Shown piece after piece: positions 1 through 64,000 of a stretch of DNA of 64,000 bases. Made by a program: the position numbers and the translations under genes. Source of the stretch: Bolinopsis microptera (lineage: Eukaryota; Ctenophora; Tentaculata; Lobata; Bolinopsidae); NCBI RefSeq assembly GCF_026151205.1, contig NC_087072.1, forward strand, positions 15,662,169 to 15,726,168, written 5' to 3'. The notes under the pieces are model-generated. The model was not told the origin of the DNA. It did not search any database and worked only from the letters and a program-made list of their open reading frames with translations. Positions within the stretch are counted from its first letter, which is position 1, and each line of letters starts with the position of its first letter.

Positions 1-1208
1 TTGTCTAGCACGCGCTAGCTGTGTCATTTTCTAGATATTGCCTATAGAGCCGAATGTTTATTAAAAAGTGGAGGCTTATCTTTTAACCTTTGCGGCTCAG
101 CTATCGGTGGCCCTTTTAGTAGTATCTCGAAGCTCAAGTGTAACGCGATTTATCCTTTAGCACACTCGATGTTTTAACCTTATCTAAAGGATTCATTACA
201 GCTTCTTAAATGACACGAGTGCATTAGTCTGAGGGTTGCGTCCCGAATTCGTCGTGATCATTATTCTCTTGGTCCTATGGTTACAATTCCATAGTATAAC
301 TTTAACCATAAATTCATGGTCATGATTGATGGCCAATGCTCTAACCATGTCTGCGGAACAGCCATTTGTTATGGTTATCAACCTCACTAATTTTAGGCTG
401 AGTTTAAATTAATCATAATATACAGAATTGAAAACGAAATAAAAACTGTGTAATTTGAGCTCTCGAATGCTAATATGTTTAACAGAGAGAATTGTTTTTG
501 GCTATTACCGTAGATGGACGAAAGAAGTAATTTTCTCAAAGTTGGTACAAGAAAATCTTCATGTTTCCAAAACTGGAAATATTCTTAATTCAAATAAAGT
601 TAAAAGCATAACTAAGACTCAAAACTGTAAATTTTTTCATTTAAAATTATGAAAATAAGTAATCAATCAATCAATTGAAGATGTAATTATCTATATTACA
701 TCAGCAGAAAATTCAAACAACATGATATGACACTGTATTTTAGAGAATAGTATGCCATCTGCAAAGCAAAAACTCTCAAATATAAAACACGGCGGAGATA
801 TAAGACCCAACGTGTGCACACTGACTTTTGGCCCACCCTGTATATTCACCTCTCACCTCGGTATGTACAGAGTCACAATATGAATAAATGGTAGAACAGC
901 CAACATAACAGCAGCATTAACAGGACAACAACATTAACAGGACAACAATAAAACTGGACTGCAATTAAACTGAACAACAATAAAACTGGACAACAATAAA
1001 CTTGGGCATTGACCTTTATAATGTCTAATGGTGAGCTTCTCCCACTTGGTTACATAAGCTAACATAGATACATAAAGTCAGTGCCGAAATTTTATTCGTG
1101 ATTAAAAATGCCACATCTGAGCAATTGTTCCTGTTCAATGTTCATGGATTGAGATTTGAGAAGGATGAACATTTAAAATTCATACTAAAGTATCATCTTG
1201 AATCTCGA
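1..1208. other. Left-edge intergenic or intronic DNA, no gene seen
   Basis: AT-rich sequence without a convincing exon. Reading frames here are short and composition-driven. The stretch at 885-1010 is low-complexity, built from repeated acattaacaggacaacaataaaactgg-like phrases. If the HEATR1 gene extends leftwards, this may be part of one of its introns. Confidence 0.4.
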
Positions 1209-2504
1209 TCAAGCTGTCTCGTTAAAAGTAACTTTTGACATCTTTTTGTCCAAAGTAGGTGGTGCCTCCCTCACATCTCTATTGTTCAAACTTGTCTCAA
1301 CTCTTGACAATCTTCCATTCAGTACGCTGAGTTCTAGTCTTGAGTCTCTCTTGGGGACGACAGCACTCCCATTCGCGTCGGTTACAACAGAGTTCATATT
1401 CATTAATACAGTCCCACCTCCCTGGGAGGTCCTCGATGGCCTGCCCATACCAACTGAAGTGAATTCGGTAATTCTTCTCGACTTGTTCCTGATGGCTGCC
1501 TTGAGGGCTTTTCCTCTGACAATGAGGATGAGGGGATTAAAGGCAGCATTGACGAAGGGAGCAACAACACCCGTCAGAAACCTCCACATGTACTTCTTTT
1601 TCTCTTTGTCATAGAACGTTTCTGTATCGAAACCCTTCTCTTGGAAGATTTCACTACAGTGAGTAATAGGGTAGACCACGTAGACCGTGTTACATACGAA
1701 GAATAGCACTGTCATCATAAAAATTGTGATGGTGATGTCCCTCTGTACGTCCGTGTTGGTAGATTTCTCGGGCTGCATTTTCAGTAGTGTGTGTGACTGG
1801 ACCACCATACAGACAACCACTACGATAGAGGGAAAGAGATAGGGCAGACCGATAAACAGGGACACGTTCCTACATTCATTTTTCCGATGACCGGCACTTT
1901 CAGCTATTTGATACTGTCCTGGGCTGTAGAGGTATGCTTCATAGACGCTTCTATGCTGAGGTGCCTCTTCCAAGGAGATCTGGACCACTGTAAAGATAAT
2001 CCATCCCAGAATATAAACCGCGACAGCGATGACCCAGGCCCTGTTATTGATCCTGTAGAATGGTTGGATGATGTTGATGGTCCTGGCAGAAGCCACGGTC
2101 AGGTTAAGAAACACTGAGACCTTGAAAGTGACCGAGAATATGGCATAGGCCGGCAAAACAAGAGCTATGGAGGCCTCAGTGGAGTGTTTCTGTAGAAAGA
2201 GGGCCAGAGAGACAAGGAGAGCAGATATCGCTGTCAGCAGGTCAGTACTCGACACAAACAGGTACATCAAGGGCACAGTGTCTTTTCTCTTCTTGAAGTA
2301 GAAACTGATCACGAAGATGTTCAGAAGCAGAGCTTGAATTCCCAGACAGAGGTTAACTGTTGCCATCGTGTAAGTGAACCCGTCACCCAGATACCGTTTA
2401 GTGTCTGAAAAATCTGTGACTGGTGGAATCCATTCTGTTTGTGGATCTGGACTACCAGTGCCCAATGGACTAGTCACGGCAGGATTAGTTATATCCGTTA
2501 CCAT
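1209..2504 (-). CDS. Single-exon rhodopsin-like 7TM receptor, divergent (GPCR 1)
   Basis: The open frame gives 431 aa from an ATG at 2504. The N-terminus is ~42 residues, Pro/Thr-rich, without a signal peptide. Seven hydrophobic segments lie near residues 44-70, 77-105, 113-140, 156-178, 214-241, 256-281 and 307-330, followed by a ~100-residue Ser/Thr/Arg-rich cytoplasmic tail. TM3 ends in ARTINIIQPFYRI where class A receptors have DRY. TM7 carries NPLILIV in place of NPxxY. TM5 (LFPSIVVVVCMVVQ) and the post-TM3 segment (PFYRI) match the receptor at 8202-9254, so the two are paralogues. The ligand is unknown. An intronless gene fits expanded metazoan class A receptors. It lies opposite to, and upstream of, the visible HEATR1 exons and may sit in one of that gene's introns. 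The 7TM call is firm; family placement is inference. Confidence 0.85.
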   Translation of the reverse strand: MVTDITNPAVTSPLGTGSPDPQTEWIPPVTDFSDTKRYLGDGFTYTMATVNLCLGIQALLLNIFVISFYFKKRKDTVPLMYLFVSSTDLLTAISALLVSLALFLQKHSTEASIALVLPAYAIFSVTFKVSVFLNLTVASARTINIIQPFYRINNRAWVIAVAVYILGWIIFTVVQISLEEAPQHRSVYEAYLYSPGQYQIAESAGHRKNECRNVSLFIGLPYLFPSIVVVVCMVVQSHTLLKMQPEKSTNTDVQRDITITIFMMTVLFFVCNTVYVVYPITHCSEIFQEKGFDTETFYDKEKKKYMWRFLTGVVAPFVNAAFNPLILIVRGKALKAAIRNKSRRITEFTSVGMGRPSRTSQGGGTVLMNMNSVVTDANGSAVVPKRDSRLELSVLNGRLSRVETSLNNRDVREAPPTLDKKMSKVTFNETA

Positions 2505-3616
2505 TTTCCTTTCCTGGGTAGAATAATTGTCAGATTAAAAGTCATATTACTCCAAGTGTTATCATTGCTAGTCAAACATCTAAAATTTCAAAATATACGA
2601 ACTCCGCAGTTGAGGTTGATTTGAGGGAACATTGTGTGCATGATACTATTTATCGTCCACGGTTTCAAGATTTGAAACGGTCGATTAGTAAGCGGTGATA
2701 CTATTGGCGACATTTTAATAAGTAATAAGTTTCGACTATATTGTAAATAAATATTGCATTAAAATCACAAACGGTCACGTCCGGTCACTAAGAAGTACAG
2801 TACTAATAATAATGCACTCCTTATTGAAATATTGTAATAAGTAATACGTTTTATCTATCTAAATTCAATATTGGATTTAAGTCACAAAAGAAAAAGCGCA
2901 GTGCAATTAGTGACTTTTAGATAAGTAATAAGTTTCAAATATCTTAATACAGTATTGCATTAAAATAACAAAAGGTCGCTAATAAGAAGTGCAGTTCAGG
3001 AAAATAATTCGATGACTTAATCTAGAACATAATCGTTAAATACATCATCGTATGTATGTTAAGGATGTTCATTCCAATTACATATTTTATGCTACGAAGA
3101 TCATCAGTCTCTGGAGAGTGAATACCGTTCATATTTTTAGCAACTCAGTATTGTTTTCAATCAAAAAAGGTAGGCGTGCGCGTTGTTGTTATTGTTGTTG
3201 TTGCTGTGACAACCACCAACCAGGATACACGATATTTAATCGAATACTTCCTGGTATAACTATGAGTTCACGCGGTAAGAAATGATCATTGGCTTGTGTA
3301 AAGACGAGAGGAAAATTAACAACTAGAACTTTAGAACTAGTAATTGCCCGACCTTCTTTTACTTTAGCGAAGGACCTTCACTACTGAACATGTAATGATG
3401 TACTGTTCTTAAGAAAATTATGCATAATTTTAATCACGAAAGGAAAATAAATACATAAAATTAAAAATACCCAGCCTTTCTATGGAAGCTCAATGTCCAT
3501 CAAGAATCACTACATTTTGTACCCATCTGCAACCTAAATCACAGAGAATCGTCACAGTCATTAGTCAAGTTATCAAATCTGGAAGTTATACTTATACTTA
3601 ACATACCAAGAGTAGG
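2505..3616. other. Gene-poor spacer with internally repeated AT-rich phrases
   Basis: No coding exon is seen. Three phrases of the type 'agtaataagttt..atatt..atattgcattaaaat(c/a)acaaa..ggtc' recur at about 2720-2790, 2830-2895 and 2920-2975, suggesting an old, degenerate tandem duplication. A short gttgttattgttgttgttgctg run lies at 3183-3205. Confidence 0.4.
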
Positions 3617-3624
3617 ACTTTTGC

Positions 3625-4418
3625 CAGAGTTGAAAAATAGGTATTTAACGTATTTTATAAAATATCAAAAAAACTTTAAATACGGCGTATTTTATTTTCG
3701 CTGAATAAAATTCGTTAAAATACGTTACAAGTGATTTTGTAGCATTAAGAGCTCCAATGAAATAATAAGTACTATTTCTAATTATACAAGTTAAAAGTTT
3801 GATTAAAACTCGCGTATCTCTGTAGTTGATCACCTCGCGTATGATTTAAGGGAACTGTGCACGTGCTAAAGCGTACCAAAGCGTGCAAATACGAATTATT
3901 GCGCGCTAAAATTCTGAGCCTCGTCTGTAGTGCTTCTGCCTGTGAAACTAACTGGTCCTCTTGGGAATATATTGTTGATAAACGCAGAAATAGACTAGCA
4001 ACGGATAAGGCCATAAAGCTAGTAGGCATTAATGCCAACCTTCGACTTATCCAAAACATGGAGAAATGTGATTTCAATGATGATTACGATTCATCTGAGT
4101 AATTGTGTTCTTAATTGTGTATTTATTGAAACTTTTTTACGGACGATTTTCTACACAAATATGAATATTTTTCTGCGTTCAATTCCAAAAGTAAATTCCA
4201 ATCCCGTTCAAGGGAACAAAATAAATGAAATTGAATCGTAATGACGATGTGTCTGAAAAAATTGCGAACGAAAGACATAACTTATTAAGTTTTTGAATGC
4301 AATTACGAAAAAAATAGGCAAACGTATTTTAACGTATTTTTGACGTATTTTATTTCTAAGCAAAAAAACGTTAAATACGGCGTATTTAAAAAATTATCTC
4401 ACGTATTTTTCAACTCTG
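3625..4418 (+). mobile_element. Deleted hAT-family DNA transposon
   Basis: The ends form a terminal inverted repeat CAGAGTTGAAAAATA (3625-3639), with its reverse complement ending at 4418. This is the CAG-start typical of hAT elements. The left flank is ACTTTTGC (3617-3624). The right flank reads A(GT)CTTTTGC (4419-4428), an 8-bp hAT-type target duplication with a 2-nt insertion in the right copy. Subterminal regions repeat aacgtattt / aaatacggcgtattt motifs on both sides. Inside is a remnant of the transposase C-terminus. At ~800 bp it is an internally deleted, non-autonomous copy. Confidence 0.75.
3857..4102 (+). pseudogene. hAT transposase C-terminal dimerisation remnant
   Basis: About 80 residues are open, ending in a stop at 4102. 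The stretch ILSLVCSASACETNWSSWEY, followed by a run with KRRNRLATDKAIKLVGINANLRLI, has the layout of the hAT C-terminal dimerisation domain: a Cys/Ser-E-x-N-W/F-S motif, then K-x-R-N-R-L and N-L-R-L. The rest of the transposase (zinc finger, catalytic DDE/RNase H-like core) is absent. No ATG starts the frame. It is the only coding trace inside the element bounded by the CAGAGTTG repeats, so I read it as a fossil rather than a gene. Confidence 0.75.
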
Positions 4419-4804
4419 AGTCTTTTGCCCTACGATAAAAACCACCATCTTATGGCTACGCTTAATTCAACGTGTAATATACACTGCAGAACATGTCCAT
4501 TGTCCTGTCCTCTGTCAACTTTGAGTTGTAAGCTTGACACAATGGTGCTGGGAACTGGTACACCAGCAGGGCGGGGGAGGAGCACCAGTTGCCAATTATA
4601 GAGTTATAGCTAAAGACTAGTCAGCTCCTCTTGAATAACAATGCAATTTGACTGGAGAAGTACTGGCATTTTAGGAACATAGACTTCGGTTCAATATCAA
4701 ATGGTGGATATATTATTATTAAACGTTAAGAATTTAAGATACAGGAAAATATTTATTCAACAGCGGCTGGATCTTCAGCCGGAGTGACTCCAAACTGAAG
4801 ATGC

Positions 4805-5146
4805 ACAAAGTTAAGTTGTGCATTAATTATGCCACTCATTGCCATTATTGACCCTAACGACTGTTAAATTGATACCTCTTAGTTAACAAGAATACGAAGC
4901 ATCTGGTCACAGTATCATCTAATCGCCTTCTGGCTACAGAAACAAAATGCTCAATATACACTAAAATGAAAATGTTAAGTTGTGCATTAATTATGCCACT
5001 CATTGCCATTATTGACCCTAACGACTGTTAAATTGATCCCACATAGTCAGCAAAAATACATCTGGTCACAGCATCATCTAAATCTAAACGCTTTCCGGCC
5101 ACAAACATTCAACCACTACAAAATGCACATTCTAAAATGAAAATGC
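4805..5146. repeat. Diverged tandem duplication, ~170-bp unit
   Basis: Two adjacent units (about 4805-4971 and 4972-5146) share a nearly identical ~60-bp core beginning gttaagttgtgcattaatta. They also share the weaker blocks 'catctggtcacag.atcatcta' and 'actaaaatgaaaatg' in the same order. No function is evident. Confidence 0.7.
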
Positions 5147-5149
5147 TTG

Positions 5150-6342
5150 CAAAATGCATTATATTATATTCAAAGTATCAAGATTACTTCCGGATGATTA
5201 CGAAATATACCCAAACTTTTCCGGGCCCGCAATCACCATTATGTCATCATCATAACACAGTGACAAAACATATCGTTCAATGTAAAAATGCAGTAGAGCG
5301 GCTGTCAAATACCGGCTGTGACCAGGTGCAGGGTTGTCAACTGGGCACTAGTAGGCGGGCCAGCAAGAACCGGTAAGGAATAAGGAAACCAGTATAACAC
5401 CACCCGGCTGGATGCTGCGTTTAATGACAGGTAGTATGCCAATAAATAGCTTGTATATGTCTGGTGGAGAGTAATGATTATTACAAATTAGTGGCAACTT
5501 GGCCGGAGCCAAAGTAAACCTAGGTATTGGGCATTTTCAGGCACCGGACTAAAGCTCTTGTCAGGGTGTTTAGGTCGAGTGGTGACTGTTAAAATTTGAC
5601 GGCCTGCAACGTCATAATAGTTTCTATACCAACCTTAATTTTCTATTAAAGTTTAGTCCAGACGTTTAGCGATCACAAAGGATCTTACGTGGCTAAGGCA
5701 AAAAACGAGAGTGATCCATCACAACCCATTATCGTCTATTGACTAAACAATCCTTAGTCGCTTCACGCCCGCAAAGGCTCTGCCTGCTGCCTGCTAATGA
5801 TGAACTTGCCAAAAAAGATTCTATTATTAACCGTAAAAGATAGCTTAAAGCTTGATCGTGAACTATAAACTCAACAGCGCAACATATAGCTTGCAATTAA
5901 CCGTGCAAAGATATAAAACAACTCTAATTAAATCAAAGCTTTTAATTATGCCCCTACTCATTTTTTGTAATTTATTTGGTGACTCTGAGCTCTAACAACT
6001 GACAAAACATCTGTACGTGCTTAGTCTAAATAAGCGCCGTTAGTCCAAATAAAAGTTTACTCCTCGAAAATTATAATTTTCAAACTGTCTGATGACGCTT
6101 AAAAGCCTTTCAGCTAGTCAGAATATGAATGAAAGGGAGACCTGAAGAAGAGCACTATTCATAGTCCAGACTGCACCAGATGCTAATGAAAGGGCCATCT
6201 AGGAACAACTTGTTAAAAACTTTTTTTCGGGGAGACTGTTTTAGCTCCATTTCCTCCGCAGCTGACGTCCATTAAATGAGTTTGTAACATAACAATTTGT
6301 TAACTTGTCAAAAACACAATGACAAACCTACTCTACCCTCAG
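5150..6342. other. Sequence upstream of first visible HEATR1 exon, no gene seen
   Basis: I see no exon resembling the N-terminal half of HEATR1 and no element boundaries. The polypyrimidine and AG at 6331-6342 (ctctaccctcag) form the 3' splice site of the exon at 6343, so this stretch is most likely intron. Confidence 0.45.
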
Positions 6343-9300
6343 GGAGCAGCGAATGACGAGTTAGCTACCACCCTGTTCGAAATACTGCCAACTCAAAAGG
6401 GCAGCGAGGAGGATATAGTGACCCTGTTAACAACCGTGTGCACTAAACTGGGAAATGAAACACCCCTCACACCCACCGCGCTCCGGGCTATCGTGGACGT
6501 GATCCGGGAAACTAACAAAGAAACACACCGACACGCACTCCACCACGGCTGTATCGTTCTGCTGTCCAAACTCGCTGCTCACTTTCCTGTCCTGGTCCTG
6601 GATCATGTGATCGCTATCTTTACATTTATGGGTGACAGCACGATGCGAATGGATGACAACTATTCTATACAGGTAGGAGACTGGCGGCCTGTCTTTGATA
6701 AGTTAGTTTTGATTGTTGCTGTGGTGTGTAATGAAGGTTTTAATTATATTATCTTCTCAGTGAAATGACATTTTAAACGATGCCTACTTTAAAATATATA
6801 GTTCATCAACTGGGATAATTGACAATTAGTTACGCCTTGTAACACAATTGTAATAATAATATATCATAGTTTATAGCTTTTAAGCAGTCGCTGTGATTAA
6901 ACCAGAGAACTGCGAACTCTCTTTTTATCATCGTGTTCGGTCCATCGTTACAGTACTTTAAAAGTACTGAGTACAACGATACACTATTCATATTATTTAT
7001 TTATCAATCACTGATACATCAACCCTGTCAGGTTCTGATTGAAGCTATCGGCACTATAGTTCCGGTTATCAAACAGAAAAAGGACATGATGAGCATTTTG
7101 AGGGTGTTCTGTGACACGCTACCCCACATTCCCTCCCACCGGGCAGATCCTATTTTTACTCTTCTGCTGGAAACATCTGGTCCTCAATATCTGTATCACG
7201 TGTTTGTTTTCGTGTTGGAACTATGCAGCAGGTCAGTAATGATCCGTCGGATCATGAGCATGTGTTTTATATGTGCAGCTCCTGTTTATAATATCAAAAG
7301 AAACTCATAATCTCATAATGAGTTCAATGTATGTTAGTTAACAACATCATACTAACTGGCTAGTGTTCTGAAAATAGTTCAAGGACAGAGCTACCATCAC
7401 AGTTTTCTAAAATCCCTTCAGAATCTTACTGAATCTTTTTCAGGGACCGAGAGCTAGCATCCCAGTTTTCCTACTTCCTTCAGAACCTCACTATCCATTT
7501 CGGCCTATCTGATCTTTTAGGAACCTCTGTTGGACTCATTAAAACACTAGCAGCATTGCCGGATAAACTGACGAAAATGGTTTGCTGCATAAAATAAAAA
7601 CGTTTTGAGAATTGAGTAATTTCTAATTTAAAAGAAAGGTAAATCAACATTTTACGTCTATTGGGTATGCTTATTGCTTAACCGTATCGGATATCGGGAT
7701 TCTGATTTATCTTGATTTTCAGACTGGTAAGACACACAAAGTTCGCTTGGACAGTGGAGTTGATCTTAGCTTCAACGATACGAAGCATTATCATTACTTC
7801 AAACTTGGTCTGGCAACGCAACTTTACTTGCTCACCACCAACAAGCACTTCACCGGTAATGATATTCATAAAGCTCCCGATAAAAACATTTTGGGACATG
7901 TCCTAACTCTTAAGTCGCACAAAAAAAATTAATTCAGCATACGGTTAACCATTTATTAATAAATAATGATTTGTGAAAGCACTCGACGTATCACCGATTA
8001 GTAAAAAAGAAAGCTTATAATATAACAATACAAAAATGGTTTTTCATCAACGACGTTTATGAAGGAGCACTTAGCTAAAAAACACCTGTTACGTACAGTA
8101 GACCAATTGAACAAATCTTGAGTCCTTTAACTAGACATATTTCCAAATCATATGTCACACATTTACGTCGAACCATTTAATTGACATTTTAAATACTGGT
8201 GATGAACTCGACGGAGAGTAATGGAACTGAGATCTTGACTCCTGATGAGCCTGAAAAAATGATGGAGAGTCTATTCATGTACATTGCACCATTCAATCTA
8301 GTCTTGGCTGTCATTGTCCTCTTCCTTAACTCTACAATCCAAAGAGACTACTTTAGAGACAGAAAACTGCCTGCCACCTTTTTGTTCATGATCATAGCGG
8401 CTGCAGACATATTATTTGCCACTGCAGACATATACAGGAGCTCGACCGCATTAGTCTGCACGCAGCGTCATGATGCTTCGTTTCCAGCTTGGTTTACAAT
8501 GTCTTACGTCACTATAGGCTTCTGGGGTTACAACCTTTCAATATTTGCCAATGTAGTGCTTGTGGTTGTCAAGTCAGTAAATTTGTCAGCACCATTTTAT
8601 CAGCTGGAACAATGGACGATTGCCGTAGCTGTTGTAGTCGGCGGAATATTTTGGGCTTGTCTAAGCGTTACAGATGCAATATTTTTCGCAGGAAACAACA
8701 ATTTCACTTCCTTCGGCTGTAAGGAGCAATGGGAAATTTTGGAACACTACGATTTCGTTGGTACTGGAATAGCATCCGAATTTGACCCAGTTAATTCTCT
8801 CTTCATATCGAAAACGCTGGCTGTGGCTGAATATGTTTTTCCGAGTATCATAGTTTTAGTCTGCATGGTGATACAAATGGCTGCTATTAGGAAAACTCTG
8901 GGGTCCACGAGCAAGGAAATTGCCAATGAAGTTAATCTGACGGTGTTCTTAGTATCCGCTGTGTACTTCATATGCAACAGTGCTTACGGCATATTCTTCC
9001 TGACAGAGTACACCCTTCAAAGGAAAAACACATTGAGTATTGAATTCTTGATGAAACACACTCTACCCCTGTTAAACGCAGCTCTATTTCCAATCATTTT
9101 GATTTGTAGAAAAAAATCTCTGAGAACCCAGTATCTTGGTTATTGGGCTGCTGCCCTCGGCCTTCCAAAAAAGCTTCGCCGTGGAGCAGTGAAAAGGAGC
9201 AAAGATGGTCAGCAATACGATGCTGTGGCAAAGGTTGAGTCTGACTCTGATTAGGAAGACGTACCTAGCGACTGTAATATAGATTATAGAGCGTTTGACC

Positions 9301-12300
9301 AACGTATTTTATGGACTGAATGTATTTTAAAACATGCGAACAGTTGATTTTGATTCTGATTTAATGCGTATACAATCTGGATTTTATACGCCACTTTTAC
9401 TTTTAAGCTTGAAACTACATAATTTGTCATAAATCACTTAAATGTATTAATCAGGTCGATTTTAAATTCTTTTAGCTAAATTAGATCTTTTTCATTTGCC
9501 TTTATCTGTTTCTTACGTCATCGCAGTCTTACAAAGCTGTAATAAAAATAAATAATAATGTTTCTCATCGTCGTGGATAGAATGAGGCATAGTTTTAAGT
9601 TTATTTCCCCGCAAACTGACATTATATTACATGCAGCCATCTTAAATTCGGGAATTCCAAAAAATAAAGATATTAGATATTACAAAATCAGAAAATTCGA
9701 ATGGATTCTGTAATCCGTGCCAATCAAATCTTTTAGTTGAAAACTCTTCCCATCTCTAATTTAACCGACTGATAACTAAAACTTTTTGCATTTTTTAAGA
9801 AAGACAATTTTTATTTTCTCTGATGATTGCTCCAAAAGAAAATTTTGTGAGTACCTTGATGGCAGATATCAAAATATTGTAGAGAAAACTATAATCTACA
9901 TAATCTCTTCAGGATTGTTATCTGATTTCGAGAAAGATAAGGGTGACGAACAGAAGCTAGCGGAACTGATAGAACTGTCTCTTTCCATCATGATACATTA
10001 CCAAGATTCTCATGGGGACAAGTTTGTTGATATGCTCAACAAACGGTTAACTGGTAAGAAAAGTTTCGTTGTTTCTTGACACCAATGGCGTATAATCCGA
10101 TACATCACTCGCGAAGCTCTACAGCAATGCTCGTAAAACTCATATTATATTATGGGTATATTATGTAATGATTTGACCAATGGCTGAAATGGTTTAGACT
10201 TTATGGAGAAGATCTAGGCATAAGACTACTGAAAAAAAATAATGCACTATCAGCAGAAAACGGCACTGAAGCATTAACCAAAAACATAATCAAAGGTTAG
10301 CGAACCCCAAATGTGAACAGTAAAACGTAACTACTCCCTATTACTAGTGAGCTGAGTTTTGATTTACTATTTGTCGAAAGCAATGATCTGTGATTAGTTT
10401 AATAAATAGACAAAATACCCCCATTCCATGGAGCACCCACTGTGCCATGATACATTAGCTCAGACTTACTCCACTGACAATATCTAAATATGGACAAAAT
10501 TAAACGGTACCGAACTAAAATACGAAAATAGGGAGCACAAGGTTCCGGTCATATGAAATTAAAATGAAATTATGTAGACTGAGAACTCAGAACAGATATA
10601 CTGCAACTGGTTACTGTTTATACTTTTATATAAACAAACTTAATGATACCGTCGCTGCCCCTACAGCCAGAATTGCACATAATTTCGAAGCAATGATGTT
10701 ATCGCCAGATCATGAGGACTTAATCTTCCGCCCAGTTATTGCGACAACAGCCGATCGATTAAACCCTAAATGACGTCCTAGCAGGATTTAACATGTACGA
10801 ACCAATTTTGGAAGACTGTAATTTCTTGTCAGATAGCGTCATGCTGTGCGTTAGGTATTATGTCGCCCAAATCATTCGCAATAATCTGACAAATATGTGC
10901 TACCCCGGCCCGGTGTACTCATCATTTCTATCCTGTAATTTGCACCAACTGAGCAACTCAAGGCGAACTAATGAGATGAACTGTTGTAAATCTTGAATTT
11001 TCCTTGAGGCAGTCAGCCGAAAAAACAATGTTGGTTAAATTGATTAAAAGATATTAGATCATGGGGTTCATAGTACTTTCAGAATGCATCCTAAATGAAC
11101 CTGGAAATAGAAAAATGATGACTTGATGAAAACTATATTCCCTAAACTCATTTAAAGGACCCGATTTCAAAAAGTTGCCGTTATTTTACTCTAATTGTTT
11201 CCAGTATTTAAGAAGTGGTCTCTCATGCCCTGGGTGCTGGGAATGGATAATTTAATTTTGTGTTATCATAGAAAGTTATGTTTTATAACCAGATTAATTA
11301 AAGTTTTGTGATCTTGCAGGAGTGACAACAAGTGTCACAGCTGGACTACCTTCGTCTCTCTTCATCTCCGTTGTGAGAGCTCTCCTCTCCACCGACACCT
11401 CCCTCCTACACGACAAGTCCCTCAACATGCTTCTAAACAGGGTCAAAGGTTTGTGCTGCCGAACATTGTGCTGCCATGTTAGAAAACCGCGAGACAGAAA
11501 AAACACTATAAGTGTGAGGCTCAGACTTAGTGAAATATTTAGGACTTGGACAAAATATGGATAAATGTTAATTGAAACAGGTTAACTAAATATATGGGAA
11601 ACAAAGTGAATAATTATTGTACAAACGGATCCTAACCAAGAATAACTTCAGGCGAGAGTGGTTGGACGGTGGAGCTGGAGGAGAACACAGTGTCCTTACT
11701 GGACACTCTCCTTAAACTAGCTCAATCTCACAGCTTAACATGGAAAGTTCTAGACCTGCTCGTCAAGAAAATAGGTAAGTTAACATATTCGATCATGTAT
11801 CATCGCGGGCTCCTCCAGTTTAACTTTAAACTGATTGAGTGATTAACTTTTAACTGATATCAGCCCGACAAAATGCCGCTCAAAACCGAATATAGATGAA
11901 TCGTCCTTGAAAAAGCAGAGACTTAAATACTGTCTTAAAATATTCCCCGCAAGTGGGGGGTGGGGGTGACCCTTAGACCTGACGGGATTAAGTTTCGGGA
12001 CTAAGATTTCGCCGGATCGATAATTTCCAACCAGATTGAACCGGAACGGAGGAGAAATAAAATATGTCTCTAATTTGTAGCTAGGTGATAATATGTAGCT
12101 TTAAATGATTTAACACAACGTAGTAACTAACCTATAAGAACAGCCAAATTCCCTCTCAGGCTAACTAACTTAAACGCCATAAATGTAACAATTAGCACAA
12201 CCAGGCCAACACAGATTATACGGCAGTGTTTCACAAAGTGGATCCATATCTCTGATATCACAGGTTCGGAAGACATCCAATTCAAAGTAATTCAGACAAT

Positions 12301-15300
12301 CAGACGCGATGCTACTTTGAGTAGTACTCAGATGGTAGTTTACAATTAAGAGCAATGGATGCGAGTGAAACTTATTTACTAGTCTAGTCAAGTAGTCATG
12401 ATTTCCCGTGGCTCCTACCCTCAGAATAACAAATGTGTGGGACCGGGAAACTTTGGGTGCTTAGTCGACGTTCACCGGTCCCTGGTGGTCACAACAATGT
12501 AAGAAAAGCACCTGATTGTGTGACGAGGTCGAACGCATTAAAAACCGTCCCCTCTGCAGAGTAGGTAATTACTGATAAATACTGACCACCTGCGAAAAGA
12601 AGATCCAAATAAACGACTTATATAAACTTTTACCTATTTTGTAAAATGCAGATCCTAGTCGAGACAGGACCCGGATTCTAAGACATTAACCAAGTAAAAC
12701 GGCCAGCTGCAGTTGTCACATGTCAGCGTACGGTGCCAGCCGACGCTTCACGGCACAATTTAATAATCGCATACTCTAACGGTTCGAACGTGCATGCTTA
12801 CCCGGTCCTAATCTCTATGATCTCTATAATCTCTATTTGATAATTTAAGCAAAAATTACTGTTAATGATTTTATCTTATTGGAATTCATGGAGTGCTGCC
12901 AGCTGCTCAATCTGATTCGTGATTAGGCTGTAATTCTACAAGAGCGTCCATCAATATGAAGTCATCGATCTTTATTAAGGTCGTGGGTAGAACATGACAC
13001 ATGGCTGTTGAGATCGTTAAGAAATCGGGTAAAATTGCACGATCAAACACATTTTATTTCAAATGAAACCGCGATTATCCGCTTATTGTCTATTGATTCG
13101 TGTAGAAAAAACAAAACCCAATTCAAATTATGTTAAATGCGAACTGATTTAGATTCTAGCGAGTCGGAAATTTGGTTGGGATGATTACCGTGCTCCTGGT
13201 AACGTTTACAGATGCACATGGTAGATAGTCGGTATATGCATATGGTCGGTTAACTTTTGAAGGTCGACTTACTCACGTGCGGCTTGAAAATTCACATTTT
13301 AATAGACTAATATGTCACGTAGAGACCCAAAAATGTCATCCAAAAGAATTTATCAACTGAAACCAACTGAAGTATCCTTACAGGTTCCAAGTACCCTGAA
13401 GAGTTTGTTAAAGTGCTCGGCGCAGCTGCGACTCATCTTGGCAACAACCCAAGTGATGAGCTCCGGAAATGTATTTGCACGTGTTTGGAAGTGCTGAGTG
13501 TCCGGTGTGTCGCGCATTTGCCGGATCTTGTGAAGATCTCTATTGGGAATCTACAGGATAACAGTGCGGTTTTGTCGGCCGTCATTTCAACTGTTCCTCA
13601 GTTCACCTCTGCTTACATATCCGACATTCTTGTCGCTATGTCCAAGGTGAGTTTATCGTAAATATTACTCGGACAGTGTTCCAGCTTTGGTTGTTTATAT
13701 GTTTGAAACAATGATGTTCGCGAATTTTGGGATTTGATTTTTGCCTGAATTTTTAAAGTCACTGTTTATTATTTCAGGTTTACAGTGATAATTTATCAAA
13801 ACTGAGTGCTGAAATTGGGGGTGGAATTAAGTTAAGGGTCCTTCTTCCTGCTGTGATAAACGCAATCGACACACTACTCGACTCATCTGCTCATGGTGAA
13901 TATATTATGTTGAAATGATAAAACAATCCCAACAATATATGAAATATTTATCATTATATTATTATCAAAAGAGAAAAATATTATCATTCGAGAAGGATAC
14001 AAAACCTTGTTATATTCATTACTATTAGTTTATAGCTATACTAGGCCAGCGAATTAGCATAGACTGTTTAAATGGTTAATTATTAATTAATTATCATCAA
14101 TAATGATATTTGTTGGCTCTCCACCCATTTGGGCCTTGTCATGGCAAAAAAGGCGGGCTTTAATAATTTGATTGCCCATTTATCTCCTACATCCACGTAA
14201 TATAACTGTGGAATTGGATTAAACATAAGTATGAAGCTTATAAACATAGCCTATAAGCATAGTGGATGTCAAAACTAATTGTATAGGTTACCAGATTAGG
14301 CTACTCAATGCTTATCGAAATTGAAACGCCAAAAGAAATTATCAATTACTACGTATGATCAAAGGGGCGCACTAAAACATATTTAATTTTAATTGTCTGT
14401 AACATCAACTTCAGACCTGCGCGCAGTAACGGACACGCTGAGGAAGTGTATTGAGCAGAACGTGACTCATGACATCAAGAACCAAGTTACTGATATCAAC
14501 ACCATCTTCGTGAAGTTACTATCCTACAGGGATACAACCACCAGGTCAGTTAGGGGGAGTGAGAGTAGTTACTATCCTACAGGGATACAACCACCAGGTC
14601 AGTTAGGGGGAGTGAGAGTAGTTACTATCCTACAGAGATACAACCACCAGGTTAGTTAGGGGGAGTGAGAGTAGTTACTGTCCTACAGAGATACAACCAC
14701 CAGGTCAGTAAGGGGGAGTGAGAGTAGTTACTATCCTACAGAGATACAACCACCAGGTTAGTTAGGGGGAGTGAGAGTAGTTGCTATCCTACAGAGATAC
14801 AACCACCAGGTCAGTTAGGGTGAGTGAGAGTAGTTACTATCCTACAGGGATACAACCACCAGGTTAGTTAGGGGGAGTGAGAGTAGTTGCTATCCTACAG
14901 GGATACAACCACCAGGTCAGTAAGGGGGAGTGAGAGTAGTTACTATCCTACAGAGATACAACCACCAGGTTAGTTAGGGGGAGTGAGAGTAGTTGCTATC
15001 CTACAGGGATACAACCACCAGGTTAGTTAGGGGGAGTGAGAGTAGTTGCTATCCTACAGGGATACAACCACCAGGTTAGTTAGGGGGAGTGAGAGTAGTT
15101 ACTATCCTACAGAGATACAACCACCAGGTTAGTTAGGGGGAGTGAGAGTAGTTGCTATCCTACAGGGATACAACCACCAGGTCAGTTAGGGTGAGTGAGA
15201 GTAGTTACTATCCTACAGAGATACAACCACCAGGTCAGTTAGGGTGAGTGAGAGTAGTTACTATCCTACAGGGATACAACCACCAGGTTAGTTAGGGGGA

Positions 15301-18300
15301 TTGAGAGTAGTTACTATCCTACAGGGATACAACCACCAGGTCAGTAAGGGGGAGTGAGAGTAGTTACTATCCTACAGAGATACAACCACCAGGTTAGTTA
15401 GGGGGAGTGAGAGTAGTTGCTATCCTACAGGGATACAACCACCAGGTTAGTTAGGGTGAGTGAGAGTAGCTACTATCCTACAGGGATACAACCACCAGGT
15501 TAGTTAGGGGGAGTGAGAGTAGTTGCTATCCTACAGAGATACAACCACCAGGTCAGTTAGGGGGAGTAAGAGTAGTTGCTATCCTACAGGGATACAACCA
15601 CCAGGTCAGTAAGGGGGAGTGAGAGTAGTTACTATCCTACAGAGATACAACCACCAGGTTAGTTAGGGGGAGTGAGAGTAGTTGCTATCCTACAGAGATA
15701 CAACCACCAGGTTAGTTAGGGGGAGTGAGAGTAGTTACTATCCTACAGAGATACAACCACCAGGTCAGTAAGGGGGAGTGAGAGTAGTTACTATCCTACA
15801 GAGATACAACCACCAGGTTAGTTAGGGGGAGTGAGAGTAGTTGCTATCCTACAGGGATACAACCACCAGGTTAGTTAGGGTGAGTGAGAGTAGCTACTAT
15901 CCTACAGGGATACAACCACCAGGTTAGTTAGGGGGAGTGAGAGTAGTTGCTATCCTACAGAGATACAACCACCAGGTCAGTTAGGGGGAGTGAGAGTAGT
16001 TGCTATCCTACAGAGATACAACCACCAGGTCAGTAAGGGGGAGTGAGAGTAGTTACTATCCTACAGAGATACAACCACCAGGTTAGTTAGGGGGAGTGAG
16101 AGTAGTTACTATCCTACAGGGATACAACCACCAGGTCAGTAAGGGGGAGTGAGAGTAGTTACTATCCTACAGAGATACAACCACCAGGTTAGTTAGGGGG
16201 AGTGAGAGTAGTTGCTATCCTACAGAGATACAACCACCAGGTTAGTTAGGGGGAGTGAGAGTAGTTACTATCCTACAGAGATACAACCACCAGGTCAGTA
16301 AGGGGGAGTGAGAGTAGTTACTATCCTACAGAGATACAACCACCAGGTTAGTTAGGGGGAGTGAGAGTAGTTGCTATCCTACAGGGATACAACCACCAGG
16401 TTAGTTAGGGTGAGTGAGAGTAGCTACTATCCTACAGGGATACAACCACCAGGTTAGTTAGGGGGAGTGAGAGTAGTTGCTATCCTACAGAGATACAACC
16501 ACCAGGTCAGTTAGGGGGAGTGAGAGTAGTTGCTATCCTACAGAGATACAACCACCAGGTCAGTAAGGGGGAGTGAGAGTAGTTACTATCCTACAGAGAT
16601 ACAACCACCAGGTTAGTTAGGGGGAGTGAGAGTAGTTACTATCCTACAGGGATACAACCACCAGGTCAGTAAGGGGGAGTGAGAGTAGTTACTATCCTAC
16701 AGAGATACAACCACCAGGTTAGTTAGGGGGAGTGAGAGTAGTTGCTATCCTACAGGGATACAACCACCAGGTTAGTTAGGGTGAGTGAGAGTAGCTACTA
16801 TCCTACAGGGATACAACCACCAGGTTAGTTAGGGGGAGTGAGAGTAGTTGCTATCCTACAGAGATACAACCACCAGGTCAGTTAGGGGGAGTGAGAGTAG
16901 TTGCTATCCTACAGGGATACAACCACCAGGTCAGTAAGGGGGAGTGAGAGTAGTTACTATCCTACAGAGATACAACCACCAGGTTAGTTAGGGGGAGTGA
17001 GAGTAGTTGCTATCCTACAGAGATACAACCACCAGGTTAGTTAGGGGGAGTGAGAGTAGTTACTATCCTACAGAGATACTACCACCAGGTCAGTAAGGGG
17101 GAGTGAGAGTAGTTACTATCCTACAGAGATACAACCACCAGGTTAGTTAGGGGGAGTGAGAGTAGTTACTATCCTACAGAGATACAACCACCAGGTCAGT
17201 AAGGGGGAGTGAGAGTAGTTACTATCCTACAGAGATACAACCACCAGGTTAGTTAGGGGGAGTGAGAGTAGTTGCTATCCTACAGGGATACAACCACCAG
17301 GTTAGTTAGGGGGAGTGAGAGTAGTTACTATCCTACAGGGATACAACCACCAGGTCAGTTAGGGGGAGTGAGAGTAGTTACTATCCTACAGAGATACAAC
17401 CACCAGGTCAGTTAGGGGGAGTGAGAGTAGTTGTTAAAACACACCCCCTTCTTAAACATGATCAAACATTTTACCGAAAAAAATATTCATAATCGTTTTT
17501 TAAAAAGATGTATATCTTTAATGACGCCCCCCTTTCAGCTTCACTCAAGAAACGGAGGACGAGGTAATATCATGTTTTGTTGGGCTGGTGTACAAGCTAA
17601 CTGAGAAGGAGTTCCTTCCTCTGCTAGTGAGATTACTCGAGTGGTCTAACGGGTCTCTGGAGAGGAGCATTACTTTCTACAACCTTTCTGCTCATCTCTC
17701 AGATAAACTTCAGGTCGGTCAACTCTCCTCCATTACACCGTACACTATTAAATTGCTGTTATCCCGGGAATTTGTCTTAACTATCTTTCGACTTCTTAAT
17801 ATGACAGGCATTTTTTCGTAATACTTTGAATGTATGGAATCCTTGTGTTATTATAATACATGATAGGACGAGGAATGAGGATTCATACCTTTTTGACCTA
17901 CTGTATAGTAATAACATAGTAATACTGCATGTACTTTAATAACGTATTATTGACAGGGACTGTTTTTATTGTTTAGTGGTTCGATCTACCTCAATCTTGT
18001 GGAAAAGCTTCAACAATGCAAACCTCCTGTTCAAACCGAAGGTAAGATTAAGCATTTGAACATTCTCTGCATTTTTCGTTAATAATACAATTACGAAATC
18101 TTTGCTTATTGCTACTAAAACTAAAATAATAATTTATGAAGTCTAACATGAAAATAATCCCATCAATAACAATTATCACCTGTAGCTCAACACTCAACAG
18201 CAATAAATCAACAGCTACTACAAATTATAACATCACTATAAATTATATTAATATTAACTAAACTTGATTATCTTAATATTATTCTCCACTTGGGCCAAAG

Positions 18301-21300
18301 TTATTCTCATCCAACTCAAAATTTCCTATCAAGGGATCGGCAATTTCATTATTTTGCAACGACTGCCCTCTGTCAACTCTCACCTCATCGATAGGCCGAC
18401 CGTTTTTCAGCTGACTAGACTGTCTTATAAATGTCTCTGATGCCCTTCTCATTAACCGTATCATGTCCACCTCTGACCTGGTATTTTGCTTCATAATCTT
18501 ACAAGTATCCTCCACCAGCTGCTTGGACACTAAGTTAGCATAGTAGTTCCTCAACCCCATCAGCTCATCATGTGTACCTCTCTCCTTTACCTCCCCATCC
18601 TTTAAACAGATAATCTCATCTGCGTGCCGTATTGTGCTCAGTCTGTGGGCTATCACTATGGTTGTTTTCCCTGCCATTAACTTATCCAGTGCTTCCTGGA
18701 CATCTCTCTCGTTCTGTGCATCCAGGGCTGAGGTTGCCTCGTCCAATATCAAGATCTCTGGATCTCTCATCGCTGCTCTGGCTATGGCTATCCTCTGTTT
18801 TTGTCCTCCTGAAAGCTGTAAACCACGTGCTCCTGCAAACGTCTCCATTCCACTACGAAACTTGTTAATAAAATCACAATTTGCTAACTCAGCCGCGTTT
18901 TTAATTCTGCTATTGGTGACTTGATCTGGAAATACTGCACCGTAGGAGATGTTATCCATTAGGGTGGTGCTCATAAGGTTGGGGTTCTGACTCACAATCG
19001 CCATCTTCCCATGCAGCTCTGCCAAATTAAAGTTCCTGATATCCTTGCCACCAATAGTTACCTTGCCTTGTTGTGGGTCGTATAGTCTCATTAATAGCTT
19101 GGCAATCGTTGTCTTACCACTGCCAGAATCACCCACGATTGCTGTCATCTTCTTGCGCTGGATTTTCAGGTTTAACCCTGAAAAAACTTTCTCACCGATC
19201 CGGGTGGGGTACCCAAAGTTAACATTTTCAAACTGTATATCCTCCTCCAGTGAACCTACTGTATCTTTGCCGGAAACCACCTCAGAAGGTGTTGACATGA
19301 ACTCCACATAATTTTCTACCTTTGATAAGTCTTCTTCAAAAAGCTCTATTTGAGAGTTTAGACACGTAAACTGATGTTGAAACCTATCAAACAAGATGTA
19401 AAATATCATGAACTCTCCGGGCCTAAAAACAGATTCCACGGCTGTTGCTTCGTAAGCAATCATTAAAGCTAACAAAAGATATTTAAAAGCATGTTCAACA
19501 AATTCATTCTGGATTCTATTGAGCACAAGCTTCAGTTCACATGAAATCCAGCTACTTTCTGCCACTTTCTGTTCCTTGATGTGAAGTTTCTCTTGGGAGA
19601 ATTGCTTTACAGTCGATACCATGTCCAGAGCCTCGTTAATAAGATCCTCTGCAGAAGAAGCTAGTTTAGTCCGACAACGCTGTAACCTCATCGCCTCCCT
19701 CTTTCCTGGCATAAGATAGAGAATGTTAAAAAGTATTGTGAATAAAACTACAGCTCCTCCGATTTGAAGGTTCTTTTTCACCATGTAGACTCCACTCGCA
19801 AATATTCCCAGAAGATGGGCCAAAGCGTAGGGGAAATTCCAACTTATCAAACGGGAGACAGAATGAATGTTGCTATTATTATTCAGATCAGCTAGAGTGT
19901 GAGAGTCATGATATCCTTGGTGCAAGAACAGCGCTTTCTCCAGAGATTTCGTCCTCAAAGCTCCCATAATTCCGTACAGTCCGCGAATGTGAATATAAAC
20001 ATTTCCAAGGTACACTAACCGCTCTAACAGTACCATCAACACAAAACTAACCAACATTGACTTGATATAATCGAACCTGCTGTCCTGATTACACTCCAAA
20101 AAGGTTCGACAGAGAGTGTTAGCATAGATATTCTGGTTGATAACTGTAGTGTTGTCGGACAAAGTTGAGATGATATTCCCAGTTAAGTTTAAAATCTCTA
20201 ATTCCAGAACTTTGCTGCATATGACCATCACGGTTACAACAATCATTCTAATCGTGTCTCGTTTGGTTAGGAGAGCTTTAGAGACTGCTGAGAGGACAGC
20301 TGGTATTGATAGTTTGGTAGTGTGCTCCTTCATGTTGAGGTATATCCCCCTTTCCTCGGCTACTGAGATCAGGTGGGCTGTCATATTAGCAGATCCGGTC
20401 TTGTTAAGGATAACGTTCTGTTTGGTATCAAGATACAGCGCCCCGCGCCCTGCCTTCATACTACACCTGGCAATGATCTCCTTCCACCAGTTTGCTGCTT
20501 CTTGTCGGTCCGAGAACTCTTTAATTTCCACATCCTCCTCCTTAGTACCCAGATAGATCACATTAAACCAATCTTTATCAGCCGTACTCTCCTCACCACA
20601 AGGCTGCTGCTCAAACCCGATTAACTTGCCAGACTTTATCTTCAACGAAAGTATCTCCATCCCATCATCAGCTGTTATTGTGGTCCGTTTGTGTTTGGGT
20701 GTTCTCGAGCACACAGGCTCGAAGGAGAAGGTCCTGCCTCGGCTGGTCTCCAGTTCTAGTGCTGCTCCTGCCCATCTCCTGTTCTCCAGTGTTTCGTGTG
20801 TTACTCGTGCCTGATTTGGATGTAGTTCTGTTTTAGAAAGTGTCCGCAACACATCAAATTAAGTTGCTCAATACTGTCGAATACTATGTGTTGCTAGCGG
20901 AAAATTTCAATAGGTCAATCAGAAATTATATTCTGTATTCTTTAACCGGAATATTAATTATGAGAGCCCATAGAAATAAAACAGTAAAATAAAATTTGCA
21001 TACCAAATATTCATTTTCGGAGAAAACGATTGTCTTTCCGCGAGATTTCCCCCCTCCTAGACCATAGGACCACACGCTGTCATCATCGTATGTAATTATG
21101 ATACTGTCAATTACTTTTACACCTGCACATATTTATGCGTTATGATCATCCCGTACGCGTAAATCATTTTCTCGGCAATTTGGAAAAATGGAAATCTAAC
21201 AAACAATGAATTTAATGAATTGACAAGCAAGCATTTAACGTAACACACAGAGTGCAAACCTTGAACTTCTATTTTTCTGATCCGATACTCCGCTTTAATT

Positions 21301-24300
21301 TTGGTGACTTTGTTCTCCATGATTGATATAAGCTATGACCTCTGTACTGATTCATGAACTTCGACGAACTTGCTCGATGCAAACAACATAAAGGATATGA
21401 ACCCCCTTCTGAACTTTGAAGATATATAAGTGAATATTGATCAAAGTGAGATATTAATCTCGGATTATATTTCAAAGGCACGTAGTAACATACGTGAGAT
21501 CACGTAAAATAAACGATTTCTAATCCAATCATGGAATTATATCTGGGAAATAAATTGAATTGCAGCTAATCTTGAGTACAGAGACCATTAAGACGATTGG
21601 AATATTTGTGGAATGTGGACCCCCTTCCTAAAAATGTATACATTTGACAGGCCCTGATTTCAACACCTAGCCACTTTTACCGACCCGCATCTCAGGGTGT
21701 ATTTTATGGACGGCCACAAGAATACATGAAAGTGACGACAAAACAATTGGACACGTATCAGCAGAGAACCGAGATTAGTCAGGCTATGTTCTAAGTGATT
21801 CCAGATAATCGCGATGATATCATTACGTAAGGATTCTGCTGGCATAAACAGTAATATTGTAACTCAATTGTCAGTTTCACACTAAGTAAGGGTGTAAAGC
21901 ACATATCAAATATCCAGACAGATGTACAGGGAAGGTAAATGGTAATGATAATAATTACTTAATTATCATGTACCCTAACACCTAATTCTAAAACTTGTGT
22001 ACTATTGCATGTACTGTACATATTGCACCGATTAGGGATAAACGTGTCATCAAAGCCCGTGCCTATTTACTGTCCACGTTAAATTTTAAAAAGCCGAATT
22101 TCCTAGATTTTCATTAAAAAGTTGTTGTTCTATTAATACTGGTCTAAAAAGGAGCTGAAAGACTCCACATAGCTACACCCAAGGGCTCAATATATACACT
22201 CAAAATATATACACTTATACAATGCAAACACTAAAAATAGGAGAGAAGTACAACAGACCTCCGGAGTCCCTAAGTTTAACAGGGTATCGAAACTGCCAGA
22301 TTTCGCACAAGCTCATTACTGCAGTCATTTCATGCGGTGTATACATACGATTCTTTATTTATATCAAGTGTCTCTTTATTTATATCAAGTGTCTCGTAAT
22401 TTACCTATATCAAGTGTCTCTAATTTTATATCAAGTGCACAACAAATTGGATTTTCCCGTACTTTATCCCCCTTCATCATTTAGAGTTGAATTTAACGAG
22501 CGAGCTACCAATTTACTATAGCTACTACTATATTTTCGTAATTGTATCACCTTTTTTCCCGCAGAGTTTACAAGCAAGAAAGTCAAGTTATCCTCTGGAT
22601 CTGATCTGGCTATGTACACACTAAAAACCCTTTACAACATGCTGAGATATGACACTGCTCATGGCTTCATAACTGCTGACAGGTGAACTTGTTTGGACCA
22701 CTTACTGCTTACACCACTAACACTGTTCTTTACACTTATTATAGAACAATAGAAATACGTGCATTATACGATGAAGACACGCACATTGCGCGGCTTTTAA
22801 TTGATATGCTAATTGCATTGCAATGTTAATTGCATGGTCATGTTAATTGTTAATAGTGTTGTAACGATGTTCATAGCTAGGTGTTGGGGTCGATTACCAA
22901 TTTATTGGTTATCCTGATATTTTATATTATGGCCTGGGTTTTTTATCATAGTAATGAGAACGTCCATGAATCAGACGTGGGCGCCGCCGAAAATGCTGCA
23001 GCGGCGGCGTGAGGCCGTATTTCACTCGGCGGCGGCGGCGTATCGGCGGCTGGAACCAATTTTTTGGCAACATAGTCATTGTACCACTGACTGACATCTT
23101 ATAAGCTAATGTACACTTTGTATGCTAAGGTTCATTTCAAAATTGAATGACGATTTGAAAGAGCAACTATTTATACTCTGTTCAGCAACAAGCAAATATT
23201 TGGCTACGATAACGGCACAACTGATGTTACGAAATGTAGTTTCAAATTCTTTCGCGTCGCGTGTCATTCATTTTTTTAACTGTTTAGGCAAAAATTTGAC
23301 ATTCGGCGCGCCGATCGAAATTTATCAGCGGCGGCGGCGTGTCGAATTTATCGGCGGCGGCGGCGTACCGGCGGCGGCGCCCACGTCTGCCATGAATGTA
23401 ATTTCTTTAAAAATGCGCATATAATACGCCAACAACCATCGTATTCAAAATACGTGAAAAATACGGCAAAAACGGCTAGCACAAGAAGTATAACGTCAGT
23501 ACATTATGAGCTGTTATCGTTAATATCAAAACTTTATGTTTTCACCCTCTATATTATATCAATATTATTACATGCACGTGCAGTGCATAATAGGAATTGT
23601 GATCGTAACTTCCAGTACGTTCATAAGCAATTAGCATTTTCACTTTAATCGGCTTATATCCGTCATTACTTTCTCAAACTATTTTACGTAAAATACGCCC
23701 CCACTTTTAAAAGTACGTTAAAATACCTATCCTTTCTCCCGGAACATTACAGATACTGTGGTTATTGTATTGAGCCCACTACATTTCGTCCCGCTTTGAC
23801 ACTAACACACTGATAATGTTAACAATGTACCGCAGGTTTGACACTCTGTTACCAGTCCTGCTCGATCTGATCACCCTGCCAGATATCACCCACCTCACAC
23901 CCGCACTAGCTCACCTCCCCATCGCTGCTAACTCTGATAGGCTCTGGAAACAGTTCAACTTTCAAATACTCAACCAGTCCAAGTCTCTGCTGCCAACGGT
24001 ATGTGTTTTGTGTTTTAGACATTTTAATTGGCTGTAACAATAAGTTTTGTACGTGTGCATTGTTCTTTGAATTTAGCTTGATTTGCACTGAAGATTCTGA
24101 AGAATTCGGGAGATGAACAGAAGACATTCCAAATAATTGATTTTAACTTTAAGGTACGACAAAATGTTGTTTCAATCTACAAAGAGTTCATCATAAAGCT
24201 GGGACAGGACTACGGTGTCCTTCTGCCAGACTCGCTGCCCTTCATCGCCGAACTTCTGGAAGATTCTGATCCGACAGTCGAGGAGATAACTCACCAGATA

Positions 24301-24351
24301 GTGAAGACAATAGAAGATATAACTGGAGAATCTATGGATCAGTACTTGTAG
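6343..24351 (+). CDS. HEATR1: HEATR1/UTP10, C-terminal portion, 15 exons
   Basis: HEAT-repeat U3 snoRNP (SSU processome) subunit that supports pre-18S rRNA processing and rDNA transcription in the nucleolus. Exons: 6343-6672, 7032-7231, 7444-7579, 7723-7855, 9883-10053, 11320-11448, 11652-11774, 13384-13646, 13778-13895, 14415-14544, 17539-17713, 17957-18041, 22565-22682, 23836-23998, 24154-24351. All junctions are GT..AG and phase-compatible, giving ~823 aa with stop TAG at 24349-24351. Recognisable family blocks are IFTFMG..MRMDDNYSIQ, FCDTLPHIPSHR, LERSITFYNLSAHLSDKL, GLFLLFSGSIYLNLVEKL and the C-terminal LLPDSLPFIAELLEDSDPTV. The acceptor at 9883 is the weakest. Family length is ~2,100 aa, so ~1,200-1,300 N-terminal residues are missing; an ATG at 6319 precedes a strong acceptor and is probably not the start. 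A receptor and an ABC transporter gene lie within introns. Confidence 0.88.
8202..9254 (+). CDS. Single-exon rhodopsin-like 7TM receptor (GPCR 2) nested in a HEATR1 intron
   Basis: The frame gives 350 aa from the ATG at 8202; a GTG codon just before it is not a start. A ~25-residue extracellular N-terminus carries N-glycosylation sequons (NSTE, NGTE). Seven membrane segments lie near residues 27-46, 57-78, 98-127, 138-162, 205-230, 244-268 and 284-303. Instead of DRY, TM3 ends VVVKSVNLSAPFYQL; TM7 has NAALFPIILI instead of NPxxY. Cysteines at 86 and 173 could form the usual TM3-ECL2-type disulfide, although the first sits a little early. The tail is short and Lys/Arg-rich, ending in acidic DSD. 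TM5 (FPSIIVLVCMVIQ) shows it is a paralogue of the receptor at 1209-2504. It lies wholly inside the HEATR1 intron 7856-9882, in the same orientation as the host. Ligand unknown. Confidence 0.85.
   Translation: MNSTESNGTEILTPDEPEKMMESLFMYIAPFNLVLAVIVLFLNSTIQRDYFRDRKLPATFLFMIIAAADILFATADIYRSSTALVCTQRHDASFPAWFTMSYVTIGFWGYNLSIFANVVLVVVKSVNLSAPFYQLEQWTIAVAVVVGGIFWACLSVTDAIFFAGNNNFTSFGCKEQWEILEHYDFVGTGIASEFDPVNSLFISKTLAVAEYVFPSIIVLVCMVIQMAAIRKTLGSTSKEIANEVNLTVFLVSAVYFICNSAYGIFFLTEYTLQRKNTLSIEFLMKHTLPLLNAALFPIILICRKKSLRTQYLGYWAAALGLPKKLRRGAVKRSKDGQQYDAVAKVESDSD
10054..11319 (+). other. HEATR1 intron, no nested gene seen
   Basis: AT-rich intronic DNA between the exons ending at 10053 and starting at 11320. 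Reading frames near 10564-10996 show no recognisable domain or clear coding signature. Confidence 0.5.
11775..13383 (+). other. HEATR1 intron, 1.6 kb, no nested gene seen
   Basis: Intron between well-supported exons. It contains G-rich runs (11955-11970, ggggggtgggggtg) and a small tctctatgatctctataatctctat repeat at 12814-12838. No exon or element end was recognised. Confidence 0.5.
14515..17429 (+). repeat. 53-bp minisatellite, 55 copies, spanning an exon-intron boundary
   Basis: The period is exactly 53 bp (first units start at 14515 and 14568), and 2,915 bp gives 55 copies. Each unit runs gttactatcctacag, then GGATACAACCACCAG (or AGATAC...), then gtcagt/gttagt and agggggagtgagagta. The first unit is the authentic 3' end of the HEATR1 exon 14415-14544 plus its donor. 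All later copies therefore repeat an AG-ended pyrimidine stretch, the last 15 coding nt and a 5' splice site. Variants are limited (g/a after cctaca, gtcag/gttag, ttac/ttgc, one ctac) and form higher-order blocks of several units, as expected from unequal exchange. Confidence 0.97.
18279..21320 (-). CDS. ABCB-type half transporter with novel N-terminal extension
   Basis: Two exons: 21260-21320 (20 codons plus 1 nt, ATG at 21320) and 20827-18279, joined by a GT..AG intron with the phase preserved, giving ~869 aa. Residues ~1-200 are soluble. Membrane segments lie at about 212-245, 276-305, 355-397 and 469-505. The nucleotide-binding domain has Walker A GDSGSGKT (~586-593), Q-loop IVSQNPN, signature LSGGQKQR (~692), Walker B ILILDEATSALD (~712) and H-loop IAHR. 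This places it with ABCB/TAP-like half transporters, which dimerise and use ATP to move peptides or lipids; the substrate is unknown. The segment around 70-140 (predicted strands, then a helix containing AANWWKEIIARC) resembles a PH-like fold, unusual for ABCB; this is inference. The gene lies antisense within HEATR1 intron 18042-22564. The exon-1 donor (gtttgc) is weak, so the start is less certain than the body. Confidence 0.85.
22352..22440. repeat. Short tandem repeat, 'tatatcaagtgtctc' units
   Basis: Four degenerate copies of ttta(t/c)..tatatcaagtgtctc, spaced 20-30 bp, in the HEATR1 intron upstream of the exon at 22565. Confidence 0.7.
22972..23389. mobile_element. CGG-rich hAT-type MITE
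   Basis: Perfect 18-bp terminal inverted repeats CAGACGTGGGCGCCGCCG are found at both ends, flanked on each side by the 8-bp direct repeat CCATGAAT (22964-22971 and 23390-23397). The CAG start and 8-bp duplication are hAT hallmarks. The subterminal regions are runs of (CGG)n with GTA/TCG interruptions, in sharp contrast to the AT-rich interior. A short open frame inside (from 23122) shows no transposase motif. The element sits in the HEATR1 intron 22683-23835. Confidence 0.88.
23410..23735. mobile_element. Possible diverged relative of the hAT element at 3625
   Basis: The segment ending 'aaaagtacgttaaaatacctat' (23708-23729) resembles the reverse complement of the subterminal region of the 3625-4418 element (acgttaaatacctat). 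The left part repeats acgtgaaaaatacgg motifs. I could not define termini or target duplications. Confidence 0.3.
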
Positions 24352-24473
24352 AGAAAGATCTGGTGAATTGAAGCATTCTGGTAATCTTGCAAGAAGATCG
24401 AAGGTTGCTCCTTAATTTATAATCTAACTTATTTCTTTTAAAATTGTTTGTCATTAATCGTGTTCGGTTTTGA

Positions 24474-24479
24474 AATAAA
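24474..24479 (+). terminator. Poly(A) signal AATAAA of HEATR1
   Basis: AATAAA lies ~120 bp after the HEATR1 stop codon, in a T/A-rich 3' UTR. It is the first canonical hexamer downstream. Confidence 0.6.
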
Positions 24480-25265
24480 ACAGTTTATTAGCTGCCATAC
24501 ATTTTTGACTCTACAAATTACAAATTGCAAGATCACCATGTCCTTTATATCTGAATAAAATTCAATATCAATTGATATTCTCAAAACTCATGCAATTTTA
24601 AATATAAAACGAGGCAAATTTTAAAGAAATCAATAACAAAAAAAGTGGTAATAGTTAGTATTTGGCAATTTCTACAGTAAAATTTTCGGCAAACTTGATA
24701 ACGTCAAGAACAAAACTAACCTTGCAGATACTTTAAAAAGTGCATCTTGACACGCCAATAAATATGTTATTCAAATATCTGCTCTGTTTTAAATATCTTA
24801 AAATGTTCTATTCAACAGCTTAACATGTCTTTCAAAGCATCGGCTGCTTGAAAATTACCAAAAAATCGAGTAATAAAATATTGCATTTTTTTTCAACGAC
24901 CCATTTTTCTAAAATGCAGTGAGCAGTTTGGCCATCTCCTTGTCGCCTTTAGATCATCCTATTCCTTCATCTTATCTTTCAGATTAAAATCTAATTTAAT
25001 TGATTAATTGGTCAATTACAGTCATGAGCCCAAATCTTGCGAATCCGCAGTGGTTAATGTGACAAGAACAGTAAAAACAAGACAATTCCATAGCACTATG
25101 TTCAGTAACACTTCAAGTTCACTCCAATAATACTTCAAGTTCACTTCAATTCCTTCAAGTTTACGTCGACACTAGAGTGATTCGCTTTTAGTTCGTTAGT
25201 TTGTTAGGTCTATCCGGGCTACCCCATCTGTAAATATGGCTGGTGGTCTTCAGTGTTTTGTTCCA
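24480..25265. other. Spacer between convergent HEATR1 and ankyrin gene A
   Basis: AT-rich DNA without coding signature. A small direct repeat of 'ttcaagttcact' units lies at 25111-25165. The two flanking genes converge here, so their 3' ends are at most ~900 bp apart. Confidence 0.5.
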
Positions 25266-28200
25266 TCATTTCAGACACCTGCTGTCCGTGGAGAGTAAGT
25301 GTTGGATGTCTGCATTGGGATGTTGGTCCAGCATCTGGAGGGCTGTGTGCTTGTTCTTGTTCTCTGCCTCCAGCTTCAGGTTCTTCTGTTTCAGCAGCAG
25401 CTTTACCATGTTAACGTTGTTCTTGGCTACTGCTATGTGCAGTGGACTGAACCCTGGTTGGAATATGGTCATTAGGAAGTTGCTTCTAATTCCAGGGGTT
25501 TAGTGTGCACACTCTAACTCTATGTGCATTCTAACTTTATGTGCATTCTTAACGATTCTGTAGAATTTGGAACGAGAACAGATTAGATTTGCATATATTT
25601 ACCTGATGCACTCTGCATGTTCGTGTCAGCCCCTTTGTTAAGCAGCATCTCAGCTGCATTAAGACAACCATACGTCACTGCCTGGAAGTGGAGTTAGAGT
25701 ATGAATTGTAGCCTTAAAGTATATGGGAGGGAAGCGTTCCATCATAATTTCATGCAATACACAATTACATAAAGACTCCATTTAATTATATAATGGGGCA
25801 TATGGAACTCTGCCAACATGTGACACATTCTTGAGTTCTTCAGAAATATATGTAGAAATACAGTGTTACAGTGAATAGTTACGCGGCCTCTTTGAGTTTA
25901 AGACTATACACTAAATAGTTTTCATGTACTTGTTAACGGGTCCTTCTCTTGTAGTTTTGGGAACAACGGAAAACAACAGTTTAGGAGAAGTGGTTTAAAA
26001 TAAAAACTAAAAACTAACTTTTACAACACAAAACATATGTATTTATATTACCTACCTTGCAGGTCTTATTAACTATTTTAACGTCACACTAAAGTTAGTG
26101 CTCGAGCTGACCGGGGTTAAATGAGGCTTAGTCCACCTGCTATGGTCATGTGGCCTAGGTCACATGACTTACAACCAATGGACGGCTGCCCCACCTATTG
26201 TTGGACCAATCGTAAAATTCTCGAATATTCTGCACCCATATTTTAGAACGGCAATGTTTACAGGTCACGATTGACCGGTCACAATTGATGAACCACCTGT
26301 TCCCATGTTACTATCATCTAATCCTATAACCTAACATACCTCCCTTTTTTAAGATAATTTTATTTATGTTTTGGATGTTTCGTGCTTGAAGAATAAAATT
26401 ATCAAATGAATCGTTACAACATGTATTTTACAATGCAATAAAAATTTAGTCTTAACACATTTTTTCTATTTATGAAAACATATCTCTAGAGCTCATAGTC
26501 AAAGATTATTTTTTAAATTTAAGTTTCTAGTAAACATAAATAATTGGCTGTACTTCCTTTTCGAACTTTTCTTTCTTTTAATATTGACAATCTGGAAATT
26601 GGTAAATGTGTACAGTCAACCATTTTAAAAATATATCAACTATTAATATATCAACATTAATATATCAACAATAATAAAACTCATCTAAAATTCTACTCTC
26701 AGTCTCTTTTTGTCCATGAATTGTCCATCATTCTCCTCCCTCCTCAAAACATTAACAATCATTTAAATCAAAGAACTAATTCTGAGAGTAAGTTAACATA
26801 ATATCAGTTTAGCTAACATTTTTTTATTATTTCTGTATATAAAATCTTTTTTTCTAATTTTCTTAGTTTTCTTTTGATCATAACTGCATTCGCGATTAAA
26901 GCTATTTAGTGTTAAACGAAATTTGCGTTATTAGAATTTCACATATTTCAACAATAAAAAATCATATTATCAGAACTGCTGGCCATTAGTTTCCTATTGA
27001 TGCCAGTGCATCGATAGAAATCTAACTGCAGGCCCAGGGATGGCCGGCACAAAACACGTGTGGTAATCACTTTGCTGTTTTACGGCTTCTGATTACCACA
27101 ACTTGCTAACCCTTGAACCTGTACATATTTAAATCTAAAATTAATCTTGATTCTGAAATTTTTCTCTTAGGTACAGCTACCACTAAACGGGTAATCTGAT
27201 CAATATTATATCTCATTATTTAGGCAGGCTGCTTTAGCTTTATTTTCATCGGCAGCTTTTGCCGATGTCAATTTTTGGCATCAGTGGAAATAACAATTTG
27301 AATAACCAAGTTAGGCCAACACAAAATTTTCAAAATGTACAGCCAGCTTCGTTACACAATGAAGTTGACATGATGCAAAATAATTCGCAACATAACTACT
27401 TATTTGCTTAAAAATTACTTAAATTTCAATAACAATATATATGTTCTCCTGTGCCACCTTCTAATCATACGTTGAACGTTGCATCTAGTTTAACCACGCA
27501 AGACAATCGACAAAGTCAAACATGCTCACACTGTTTCGAGTCAACTAATTTTCAACTGCGAGTTCCACTGACAAATCAGCATTTTTTTAAAACATCAAAC
27601 GAACTCTGATATCGATCAGACATTTTCAAATGCGCTGATGCCGACGACAGTCGGGGGCAAGTCAGAGGCTTAACGACAGAGGTCTGAGGCCTCCGAACCT
27701 GTCAGAAGTGCTTATTATAAAATTATAATACAGTCATCATTTATATCGTATTCTTTGTATTATAATGGGTCTTAATAAGTGGTCTCGACTGCCTAGGCGT
27801 CAAACCTTGGCATTCGGTAGTTTTCCTCTGGCCCGGGATCAGCTGACCCTAGGGACCAGATGATAAAGGTGTAGAAACTATGTGTATCTACAAATCTTTC
27901 AAGGTTGTATTTACAAGAGTTGTATTTATAAGAGACAGGGCTTGTTGTGCAAGGGAAGAAAAGCGGGAGAAACCATTGCAAATTATACAATTAAATATTA
28001 TAAACCTAGCAAAAAGAATTTCCAATAATCTTACTCTATTACCAATGTTTATTACATTCTACAATACGATACACGATAATTATATGCCGTATTAAACAAG
28101 AAACAGGGCTTGCAGAGCAAGAGAAGGAAAACAAGAGAAAACTAACAACAACTGCAACAATTGTATATCACAAAGTCTTTATTATTATTATTATTTATAA

Positions 28201-31200
28201 TTTAATTATCCTTATTAAGGAAGTTGTACTAGTATTGCCTCCCGGGCAGAAATAGAAGAGAAAAGCACGTTTCTCGTCACTGTTTCGAAAAGATGATTCG
28301 TGTGTTTTCCTGGACGAAAACAACCAAAAGAAACTGCCAAGAATGGACAGAAGAAGAAATGTCAGCGAGGGACAAAGATGTCTTCAATAACTACCAATTT
28401 TGGGGATATTCTTGTTATCAATAAAGCAGATATGTGTTCAGAGACGAGCACAATAGATACCACAGAGCGGATATGTATAGAGAGTGAGTTAAAACTCAAC
28501 ATACAAGATTGATTACGTATTGTTTGATAATAAAGCATCTCATGAGATTGATAAAGTAATTCAAGACATTCGAAGAAGTGGGACTCAGAGTGGGACTTGG
28601 AGCCACCAACGGGCTTCTGCAAGTTCTTATTAAGAACTTTTTAAATTGTAAGATAATAACTATCTTTATATATTTATTTTCATTTTAAAGCTTACGATTT
28701 ATTATAATTAAATTATTATAATTACGAACAATTAAAATCCTGAAAAGCTTAATGGTAATTATACCGATTTGTAATTGTACGTTCAGTATTAACGACTAAC
28801 GTGTCGTAAAGTAGAGCATGCACTACTGTATAAATCCTTACTACTCAGAAGCCTTGGCCTTGGCCTACGAGTGCAATTCCAGATTTAACGGCTCTGCTCT
28901 AACTTGCTGTCAATACCTACCGATAAGTTTCACATTATTTCAAAAATATATTCTTAGTTAAAGGTTAACAAAATATTCTGAATGATACTAGAGGAAAAAA
29001 TTGGTTATAACTTGCTCTTAAACTTAATATTACATTCAATTACGTTCACATTGAGTTTACAGTGTAAAGTCACTTTACACGTCTATTCCTAATTTCGAAT
29101 TAGGAAAATATTCCGATGAATTTTTAAAACTTAATTTCTGATAGATAACTCGGAATCATATCAATAACGTATTCTAATCCTGGTACACTCACACTCACTT
29201 GCACAGTCACATGTTCATGAGGTAAAACTTACAACACTCTATGGTGTTACATTTAAAAATAAACTCTCAATCTCTAAACTTAAAGGTATGAAGTTCTCAA
29301 CCATGAACCACCTGTTCCCATGTTACTATCATCTAATCCTATAACCTAACATACTTTTAACTGGAAATGTTTCGAGGCCCTCTTTGACGAATGATTTCCG
29401 TTTATTAGTATAGAACGGTTCAAGAGAGTCATTCATCGATGACAGTTAGTACATACTCTAGACTGAAGGGTTCAACCGCTAGAGGCCGTGAAAACAACGT
29501 GAAAACAACGTTGTATCAAATATCAAGAATTCCAATTTAAAATATACTCTTTCTGACTCTGACTGCTTTTTGTATGTAAATATTATGCTCAAGAAAGAAG
29601 GAGTAAACATGCTGATAACCAAGAAACTTACCTTGATTAACGGTGTCTCTCCATGACCATCCAAACCGTTTATTTCGGCCTTCTCTTTTATGAGAACTTT
29701 CACTATATCCGTCTTGCCAGTCATGGCGGCATAACCTGGAAACATTACACTTATTATCATGGTGACTGTAATAGCAATCACTAGATAGTAACTATTTTGA
29801 GTTATCTGAGTAAATATAAATTTAATGTTCTCATTTGACTCTTGGGATCACGTGATATAGAGTTGTTCAAGGGCCGGTATCCGGATAATGAGAGCGGTGG
29901 TAGTTTTGAGAAGTGGAAACACTCACTGAGGGGTGTGTGGCCACTCCGGGCCTTCTCGTTGATTTTCAGTTGTTTGTGTTCCAGCAGCAACTTGGTGATG
30001 TCCTTGTACCCACAGTCAATTGCTATCATTATTGGGGGGTCTGATTTGTAGTCTGCCGTCTTCACACTGAGGGTATGCATAGTAAAGAAAAATCTCTCTG
30101 GCAGCGTTTGGATCCAAAATTGTTTGATATCATCGCCTATAACTATCATTGACAGAGGTCTGAGGTGGACAATTTCTTCAAGTGCTATAAAGGAACTAAA
30201 ATAATCAGTACATTATAAGATCCCAGTGCAAGACAAAATATAAAATTATGAACAATATAATTTATAAATACCTGGCTCCATAAGCGATAGACTTCTCAAT
30301 GCCCCTCATATCTCTATTCTTGATGTGTTCTATAAGTTTCTGTTCTGTCTTGCTGTTGTTATTGAATCGGCCGCCAGAGTTTGAGTTAAAAACCGCTGGG
30401 GCATCACCAGCTGAAACATAATGTAGTTAGACTTCACACCAAATATTTTTGTTTCATTTTACAACCGTGCTGTACCCAGAATATAATTGGCAATTTACCT
30501 GTTACCGCTTACCAGTTACCACCTTAAATTTTACCCCAAGTTGAATTTTCCATGTCGGGCAAAACTTTCCAAAGTTAAAACTTGTGGTCAAACTCCTGCA
30601 GTATTGCTTGCCAGCATTTTAACATGACAACATTTGAACTCGTTAAAGAGTCCGATGTCACCCATAAGAACTTAGAACATTTTTGACGTTTTACAACAGC
30701 AATTTTTACAGCCTTATTCAAATTGTTATTAAAATCAATTAGTGAATTTACAACACCTTTTTCATGTCTATCATGAACAAAGATAAAGTATTAAGTAATG
30801 TGATAATATCATCTCAGTTGACATTGACAATTACAATAATTAAAGTTAATTTTATACCCAAGCACTTCTAAAACACATCACGTAAACAGTTCTAAAATAT
30901 TCTTGCACGGAACAGCATGTTCCTCTCAGTCAGCAGATATAGCAGCAATTTATGTTAATCCTTCATTCAATTGTGTTTTTCAAATATCTCATTGAATCAG
31001 CACCATATGTTTGGCAAAATGCCATATCTGAGAGGCAAATCTTGCAGCGACAGGTTTCTGGAAAGGATTTGCTGATAGCATTATAGCCGTTGTGGTAGCC
31101 GTTGTTACACTTACAGTGACCAGAGGCAGTTGTAACAAATACTCGAGGTGTTTCAATGTTTGGACACGCAGCTGCAATGGTTTACCGTCAGCTTTAACAA

Positions 31201-31656
31201 CTCACGTTTATACCACGTGAAAGGCCGGATTTTAAGTAATCCTGACCGTTTCAAACGCAATATGTGAAGGGCTTTGGTTACATGTAAACATAAACCATAA
31301 AATTAAGTAGAAAAATCAGTTGATTTTAAATTTGTAACGATCTATTTTATGATCAAAGAATTGTGATTATATTGGGTTAAACTGAAGATCAGCTAATAAT
31401 AATTTGATGATAAATAAGATTAAACAGACTCAATGACCAGCCCAGCGAGCCAGTTCATCTCTTTAGCCGCCCGATTGAAACTCCTTTCTACTTTTCGAAT
31501 CAAAATTTGCAGCTCGAAAATCTCAAAATATTTGCAGCTTTAATTATGCAGGCACTGCTAGTTTTTGCCTTTACCTCCGACATTACCACTGGCTTCGTTT
31601 TGGTAAAAGTTAGACAGGGCGGGTGATGCAGAAGCTTTATATGGGTTGTCAGCCAT
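25266..31656 (-). CDS. Ankyrin-repeat protein A, six exons, 243 aa
   Basis: Exons on the minus strand: 31656-31575, 30410-30272, 30066-29927, 29735-29632, 25681-25603, 25453-25266. Phases 1, 2, 1, 0, 1 all match and the frame ends TGA. The N-terminus MADNPYKASASPALSNFYQ and the Asn/Gly-rich linker are not repeat-like. Then follow ~4-5 ankyrin repeats with recognisable TPLS-YAA, TPLIKAVTYG and SPLHIAVAKN helices and DIVKVLIKEKAEIN / NMVKLLLKQKN second helices. No signal peptide, membrane span or enzymatic domain is seen, so a cytoplasmic protein-protein interaction role is inferred. Exon 3 is almost identical in protein to exon 3 of gene B (52867-53006), same length and phase. The 3.95-kb intron between exons 4 and 5 holds repeats. 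Confidence 0.85.
25682..29631 (-). other. Large intron of ankyrin gene A with 52-bp direct repeats
   Basis: Two identical ~51-bp segments (26287-26337 and about 29303-29353), each starting tgaaccacctgttcccatgt, lie in the same orientation 3 kb apart. An imperfect palindrome gtcatgtggcc/taggtcacatgac lies near 26144-26168. No nested gene is convincing. A short frame at 28300-28512 is unassigned. Confidence 0.5.
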
Positions 31657-34600
31657 TTTTCTATTTTTCCAATCAGGTTTTCTTGCCAAGAAGGTAATCA
31701 CATTATTTGCGATATCAAACTTTTGGCTTGATAATTAAATGGATATATAGCCTCACCGAGATAGAATTAACGTATCATCACAAATAGGAGTTAGCTTTAT
31801 CATTGACGTGAACACAAATGTGAATGATTGACAATGATCGTCAACTTAACCAGCATATAAAAATGCAATCAGTAAAATTCATGAAAAACAAAGTGAATAC
31901 AACCCTTAATTGGGTGGTCAATTTTTTATAGTAAATACTATTATTGTGTTTTAAAGTTTGCATGCGATGCTGGGATCTACAATCCCCTTGGCAGTTTCAT
32001 TGTGGTTTTCTTGTTTCTTGGTAAGATCAGGTTTAATATATTAATTTGATTCGCTCTAACTCCCAAAAACCAAGGTTCAAGACCCACACGCACCTAATTC
32101 GTAAGAAATTCACGAAACGTACAGCTTTAGATTTCAAGTGATTGCATCTGAACAATCTGGTGGTCATTCACAATTTATGCAACGCATAATCTCGAGTATA
32201 ATACATAGATATGGGTAGAGATGATCTATATATACAGATAAAGATAAATGATGGGCTTAATAAGACATTGGTCAACATTTCTGGCTGAAGGTTATAATGC
32301 CCAGAACACACACTACACCAAATATAGAACAGCATAATACACATAATTGAAGTACAAGCAGAAGTACAATTAGAAAAGCTACTGGGAAGCCCAAAAATAA
32401 ACCCTCATAATAAACCACTGTTGCCCCAATTGCCTATTAACTTTATTTAAAACCGTAGGGAGCACAGTCAGCAAAAAGTCTAAATAGAGTGTTATTTTTG
32501 GGCTGCACCCACTAGCGTTTAAATGCATGATGAGGGAACACTAGCGGTTAAATGCATGCGGAGTGAACGTACATGTGACATGTATTTGTTCCCCTTCTGC
32601 TGTTGTCATAAGATTCTTGCTCGAGGGCCGAGGCTTCAGAGAATCTAGTACCACGTTAGACATGATGACTTCTCTTTATTTAGGAACGATCTCGAGCTTT
32701 CACTAAAAACTAAGTAAGCGTATATAAATAAGAAAATGTTAACTCGGTTACGTTTGGTTAATCAAACCAGTGATCTACGCAGCTTGACTGAGACCATGCT
32801 GTATTGGATTGGATTGGATTCTATCGCATAATATTGGCAAAATCGAATTAGTGAGTTATAAGCTCGTTACGTTATGGTATAATGCTACTAACAAGCGTCC
32901 AACTACACTGGAAGAGATGTGACTAACACAACTCATTGTCAGTTTCACTTCTGACAGGAACACCTGACGTGTCTTGGAACGAGGATTAGTACGCAGAAAT
33001 ACCATTAATAAGTCTTGTGCGTTAGACGCTAGCACTAGAGCTTAAACTGACCGTCGTTTTCTTAAAGATATACGATAATTATGGAATTTTTTAAAGAACA
33101 CGAAACGAAATATACTGGCCGCATAATATTATATTATTTTGATATCACAGTAACTCTATGTATTATTATTGTTCTTAAATTGAATAATTAGATGTTAGGA
33201 TATAATATTTTAAGAATTGCCATGTAAAATATTATAAGAAAACTTGGAAAAATCGCAAACATGCAAATAACTTAGTAAGAACAAATTTATAAAAGGAATA
33301 AACTTGTTAAAGAAAAACTTGTGAATGGAATGTTGTGAGATCAATCGAGATCAAATTTTATTGTTTCTCAGCACATTATATTTGCTGCTCTATCACATAA
33401 GGCAGACTCCTCCGTTAGAGCAATTTGTGGATTAGAGGCTCCCAACCGAACCTAACGCCTCTATATAATTAGCTTGTCTATTATAACGCCTCCGTATAAC
33501 TTGCTTGTATACAACACGGTTTGTTTCATTTCCTCACGCATCTTATTGTGGCCGTGAAATTCCGTTACGTATAAATTCTTGATTATATATGGACATGATC
33601 AAGAGTTTAGAATTACTACGTCTGCTTGTCTTTCCGAAGCTAACTATTATATTAAAATCTTTTCTGAAAGTCAAACCAGATTCGAGCTTATATGTTGTAG
33701 TCCGCTGAAGACGATACAAGTATCAGGAGTATTTATTCTTCATGGAATTGAAGAAAGCAATTATATAGAAAATAAAAGAATCATAACGATTATCTTTGGT
33801 TTTCACTGGGAAGTATGAATAGGTTTTTAAATTATGATTTATTTGATAACATGTAAAATTAATGAAATTGTATAAATTATCAAATTTTCTGTTGGAGGGG
33901 AAGTACTAGTGTAATAATACTTTGTAGAGATAAGATTTGTAATGATGTGATGTCATAGATTTACTTTACTTTACTTAACTTAAAATACAAGTTGCGGAAG
34001 ATAGCACAGATCGACAGGTAATGGTTATAGTCAGACTGTCTAAGCAATGACCAAAACCTAGCACAGGAAACCGACATTGATTTTATCCTAGGCCGCCTTG
34101 TAGTTTAATCTATAAATAAATATTATATAAAATTTACTTCTATTTATAAAATTTTATAAATATAAGTCGTCTAGTCGTCTGGAGCCTTCACTGTGCAGAT
34201 TACTCTAAAACGCAGATTCTTTTTATGCTAATTTATTATTGTAAATTATAAAATCAGCCTAAATAATATTTAGGCTTATGTAAACAATTCAGATGCTGTA
34301 GTGGAAACCGATTACCGCAGACAAACTGCAATTTGTTAGTTAATGCTTAATTAGGCGGTTATTTTAATTGGTAATCAGAGAGCTAAACAGAATGCTAGGT
34401 GTGATTATGACAGGAAGTTATAAAAACTTAGCATGCCAAGTGTGCGAATGCCAAGTTTACAATAGTGGTCTCTACTAATAAAGTTGTACTAGTAAAGTTC
34501 GGTACAATAATTTATGTCAAAACAAATTAGCAATTAAAAACTAATTTATACGAATAATACGGGAGGCTAAAACCCATGAAAGTTAACCCAGCAGGAGTCT

Positions 34601-34970
34601 ACCGCACAAAGCTCCATACAACCTCTCACCACTTTAACAACACGACGTGACACCCTGGCCATTCAAACTAGCTACAATTCCTCTAAATACCACCAAATGG
34701 CCCTCTCCCTTCCAACAAAGAGTCCTGGACAGGGTTCTGGTTCACAACAGAGCTGCTGAGAGCACCATGTAATAGTGGAGAACAAAACGCCAGGGCCCAC
34801 AACAATACAGAATGGCTCTCCCTCCCTAGTGAGAATAATACATGTTGCTTAGAACCTGTGAGCTCCCCAGGCTGCACACACTAGGATCGATTACCGGCCT
34901 ATAAAACGAGAAAGGCGAAGTGTTTTTCCTGCAGGCAGATGTGGCAGGTTAATAGATGTGTACGTATAGA
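31657..34970. other. Gene-poor DNA upstream of ankyrin gene A exon 1
   Basis: No exon was recognised on either strand. A small duplication 'actagcg(t/g)ttaaatgcatg' occurs at 32512-32530 and 32549-32567. The remainder is AT-rich with no element boundaries that I can support. It may be intron of gene A if the candidate distal first exon at 42.9 kb is used. Confidence 0.4.
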
Positions 34971-34990
34971 CGGAGATGAGAGTCCCGAGG

Positions 34991-35017
<27 letters not shown>

Positions 35018-35021
<4 letters not shown>

Positions 35022-35366
35022 GGAGGGAGGGAGGGAGGGAGGGAGGGAGGGAGGGAGGGAGGGAGGGAGGGAGGGAGGGAGGGAGGGAGGGAGGGAGGGA
35101 GGGAGGGAGGGAGGGAGGGAGGGAGGGAGGGAGGGAGGGAGGGAGGGAGGGAGGGAGGGAGGGAGGGAGGGAGGGAGGGAGGGAGGGAGGGAGGGAGGGA
35201 GGGAGGGAGGGAGGGAGGGAGGGAGGGAGGGAGGGAGGGAGGGAGGGAGGGAGGGAGGGAGGGAGGGAGGGAGGGAGGGAGGGAGGGAGGGAGGGAGGGA
35301 GGGAGGGAGGGAGGGAGGGAGGGAGGGAGGGAGGGAGGGAGGGAGGGAGGGAGGGAGGGAGGGAGG

Positions 35367-35372
<6 letters not shown>
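35018..35372 (+). repeat. (GGGA)n tetranucleotide tract, ~88 copies
   Basis: An uninterrupted GGGA run of ~355 bp, preceded by a short (GA) run at 34995-35017. Every 15 nt satisfies the G3N1G3N1G3N1G3 quadruplex pattern with single-nt loops; the complement is a pure polypyrimidine strand. The long reading frames across it in both directions (poly-GREG/poly-SLPP types) are artefacts of the repeat. Confidence 0.98.

Positions 35373-35462
<90 letters not shown>
35373..35462 (+). repeat. (GA)n dinucleotide tract, ~45 copies
   Basis: Pure GA repeat directly abutting the GGGA tract. Together with the left GA run it makes a GA/GGGA/GA sandwich, consistent with the tetranucleotide having expanded inside an ancestral GA microsatellite. 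Confidence 0.98.
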
Positions 35463-35465
<3 letters not shown>

Positions 35466-37855
35466 GCAGTATTTATATTAGTTGTTAACTTCAATGTAGT
35501 CCAATTCAATTGTGTGAGATATAATGTGGGAACTGCATTTAATGGGTTGAGATAAGTATGTAGGTTCTATTATTTTACATGTGCTAACTGGTACCTATAT
35601 ACTAGACACTGTAAGGTCTACGAAAGCTGGTATCCTCAATATCTGGGATCAGCAAACAAAGCGTCGGTAAGATAACCACTGATAACCACAAAGACTGGTA
35701 TGTCTAGATGAGTAGTGAGTAAAACCGGTAATTGAGGATAGCAATTAGCAATACTGCTAGGATTTCCTAGTAGATTTCCTGGTTTGAGTGCTTATTAAGC
35801 AATGGTTCTGTAGACTGCAGAGGAACCAGCTTTCAAAAGGAGACGCGCCAATAAATGTGGTGATTATTTAATCCACCTGCAGGTGCCTCGTTTATCATGG
35901 TAATCAGGAGACATGTGCTACAATGTAATTGTGCCACAAATTACGATAATCATAATTATAACATCACCTGACAATAATTACACCCTCAAAGATAACACAA
36001 CTTAAAGTTAAAGGCCTGGTTGCATATTCTAATGAACTACAAGTACACACGCTAAATCGAGTAAATCCCCAACTTCTGAGCGAATGACCTGGAGAGAGGA
36101 GAATCATAACTCCTGAACTGCGGGTTAACAATAACTATCAACAATGTAGCAGCAGTGAAGCAGGCCGGTCGTAAGCCTCGTATCCAGCATGTTAAGTGAT
36201 GTACCGGAACATACTGCACACTCGCTATACTACCTGGTATGTGGAGGTTATTGAGGCGGCTCTATACTAGTTAATTAGTTGCACGTTCGGGTGGTATATA
36301 ACCGAGATCATCGATAGCTATCATCGGAGTATTATCAAATTTATATTGTCTGGCAAGTGAAGATGCACGGCAGCTGATGCAGCGGCGGCCACTGCACATG
36401 CGGCCCAGCTAAATCGGTCTCGTGTATTTTACTGCTCACCATCTGTGCAGGGTCAATATCGGGACCTTCTCATTTGTGATTAACTTATTGGTCGCATTAG
36501 TGTTTGGGCAAAACAGAGAATATATAATATGTGCGAATTGTAGTAGCCTGTCCCTGATAGTATTAGTACCGTTTACCTCAACTCTTTGGTTTTGGGGGTT
36601 ATTAGCAGTCTAACCTAAAACAAGCAAAAATTAAATTGCATAGACAAGTCTAAATTATTCCACCAAGGATCTGCTTATAATTATACCCATATTACCCTCT
36701 TTGACAATAGAATAGTCGGCATATTGATCCGGGAGTTTAGAGTTACGATATGATAAATGCTGAGCCCCTATCTTCCCTATAAACCTGCCATTCACAGACC
36801 ACTCTCAATCCATACACTATTCATAGAGATTCTTGTTTCTATGCAGCAGTGCACAATGTGCAGTGCACAATGTGCAGTGCACAATGTGTCTTGGATCATT
36901 GTTCTGATCTTCGTGTCCCTGTCGCATGTCCATGTGCTTGGTAATTACTTCATCAAACCTTTGTTATTAAAATCACAAGGCCCTCTTTATTCAAACACCA
37001 TTTCACGTTTGACGTTTATTTATGTGCACTAATGTTTTATTACGCTGGTTTGTTTTATATAGTGCTATAATTATACATAATTATACATAATTATACATAA
37101 TTATACATAATGTATAAAGGTGGCGTTCATACGTTACAATATCAGTGAGGGGAAGGGGTTCTAAAATGGCAAAAAGTGATTTAGTAATATTAAATGATCT
37201 GTCCGTTTAAAAATTTGAAATTTAATAAAATTTTATTTTAAATGCCCTAGATCATGATCAGACACAGATTACGACACCATGAAAAATGTTTTATGATTTA
37301 AAATTTGGTCTTTGTAATTTGTAGCATCAAACTCTAAATTTTACATTGATAGTATACGGTTTAGAAAATTCTTACCAAAATTTGATCTCGTGTTCTGACG
37401 AAAATATGTATGGAAATTACGATTGATAGCGATGAGTTAGTACTAATTATTTTAATCTTTAAAGCTATGGAATATGAACACACTATGGATGCGTTAACAG
37501 TAACCCTCAAGACGATGAAGCGAGGTCGATGAGTGGAGACTGTGAAGGGTAAATGGACGTACTATAACTTATTGCAAGGTAAGCAAACCACTGAAATATT
37601 TGTACTCGAATGTCAAGGAACAAAAGGTCGATGTAAGACGGAGTTTCTATTTTACATCGAGGATTTTAGTGAGTGACACGCAGTCGCCAGTGTGGCCGAA
37701 CTTTCCCTCAACCCAGCTTTGCCATCCACTTATCTGGCGGCGGTATTTTTCCTTTTGTATATTACCCAGCTATTTCATTTGCTAGCATTGGCTGCAGGTT
37801 TACAAGCTTTAGCATAGAAATAGCCATAAAGCATATTTTAAATAGCTTATTTTAC
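35463..37855. other. Gene-poor spacer with two short tandem repeats
   Basis: Holds a 14-bp tandem repeat gcagtgcacaatgt, three copies (36846-36888), and a 10-bp repeat ttatacataa, about four copies (37071-37110). No exon recognised. Confidence 0.5.
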
Positions 37856-38082
37856 CTAAATTGTCATTTTAACCATAGTACATAAATTACGTATTACTAT
37901 ATAAGCTCTATCAAAGTATGAACTATTGAACTTGAAGGCCACCGCCAATCTCCGGATAATTAGAATCCTGCTGGATGCCTGGTTGCAATCCAGTATACAG
38001 TATTCAAATTGTTCCTGGTACAATTTCAATATAATTGGAATTTTAGACTGTTCCAGATTTGGAAGTTTCAATGAATTAGACT

Positions 38083-38191
38083 CACAGCTATTGTTGGGTA
38101 ATCCTGGGCTGCAGGGAGATGATGGGCTGGAACCGGTGCCGGCTTTTCCACCCCCAACCAGGAAAAATGCGGGACTTGCCGAAAATGACAT
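38083..38191 (-). CDS. Candidate 5' coding exon, function unknown
   Basis: Reading from an ATG at 38191 on the minus strand gives ~36 residues rich in Ser, Gly and Pro (start MSFSASPAFFLVGGG, then SPSSPCSPG). Base composition is clearly more GC-rich than the surroundings. A gtgagt donor follows. I found no downstream exon and recognise no family. The opposite strand has a longer but featureless frame. Treat as a hypothesis. Confidence 0.2.
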
Positions 38192-40500
38192 GATTCACAC
38201 CACCAAACCTGTTTTCAAAATCGTGAAGTTTATTCAAAGATATTTTGTATTTGAGAGATTACTTGCTAAGATAATTCGCGAACGGACAACAACAAACACA
38301 ATCTGGATAACCTTGCCAACACAAAGAGGCAAGCTTGGCAATGTCCTGAACAACACATGCCTTAATTAAGAAAATTGCATTGTTAAGATTCGGCAGATCG
38401 CAAACACAGCGAAACGTTACTCGTAATTTCATTGGCAGCTCATTATAATGGCATTAGGGATGAAGGGCGCGCTCACATCACACTTCACAGGTCTATTGTA
38501 GTAGGAAATGAAGAAACTATGCTTGCACCAGATTGTGGTGCAATTAGCATACAGAAATATTGTATGATGCGTTTCGGAGAGGAAGTTTAACGTAGTCATC
38601 GCCACGTAATGTGCTGCACAATAGTCTAATCGGCATGGCCATGTTGGATATAGGTACTGAGTTATAAATATATATATAAACACTTTTAGAATGAAATTGT
38701 ATTGGACTCTTTTTAAAAACTATGAATTTGTTAGGTATAGATCGTGACAGTTATTTCATGCACGTGCAATACCTTATACCTAATATCAATCGACACCCCA
38801 AATGCCAAATACATACCAGTAACATCCACCTGATTCACAACAAATCTCGTATAACTAAGAACCGTGCTACTAGGATTTAAAAGATTTATAAAACATAAAG
38901 TTAGGTAGTGTGGTACGTTCGGAAACGCATCATATTTTATTTCTTGTGACGTAAAAGAACAAACTTTTGATTTTGGGCGAGCTCTGATTTGCTCATTTTG
39001 GAGTAACTGCAATATATCCTAGGTCTTGGGAATTCTCAATTCTGTATGGACGTCGGGAATATTGAAGTTGACTAAGAAAAGGTTGCATTACACCCTCTAT
39101 ATCCAGGCCGAGATGAGAAATTGTTTCAATGGTCTACAGAAGTTCATTTCCGCTGCTCTTCGTGAAATAATTACCTTGTGTATCAAAACATCATGAACTC
39201 AAGTCAATTACAGGCTTACAGGACTTAGGACACAGATGCAGAAAATGCAAAACAGTTTAATAAACATGGATTAATAAAACCAGGTTACCAGTAATTACGT
39301 TAAAACTGATACTCCTTTAAAGCAGGTTTTATGGCACCTAGCTGTGAAATGTGTCATCGGATAAACATTAAACATTAAACATTGAACGGAGTTTAAATGC
39401 CAACCATTCGTCTAATTTTACGAGAAAATTATAATACGAATTTCATAAATCAAGACTAAATAGACGGCCATTAAAAATCTTATATAAGCTAAGTTTACTG
39501 AATTACATAATGACGTCAAGCCGCTTACTGGCACTCTGGCCCAGCCTGTTTTCTGGCGTGGTCATAATGACACACAGATTTGTACGTTATTTTCATTGTG
39601 ACAATCGATTACCCTACATCGGAGTATACCGACAATCAATGTCTGGCTCATTTAGGCGACTAGTAGGCTAAAAAGGGGTTCATTAAAGATAAGAAGTTTC
39701 TATAAGGTATGCCAAGTAGTTTGTATGATTAATAAAGCCAATGTTGATATTATTATGATTAGCTTTGTTCGTTCAGGGTGCCTCAAAATGATTGGCCCCT
39801 AATACTCTAATACAGAGAGAGACCCATAAAATCTTTATCTATGTTTTATCTTATGTTATATTTATCTATGTTTTCGGGGCGAAATTAATTATTTTGTTAT
39901 GCTGGGTCTCCCTGTATCACGAAAGGCCGGTACCAACATGGTCAAATTAAGCTTTGCTTGTTCAACAACGGGTTACACAACTGATGTTTTTTTCTAACAT
40001 AAAAGAAGTCATCAAGAATAAAAATTGAACTTGTGACTGTTGAGCTTTTTGTGACCGTTTTTATGCAGTCCATAATGGTAGTATATGTCTGCTACTACAT
40101 TTATTCCATTATTAGTTGCCTTTAATTGTATAAGTTAATGATTGTGCTTTGACAATCGCATGTAAGTTATCCATTACTTTATGATTTAAATAATTGCTTA
40201 TCAGCTTATTGCTTACCTTACGGCTTACTTTGAAGACAACGGAGTTGCCGACAATTTAGGCATTTATAATGCTTACGATAATCATTTTTTCCCGTTATAT
40301 CAATGAACTAAGCAGAAAATCGTCATCATGCGTTCAAGATTCACTTTGAAGATCAATAGAATGATAGAATAGCTGGACAATGTTAAGGTTGGCCGCTTTC
40401 TGTTGTTGTGCTGGTCCGACCGAGCTGATCAATCAAGAAAAGAGACACACGGAAATCATGAGAAACGAGATTTATTTTTCTTTACAATAATAAAGTAACT
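38192..40500. other. Gene-poor spacer; possible small inverted-repeat element
   Basis: A segment at 39811-39916 has imperfect inverted ends (tacagagagagaccca ... tgggtctccctgta), possibly a ~106-bp MITE. Otherwise no supported feature. Confidence 0.35.
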
Positions 40501-40501
40501 T

Positions 40502-40920
40502 AAGCTGAATCTTCAGTAGTGCGTATCAAAAAGTGCACAAAGGAAAAGAGGAAGTGTCAAATGACCTAAATTAAATTAACCTATATTAACAACTAATCCT
40601 TTGTCAGTTCATCGGCAGCAAAAATGTGATTCGTGGATACATGAATTATAGTTATATTTATACGGTGAAGGACGTTTTTATGTCAATTATATAAGTATAT
40701 ATAACTTATATGACAAATATTAATTATAGTTGCATTATAGCGTGTAGAAATACAATGCACTTATTGTGAACTTGGCATGACGTTGATTCGGAAGTTGGGA
40801 GTAGTAATTACAATTGTTGAGAGGAACAATCACACGAATTAATCGGAAGAAATTAATGGCTATGTTTGAGTACTGACTTAGAAATTTCGGTTCTGATACG
40901 CACTACTAAAGATTCAGCTT
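40502..40920. mobile_element. MITE with 27-bp terminal inverted repeats
   Basis: The left end aagctgaatcttcagtagtg... (40502-40528) and the right end (40894-40920, reverse complement aagctgaatctttagtagtg...) match at 26 of 27 positions. The interior is AT-rich and non-coding. I see no clear target-site duplication, so the superfamily is undetermined. Confidence 0.7.
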
Positions 40921-42224
40921 GGTAAATTTGGTTTAGGAGATTGTTGTAGATACAAAATCTCTTTCCTTTATTAGGTATCATAACGACAAATCTTCGGACA
41001 AAGTCTTTAAAATCCAAATTCTGTTAACCTTAAATTATTACGATTTTTTGACTTTTTGTGAACTGGATCTTACATGATAATCATAATACCATGATTTACC
41101 TTGGCTATCGAGTGCTGCGCGCGCAATAGAAAAGGTAGGCATGCATCCTAAAATCCGAAGGTGATCACAGCCTTTGCAGAAGACTGTAAGGTGTTGATTT
41201 TCCTTTATTTAACGATACAGAACAATAACTTGTAAACCCCAAAATAGGTACACTTGGGATTGGCTGTAAACTTTTATAGAAATAAATGTCCTTCAATCCT
41301 CTATATACGACAAAGGAGTTATTTATGAATTCGGGGATATAAAGTCCTGAGAACATTATATAAACACGCAATATAATCTAACAAATTATCATCCCGGGGT
41401 CCTATTGATAAGCCAAAGGACACGATGGCTGCAGTTAACGAAAGTTGCAGTATTATTATAGTGGGTATAGTGAGGTGGGAGCTGACAGACTATTGATACA
41501 CCTTGTGTTATGGCCGACTGTAATTTGACAAATATGGCCTGATCTGTTTGCTAAGGCAAGGGTATGGTCTACTCTCTTTTGCCTGGATATAATAGATGAC
41601 GCACGCTTGATTAAAATTGCTTGAGCGGTCTTTTATTCTCCCTCTCCTGAACCATCATCAAATATCGATCAACTGCCCAGTGCCCATCAAGGGTACTAGG
41701 GTACGCCAACAAGCGGTAAAAATACGTAAGCAGCAACTTGTACAAACCCCTGCACAAATAAAAGGACAGTCAGCCAAACTGCTTGTAATTGGGCCAAGAA
41801 AAGTAATAGGCAACATTTACATCCTCTGCTTCCTCTGCAGAGATAGTAATTGCTCTAGCTGGACTGCCTAGTTACACAATTTTAGTCTGGCAACTGTTAA
41901 CCAATGAATTTGATAATATCTACCTAATCGCTGATCCACTGATGCTGATCCTACGCTGCTATTTAATATGAAATTATCGATCCCTAATGGCAGTTTATTT
42001 GCCAATTTCCTTGCCATGTCATTTATGTCAGTTAGTCCGATTAAGAATCAATACAAGCTGTAAGAAGCGATAAATTCTAAAATACTCCTCACCAACTATT
42101 AGAACATTCGTTCGTATCAGGGTATCACAGCACTTTTTATTTAGAATTATATCTGTAGCAAATGTCGTGGAAACGTGGCATTTTATAATGACAATGAATC
42201 TATCTTACTATATATAAAGCGAGA

Positions 42225-42226
<2 letters not shown>
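40921..42226. other. Spacer without recognised feature
   Basis: No exon, RNA gene or element boundary that I can support. Confidence 0.35.

Positions 42227-42268
<42 letters not shown>
42227..42268. repeat. (AT)n microsatellite
   Basis: About 21 AT dinucleotides, immediately followed by a non-coding stretch (42270-42540) whose composition suggests an unclassified dispersed repeat. Confidence 0.9.
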
Positions 42269-42270
<2 letters not shown>

Positions 42271-42813
42271 GTGCCATTTTACTGACACCACGGCATCAAC
42301 TTTAACGCGACTTTGCGCAAAAACCGTAAAAGATATACAACTGGAACTTTTTTGGCTGGTCAAATGCTTTAATGGCCTTCAAATCAGCATGAAAAAATAA
42401 AAAATTGGCCAAGGAATAATGATTTTAGAGCCTAAAATTTGGACCCCCAAGTGGTGTCAAAAACGCCAATTAAATAGGTAATAATTATTTTAGTATTTTG
42501 AGTCTTGACACCGTTTAGGGTTATATTATACGGGTTCCTGCTAGTAATTACCAACATATTGGACAAGCTCCTGCATTAGTGTGGGAATTTAAACGAATGA
42601 TTGTAGCGGTTGTCTTGGGAACAGTTGTGTTTTAATCATCAGTAAACATGCACTATAAATCTATAATATCATGATATAAACATTTGTTTTGATGAATGAA
42701 GTTTTAACATGAACTACTGAATCATTTAATTTGTCCCTTCGGAACCTGAGTCCGGTTAGTCCCAATCCTATTAAAATGTTTGCAATGAGAAGACGGGCAC
42801 GACTGGTACTTAC

Positions 42814-42910
42814 ACATGATGAGCCATGGAGTGGTTTCCTGGTGTTTCTCGAAATAGTCAGCTAGATACGCGAACACTAAGTTGGGTTGGGCTCGAGTCT
42901 GAAAGTCCAT
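42814..42910 (-). CDS. Candidate first exon of an ankyrin-family transcript
   Basis: From the ATG at 42910: MDFQTRAQPNLVFAYLADYF, followed by EKHQETTPWLIM and a gtaagt donor in phase 1. The QPNLV..A..ADY core matches the first exon of ankyrin gene B (SLQPNLVLSAMADYLAQGH). Phase 1 is the phase accepted by exon 2 of genes A and B. It could be an alternative first exon of gene A, 11 kb upstream of exon A1, or the start of another paralogue whose remaining exons I cannot find. Confidence 0.5.
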
Positions 42911-42919
42911 CACCGGGGT

Positions 42920-43855
42920 CGGGTGTCATCAGTATCTGGTTAGAGTAACGCTCAGTCTACTTATGGAAAAAGAAAACAAACTTAAATCTACACAGATGTA
43001 ACAGGTTGTAACGAAGATTGAGAGCAATGCAACCCAAGACACGACGTGCTAACAAAAGTGTATTGGCAAATCCGACTGTTAATAAATGGTTAGTAAATTG
43101 TCACTAAATGGCACCGATCGGAATCAATGTAGACAATAGTATGTAAAATAATGTAGACAATGAAAATATGACTGTGATGTCGCAGAATTGGTATTAATTA
43201 ATAAGATCTATAAGCCAACTAATGGACATAATGGATCTAATTGACATAATCAGACCTAAAATGGTCATGAGGCGAAATTAATATATTCCACATTTATTTG
43301 TCAATCAATTTATCGTTTATCAACGAACGTGACAACAGGTCAAATATGTTACAGTTCGCATTGGCTTAATAAGACAAAGTGTCAAATAATAAGTGTCAAT
43401 TAATAAGACAAATAAGTAAAATTGATAGTTTTTCGGGACCATCCTCATATTGAGCTAAAAATAACTTCGATAATAATCTCTCAATAAATGTTCGTTACGA
43501 CTTAACTTAGCTTGTCAGCGGCGTAAATTTTATGAAACAAGAAGCTAGCCTCCACCTCCAACACGAAGGTAGCCAAGTCCCGAGAATGAATTAAAAGCCG
43601 GATACGCATAATAATTCAATATAATCGTCAAAATTCTTTAGAACAGAAATTATAGTTCGTGGCTAAGCTCAGAGGGTGTCCAAATAAGAATGCCTAGATT
43701 TTTCTCAGCAATTATCAGATGTGAGTAAGAGTATCACGCCCTATGATTAGGGAAGGCCATCTTGTGACACAGTGAATCTGTTTGTTTGACAACCTATCTG
43801 ACAGTGGGGAGTGCAACAAATTAACACCCGCCTTTTGGACCGCAAAACCTTTTCA
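42920..43855. other. Spacer, no supported feature
   Basis: AT-rich, including a repetitive 'aatggacataatggatc / ataagacaaa..gtcaa' stretch at 43215-43410. No exon recognised. Confidence 0.35.
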
Positions 43856-43858
43856 CAA

Positions 43859-44190
43859 TTATAATACCTTCCGGGAATTATATCCACTAAAAGTCTCCGA
43901 CACTGAGAGCTGATAATTTGCCGATATATCCCGCAAGGGAAGCCAAGGTATTATCAGCATAGACCTCAGACTGGCTGGCGGCAAGTTGTAAAACAAATAA
44001 CACTGGCGTTCTATATATTAGACACTATATTGTATCATGCGCACGTATCGGATTACACCCCTTCCAATTCGGAACCGGAAAATATTATAATACATAATAC
44101 CTCCGGTTCTTCGGGCCGCAAATTCCCTCCAGCAAGCTGTCGGGAATTATCAAGCGGAGCCCGAAGAGCCGAAGGCATTATTATATTATA
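43859..44190. repeat. Two related small foldback repeats
   Basis: Segment 1 (43859-43953) is bounded by ataataccttcc and, inverted, aaggtattat. Segment 2 (44083-44190) has ~37-bp imperfect arms around cctccggttcttcgggc / gcccgaagagccgaagg and an inner ttccc..gggaa. Both share ATAATACC-type ends and may be members of one MITE family. Confidence 0.5.
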
Positions 44191-47140
44191 ACTGCGGCGG
44201 AAAAATCAATTAACGTTTTGTTAATTTCCAATATTGAATCGTCGGTGGGATTCGTGGAATTGCTAATTCCTTATGAGTAATGCCTAATTCAAATAGAAAA
44301 GTCTGGCTAAGCTACAGTAAAATGAAATGCTGAATACCACTGCGATTATTCTCTTTTTTCTACTTTAAATCGATCATCAGTATTGGTAGGAATACTCAAT
44401 ATACATGCCAGTAATAAATATTAGCTGCATGACATTATCAACGTCATACAATAATACTATTCAACTATGCACACTAAAATTCAAAAGTATTATAAATGTA
44501 TAACAAGGATAAAATTGCCGTACGGTGTGGTTTCTATGTAATTTCTGACGCCACGATTGCCGCTGTAAACATGAAACTAGCAATAGAAAGAAACGTCAGC
44601 TAATGTCCTGTGGTGTCGTCCCTAGTGAACTGCCCGCTGTATTATTACTCCTGCTGGCTTAGGTGTTGAGGTAGTGAGAACATAGTCTTAGCACTTATAA
44701 AATCACTTAGCACTTATAAAATCACTGCGATATAATTATAAACGGAACACCTTTTCAATTTGTATGGCCGGATTTCTTGGTCTTCCTGATGGATTTCATG
44801 CCTTGTAATATTTTCATATCAATTTTGCTGGGAAACGCTTGTTCCATTTTAAATCCGGAAGCGGAAGTATAGGTGATATTTTTCAAAAACAGCTGACAAC
44901 CTGCCAATGGATTTGCCCTGCAATTTTATACTTGAATTGCTGCAAAATCGTTATGGGAAACAACTTAGTTTTTTAGACCGAACTATTCGATCATATCGTC
45001 TGTGACACCACAAAAGCAATAAAGCATCTGCATAATATGGTCATTCGAATAAGCAGGAAATACAAATAAGCAGAAACAATCAATCCACTTTGTCCAACCG
45101 ATCGGTAAATTTCGATAGTTTTACTTTTATTCAGGAATCTTGATCCATAATAAGTGAAAATAAAGGATATGCTGACACATAATTCATCAACTACTATCGC
45201 AAAGCAAGCGTTACTGCACGTATTAGCCTTACGTATTGGCTTTACGTTGTTGGTTCGAGAATGTTGGTGACTAATTAAAGTTACCATTGCTTTCATGATG
45301 AAATGGTGTTACTCTCAGTCATCTGAGTACCTTCACTGAACAATTTATCTGTCTGTAATTTTAAGATAATGATAGGCGGTTGCTGACATTATGAATTTGA
45401 AGAAGACATCCTGCTTAGTCAATTGTGTATAAATGGGAAGCTTTGAGGACGTAAACATTTGGTAATGATCAAAAACTGTCTGATTACGGATACCCTTTGC
45501 TTATTTACCCCTAAAAACACCCTCTTAAAGAAGCTGCTGTCATGTATAACCCATCTATCTTCCTGCACTTCTATCATTCATATTATGCTCTTATTGCATC
45601 AAATTAATCAACAGAAGGAACGTTAGGTACATTTAACTATAGTTGTTCTGGAATTTGGATGAATTGTATAGAAAAAATGCATCAAAACCCTAAACCAACA
45701 CTAACCAAACTCGCTGAAACTATGTACGATTGAATGAAAATTAAAATAAGTAATATACAGACACAGTATACAGCTTGTACTGCGTAGTATAGTCATGGGA
45801 ACCCTGAGCTTTATTGAGCATGCAATTACTGTTAGTTCGGTGGAACCGCCTATTACACGTCTTCATGACTGCATAGTGTAAGATCGTTTTAAATTCGTGC
45901 CAGGAAATTACGGAATCGTAGCATTAGCTTCATAATTATGAGAGTCCACTTTAAGTCTACTGGGAATTAACAGAGTCTTGTCAGCGGTCAATTTTGGACG
46001 GCGAAATGCCGCCAATCGAGGTTGGGAGAACACGATACTAAACATCTGACTAGTTGCGTGTCAGATGTTTTAACACGATATGCTCTGTACAATATCACTA
46101 TAGCAATTTAGCAGCAAAACAATAGCATGGCTGCCTTGAGTGGAACAAAAAGACGGAAAATATATCATGCCGTACATTGATATGTTCATGTAGATAATGC
46201 GTCACATATAAACAGATATGAGCACATGATAAGATCGTTGCATTGTACTAAGAATTAAGTGCTCGGTAAACTGGAAAGATATACGCAGTGTGGACTGTGG
46301 CGTGGCTGCCCGAAGCTTAGTGTTGTAGCATGTAAGAAGCCTTATACTTTAATATTTAAATGTATATAACAAAGAACTATTACCTCAGCTTGGATATTAT
46401 CCAGACTGCGTCGTACTTTTAAGTTTAATGTGTCATCAAACTTCTTAAATTGGTGGCTATTAAGATGGGCAGTTTCTCAACTTTTACTCATGACCGTGGT
46501 CTATTTAAATGAGATGAGGTAATTTTCTCACTATTTAGAAAAAAGAACTTAAAGCAGAGTAAAGCGCATGACGACCCTTCCCGACAGTGTTAATTTGTTT
46601 GGCACAGTTCATCCGGTGACACCACCACTCACACCAGTCTATCTTGAACAGGTTGACTGTAGTCTGTACATGCTGTTTTACTCACCGTATAAACCTTTAA
46701 ACTCATTGTATGTGTTTTTTTGAAGCTGGATGATATAGACAATTAGCAAAGGTATGGATAGAAAATAAAATACAATATCTATACTATAATTTAAAATTGA
46801 CGAAATTTCCCCGGCAACGGGGACATAGAAGAAAAAACACCGAAAATCGACCTCAAAATGACCCTCTGGTGATGCCAAACCCAGCTCGCAAATGGAGTTG
46901 AAACCTCGCCATTTTTAGCAGGGTTGTAGAAAAAGGATAGGAATAGGCTATAGCATTCTTAGAATTTTGATTTAGGCTTTAGATTTTTTATAATTAACGT
47001 CGGAAGTGAGGTTAAATAATCGTTAGAATAATGGCGTTATTTAAGCAAAGGTTTACTGCGCTGTTGCGTAGCAACGATAAAAATGCACGTGCGCGAGCAA
47101 CCACAGATTAACAACGCGCGTTGTTATGCTGTATGATACG
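44191..47140. other. Gene-poor spacer
   Basis: No exon can be supported. A short repeat 'cttagcacttataaaatca' is doubled at 44690-44726. The minus-strand frame near 46678-46878 encodes a hydrophobic peptide and ends at a gtgagt site, but it lacks an acceptor or homology. Confidence 0.35.
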
Positions 47141-47515
47141 TCATAATTTCAAAACTAGCTCACATTTACGCTCACGCTATGACTTCTTATAACTTTGTTT
47201 GTGATTGCAATATTTTGATGCAGTAAAAAGTATCGATACTTTTTTTTCGATACTAAATTCGCTAGAGCTACACACAATGCTGACATGACGCCGCGCACAC
47301 ACAATCAACAAAAATATTGTTGTTTTCTAATTACGCAAATAACTTTGCGCAGTTAAACATTTTAATTGCCTGGCAATAATTCAATTGACTGTCATTCTCG
47401 ATTGAAATATCAGAATTTCACAACTAGCTCACATTTACCCTCATGACGCTATATACCTATATATATTTATAACTTTGGTTGTGATTGAAATTTTTTGATG
47501 CGGTAAAAAGTATCG
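47141..47515. repeat. Pair of ~100-bp diverged direct repeats
   Basis: Copy 1 (47141-47237) and copy 2 (47411-47515) share 'aactagctcacattta.(g/c)ctca', 'tataacttt(g)gttgtgattg' and 'gatgc.gtaaaaagtatcg' in the same order, 270 bp apart. Between them are a cgatact hairpin and TTTGCGCAG sequences. The element type is unknown. Confidence 0.6.
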
Positions 47516-48131
47516 TTTTGGGGCTATATGATGAAGAGAAATTAAAACATAACTGATGCTTAAAATTTCCTCGAACAAAGCTTTCGACTAGCGGCGGGTT
47601 TCTAGTACATTATATTCGGAAATATATTAATGTTGCCATGAGCATGAAAGGTTGAAAGCACAAAAATACGTCATGTCAGAATGACTGAATGACGTGAATT
47701 TCCAAAGGAATTAAGGATGATCGTTTCGTGGAAAGTTGAGATAACTTTTTTCTCTATTGAACAGGATGTTTCATTAAAATCCTCTTTGTTAGCAAATTTA
47801 AACATTTATCTTTTGTAATATGACCAGTCATTTATGAGAACAATTTCGCCACAAGATGTTTTACAGTGCCTATATTTCCCTATTTGATTACGATGGCCTG
47901 CATTTATTGCATGCCCACGTACAACTTGTTTACTTGTATGTAGACACTAGACAGTCTGTCTACAAGCAAAGATCTCATTTTTAAATGATTAAGTGAGTTC
48001 CAGGCTTTGCCTTAAACAGTATTTCCGGCTGGAGATGGATCAAGGATGCCATAGCATACTGCATAGAATCCCGCCAAAAAGTTAGAAGTTGTTAAACTAC
48101 GTACCTGCTGACTCAATTCAGATATATTTAC

Positions 48132-48189
48132 CATAATTCGCAGAGGTCGTTGATGCAGCATTCTCTGATTCTGATTCATCCTGGCCAGC
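48132..48189 (-). CDS. Candidate internal exon, ankyrin-family 5' region
   Basis: Flanked by ctttaag and gtaaat. It encodes AGQDESESENAASTTSANY in phase 0-in, phase 1-out. The Ser/Asn/Ala-rich composition resembles the linker encoded by exon 1 of gene A, and the exit phase matches exon A2. No upstream exon was found. Weak. Confidence 0.25.
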
Positions 48190-49513
48190 CTTAAAGACGA
48201 AATAGCTAAACATTACAACAAAATACAGCAATGGTCAAAGCATATCATTTCATTCTTTTTTTGTATACCAAATGGTAGATCATTAATAACTCAATAAGAT
48301 TGGATAATTGATTCAATTGTGAAAAGCTGTAAAGTATGCAGAAAGCAGCAAATGATCTGTTTGAAGTGATCAATATTCATTGGAAGGCTAATTTTACTAT
48401 TCTATCACGTGATGATTTAATTTGTATTGTGTCTATGGTCTAGTGGATGAAAGTTTAAATTTAGAATAAATTAGATCGAGACAGCATTAAATGTGCTACA
48501 GGTTTTCTTTCATATTAGCAGAAGGGTATTTTGTGGATTTGTTGTGTCCAAAGATATTAGGAAACAGCTATCGTGCTGTTGCACGATATCGTGCTGTTGC
48601 AGCTATCGTGCTGTTGCAGCTTCTAGTTCTTTATACTTATAGATGATATCTTGGTAAATAAAGAGTGGAGTTGATCTTCTCTGAACTTAAGTCCAACAAA
48701 GTAGAGGACGATACATCATACAAGGCGGCACATATCAAATTTTACTCCCGGTACCTCCAAATTTACCAGACAACTGTAACTGGTAACAGTGAAGACAGGT
48801 TCTGGAACTGGTCCAGGAAACTCAATAATAAGCAGCGTACTGGGACTTTGACAGTGCCTGCATTCTGCAAGTTCGGTACTTGCCAAGCAGATCTGTAAGT
48901 CGTGCGTAAAGTTGGAGGACGGAGGTCACGTGATACTTTTGACAAATGTACGTCGTAGTAGTATGTCATGTGATGCGCGGCCAATAGTTTCTCGTGAGAA
49001 ATGAATAATGGGCGGTATTATTAAAACTGTGCAGGGATTATTAACTAACAGGGGAAAACAGCGGGATGGATTAAAATATAACCCCTTATTTTCTATCCCG
49101 TCCCTTGGGGGTATCCCGGAGGTCAACTTCCAGAACCTTTTTCACAGCCACATTATAGTCGCCAGCTTCGAGGAAATATAGTTTTGTATTTTGTGTATTG
49201 ACTTCAAATAATTGGAGACATGGTATTACTTATAATTGAATGTTAATTATAATATGCAGTATGCACATTGTACATTGCACTTCAAACCTATGCTGGTAAC
49301 GCTGCTATTTTACTGTGGCCGATCCGTCGCATTATATCGCTCTCATTTTATTCGAATAAAAATATTGCTGCAATATTGTCACACCTTTGCAGGAGCAGGA
49401 GATATTTTCACTGATAAATAAATTCAAAACCGAGACCTTTTAGATTAAGCTCCAAGAGCGACTGACAAGACTCGTTTTATCACGAACTGTGTTCAAAAAC
49501 ATGACGTATATAT
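48190..49513. other. Spacer with a short tandem repeat
   Basis: A 'atcgtgctgttgca(gct)' unit is repeated about three times at 48570-48621. A plus-strand frame at 48665-48898 is open but has no recognisable family. Confidence 0.35.
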
Positions 49514-49726
49514 ATTTTTTAAGGGCCCATGCTTGTGCAGGAGCTGCATTTGCACTCAATATCTGTGTTTTGGTGACCCTCAGGTCCTTTGGTTACATAC
49601 ATTTTGTCCGAGACAATTTCAACTTTGACAATCCATGCTTAGAGGACAATATTATATTTAACTAATTCATTGTGTAAACTTGTATGTAATTGACTGATTT
49701 GAAAGATTTCAATAAAAAAAAAGGTA
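49514..49726 (+). mobile_element. Retrocopy-like segment, copy 1
   Basis: About 200 bp starting ttaagggcccatgc and ending ttcaataaa followed by a poly(A) stretch. It is identical over its aligned length to the reverse complement of 55960-56174. A short frame at its start (HACAGAAFALNICVLV, then a segment ending NPCLEDNIIFN) is intact in both copies. AATAAA followed directly by poly(A) suggests reverse transcription of an mRNA or a 5'-truncated LINE/SINE tail. The parent is not in this window. Confidence 0.7.
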
Positions 49727-49767
49727 TTACAATATAATACGTCTGCTTTCAAAAAAGCAAGCTATTA

Positions 49768-50131
49768 TTTTTTTTTTTTTTTAATCTAGACACTTATTTT
49801 ACTTCGGTGTATTCCAACAGCCACAATGTTACACAAGTGCAACCAGCCAATTACAGGAAGCCGAAGGATCTTTTTGGCCAGTGACGGTTAAGGTAGTGTG
49901 TACCATACTTTCTTCGTCCGAGACTTTGCTGCAATGTGCAGCTCCTCATTTAACCCTCACACCCGATTTCTCGAGTATTCGGCTGAGTAGACCGGGGGGC
50001 TGCATAGACCACTCATGATCCTTAGCTGAACGTCGACGACGCTCACCCCACGACCAGGCAGTCAGTGGGTTTCGAACTCGCAACCTAACGATTGTAAGAC
50101 AGGCGTTCTAACCAACTGCGCTACCTGGCCG
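49768..50131 (-). mobile_element. tRNA-derived SINE
   Basis: On the minus strand the element begins at 50131 with a tRNA-like head. The A box TAGCGCAGTTGG fits the pol III consensus. The B box region GAGTTCGAAACC follows, and CGGCCAGG can pair with CCTGGTCG as an acceptor stem. The anticodon loop (CTTACAA) would read Val(TAC), but the anticodon and T stems are degenerate, so it is not a functional tRNA. A ~280-bp unrelated body follows, ending in a 15-nt poly(A) (poly-T at 49768-49782 on +). Confidence 0.85.
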
Positions 50132-51487
50132 ACGTAAACTTCCACATGTCTATAACATAGATATACAAAATGGTAGAGGAGTCATTTGCACCAAGACAAC
50201 GCTCAGTCTCCCAGCTGTTAGTTTTAACATTCTGTGAAGGGTGATAATTTTTCTTCTCTCTTGTATTGTTACTAACCTGAAGCGTCGAACGAGGCGAAAC
50301 TGTGATTCCAGGAGAGGAGCATCCTTTGGGTATAAACAAGTTAAAATCGAAAATGACGCCGCTTGGTATCTTTTTTAGCTTTAAGCTTAAAAGCTTAACA
50401 CAGTATAGAAATACGGTCCAAACTTCAACAACAAGTTTTTAGCAAAATCAAGAATTTGCTATTGGCACGGCTTTTGATCACATGCTTTTTATGGCTGCCA
50501 AAAAGTTTTGCGTGGTAAATAATTGAATCCTTGAAAATAGGTCGAATATTGATAAGTCGCTAGTTACGGTCCAAATCTATGACTATGTAATATGTATGTA
50601 CGTTTCGTAAACAAGATTTTTTTCAAGAATGGGACTCTACGACTTAACTTAACTTCATCATATACGATATAAATGTAGGGCAACTGTGAGTTTCAGCAAA
50701 TAAATAAACATTCTGCGCGATAACACATGCCATTTTGACTTCAAAAAAACTGAGAATAAAATCACAAACTGAATGCCACTCTTTTCACAACAGTCCTTCA
50801 AATTTAAACATTTTTAAAAATCAAAGAACTCAAAAGAACGTGATGAAAGGTTTTAGAGTAACTGCATGTTACGTATAAAATACGTCACCTAAGCTCAATT
50901 ATAGGCGTAATTATTTGTCACAGCAAACATACAAAAAATTTAATTTTCTTCGTTAAAAGTGCTGGTATAGTTCCAAAGTTATTACAGAATCACGACGTTT
51001 GCTGTCTATTGTTTTTTGATAATGGTTTCACCCTGCAATTTGCGGTTGCTTTCTAATTTAATTGTGACCTACGTTTTCGATTATCATCCTCTGAAGTGGC
51101 ATGTTTTATTTTGACACGCTTAGAACATAAGCTATATCAGTGTAAGTAACTTTTATTCATTTATAATAATAATGTAAATTAATAATTGAAAGGAATAGGG
51201 CTGTACAAGGCGTATTCTCAGCTTGTTTGGAGACATTATAACAGCATTTTTATTGGCAATTTATTGAAATGTATTCATGGACACTGAATACGTCATAACA
51301 TGATGCAAATTCACAAACCATGCCATGAGAAAACCAAAACCAATGCCATTTCAGTTAGGCTAGTCCCCCGGACTTTGTATCTGTCATCGCTAAGTTTAGT
51401 AATCACTTTAGTAATTAGACTAGTTTTTATAAATCCAGGTAGACTTTAGGAAATTACAAAATTGGTCAAGATAAGTTACCATTAATG
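50132..51487. other. Spacer without recognised feature
   Basis: AT-rich, with no supported exon or element boundary. Confidence 0.35.
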
Positions 51488-51576
51488 GTCATACATCCGG
51501 ATCCCGAGAGTGCCGCCACAGTGCCTGAGTGCCACGAGAGTGCCGCCACAGTGCCATCGGGATCCGGATGTATGAC
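51488..51576. repeat. 20-bp inverted repeat enclosing a doubled 20-bp direct repeat
   Basis: Arms gtcatacatccggatcccga (51488-51507) and its exact reverse complement (51557-51576). Between and overlapping them, cgagagtgccgccacagtgc occurs twice as a direct repeat. It can extrude as a stable GC-rich hairpin in AT-rich surroundings. Confidence 0.85.
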
Positions 51577-52705
51577 TCTTTAAATTAGCTTTTAATTTCA
51601 GAAATGTTCTCTTTTGACTGGAGCTCAGTCCTTACGAAGGTAAAGAATGAGTTAAGGGCATGGGTCAATGGTACAAATCTAAGACTAAAGAACACGACTG
51701 AACATAGGAGGGATATTGACGGAACGACTTAGTCTCCTTTTAGCGTTTATTCATTGAAAATATTCATATGGAATCAGCAGTATTGTAACTTATGTTTTGG
51801 CTCATGAATTGTTGAAACATAATGAAAATGTAGGTTAGCCAACGGTGAGAATAAAGCAAATGTGTTCATACAATGTAATAACTGGTAACCATAATTATAT
51901 TTTCCGTATTGGAAGCTTAAACCCAATCACCGATACGAGGTTAACTAGGACAATCACATAACCGCACAACTGTTTAACCGTCAGAAGACAGTTCTTCAGT
52001 GATCTTTATTGGCTGATAAGTCATCAGAAGACAGTTCTTTTCCTCGGCATTTATCATTACTCCCTTGCCAATACCTCAATACGGTGTACTAATGCAGGCA
52101 ATATGTATTATGTATCTACTATTTGTAAATATCCTAGAGACAGTTATTGATGGGTTCTCTTGTCATGGAAGAGTTATGTTAACTGCATTATATATTTATT
52201 TAACTAACTTTATCACCGACCCTTTAATAAATAATAATAATTAATCAAAAAAACAAACATCAAAATTCATATAGAACAGTGGTGAGTGGGGTGTGTTACC
52301 AAAATCGATATGTAAAGATGTAATTGTAAACAAACAGAAAAGCAGAAACACGTATTTCTTTACTGAATACAAATCATATATCAATATACATTTTACAGTA
52401 TCAAAACACATGTAATTATTTATTATGTCGAACATTCCTGACATCTCGGTTAACGAAAATATCCGATAACGAAACTCAATAAGAAATACATTTTGATCAA
52501 AAACTAAACTTTTCAAATTAACGTCCAAATACATGTCTCATCCTCAAGGTTCGTGTAAAAAAGAAAGTTTTTTAGTTGTGGTTAGTTCTGTTTATAATTA
52601 TACATTGGTTCAGAAGTTCACAATTATTAAGTTATTACACTTCTGACAATAATTGGGGTAGTTGTTATCTTATCACGGATGTTTCACTCTCAGCTGGTCT
52701 GTGCT
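51577..52705. other. Spacer downstream of ankyrin gene B
   Basis: No exon recognised. 'gtcagaagacagttctt' recurs at 51979 and 52022. Confidence 0.35.
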
Positions 52706-53529
52706 TTAGTCGTTAGCTCCCAAGACATAAAGTAACTGTACGATATCCTCTTCGCCACACATCTTCGCGTAACCTTGTAGATTGTATAAAAATAAAGTTT
52801 ATTAATTCGTATGAAGATTGACGGGTGAGCGTGTGATTAATCTCCAGAGTATTATTTTATACTTACTGAGGGGTGTGTGGCCATTCCGTGCTTTCTCGTT
52901 GATATCCAGTTGTTTGTGTTCCAGCAGCAACTTGGTGATGTCCTTGTACCCACAGTCAATTGCTATCATTATCGGGGGGTATGAATAGTAGTCTGAAGTC
53001 TTCACACTGGGGATTGTTTATAATTTGTTCCCAAATCGAAAGATGTTAACTTGACAACATGAACATCCTCAACTCTCAAGGAATCATACTGTAATCAAGG
53101 AAAATATCTTTTTACTGAGATATACTACTATAATAATACTAGGCATCTGGTAGTGCTACTTCCACATCAAACCTGGCGCCATGTGCGATGCATTTCTCAA
53201 TTCCTCTACCACTTCTGTTTCTGATCTGCTCTATGAGCTTCTGATATAACTTTTCCTTGTTGTTAAATCTGCCTCCACAGTTAGGGCCGGGCAAGTTAAC
53301 AGGAGCTGAAAACAGATAATCACCCTGACTTAACGCATGTTAATTAACAGCATTGAGGAGCATTGATTTACAGCATGGGGAGTTGAATACTCCGATACTC
53401 CAAAAATAAACCGGTATTCAAAACAAAAACCAAAGGATACGTACCGGCCTGGAAGTGTCCTTGTGCAAGGTAATCCGCCATAGCTGACAGCACTAAGTTG
53501 GGTTGTAAGCTTGTCCGACGTCCCGCCAT
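52706..53529 (-). CDS. Ankyrin-repeat protein B, short paralogue, four exons, 141 aa
   Basis: Exons on the minus strand: 53529-53445, 53305-53173, 53006-52867, 52773-52706. Phases 1, 2 and 1 match and the frame ends TAA. Protein layout: a QPNLV..MADYLAQGHF start module, the GGRFNN..KLIEQIRNR..GIEKCIAHGA helical pair shared with gene A exon 2, then ankyrin repeats including PPIMIAIDCGYKDITKLLLE, ending YAKMCGEEDIVQLLYVLGAND. Exon 3 has the same length (140 bp) as in gene A and differs at only about 5 of 47 residues, while introns are unalike. Gene B stops after the equivalent of exon 4 and lacks A's last repeats. Role: probably an adaptor; partner unknown. Confidence 0.85.
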
Positions 53530-54259
53530 TGTTTTCAACTAACAATCACAATGTTTTATAATATGTTAGTTAAGGACAGAAGGGGGAGGGGGGTGGAGGG
53601 TAAACATCATTTCTCTAGTTTTAACATAATATATGATATGGCTGTGGGAGATGAACAAGTAGGGAAAAAACCACATCAAAATCTGACCTTGCATTGCTGA
53701 GATATTGTGTAATTGTGCGCCGAAGTTTGAGGTTTAACTGTAATCACATATAAAACTTAAATTTAAAAAAGGTGAACCTACACTTTTGGAAAAGGCTGGC
53801 CACACCTAGGACCTGAGACTTGGCACAGGTGTTCTTTGGGCTATTACCCAAAATATTTATGTACATAATCTTAATATTTGCTGTTGTTCTTGAAATATAA
53901 GGTTAACGTTGCACCAAATTATGCATTTTAATGGCCTAAACATTAGTCACTATTGCAAGGACAGATTTAGGTACTGGTCATTTCCTAATAGGAAATATCA
54001 AATACCGACATCGCTTGAAAGGGCCCACTGGCACGATAATTTCAGTGAATCCCCTAGGAGAGAGGAGTCAGGGGTAAAAACACTGTTTTGGTCTATTGAC
54101 AAGCTAATCGAGTTGTTTTCAGTTAATGTTGTGCAGTTAGGGTTATTGTATGACCTTTTCGTTCGAGTTTGGCTTGGAAGACAGTAAATACCAAAGTCAT
54201 TTCACAATTTTTGGGAGAGCGGATTAACAAAAGCCAACAAACTACAAAGATTCATTACA
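53530..54259. other. Spacer upstream of ankyrin gene B
   Basis: A G-rich stretch (gaagggggaggggggtgg, 53579-53596) lies close to the gene B start. A plus-strand frame at 53909-54187 shows no known motif. Confidence 0.35.
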
Positions 54260-54502
54260 ATGCAGCAAATGACAAGGTGTATTGAGAAGATCGAAAAAAA
54301 GTATTTATACGAAATATCTCGGACAGAATCGGCCGTACGTAATACGTATGCCCATTATATTTACATAAAGCAACGAGAATTGGCAAAGAACGAGCAAATA
54401 TTGAAACAAAGAGTCAAAACACAGAACAATGTTACCACGTGCCTCAACACCGTGGCCCAGGGTAGAACAACATCACCGAAAACATGGGTTACGAAACGGT
54501 AG
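54260..54502 (+). CDS. Candidate small ORF or coding exon, unknown function
   Basis: The ATG at 54260 opens 80 codons. The product is strongly charged and helical (EKIEKKYLYEI, KQRELAKNEQILKQRV), then TTSPKTWVTKR, ending TAG. The stop overlaps a gtagga sequence that could equally be a splice donor, so this may be a first coding exon rather than a complete gene. Composition is less AT-biased than its flanks. No homologue comes to mind. Confidence 0.3.
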   Translation: MQQMTRCIEKIEKKYLYEISRTESAVRNTYAHYIYIKQRELAKNEQILKQRVKTQNNVTTCLNTVAQGRTTSPKTWVTKR

Positions 54503-55958
54503 GAGACCAGCCAAACTGGCATAATGGACAGATCAGCTGTTTGTTGAGGCCGGCAATCAATCACTGTCGAACCGAGCATTGGCCAAGTTATTAATAATAA
54601 TACATATATATCCTCATGTGACAGGAAATATTTCAACTGGTATTTGTCAGTTCGCGGAGGTGTAAAGATTGATCGCGTCAACCGGTAACGCTACTATTAA
54701 TAGGCAATTAGTAAATGTTTTTAATTAGATAATAAATTGCGCATATTAATGACAAGTGCAAGTTTCACGTCGGCTTGACACACAGGTAACATGTTACATG
54801 GGAATTAATAGTGCTAACAAGAATTAACGTGACGTGTGATCCGCTGCACGGCCGATAAAAGGAATAAAAATATTTACACTGTAATGTACAAAAAGAACGC
54901 TGTAGATTTTAGGATTACGTAGCTGTGAACCTTGTTCGGCTAACTTCATTTTGATTTTGAAATCAGCGTAACTGTCAAAGTTTCAGTTGCTTGGCACGGG
55001 ATACCAAATGTCATTCACAAAAAAGAGTAATGCCTTTCCTCAGAAATCCAATTCCAACGTGACTAATAAGTAATACTATACTGACAGACTACAGTTTGTT
55101 ATACTGTCATAGCTTTTAGGCTGTCATTGTTCAAGAACCAAGGCATCAACTCTGCCACGTTCTCAACTCGTGTCTCAGCCCAACCTACGGGAAGTGGCAC
55201 AACCAGCCCTAGATGGGCATGGAAAAACCCAATACCGAGCATTATGTTGCACTAGGGAGTTTAGTGCTTATAAGATACATAAAATACGTTTATAAATAGC
55301 GAGTACATTAGCGATCACACGCGCCAAATGATCAGCCGTCATCTGTATGAAGTTTTACCACGCGATGTAATTAAAATACATGTCTGAATGAAAATTTGAA
55401 ACATTTTTCAGTACATTTGTAGACTATTTGTAAGGTAACACGTACCTTCGTAAGGTAACACGTACTTGATAACAATTTGCACACGACATACTTTGTACTG
55501 GGTACGTAATACCTGATCACACCTGATGTGCTATCATATTGAACGAAAAACGACTTATACTGGATTTCAACATCTTACATCTCTGGATGCTGACTCAAGC
55601 AAATCTAAAAACGTAGAATCTCCTAGCAAAAATTTTAATCTTCGAACACCGAATATCAAGCTCTTGTCAATTAAATGGTAACCTAGACATTAAGATCTTG
55701 AGGCTACCCTACACAATTCCTAAAATGCATCAATTGAATTGAGTCCTTTTCTGTATATGTGTAATGTGTATTATTGTTAAATCACATTAAGTGATCGTCA
55801 ATTTCATTGGTCCTTATAATTATATATTGATGTATATTGTATATATATATAATATATATATATATAGTTTATGTATAATATGGTCATATGAGCCACTTTA
55901 AATTTGTTACTGTACAGTGGGCACTATGTAGTATGTATACATAGTACAAATAACGTAT
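54503..55958. other. Spacer without recognised feature
   Basis: Contains an AT microsatellite-like stretch at 55834-55866. 'ttcgtaaggtaacacgtac' is partly duplicated at 55430-55465. No exon supported. Confidence 0.35.
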
Positions 55959-55959
55959 T

Positions 55960-56174
55960 TTTTTAATTTATTGAAATCTTTCAAATCAGTCAATTACATA
56001 CAAGTTTACACAATGAATTAGTTAAATATAATATTGTCCTCTAAGCATGGATTGTCAAAGTTGAAATTGTCTCGGACAAAATGTATGTAACCAAAGGACC
56101 TGAGGGTCACCAAAACACAGATATTGAGTGCAAATGCAGCTCCTGCACAAGCATGGGCCCTTAAAAAATTTAAA
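55960..56174 (-). mobile_element. Retrocopy-like segment, copy 2 (inverted)
   Basis: Reverse complement of 49514-49726 with no difference that I can see from ttaagggccc to ttcaataaa. The tail differs (ttaaaaaaa here, aaaaaaagg there), as expected for independently primed poly(A) ends. It lies 6.2 kb away, with ankyrin gene B between the two copies. Confidence 0.7.
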
Positions 56175-56508
56175 TTTGTTATCAATTTAAAGTAATTTAT
56201 CTTGAGGTTCATTTAATTTTACTAACTTTTAAAATTTAACTTTGATAGTTGAGACTAATGTTGAGACCATCTGTTGCGATAGAGCCGGGTAAATTATAAA
56301 TTTATGACGTTTCCTCTGCAGTGAATATTACACCGTTTGCCGCCCCCATTATTGGTAATATTCTATATTGAAGTGCAAAGATGTAGTTAATAGTGTCAGA
56401 ACATGATACAGCTACAATAACGGACTCTATCTGCCAATCAAGAAAAAAAGTCTAACAAAAAATAAAGAATAACAAGCAGCATGCTAAATTAATAACAAAT
56501 AAACTTAC

Positions 56509-56656
56509 TCCAAGTCCAAGAGTCCTGGCGAGCATATTTAGGGTCGACTTGGGGGATGTTGGGATTGGATTGTTGGAAATGTAAACCTGCGAAAGCTGGT
56601 GATACGTTATATGATGGATGTGCGTATCCGTCCGAGGATTCAGCTGGTTCGAAAGC
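56509..56656 (-). CDS. Candidate exon, ankyrin-family N-terminal region
   Basis: Bounded by ttacag and gtaagt, 148 bp, phase 0-in, phase 1-out. It encodes a Pro/Ser/Asn/Gln-rich segment: AFEPAESSDGYAHPSYNVSP, then AFAGLHFQQSNPNIPQ, ending DSWTW. The SPAFAGLHFQ phrase recalls SPALSNFYQN in gene A exon 1. The exit phase fits exon 2 of gene B (A|CT), so it could be part of an alternative 5' end of gene B or of a further paralogue. No initiating exon was found. Confidence 0.45.
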
Positions 56657-58025
56657 CTGTAACATCATCCTGTAATCATTTACTGGTCACTTGGAATAAA
56701 TGATATTTGCAAAAAAATTTCCGTGCATATTCAGAAGTCATTTTTAACGTAATTATGTGCAATATTGAACATTACCAGTCTACTGCCAGTATCAACAACA
56801 ATAAAAAGCGAACAGAGATCAAACTCTAGGAATTACAAAGAGGCTTTAACAAAAAGGAGTTCAAAAGGCAAAGGTTGGACGGTTGTGTAATATTTTATGA
56901 TCATGCCTCAAGGTTACCCGGACATTTGCTCAACAGCAGATAATATCCGGTTGAAAGTTTGGTGGAACCTAAAAACCGGATTGTTTTTTAATAATATCCA
57001 ATTACATAACAGTGAGCAATTACTGCTGTAAACTTGGCATCAGTTGTTATGATTATCAGGTACAATTAACATATCGGACATGAAACACGCCCAAATTTAA
57101 TAATCAATAATTTAATAGAGATTTGAACCAATTTAGTTTCAAGTTTGACCAAACTATCAATCAGTCTTTGTCTATTGATGAGCAAATATCCAGGAAAAGA
57201 AACGAGCAAATTTCGTTCCGTTCGAATTCCATCTTGATTTCTGGTTCGGTTAAGGTTTGGCTACAGTTTTCCCGAAATTTTTTAGGGTGGCAAATGGTGG
57301 GAATCTCGCCAAAACCTCCCCCTTTCACTATCGACAATACTAATAATACAATAGTACACTACTTTCGTCATCTTAATATTTGATCAAATTCATCCTTAAA
57401 GTCGAATGGTGCTCAATTATTATGAATTATGAAATAACCAAGCCTATATTTAACGTACAATGAAGGTTTAAAAATTAAAAATACTGCTTGTACTTGGTTT
57501 GGCAAACAAAAACCGTGGTTATGTCGTATCCGGATAAAGTGGTTAACTTTATCACAAGCAAAATTAATTAATCTCTCGAAGACAACAACCAATTGGATTT
57601 GCTGTCTTGAAAAAGTCAGGTTACCCCATTCACCAAGAATAAAGAAAAAATAATCATAAAGATAAGACAACAGAACCTGCTAATTATGCCTCTTCAGCCG
57701 GTATCACGTGACCATCCTCATTATCCCGCGCTCTAAAACTCTATTGTTCGGACCTATTCACGTGCTCCTTTGCAACGCTTATATTTTGTTACCCACCATT
57801 TAGAATTCAAACCTATCAGTATCATGTCAGTTTTTTTTATAATCGAAAATAACCATATAAAGTTGTTCATGTTGTGAATGAATTTGTAACAAAGGTTTCT
57901 TTTTAAGAATGTGTTGTCCATAGTCCCAGAAACTGATGGGGGAAATTTCTAGAACACTTTTTCTCCAGGCGCCCATTCACCACAACCCTAAAAGTAATAA
58001 CTCAGTCTTGTAAGATTGTGAGACA
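56657..58025. other. Spacer without recognised feature
   Basis: AT-rich. Frames at 57123-57383 (+) and 57413-57670 (-) have no recognisable motif. Confidence 0.35.
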
Positions 58026-58028
58026 TTA

Positions 58029-58343
58029 GGGGCCATATACTTAGGACGTCCGGAAAATAGGGAGGAGGGTGGTTTTGGAATTTCGGACAAATCCGGACAG
58101 GGGGAGGGGGTGGTTTCTGAAAATCCGGACGTCCGTAAATTTTTGCAGAATTAACGAAAAATTCTCATTTATTTCAACTCTTTGACAATGAATTTGAGTT
58201 GGTTTTATTTGTACTCTTAAAAGTAGCTGGAAATTTGGACGTCCGGGGAGGGGGTGGTTTTGAAAATTCAGACACGCCCGGACAGGGGGAGGGGGTGGTC
58301 TGAAAATCTGCAATTTTGGCGGACGTCCTAAGAAGATGGCCCC
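58029..58343. mobile_element. Harbinger-like MITE with TTA target duplication
   Basis: The ends are GGGGCCATATACTTAGGACG (58029 onward, 23-bp match continuing TCC) and the inverted GGGGCCATCTTCTTAGGACG, with 2 mismatches in 23. TTA flanks both sides (58026-58028 and 58344-58346), the 3-bp duplication typical of PIF/Harbinger. The interior has direct copies of 'ccggacagggggagggggtggt'. No transposase. Confidence 0.85.
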
Positions 58344-58349
58344 TTAGTA

Positions 58350-59160
58350 ACATAAAATTGGGGTTTTGGTGACCTGCTTTTCTTCTTAAATCAATTATTT
58401 TACTGCTATTGGACTAAACAACTGACCAAAATGCCGAGCTATATTAAATGAGAACTAAAGAGCGAGAAGACAGATTATGACAAGAACATGTCGGCCCGAT
58501 AGAGTCAATCTCTAGGATGATATGGAGAGACAGAATGTTGAGATAGATAAATCAAGCAAGAGAATTAATGTTGTCGCTTTCTAATCGTCCTGGTCAGCTG
58601 ATCCAGCCGGTGGATTAACATTCCCGAAAGAGAAAGGGCGAATATAACTTCTGTTGCTTACGAACAATCGCTGTTTTATCGTGGAGTCCTAAAATATGTT
58701 ATTGACTGAATATAATATAACTGTCGGGAGAATCGATGGTCAAACAACAAGAACAGTCAGGACGAAGTTATGTAAAATATGCTGAGTAATAGTTTATCAT
58801 ATTAATTGGCTGATGTTTACTTCCTTATTGACCACTGCATACTTGGAGGAAGACATTAGACCTCCCCATGTTGCATTGATATAACGACTGATCCAGCCAT
58901 GTCCCATGAATAACTTATTCAATAAGACTTTTAAACTTAAGTGCGCATGTTCGGTTTGGTTACTTGAACCGCCCCCAATCTCAACAGCGAAATACATGTA
59001 TGCTCCTAAGATTAAAGAAACATACAATGTAATCACTCACGTGGTATCAACCACTAATCAAATATGGAGCTCATGAGTTTGCCTGATTTTGCTGTGACGA
59101 TTAGAATATAATATGATTTCATATACCATGACTTTTATACGCTAATCTAACTGCTTATAA
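58350..59160. other. Spacer without recognised feature
   Basis: No exon or element boundary that I can support. Confidence 0.35.
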
Positions 59161-59174
59161 TGCGACTACGCTAT

Positions 59175-59255
59175 TAATCGCACGAGGCGAAGCCGAGTTC
59201 GATTATTGCAGTTATTTCACGAGGCGCAGCCGAGTGAAATAACTGGTGTAATCGT
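59175..59255. repeat. Two CGAGGCG(A/C)AGCCGAG hairpins
   Basis: The motif acgaggcgaagccgag (59182-59197) is flanked by aatcg / cgatt. A second, acgaggcgcagccgag (59220-59235), is flanked by gttatttc / gaaataac. The same imperfect palindromic core thus sits inside two different flanking inverted repeats, about 38 bp apart. Confidence 0.7.
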
Positions 59256-59471
59256 ATTATACACGCAGTTCGATTCGCTTATAACTTCACGCTATTATCA
59301 ATTAGTTTACTGTTTACTGAATAACTCCTTTTTGCACTTAAAATGTTATAGGATTTCACAAGGGTTTTAGCGTTACCACTCAACTGCTTACTTTTAGTAC
59401 TGACCCAAATAGTTAACTAAGTCGATTGGTGGAATAATTCTATGCTATAAAAACATTTAACACTAAGCTAA

Positions 59472-59616
59472 GGATTGTTCACATATTATTGCAAAAGCCA
59501 TTTTTGGCCAATTAAATTTAGAACCGCTACTGTATACATAGCTAATAGTATTGCGAAGAAATTACACTAGCTTTTCAAAACGCTCTCGTCTGGCTTACTT
59601 AATATGTGAACAATCC
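59472..59616. mobile_element. Small MITE with 17-bp perfect inverted ends
   Basis: ggattgttcacatatta (59472-59488) and its exact reverse complement (59600-59616) bound a 145-bp non-coding segment. No clear target duplication beyond A/T. Confidence 0.75.
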
Positions 59617-59755
59617 CTTAATTCCAGCTATTTTAAGTTTTGATATTTCAACATTACCATATAACAAATAATTTGAGCTTACTATGTTAATGTAACAAGC
59701 TCAAAACTGGCTAGAGCATAATAATGTCCCCAGTATAGCAAACCTGTGTTTCAAT

Positions 59756-59913
59756 GAATTTTGTTTTAATATAAGTTGAAAATACGGACGACGGCAAATT
59801 TTTGGGAATGGGTTTTTCCTGATCATGCTTTTATAGGATTTCTTATAACATTTTTTAATGTTATAAGAAATTTGCCGTCGTCCGTATTTTCAACTTATAT
59901 TAAAACAAAATTC
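59756..59913. repeat. Foldback with perfect 45-bp arms and nested hairpin
   Basis: The left arm 59756-59800 and the right arm 59869-59913 are exact reverse complements over 45 bp. In the spacer, tttcttataacatt / aatgttataagaaa (59839-59870) forms a second 14-bp stem with a TTTT loop abutting the right arm. No coding content. Confidence 0.95.
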
Positions 59914-60438
59914 TGCCATAATTGATGATTAGTTTTGCGTGATTTCAGTTTTCCTGATTCATATGTTGTATTTACGTCTTCAGTTTACAAATCAGTGAAA
60001 CACACACATACTATGCGGGGGGACTACAGACCCCCTCAAAGTCCTTTACAACGTTACTGCCAGGTTACATAGCACTGAAAATCAATATCATCAGAAATTC
60101 AAATTCAAAGCAACGCCGTCATAGTATTACAAAGCCCCAAAACGCAACAATGCTTCAAACTCTATTATAACATGAGCATGCAAATAACATAAATCATCTA
60201 TAATTATCCATGCAAATTCTAGATGAGCATGACATACAAGAATTCCTGTCACATTTATACATGCTATAGTTTGATTCATCTGCAGTAGGAGCGTTCTGGA
60301 AACTGTTGTTATTCATGATCACTTGTGACAGAAAACAAGAAGAGAGACAAAATTGTAACGTTTTCATGTTACATATTATTAAATGTCACTTTATATCGAT
60401 ACTGCGTTTCACTAACACTCCGTCTCAAGTAGCATCAA

Positions 60439-60818
60439 ATGACTGAGGGCGACGAGAGGGAACCGAGTGAGAGACTGCCTGGGACGGAGCAAGAGCAACG
60501 TCCTGTGGAAGAGGTGCCGCCTCCTCCACCCTCCCCTCCCAATCTCACTGACAAGCTCAACAAGAAACTCCTCACTTCCTTCCTTGACAGACTCAATAAT
60601 GGACAGGTCGGTAACCTACGTATGTGACGCTCAAAATAAACGTTTGATTTGATGGAATCTGAACAATATTTATATATTTGGTGTGTATCAGTATGCGGTA
60701 TGCAGTATGGCATTGATTCAAAAACGCTAAATTTTCTTTTTCTCAGATACCAATGCTGGACAATCTACCCCAACCTGCTCAGACAGAAGAATTCGATAGT
60801 GACTCTGAGACCGAATAG
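60439..60818 (+). CDS. Small two-exon protein with acidic tail, 79 aa, unknown
   Basis: Exons 60439-60606 and 60747-60818 join in phase 0 (donor gtcggt; acceptor tttctttttctcag), ending TAG. The product has an acidic/Pro-rich start (VPPPPPSPPNL is the core of it), a likely amphipathic helix LTDKLNKKLLTSFLDRLNNG, then IPMLDNLPQPAQ and an acidic end EEFDSDSETE. No signal peptide or membrane span. I do not recognise the family; the layout suggests a short linear-motif or complex-subunit protein. Composition is distinctly coding-like against the AT-rich flanks. Confidence 0.65.
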
Positions 60819-61328
60819 CTAATTTTGATTTTTGTGATTTAATGTGATATATTTTCCGTTTTACTTTGTTAAACACTAATCAAAAATGAGGTAAGAATTA
60901 AAAATTCGAAATGGATTTTTGGGGGTATTATTTTCCAGGTTTTTGCTTAATAAATGATCAGACAGGTTTCCTTTAATGATCTATCAACAATTTGATCCCA
61001 GTACGTGGACACTGTGCGCTGCCAGTTGTACTTTTTGAGTAAACGTTGACTGTTGACGCCGCAACATATTTCATTTTAAAAAGCTTAAGATATCGATTTT
61101 TTGACTATTGTTGTATAACTACAATGTACAAGTATTATATAATTTATATTTCAACCATAATTTATCTTCATATTCAATGATTTTTGTGAATTATCTGTCA
61201 TCACTTTTCCAGGATTATTATCAAAACTCAATTTACTAAATAGTACCTTTAAGATATATTTGGCGTTTAATCATCAATCCTGAATACCCGCCTGCAGTTT
61301 TCCATTGTTAATAGACTGACTTTTTATT
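60819..61328. other. 3' flank of the small gene, no other feature
   Basis: AT-rich. It includes 'ttaataaatgatc' about 130 bp after the stop, a possible poly(A) region. Confidence 0.35.
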
Positions 61329-61960
61329 AACGGGTGATACTCGTAAAATATCTGTTCCATATATTGGACCGTCGACGAGTCCAACTCGGCGCGCGTCCTG
61401 GTAGGTTGTAAACCTACAAACTTTTTACTGTCAGTGTCACCAAGATGTAACTAGGTCGAACGGAGAAATTAGGTCTCACGCGCAGGAATTAGGTCTCCTG
61501 CAGGCGCGTGATATATATTAATATATAATATATATATAAATACACTTAAAAGCCGCGAATGCTTGAGACTTACTGGGCCGCGCTCAGCCTGTCATTCCGC
61601 CGAATCTCTATTATGTTTATGGACATAATAGCCTGAGGTCCCCAGGTAAGCTTGAGACCTGATTCCTGCGCGTGAGACCTAATTTTTCGTTCGACCTAGT
61701 TACATCTTGGTGACAGATAAGTTTACAACCTACCAAAACGCGCGCTGATTTGGACTCCTCGAATATTTGGAACAACTGCATTTTACTTGTAGGTTTACAA
61801 GTACTTGACATACGTTGCATGCCACTTTTCGCGCGCGCCGCCGAAGGCGGAATATATTATCTCTGATATTGGGATACGAAACATGTATCAAACAAGTACA
61901 ACCTACCAGGACGCGCGCCGAGTTGGACGTGGAACAGATATTTTAAGAGTATCACCCGTT
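61329..61960. mobile_element. Complex foldback element with ~80-bp interrupted terminal arms
   Basis: The outer arms 61329-61359 (aacgggtgatactcgtaaaa...) and 61930-61960 match inverted with one difference. A second 32-bp perfect inverted block, starting gtccaactcggcgcgcgtcc, lies at 61378-61409 and 61897-61928. Inside, 'ggttgtaaac..gtcaccaagatgtaactaggtcgaac..aattaggtctcacgcgcagg' (61401-61480) recurs inverted at 61668-61732. The element is therefore a nested palindrome. The centre is AT-rich (61510-61550). Confidence 0.8.
61576..61648. repeat. Dispersed repeat core, inverted copy at 62764-62838
   Basis: The segment ttactggg..cgcgctcagcctgtcatt ... gacataatagcctg..gtccccaggtaa also occurs as a reverse complement at 62764-62838 with ~85% agreement. 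It links the foldback element with the CpG-rich region to its right. Confidence 0.65.
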
Positions 61961-62420
61961 AACATTTTACTAGTATCACCCGTTAAAAGTTAAGACTGAA
62001 CCGGCGCTTTTTCTTTTTGATACATGTTGCATTTCCCTTTGCGCGAAAAAGAGTATGCAACTTGTATCAAACTTCTTTACCTAGCCATTACTAGTCTCTT
62101 GTCTGAGTTGTCCCACGTCGCGATCCTCATCGTTTCATTTCATTTAAGAAAATTAAAACAGCGCTGCGGGCTCACAGCGTGGGGCAAAGCTTTTCTCGAT
62201 CTCACAGCCACTGTTGTGTGTTGGGGAAGCTTGAAAAGAGCGCCGCGCACACAGTACACAGCACAGAGATTGGTGTACTATACCAGGCAAGATACCCCCA
62301 TTACATAATATTGTAGAGATATAGCGCACGTATTTGAGATATCGTTTCAAAGATCAACATTGGCATGATTGATGATGCGGAGAGCAATCGATGAAAATTG
62401 AGACAAGACACAGCTAGGGG

Positions 62421-62705
62421 AGTTATTTTGACGGATGTTACTCGTCTAAATTTCTTCGAAGTAGCGCGCGCCGCTTTCTTCTCGAAATGTTATGGCCCGA
62501 CGGCACGAGCTACGAAGTAGCGCGCGCCGGGCCAGATCATTAACAATGGTCAAGAGTTATTTTGACGGATGTTACTCATCTAAATTTCTTCGAAGTAGCG
62601 CGCGCCGCTTTCTTCTCGAAATGTCTCGAAATGTCTCGAAAATGCCCGACGGCACGAGCTACGAAGTAGCGCGCGCCGGGCCAGATCATTAACAATGGTC
62701 AAGGA
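62421..62705. repeat. Tandem duplication of a CpG-rich unit
   Basis: Unit 1 (62421-62554) and unit 2 (62555-62705) both run from agttattttgacggatgtta to gatcattaacaatggtcaa. Each contains two copies of cgaagtagcgcgcgccg. Unit 2 has an extra internal tctcgaaatg triplication. CpG density is very high here compared with the rest of the window. Confidence 0.85.
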
Positions 62706-64000
62706 GTTATTATGCAGAATTGAATTACACATATTCGTAGGCGAAGCTTGGCTTACATAATGTTACCTGGGGACCAGGCTATTATGTTCATAAAGATTCA
62801 CCGAAATGACAGGCTGAGCGCCGCCCAGTAAACATAATGCAGCGATTTCATCGGACGAGAGCAACTGTTGGCGACGTTTGACTACAAATGGCAGCATTTG
62901 ATCGAAAACCTGGTTATCTTGACACACGCTGCAACCCCTTTTGATCGCGCGCGAAGCTGGCCGGGGTGCACGCTTCGCGTGCACGAGAGGTATACAACGT
63001 GTAGCAATGGTTATCAGCCCCCCCCCCCCCCCCCTGTGAAGAAAGTTGGATCTATATTGATATTCTATATCCAAATGCCAAAGTTGGATCTATAGAATTA
63101 GAAACAGTTCGGTATGTTTTTCTTAGCGATATCAGATACCTTACTCTGGATTATTACGACGGGTTTATTAACGACCGGTTAAAATATGGCTCGGGAAAAA
63201 TATGGCGAAATTGCTCAAAACCCACCACATTTTCCCGGTCGCCATTTTACCGGTGTCCAACCTTTCAATTTTAGATCCAAAAATGTTGTCTCAGATGTAA
63301 ATTTCCTTATTAGAGATAAGCAAGTTTAGTAATTTTTTTCTAAACTTGCTTATCTGCATTGCTAAAACTTGTGAAACAAGTCGAATTATCAATAATTAGG
63401 GGGTGCACGATAAAAATAAACTTGCTCGGATTTTTAAAAATTTTGTACCATTGTTTTCTATCTACTAGAGACTGTGAGAATTTTCACAATACCAAATTTT
63501 TCATACCTTTTTGGAAAGATCAGTGAGTTTCGCCTAGGTGCCATATTTGATGGTGCGCGGCTTTTGGAACAAAAGTAGCTGTAAAAGTCGCGTAATTTGA
63601 CCAAATTTGACCAAATTCGTTGATTTTTGTCGTATTAATTGGATATATCTTTGATCTTCGGTTCCTTGAATGAGATCATTCTGAAAATTGGCGACGACCT
63701 TCCAATAGGGCTTTCACAACTGTCCGAAAAATTTGGTGGATATCGGAGTTGATATAGTGATGAAAATGGGGCAAAATGCGCTGCTTTTAGCTGTAACATA
63801 ACGTCTGATGGTTGGATATGCTTTAAATTTTTCGGACACTTTCCTTGTAAGTCAATGAGTAAGCTAACCAATTTTTGTTGCAATCGGAGGTCGGGAAGTA
63901 TACTGATACTGAATATCTATTTGTTTGAAGAAAATTGTGCTGGCCGAAATTAGCGCTAAAAACCATCCTACAGTCGGCACGCGCGGCTTACTGTCGATGG
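62706..64000. other. Right-edge repeat-like DNA with hairpins
   Basis: Contains a GTGCACGC/GCGTGCAC hairpin (62966-62984), a C homopolymer (~16 C) at 63018-63034, and a perfect 16-bp stem agataagcaagtttag / ctaaacttgcttatct (63315-63356) with a T-rich loop. The minus-strand frame at 63635-63883 has no known motif. The final 500 bp read like non-coding dispersed repeat. Confidence 0.5.

Follow-up and report, generated by a model that had tools for sequence, protein, structure and literature searches.

Which donor does the spliceosome take when a single intron offers it 55 near-identical ones, and how does such an intron come about? One intron of HEATR1 in Bolinopsis microptera raises both questions, and it constitutes a natural-gene test of how the first 5' splice site is chosen, a description that an earlier, sequence-only reading of the locus had fairly given it. 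The window, meaning the whole 64,000-nt stretch that was analyzed, corresponds to positions 15,662,169 to 15,726,168 on the forward strand of NC_087072.1 (assembly GCF_026151205.1).

The identity of the host gene, proposed earlier from the sequence, holds. Collinear exons show homology to human HEATR1 (7mq8_LM, E=2.2e-14; 5.4e-47 for a longer exon concatenation) and encode the Pfam domain BP28CT (8e-21), which has one match in the genome; the gene model leaves out the N-terminal part. HEATR1, or UTP10, is an essential gene in yeast. Around the array, both a single open frame and homology support the exon at 14415-14544, the donor at 14545, and the next exon at 17539-17713. The ORF at 8202-9248 of the window gave no Pfam match. 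The features discussed here are as follows.

13384-13646, + strand: HEATR1 exon (frame, homology)
13778-13895, + strand: HEATR1 exon (frame, homology)
14415-14544, + strand: HEATR1 exon from whose 3' end the array was probably founded (frame, homology)
14514-17433, + strand: 53-bp minisatellite, 55 units and the remnant AGTTG (Tandem Repeats Finder, unit parse)
14514-14544, + strand: exonic part of the unit (31 nt) in functional copy 1, encoding KLLSYRDTTT plus AG (unit parse, reading frame)
14545-14566, + strand: intronic part of unit 1 (22 nt), including the donor GTCAGT at 14545 (unit parse)
14545-17538, + strand: inferred array-bearing intron, 2,994 nt, or 132 nt with one unit (intron model, frame arithmetic)
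17539-17713, + strand: next HEATR1 exon, BP28CT region (frame, homology)
17957-18041, + strand: the HEATR1 exon after that (frame, homology)

Tandem Repeats Finder reports a period of 53, 55.1 copies, 94% matches, and 0% indels at 14514-17432, and a separate parse of the window resolves 14514-17433 into 55 complete 53-bp units followed by a 5-base remnant, AGTTG. The spacing between units is exactly 53 bp in 54 of 54 cases. The repetition of an exon end together with its 5' splice site was thus correctly recognized at the outset, and the donor CAG|GTYAGT is intact in every one of the 55 units. The unit had been described as the last 15 coding nucleotides plus a donor; exon end and donor are indeed present, but the exonic part measures 31 nt. 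The preceding 'tatcctacag', formerly taken as intron-like, is coding in copy 1 too (K-LLSYR), so the repeated segment comprises 31 nt of exon end and 22 nt of intron start. With 31 coding nucleotides inside the unit, a purely intronic minisatellite is rejected. The span first assigned to the repeat, 14415-17713, does contain the array but also covers the exon, the intron tail, and the next exon.

A genome search with window positions 14415-14600 returned at least 53 matches, 53 of 53 at this locus; the array unit is therefore not a dispersed repeat, and an introner-like element is rejected as well. The copy number of 55 comes from one assembly, and an assembler may shorten or lengthen tandem arrays. 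Even so, it is extremely improbable that the number is an assembly artefact: the array contig is 26.2 Mb long, and the units fall into 20 types whose order is non-periodic and includes partial blocks, unlike a simple assembler expansion.

The birth of this array is probably best explained by a tandem duplication across the HEATR1 exon-intron border that produced an intronic minisatellite, with the first donor remaining in use and the coding silence of the copies deriving from the functional copy at the edge. The sequence AGTT occurs at both ends of the 53-bp segment and again after the last unit. A segment reaching from the exonic AGTT (14514) to the AGTT 22 nt inside the intron would have been duplicated through this 4-base microhomology, and slippage or unequal exchange may then have expanded it to 55 copies, later partly in blocks of about ten units. 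The spliceosome would take the donor at 14545, and the array would leave as part of the 2,994-nt intron. Removed in this way, it would leave the HEATR1 protein unchanged.

Intron length and reading frame both bear on which donor is used. The 14 modelled introns other than the array intron have a minimum length of 116 nt and measure 359, 212, 1266, 131, 519, and 243 nt in HEATR1 and 116, 401, 129, 136, 247, 260, 124, and 150 nt in a dynein gene. Candidates in HEATR1 were scored with generic consensus weights; the introns at 13896-14414 and 17714-17956 were placed manually according to the reading frames, scoring having ranked another candidate top for the first and none for the second. Besides the array-bearing intron itself, the set excludes doubtful candidates of 155, 305, 1609, 5841, 169, and 357 nt as well as lower-ranked alternatives. 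Lengths of 116-150 nt are found in 6 of the 14, and the 132-nt intron that a single unit would have given falls inside this range, in favour of the duplication account. GTCAGT is an ordinary donor here, serving 2 of the 14 introns. By contrast, GTTAGT is carried by 31 of the 55 units though only 1 of the 14 has T at +3, which counts against that account.

The unit length of 53 leaves a remainder of 2 when divided by three, and downstream donors allow no full-length protein. Use of donor 2 or 3 would produce a frameshift, and for 52 of the 54 downstream donors the insert contains an in-frame stop, bearing out the earlier statement that read-through runs into a stop. Donor 1 should therefore dominate, and HEATR1 splicing is predicted from these frames to proceed mainly from 14545. 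The same arithmetic, along with the intactness of donors in 55 of 55 units, would also suit a dosage valve, in which transcripts using downstream donors or retaining the array are degraded and HEATR1 output is adjusted through the length of the array or the strength of its donors; there is no sign of selection maintaining the array, however, and such a role seems quite unlikely. Masking of downstream donors by RNA structure was considered and is unsupported, as the fold of region 14484-14702 is less stable than those of shuffled versions (z +2.36), 200 of 200 of which equalled or exceeded it in stability.

Splicing within the array has also been envisaged. The sequence-only reading proposed length-variable isoforms. 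Internal ctacag acceptors and the donors would then splice in 15-nt micro-exons, and a variable number of RDTTT repeats would be added in what would be a HEATR1 surface loop. Part of this proposal is sound: inserts of 1, 2, or 3 copies are open and in frame as RDTTT, the two variants that fall within these 15 nt (sites 17 and 23) are silent, and TCCTACAG, at unit positions 9-16, is without variation in 55 copies and resembles the acceptor TATCCTTACAG of the exon at 13384. The junction, moreover, falls where the alignment to human HEATR1 has 4 extra residues, a length-variable stretch, which is in line with the duplication account too. Yet joining adjacent units would require an intron of 38 nt, and skipping one or two units would give 91 or 144 nt. 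Given the 116-nt minimum of the other 14 introns, within-array splicing fits the range seen only when it jumps at least two units. By eye, the internal acceptor, which is former exon sequence, lacks a clear branch point, and silence at sites 3, 5, and 8 is left unaccounted for. The isoforms are thus unsupported and their production improbable. A further variant, stepwise removal of the array with donor 1 spliced to a CCACCAG|GTYAGT further along, would restore the same junction and donor and leave the mRNA unchanged. Every unit does place AG immediately before GT, but CAACCACCAG shows no pyrimidine tract by eye, and this recursion is very improbable.

The exonic part of the units varies at five sites among the 55 copies, and all five variants are silent in the HEATR1 frame, compared with 0/5 and 1/5 in the other two frames. 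The g/a variant, for example, still encodes Arg, as had been noted. Two of these sites (17 and 23) lie within the last 15 nt and three (3, 5, and 8) outside. The probability of such silence is P = 0.0006 with the base changes fixed and P = 0.002 when four transitions and one transversion are placed at random sites, for a post hoc test on five sites in which chance is possible. This restriction to silent changes, itself noticed post hoc, is a new observation here. Under the duplication account the variants would be silent as the edge copy, which is functional and under coding selection, was their source or could be converted by them. Each of the site pairs 5/17, 5/34, and 17/34 shows all four combinations, which implies recurrent mutation or an exchange of sequence between units. 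The repeated 10-unit blocks, the clearest recent growth, begin about 16 units into the array, away from the functional edge; copying from the edge must accordingly be older or rare. Silent-only variation suggests that arrays may record what selection tolerated at the exon edge.

Two mirror cases of the HEATR1 array, newly described here, exist in the same genome: one array sits on the 3' splice site of a dynein heavy-chain exon (L011), the other, with about 155 copies, on that of a RasGEF-like exon (L027/L035/L040/L041). A genome-wide count of motif arrays, defined as three copies at 35-65 bp steps, found 2,460 tandem triples of CAGGTNAGT against 44 of its reverse, with 11,625 and 6,961 single copies, respectively. 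Counted as separate arrays, CAGGTNAGT forms 10 within the initial 15.68 Mb of contig C1; its reverse forms 5 across the entire genome (a rate ratio of 20 once single copies are corrected for, P=7e-8; 18 without HEATR1) and 1 within that initial 15.68 Mb (P=0.04). AAGGTNAGT gave 2,348 triples versus 72 for its control, 70 for a scramble, and 172 for the reverse of the scramble, and the acceptor-like TTTCAGG gave 1,649 versus 311. Six control motifs ranged from 14 to 557 triples. The highest value belongs to CAGCTNAGT, in which the GT is destroyed (14 reversed); it forms 4 arrays in the first 15.68 Mb of C1, against the 10 of CAGGTNAGT (P=0.09, single copies uncorrected). With this control raised too, a bias toward splice junctions across the genome amounts to no more than a lead. 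Long arrays contribute most of the matches counted, most lists of places end at about 100 entries, and the arrays in these counts are defined by motif, HEATR1 being the one among them with an established adjoining exon. On C1, at least 8 CAGGTTAGT arrays appear among the matches listed (to 26.0 Mb), outnumbering 3 CAGGTRAGT arrays; this excess, with +3 T so rare in the modelled introns, counts against the bias. That a border-tied mutational process recurrently seeds minisatellites at 5' and 3' splice junctions, recording past exon-edge states as silent variants, is a tentative and rather doubtful proposal. If such arrays are truly common here, the birth of minisatellites would be tied to gene structure, and the genome would supply many intermediates in the growth or gain of introns.

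The closest precedent is the human 6-16 (IFI6) minisatellite, and the HEATR1 array is an extreme form of this known type. In both, the unit carries an exon end and a 5' splice site and adjoins a real exon. The 6-16 unit reportedly measures about 12 bp and lengthens the protein without disturbing the frame, unlike the 53-bp HEATR1 unit, whose length is not divisible by three and whose downstream donors yield no full-length protein. Reports on 6-16 describe multiple splice donor sites (Turri, Cuin and Porter, NAR 1995) and two downstream repeat units that act as donors to give three mRNA species (PMC4526556); multiple donor use is thus reported there, whereas in HEATR1 the first donor is expected to dominate. 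Internal tandem repeats at exon-intron boundaries also alter gene structure and splicing in human segmental-duplication genes, according to one report (PMC2812944). Those repeats share their boundary position with the HEATR1 units but average four 30-bp units in recent paralogues, as opposed to the 55 in HEATR1, for which the genome has one BP28CT match. A report on intron gain describes a tandem duplication across an intron-exon border in potato RdRp and cites fission-yeast genes in which a 24-bp AGGT segment is repeated and introns span two or four copies (PMC4974935). As portrayed there, the potato gene has few copies and a new intron, while HEATR1 has 55 copies, between which an intron would measure 38 nt, shorter than any of the 14 others modelled; in both genes the tandem copies span a splice border and each retains its splice signals.

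No PDB relative was found for the 43-residue exon (14415-14544) that borders the 53-bp minisatellite, and the identity of the gene therefore depends on joined exons. Segments 13384-13646, 13778-13895, 14415-14544, 17539-17713 and 17957-18041 together form one open frame of 256 residues, the product of which matches human HEATR1 (7mq8_LM; 2.2e-14) and the Pfam family BP28CT (8e-21), a family matched once in the genome. A 766-residue exon concatenation matches human HEATR1 at 5.4e-47 and also fungal UTP10. The earlier assignment to HEATR1 thus holds. At the point where the array's exon joins the following one, human HEATR1 is four residues longer, placing this junction in a length-variable stretch. 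Between HEATR1 exons lies a 353-codon open frame (8193-9251, plus strand) that by eye resembles a seven-transmembrane receptor and gave no Pfam match; a GAGG tetranucleotide tract of 118.8 copies occupies 34987-35461.

The HEATR1 array is real and is confined to a single site, within a conserved gene of ribosome biogenesis. Tandem Repeats Finder reports a 53-bp period and 55.1 copies (14514-17432), and direct parsing recovers 55 complete units, spaced exactly 53 bp in 54 of 54 cases and followed by a remnant, AGTTG, extending to 17433. Compared with the whole 264.65-Mb genome, 14415-14600 gives at least 53 matches, all at this locus. The repeated segment comprises the last 31 exon nt (AGTTACTATCCTACAG + GGATACAACCACCAG) and the first 22 intron nt. 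The sequence-only reading, that an exon end and its 5' splice site were amplified 55 times, is borne out, with the donor CAG/GTYAGT intact in 55/55 copies (GTCAGT 24, GTTAGT 31). It had assigned 15 exonic nt to each unit where the segment carries 31, and its 'preceding acceptor' proves to be coding sequence in copy 1. Among the 55 copies 10 of the 53 positions vary, in the exonic (3, 5, 8, 17, 23) and intronic (34, 38, 43, 46, 48) parts, yielding 20 unit types whose identity is highest at a 10-unit lag (14/45 pairs; 9/30 at lag 25).

Full-length protein can come only from donor 1 (14545) or from 15-nt micro-exons: splicing from donor 2 or 3 would change the reading frame, and each of 52 among the 54 donors downstream would introduce an in-frame stop. 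Splicing of such putative micro-exons into HEATR1 mRNA, proposed earlier as a source of (RDTTT)n length variants, would require a 38-nt intron, or introns of 91 or 144 nt if one or two units, respectively, were skipped. The 14 other modelled introns (six from HEATR1, eight from dynein heavy-chain genes) span 116-1266 nt, and the proposal is unlikely given that introns of 38 or 91 nt fall under this minimum. GTCAGT serves as donor in two of these 14 introns and +3 T occurs in one. Downstream frames and stops, the shortness of micro-exon introns and the donor sequences of the other modelled introns together suggest that donor 1 is probably used nearly always; most likely, the array would be a passenger that is lost when splicing from the first donor removes the intron.

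With a single unit the array intron would measure 132 nt, and six of the 14 other modelled introns measure 116-150 nt. AGTT occurs at each end of the repeated segment and again after the last unit, a pattern consistent with a founding tandem duplication through 4 bases of microhomology, from which the array may have grown. All five exonic variable sites are synonymous in the HEATR1 frame (TTA/CTA, TTA/TTG, CTA/CTG, AGG/AGA, ACA/ACT), with 0/5 and 1/5 silent in the other two frames. In this post hoc test of five sites, the probability of an all-silent set under random placement is 0.0006 with base changes fixed and 0.002 for four transitions and one transversion. Selection acting on 15-nt micro-exons, were these spliced in, could account for silence at sites 17 and 23; it would leave sites 3, 5 and 8 unexplained. 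More simply, units may have been copied from the functional edge copy, or may convert with it, a reading weakened by the clearest repeated blocks beginning about 16 units from that edge.

Across 314 kb (the window and 25 sampled 10-kb stretches, two adjoining it), 16 arrays have 20-120-bp units in at least three copies. Three of the 16, HEATR1 included, are splice-junction arrays, the surroundings having been inspected for eight; around five further arrays no splice junction was recognised. The other two, both on contig C1 (L, sampled stretch), repeat 3' splice sites:

L011:7032-7353 (C1:907,032-907,353), array whose 49/50-bp unit includes a 3' splice site plus 14 nt or more of exon
L027:9619 to L041:1038 (C1:12,109,619-12,118,138), array whose 55-bp unit includes a 3' splice site, at a RasGEF-like exon

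The former is a mirror image of the HEATR1 case, repeating the 3' splice site and first nucleotides of a dynein heavy-chain C-terminal exon, into which its last copy continues. Joined by hand to a downstream piece, the exon product matches Dynein_C (3.3e-06; 27.0 bits, cut-off 25.7), and the exon by itself has a match (0.0075) at the end of a PDB chain of 4730 residues. Elsewhere, DHC_N2 matches at C3:8,952,495-8,953,706 and C1:6,101,794-6,103,008 lie within 3,357- and 3,703-codon open frames, apparently intron-poor dynein heavy-chain genes alongside many intron-rich ones. The 55-bp array holds about 155 copies (136 motif matches in L027, L035 and L040, 19 in L041), at least one of which has lost its AG. 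Its last copy stops at an open exon (L041:1039-1183), with which it shares only GTT, perhaps by chance. The exon product has a RasGEF match below cut-off (0.021; 0.046 with an upstream piece added) and no PDB match. The next intron carries a second array, of an approximately 50-bp unit.

Tandem triples (three motif copies at 35-65-bp steps) were searched genome-wide. CAGGTNAGT gave 1267+1193 matches and its reversed control 4+40, the latter in five arrays; single copies number 11,625 vs 6,961. Triples also exceed their reversed controls for CAGGTRAGT (765 vs 4), CAGGTTAGT (1,154 vs 36), AAGGTNAGT (2,348 vs 72) and TTTCAGG (1,649 vs 311), and a scrambled motif gave 70 vs 172 for its reverse. 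Over the initial 15.68 Mb of C1, 10 donor arrays were counted vs 1 reversed array (P=0.04); set against the five reversed arrays of the whole genome, and after single-copy correction, these donor arrays give a rate ratio of 20 (P=7e-8), or 18 without HEATR1. Three of these donor arrays have units of 44, about 55 and 31 bp, none alike and none matching that of HEATR1. The GT-destroyed motif CAGCTNAGT is over-represented too (557 vs 14 reversed, whole genome) and forms four arrays in the same 15.68 Mb, so that the donor-specific excess is 10 vs 4 arrays (P=0.09). On C1, +3 T arrays number at least eight among the matches listed vs three with +3 R, opposite to the modelled introns. Both observations weaken a splice-junction reading, and a genome-wide splice-junction bias of minisatellites is a lead, not a result. 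At C3:5,823,835-5,828,486, CAGGTRAGT recurs every ~46 bp across ~4.6 kb.

Among the open-licence papers listed, literature searches found neither a HEATR1 array nor a genome-wide class of splice-junction arrays. Known relatives are the 6-16/IFI6 minisatellite (cited in PMC4526556), repeats at exon-intron boundaries of duplicated human genes (PMC2812944) and the gain of an intron through a duplication that crosses a splice border (PMC4974935). The HEATR1 array is an extreme form of this known kind.

Follow-up and report, generated by a model that had tools for sequence, protein, structure and literature searches.

Which exon end does a gene use when the last codons of an exon and the donor behind them occur 55 times in a row? 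The question is raised by HEATR1 (UTP10) of the ctenophore Bolinopsis microptera, an essential ribosome-building gene in which a minisatellite runs across the 3′ boundary of coding exon 19 into intron 19. We analysed this locus in a window of 64,000 nucleotides, by which the whole stretch of DNA under analysis is meant. The annotated protein (P0002) maps exactly to the window with 1656 of 1656 residues and with GT-AG at 23 of 23 junctions. The gene name proposed in the first-pass annotation was right. Residues 1368–1410 represent exon 19, and matches to BP28CT (PF08146) and to human HEATR1 (7mq8) support the identity of the gene to which this exon belongs. The coding span comprises about 60 kb including long introns of 25.4 and 10.4 kb, and the array is found late in the gene. 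Its surroundings and its parts are as follows.

14415 to 14544, plus strand: HEATR1 coding exon 19, 130 nt, ending in phase 2 (exact spliced mapping of P0002).
17539 to 17713, plus strand: HEATR1 coding exon 20, the acceptor of intron 19 lying outside the array.
14514 to 14566, plus strand: unit 1, composed of the functional exon end (31 nt) and the 22 nt of intron 19 directly behind it.
14567 to 17428, plus strand: units 2–55, according to the annotation intronic copies of the exon end and its donor, with the signals and LLSYRDTTT kept in 54 of 54.
17429 to 17433, plus strand: a 5-bp partial repeat (AGTTG), the stub after the last full unit.

TRF describes the array as 14514–17432 with a period of 53, 55.1 copies, 94% matches, 0% indels and a score of 5166, and counting unit by unit gives 55 full 53-bp units (14514–17428) without indels in this assembly. 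Every unit is composed of 31 nt of exon and 22 nt of intron, and both CAG/GT and TACAG are kept in 55 of 55 units. The initial statements that the unit is not purely intronic and that a donor is present in 55 copies were correct in this respect, since the unit straddles the junction of exon 19 with intron 19. The coding part, first given as 15 nt per unit, had to be extended to 31 nt (14514–14544 in unit 1). A stretch ending in tatcctacag had been put forward as a possible 3′ splice site; in the exon it is itself coding (LLSY). The array is enclosed in a contig of 26.2 Mb, and a DNA search of the 264.65-Mb assembly with its first 106 and 159 bases, in which very common words were skipped and match counts are lower bounds, revealed no second locus.

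Two further features are needed for the discussion of donor choice.

14545 to 14550, plus strand: donor 1 (CAG/GTCAGT), implied by the annotated protein, with a PWM score of 10.7 and a predicted U1 pairing of −8.0 kcal/mol.
14657 to 14659, plus strand: TAG in unit 3, the first in-frame stop on reading through intron 19.

The annotated isoform X1 (an annotation, and one of five member sequences in its 90% cluster) reads KLLSYRDTTT-SFTQETED at the junction, which corresponds to donor 14545 joined to acceptor 17539 without any insert. A strong donor 1 facing weaker copies was rejected as the explanation because all 55 donors are alike, with PWM scores of 10.7–10.9 and predicted U1 energies of −8.0 to −9.6 kcal/mol; outside the array only 2 to 4 of the 3,289 GTs in the window score as high. 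Likewise rejected was a structure that hides donors 2–55, since donor 1 is not set apart by local folding: with flanks of 60 / 150 nt it is predicted to be unpaired at 0.56 / 0.50, and the donors of units 3–54 at 0.54 / 0.56 on average. From donor 1 into exon 20 no stop is met through 289 codons. With donor 2 or 3 the reading frame is shifted and runs into a stop in the following exon, and donors 4–55 all include the stop at 14657 because it lies upstream of donor 4 (13 of the 55 donors were shown individually, the remainder follow from the stop position). The position of this TAG bears out the early prediction that unspliced read-through ends within about three units.

Where two comparable donors compete, the intron-proximal one is reported to be favoured by a mechanism not yet understood (PMC6002489). 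Examples are ER-alpha exon 1 (PMC6002489) and DOK7 intron 4 (PMC5585400), in which, as may happen here, nearby donors compete for U1, but in those pairs the donors are separated by 33 or 11 nt and the canonical one is intron-proximal, whereas HEATR1 presents 55 donors spaced by 53 nt, of which annotation implies the most intron-distal. The intron-proximal rule would predict donor 55. Judged from sequence and annotation, it is the outermost donor that seems to be chosen among 55 equals, contrary to the usual preference, and to this extent the earlier idea of competing donors stands. Donor 1 is transcribed first and closes a 130-nt exon with the acceptor at 14415, and for this reason it would be favoured by exon definition together with early commitment; transcripts from donors 2–55, carrying a frameshift or a stop, would be degraded. 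With 55 donors of equal predicted strength in front of one acceptor the locus would represent a natural test of splice-site choice.

We suggest, with a probability of about 75%, that the HEATR1 array is a “mirage” minisatellite in which donor 1 is spliced to the acceptor beyond the array and the other 54 units are intronic. The name is used for minisatellites in amphioxus Adh3 and in the globins BflGb6 and BflGb9, with units of 10–160 bp, that are reported to leave regular splicing undisturbed (PMC3087553). This precedent, like the synonymy of all units described below, had been overlooked in the first-pass annotation. The HEATR1 array has a boundary-spanning unit, minisatellite size (53 bp × 55) and AG/GT signals. 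It shares with the amphioxus cases as described a tandem unit that spans an exon–intron boundary and carries splice signals. In amphioxus the true outer boundary continues to be used, and units evolve in concert in the interior and less so at the edges (PMC3087553); the first may be true also of HEATR1 in view of the annotated X1 protein, and the second in view of the mosaic interior of the array. In contrast, it occurs in a ctenophore and has 55 units compared to 6 and 3 in two BflGb6 haplotypes, both signals are present in all units and not in “many, but not all”, and, unlike what is described for amphioxus, the coding sequence is kept in every unit (PMC3087553). Mirages as such are already known from amphioxus, and what HEATR1 contributes is a ctenophore case of 55 units with all signals and all coding sequence kept. 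The copy number of amphioxus mirages is reported to vary between animals or cells (PMC3087553); were the same to hold for HEATR1, competing donors would be available in naturally graded numbers.

Internal tandem repeats of human segmental duplications, some of them at exon–intron boundaries, are similar in that expansion of a minisatellite at a boundary alters gene structure (PMC2812944). The variable human repeats average 30 bp × 4 copies, however, compared to the 55 copies in HEATR1, and most of the intron modifications reported there have in addition a repeat-retaining transcript, while for HEATR1 a single annotated form was seen at this junction (PMC2812944).

The 55 units belong to 20 distinct types and all of these encode LLSYRDTTT. 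Ten sites of the unit are variable, five of them exonic, and at 5 of 5 exonic sites the variants are synonymous (P = 0.0009 under a uniform model and 0.004 allowing for transitions, for a pattern that was noticed first and tested afterwards). In the other reading frames only 0 of 5 and 1 of 5 exonic variants would be synonymous, and nonsynonymous changes are rarer than intronic ones (P = 0.025). The splice-signal bases are free of the ten variable sites, but this was not significant (P = 0.075) and selection on splice signals is not claimed from invariance alone.

Since the exon end is identical in coding in every unit and is followed each time by a donor of full strength, the array could change its length without harming the gene: gain or loss in register, even of unit 1, would leave the same coding sequence followed by a good donor. 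The array suggests how the end of a coding segment may persist within a repeat that is unstable, namely because each repeat is a valid replacement. A more far-reaching proposal, which we put forward tentatively and regard as less likely to be right than wrong, considers that the exon end evolves in concert with its own intron and that the array stores exon ends which are ready for translation and can replace one another. Exchange in register would promote inner units to the first position, and for that reason selection on the protein would reach all 55 copies; unlimited instability would be tolerated, with the spliceosome always taking the outermost donor.

The alternative with most in its favour is an ordinary neutral minisatellite in which donor 1 is used, the inner units are untied to the exon and the synonymy arose by chance. 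Only five exonic sites vary, and the pattern was seen before it was tested. Moreover, minisatellites are common nearby: a local survey of 274 kb (containing 2,500 N) gave 55 TRF rows with a period of at least 15 and a length of at least 90 bp, which were merged into 23 loci, i.e. 22 besides the array. A strong donor at a fixed unit position in every copy marks the HEATR1 array (55 of 55) and one other locus, a two-copy 248-bp repeat, but 0 of the 21 remaining loci; the comparison used a fixed register and could overlook arrays with indels. Donor conservation is thus uncommon among the minisatellites of this region. Against chance speak the synonymy at all five exonic sites with the probabilities given above, its near absence in the other frames and the deficit of nonsynonymous changes, and we consider this alternative rather unlikely. 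In the search for further mirages a 44-bp repeat (about 9691–9782) of 2.1 copies with an AG in both was inspected as well and was not recognised as coding.

Improbable are optional 15-nt micro-exons that would yield length-variable (RDTTT)n protein isoforms, as was proposed initially. The underlying phase arithmetic is right: in 55 of 55 units the 15-mer reads RDTTT in the phase of the exon, TACAG and CAG/GT flank it throughout, and both variable sites within it are synonymous. Dismissal of the unit acceptors as weak was rejected, since with a PWM built from 22 introns they score 3.25–6.64, at least as high as several real acceptors (range −1.5 to 12.4), and 17539 itself reaches only 1.35. Rules of branch-point and AG spacing do not exclude them either, because real introns break these rules too: an upstream AG lies 14 nt away in the units but even closer, at 11 nt, in 2 of 23 real acceptors, and 5 of 23 real introns, too, have another AG downstream of the best branch motif. 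Tolerance of an insert is conceivable, since in the alignment human HEATR1 is longer by four residues at exactly this place. With unit acceptors as good as several real ones, what speaks against micro-exons is the length of the introns, the annotated proteins and, by a narrow margin, the spacing of the branch point. Splicing between neighbouring units would enclose an intron of 38 nt, whereas the shortest other intron of this gene has 97 nt (non-adjacent units would leave at least 91 nt). Both ctenophore proteins compared, annotated B. microptera X1 and Mnemiopsis HEATR1, lack a repeat-derived insert. Finally, in 29 of 54 units the best branch-like motif is separated from the end of the AG by 11 nt, compared to 12–39 nt in real introns of the gene, and in the other 25 of 54 it lies upstream of another AG and scores 8 compared to a lowest real score of 9, a narrow margin on a rough score.

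That a tandem AGGT duplication is creating a new intron inside an exon is very improbable. Tandem duplication across a boundary can produce introns, as in the amphioxus model (PMC3087553) and in potato RdRp, where one such duplication is reported to have created an intron whose signals came from the duplicated sequence (PMC4974935). The HEATR1 array resembles the potato case in crossing an intron–exon boundary and copying splice signals, but the acceptor of its intron is not part of the repeat, and no repeat acceptor is used in the splice that is annotated (PMC4974935). Acceptor 17539 is unlike the unit acceptors and only the donor lies in the repeat; as its two splice sites are not both repeat-derived, the annotated intron presumably predates the repeat.

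U1 may guard long genes against premature polyadenylation. That the 55 donors form a landing array for U1 snRNP, for instance with this purpose, and are maintained because they bind it and not because they are spliced, would be compatible with the use of donor 1 and with 55 strong predicted U1 matches every 53 nt in so long a gene with such introns, but is scarcely credible given an array late in the gene, splice-signal invariance short of significance and an exonic synonymous pattern left unexplained.

For the mirage we favour, the beginning and later turnover may be traced in the units themselves. The tetranucleotide AGTT is common to exon and intron, and the first duplication probably closed at this shared motif, from which we infer a birth by microhomology. 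Growth would have followed by unequal exchange in register together with conversion, as suggested by the 20 unit types, by the mixing of variants and by the following block duplication.

15627 to 16209, plus strand: units 22–32, a run of 11 units found again as units 32–42 at a lag of 10 units (530 bp).

This is the largest exact block duplication in the array. The units are mosaic, with four gametes seen in 8 of 15 site pairs, and type A is common to units 1, 2 and 54, which is consistent with conserved edges, whereas unit 55 differs.

The window (G000:C1:15662169-15726168; assembly of 264.65 Mb in 232 contigs) has as its top protein match isoform X1 of LOC134825960 from the ctenophore Bolinopsis microptera, whose residues (1,656/1,656) are all placed exactly on the window and the 110 kb upstream. 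The resulting gene map comprises 24 coding exons and 23 GT-AG junctions, all unambiguous. The gene is identified as HEATR1/UTP10 by its BP28CT domain (PF08146, E 1.5e-16), and its product matches human HEAT repeat-containing protein 1 (7mq8_LM, E 3.2e-7). HEATR1 is essential and has a role in ribosome biogenesis. Relative to the Mnemiopsis protein P0003 (1,837 aa), the B. microptera model (X1, P0002; 1,656 aa) begins ~188 residues later, as judged from a single common motif (residue 5 vs 193), and may be without its N-terminus.

The end of coding exon 19 together with the start of intron 19 forms a genuine, well-formed mirage, i.e. a minisatellite-like repeat spanning the exon–intron boundary, with high copy number and with donor and coding sequence fully retained:

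14415-14544, HEATR1 coding exon 19
14514-17428, array of 55 units of exactly 53 bp, then AGTTG
17539, start of HEATR1 exon 20

The array thus begins within exon 19, and each unit consists of 31 exonic nt, AGYTRCTATCCTACAGRGATACAACCACCAG (singletons at positions 8 and 23 disregarded), and 22 intronic nt, GTYAGTWAGGGKGAGTGAGAGT (singletons at 46 and 48 disregarded). The 55 donor-bearing units of the first-pass annotation are confirmed, but its 15 coding nt per unit have to be replaced by the 31-nt exonic part. Two queries from the start of the array (its first 106 and its first 159 bases) were compared with the whole assembly, and no match was found outside the array (at least 25 and at least 22 matches inside).

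The donors read CAG/GTCAGT in 24 units and CAG/GTTAGT in 31 units. They score 10.7-10.9 with a position weight matrix (PWM) built from the gene's 22 other introns, which themselves score 1.6-11.6 (leave-one-out), and outside the array only 2 to 4 of 3,289 GTs in the window reach this score. Predicted U1 pairing amounts to -8.0 to -9.6 kcal/mol (vs -3.4 to -11.0), and seven units contain an additional GTGAGT donor (score 7.7). Among 23 merged tandem-repeat loci in the surrounding 274 kb (fixed register) a strong donor is retained in 55/55 copies of the array and is absent as a feature of every copy from 21 of the 23. In the remaining locus, a two-copy 248-bp repeat on a neighbouring stretch (L013:2959-3493, minus strand, 98% match), each copy retains a strong donor-like site.

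The annotated X1 protein implies splicing from donor 1 (14545) to the acceptor at 17539. Neither PWM nor predicted U1 pairing gives donor 1 a sequence advantage over the other unit donors, nor does predicted local folding. Use of donor 2 or 3 would retain 53 or 106 nt, with a frameshift leading to a stop in the following exon, and from donor 4 onward the TAG at 14657 would be included in the transcript (shown for 13/55 donors). The full protein is obtained from donor 1 alone, or from a chain of micro-exons.

Such micro-exons, 15-nt parts of the units, had been proposed to produce length-variable (RDTTT)n isoforms. Indeed, every 15-mer following TACAG would add RDTTT in phase, and the unit acceptors score 3.25-6.64, compared with 1.35 for the real acceptor at 17539 and -1.5 to 12.4 for the 22 other real ones; being inside the real range, they make the sequence no bar to micro-exons. 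However, neighbouring units leave a gap of only 38 nt, whereas the shortest other intron of the gene has 97 nt, and of the two proteins compared neither X1 nor that of Mnemiopsis (ISYRDTTISFAED) contains an RDTTT insert. By a narrow margin the branch-point spacing also disagrees, being 11 nt in 29/54 units vs 12-39 nt in 23 real introns; the remaining 25 units have a weaker branch motif past another AG, a placement also found in 5/23 real introns. These isoforms are therefore unlikely, though the gene may have isoforms besides X1.

Ten unit sites are variable, five exonic (3, 5, 8, 17, 23) and five intronic (34, 38, 43, 46, 48), giving 20 distinct unit types. All four combinations are present in 8/15 pairs among the six common variable sites, and therefore units exchange sequence; moreover, a string of 11 units is repeated at a distance of 10 units. 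Units 1, 2 and 54 share one sequence (type A), as old array edges would predict; unit 55 differs.

All exonic changes (5/5) are synonymous in the exon 19 frame, and LLSYRDTTT is encoded by 55/55 units. With 23 synonymous and 70 nonsynonymous changes possible, the chance of this is P = 0.0009 under uniform mutation and P = 0.004 if the four transitions and one transversion are weighed separately. Nonsynonymous changes (0/70) are rarer than intronic ones (5/66; one-sided P = 0.025), while synonymous and intronic rates show no difference (P = 0.12). The test frame was set in advance by the gene; in the remaining two frames 0/5 and 1/5 changes are synonymous. Coding constraint on the inner units is only suggested, because the pattern was noticed before testing and comprises only five sites. 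None of the 10 variable sites hits the 11 splice-signal positions (P = 0.075). Since 3/5 exonic variable sites lie outside the micro-exon, its translation would not explain their synonymy. In-register exchange would account for synonymous inner copies: a deletion running from unit 1 to unit k would turn unit k into the exon end, and every unit lineage would thereby meet selection on the protein from time to time.

Mirages over exon–intron boundaries with intact regular splicing are known from amphioxus Adh3 and globin genes (PMC3087553), and two further reports describe boundary-crossing duplications, one for a potato gene (PMC4974935) and the other for duplicated genes of human (PMC2812944). 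A more distant parallel are C. elegans intronic minisatellites, which have been tied to multiple splicing decisions (PMC4039745). Our literature search found no ctenophore mirage among the papers listed, which is weak evidence of absence. Between two comparable donors the intron-proximal one is reported to be preferred, for unknown reasons (PMC6002489). Outermost-donor choice and the idea of interchangeable exon ends are both testable and worth testing.

Other HEATR1 introns harbour further reading frames. An intronless ABC transporter frame of 859 aa (18279-20858, minus strand; PF00005 over cut-off, PF00664 slightly under) lies antisense within the intron 18042-22564. The 10.4-kb intron contains, both antisense, a rhodopsin-family receptor frame (PF00001; 1209-2534, minus strand) and a second one resembling it by eye (L009:7145-8278, minus strand, on a neighbouring stretch). 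A 353-aa frame on the same strand as the gene (8193-9254, plus strand; intron 7856-9912) shows receptor-like hydrophobic stretches by eye and has no Pfam or PDB matches at the cut-offs used. Further repeats include (GAGG)n at 34987-35461 (~119 copies, 98% matches), two CT-rich tracts of ~2.5 kb each with TCCTCC-like units (stretches L009-L012), located upstream of the window in the HEATR1 intron of 25.4 kb, and a 32-bp unit repeated 70.6 times (stretch L017:5634-7891, 98% match), which exceeds the HEATR1 array in copy number and is devoid of conserved splice signals.
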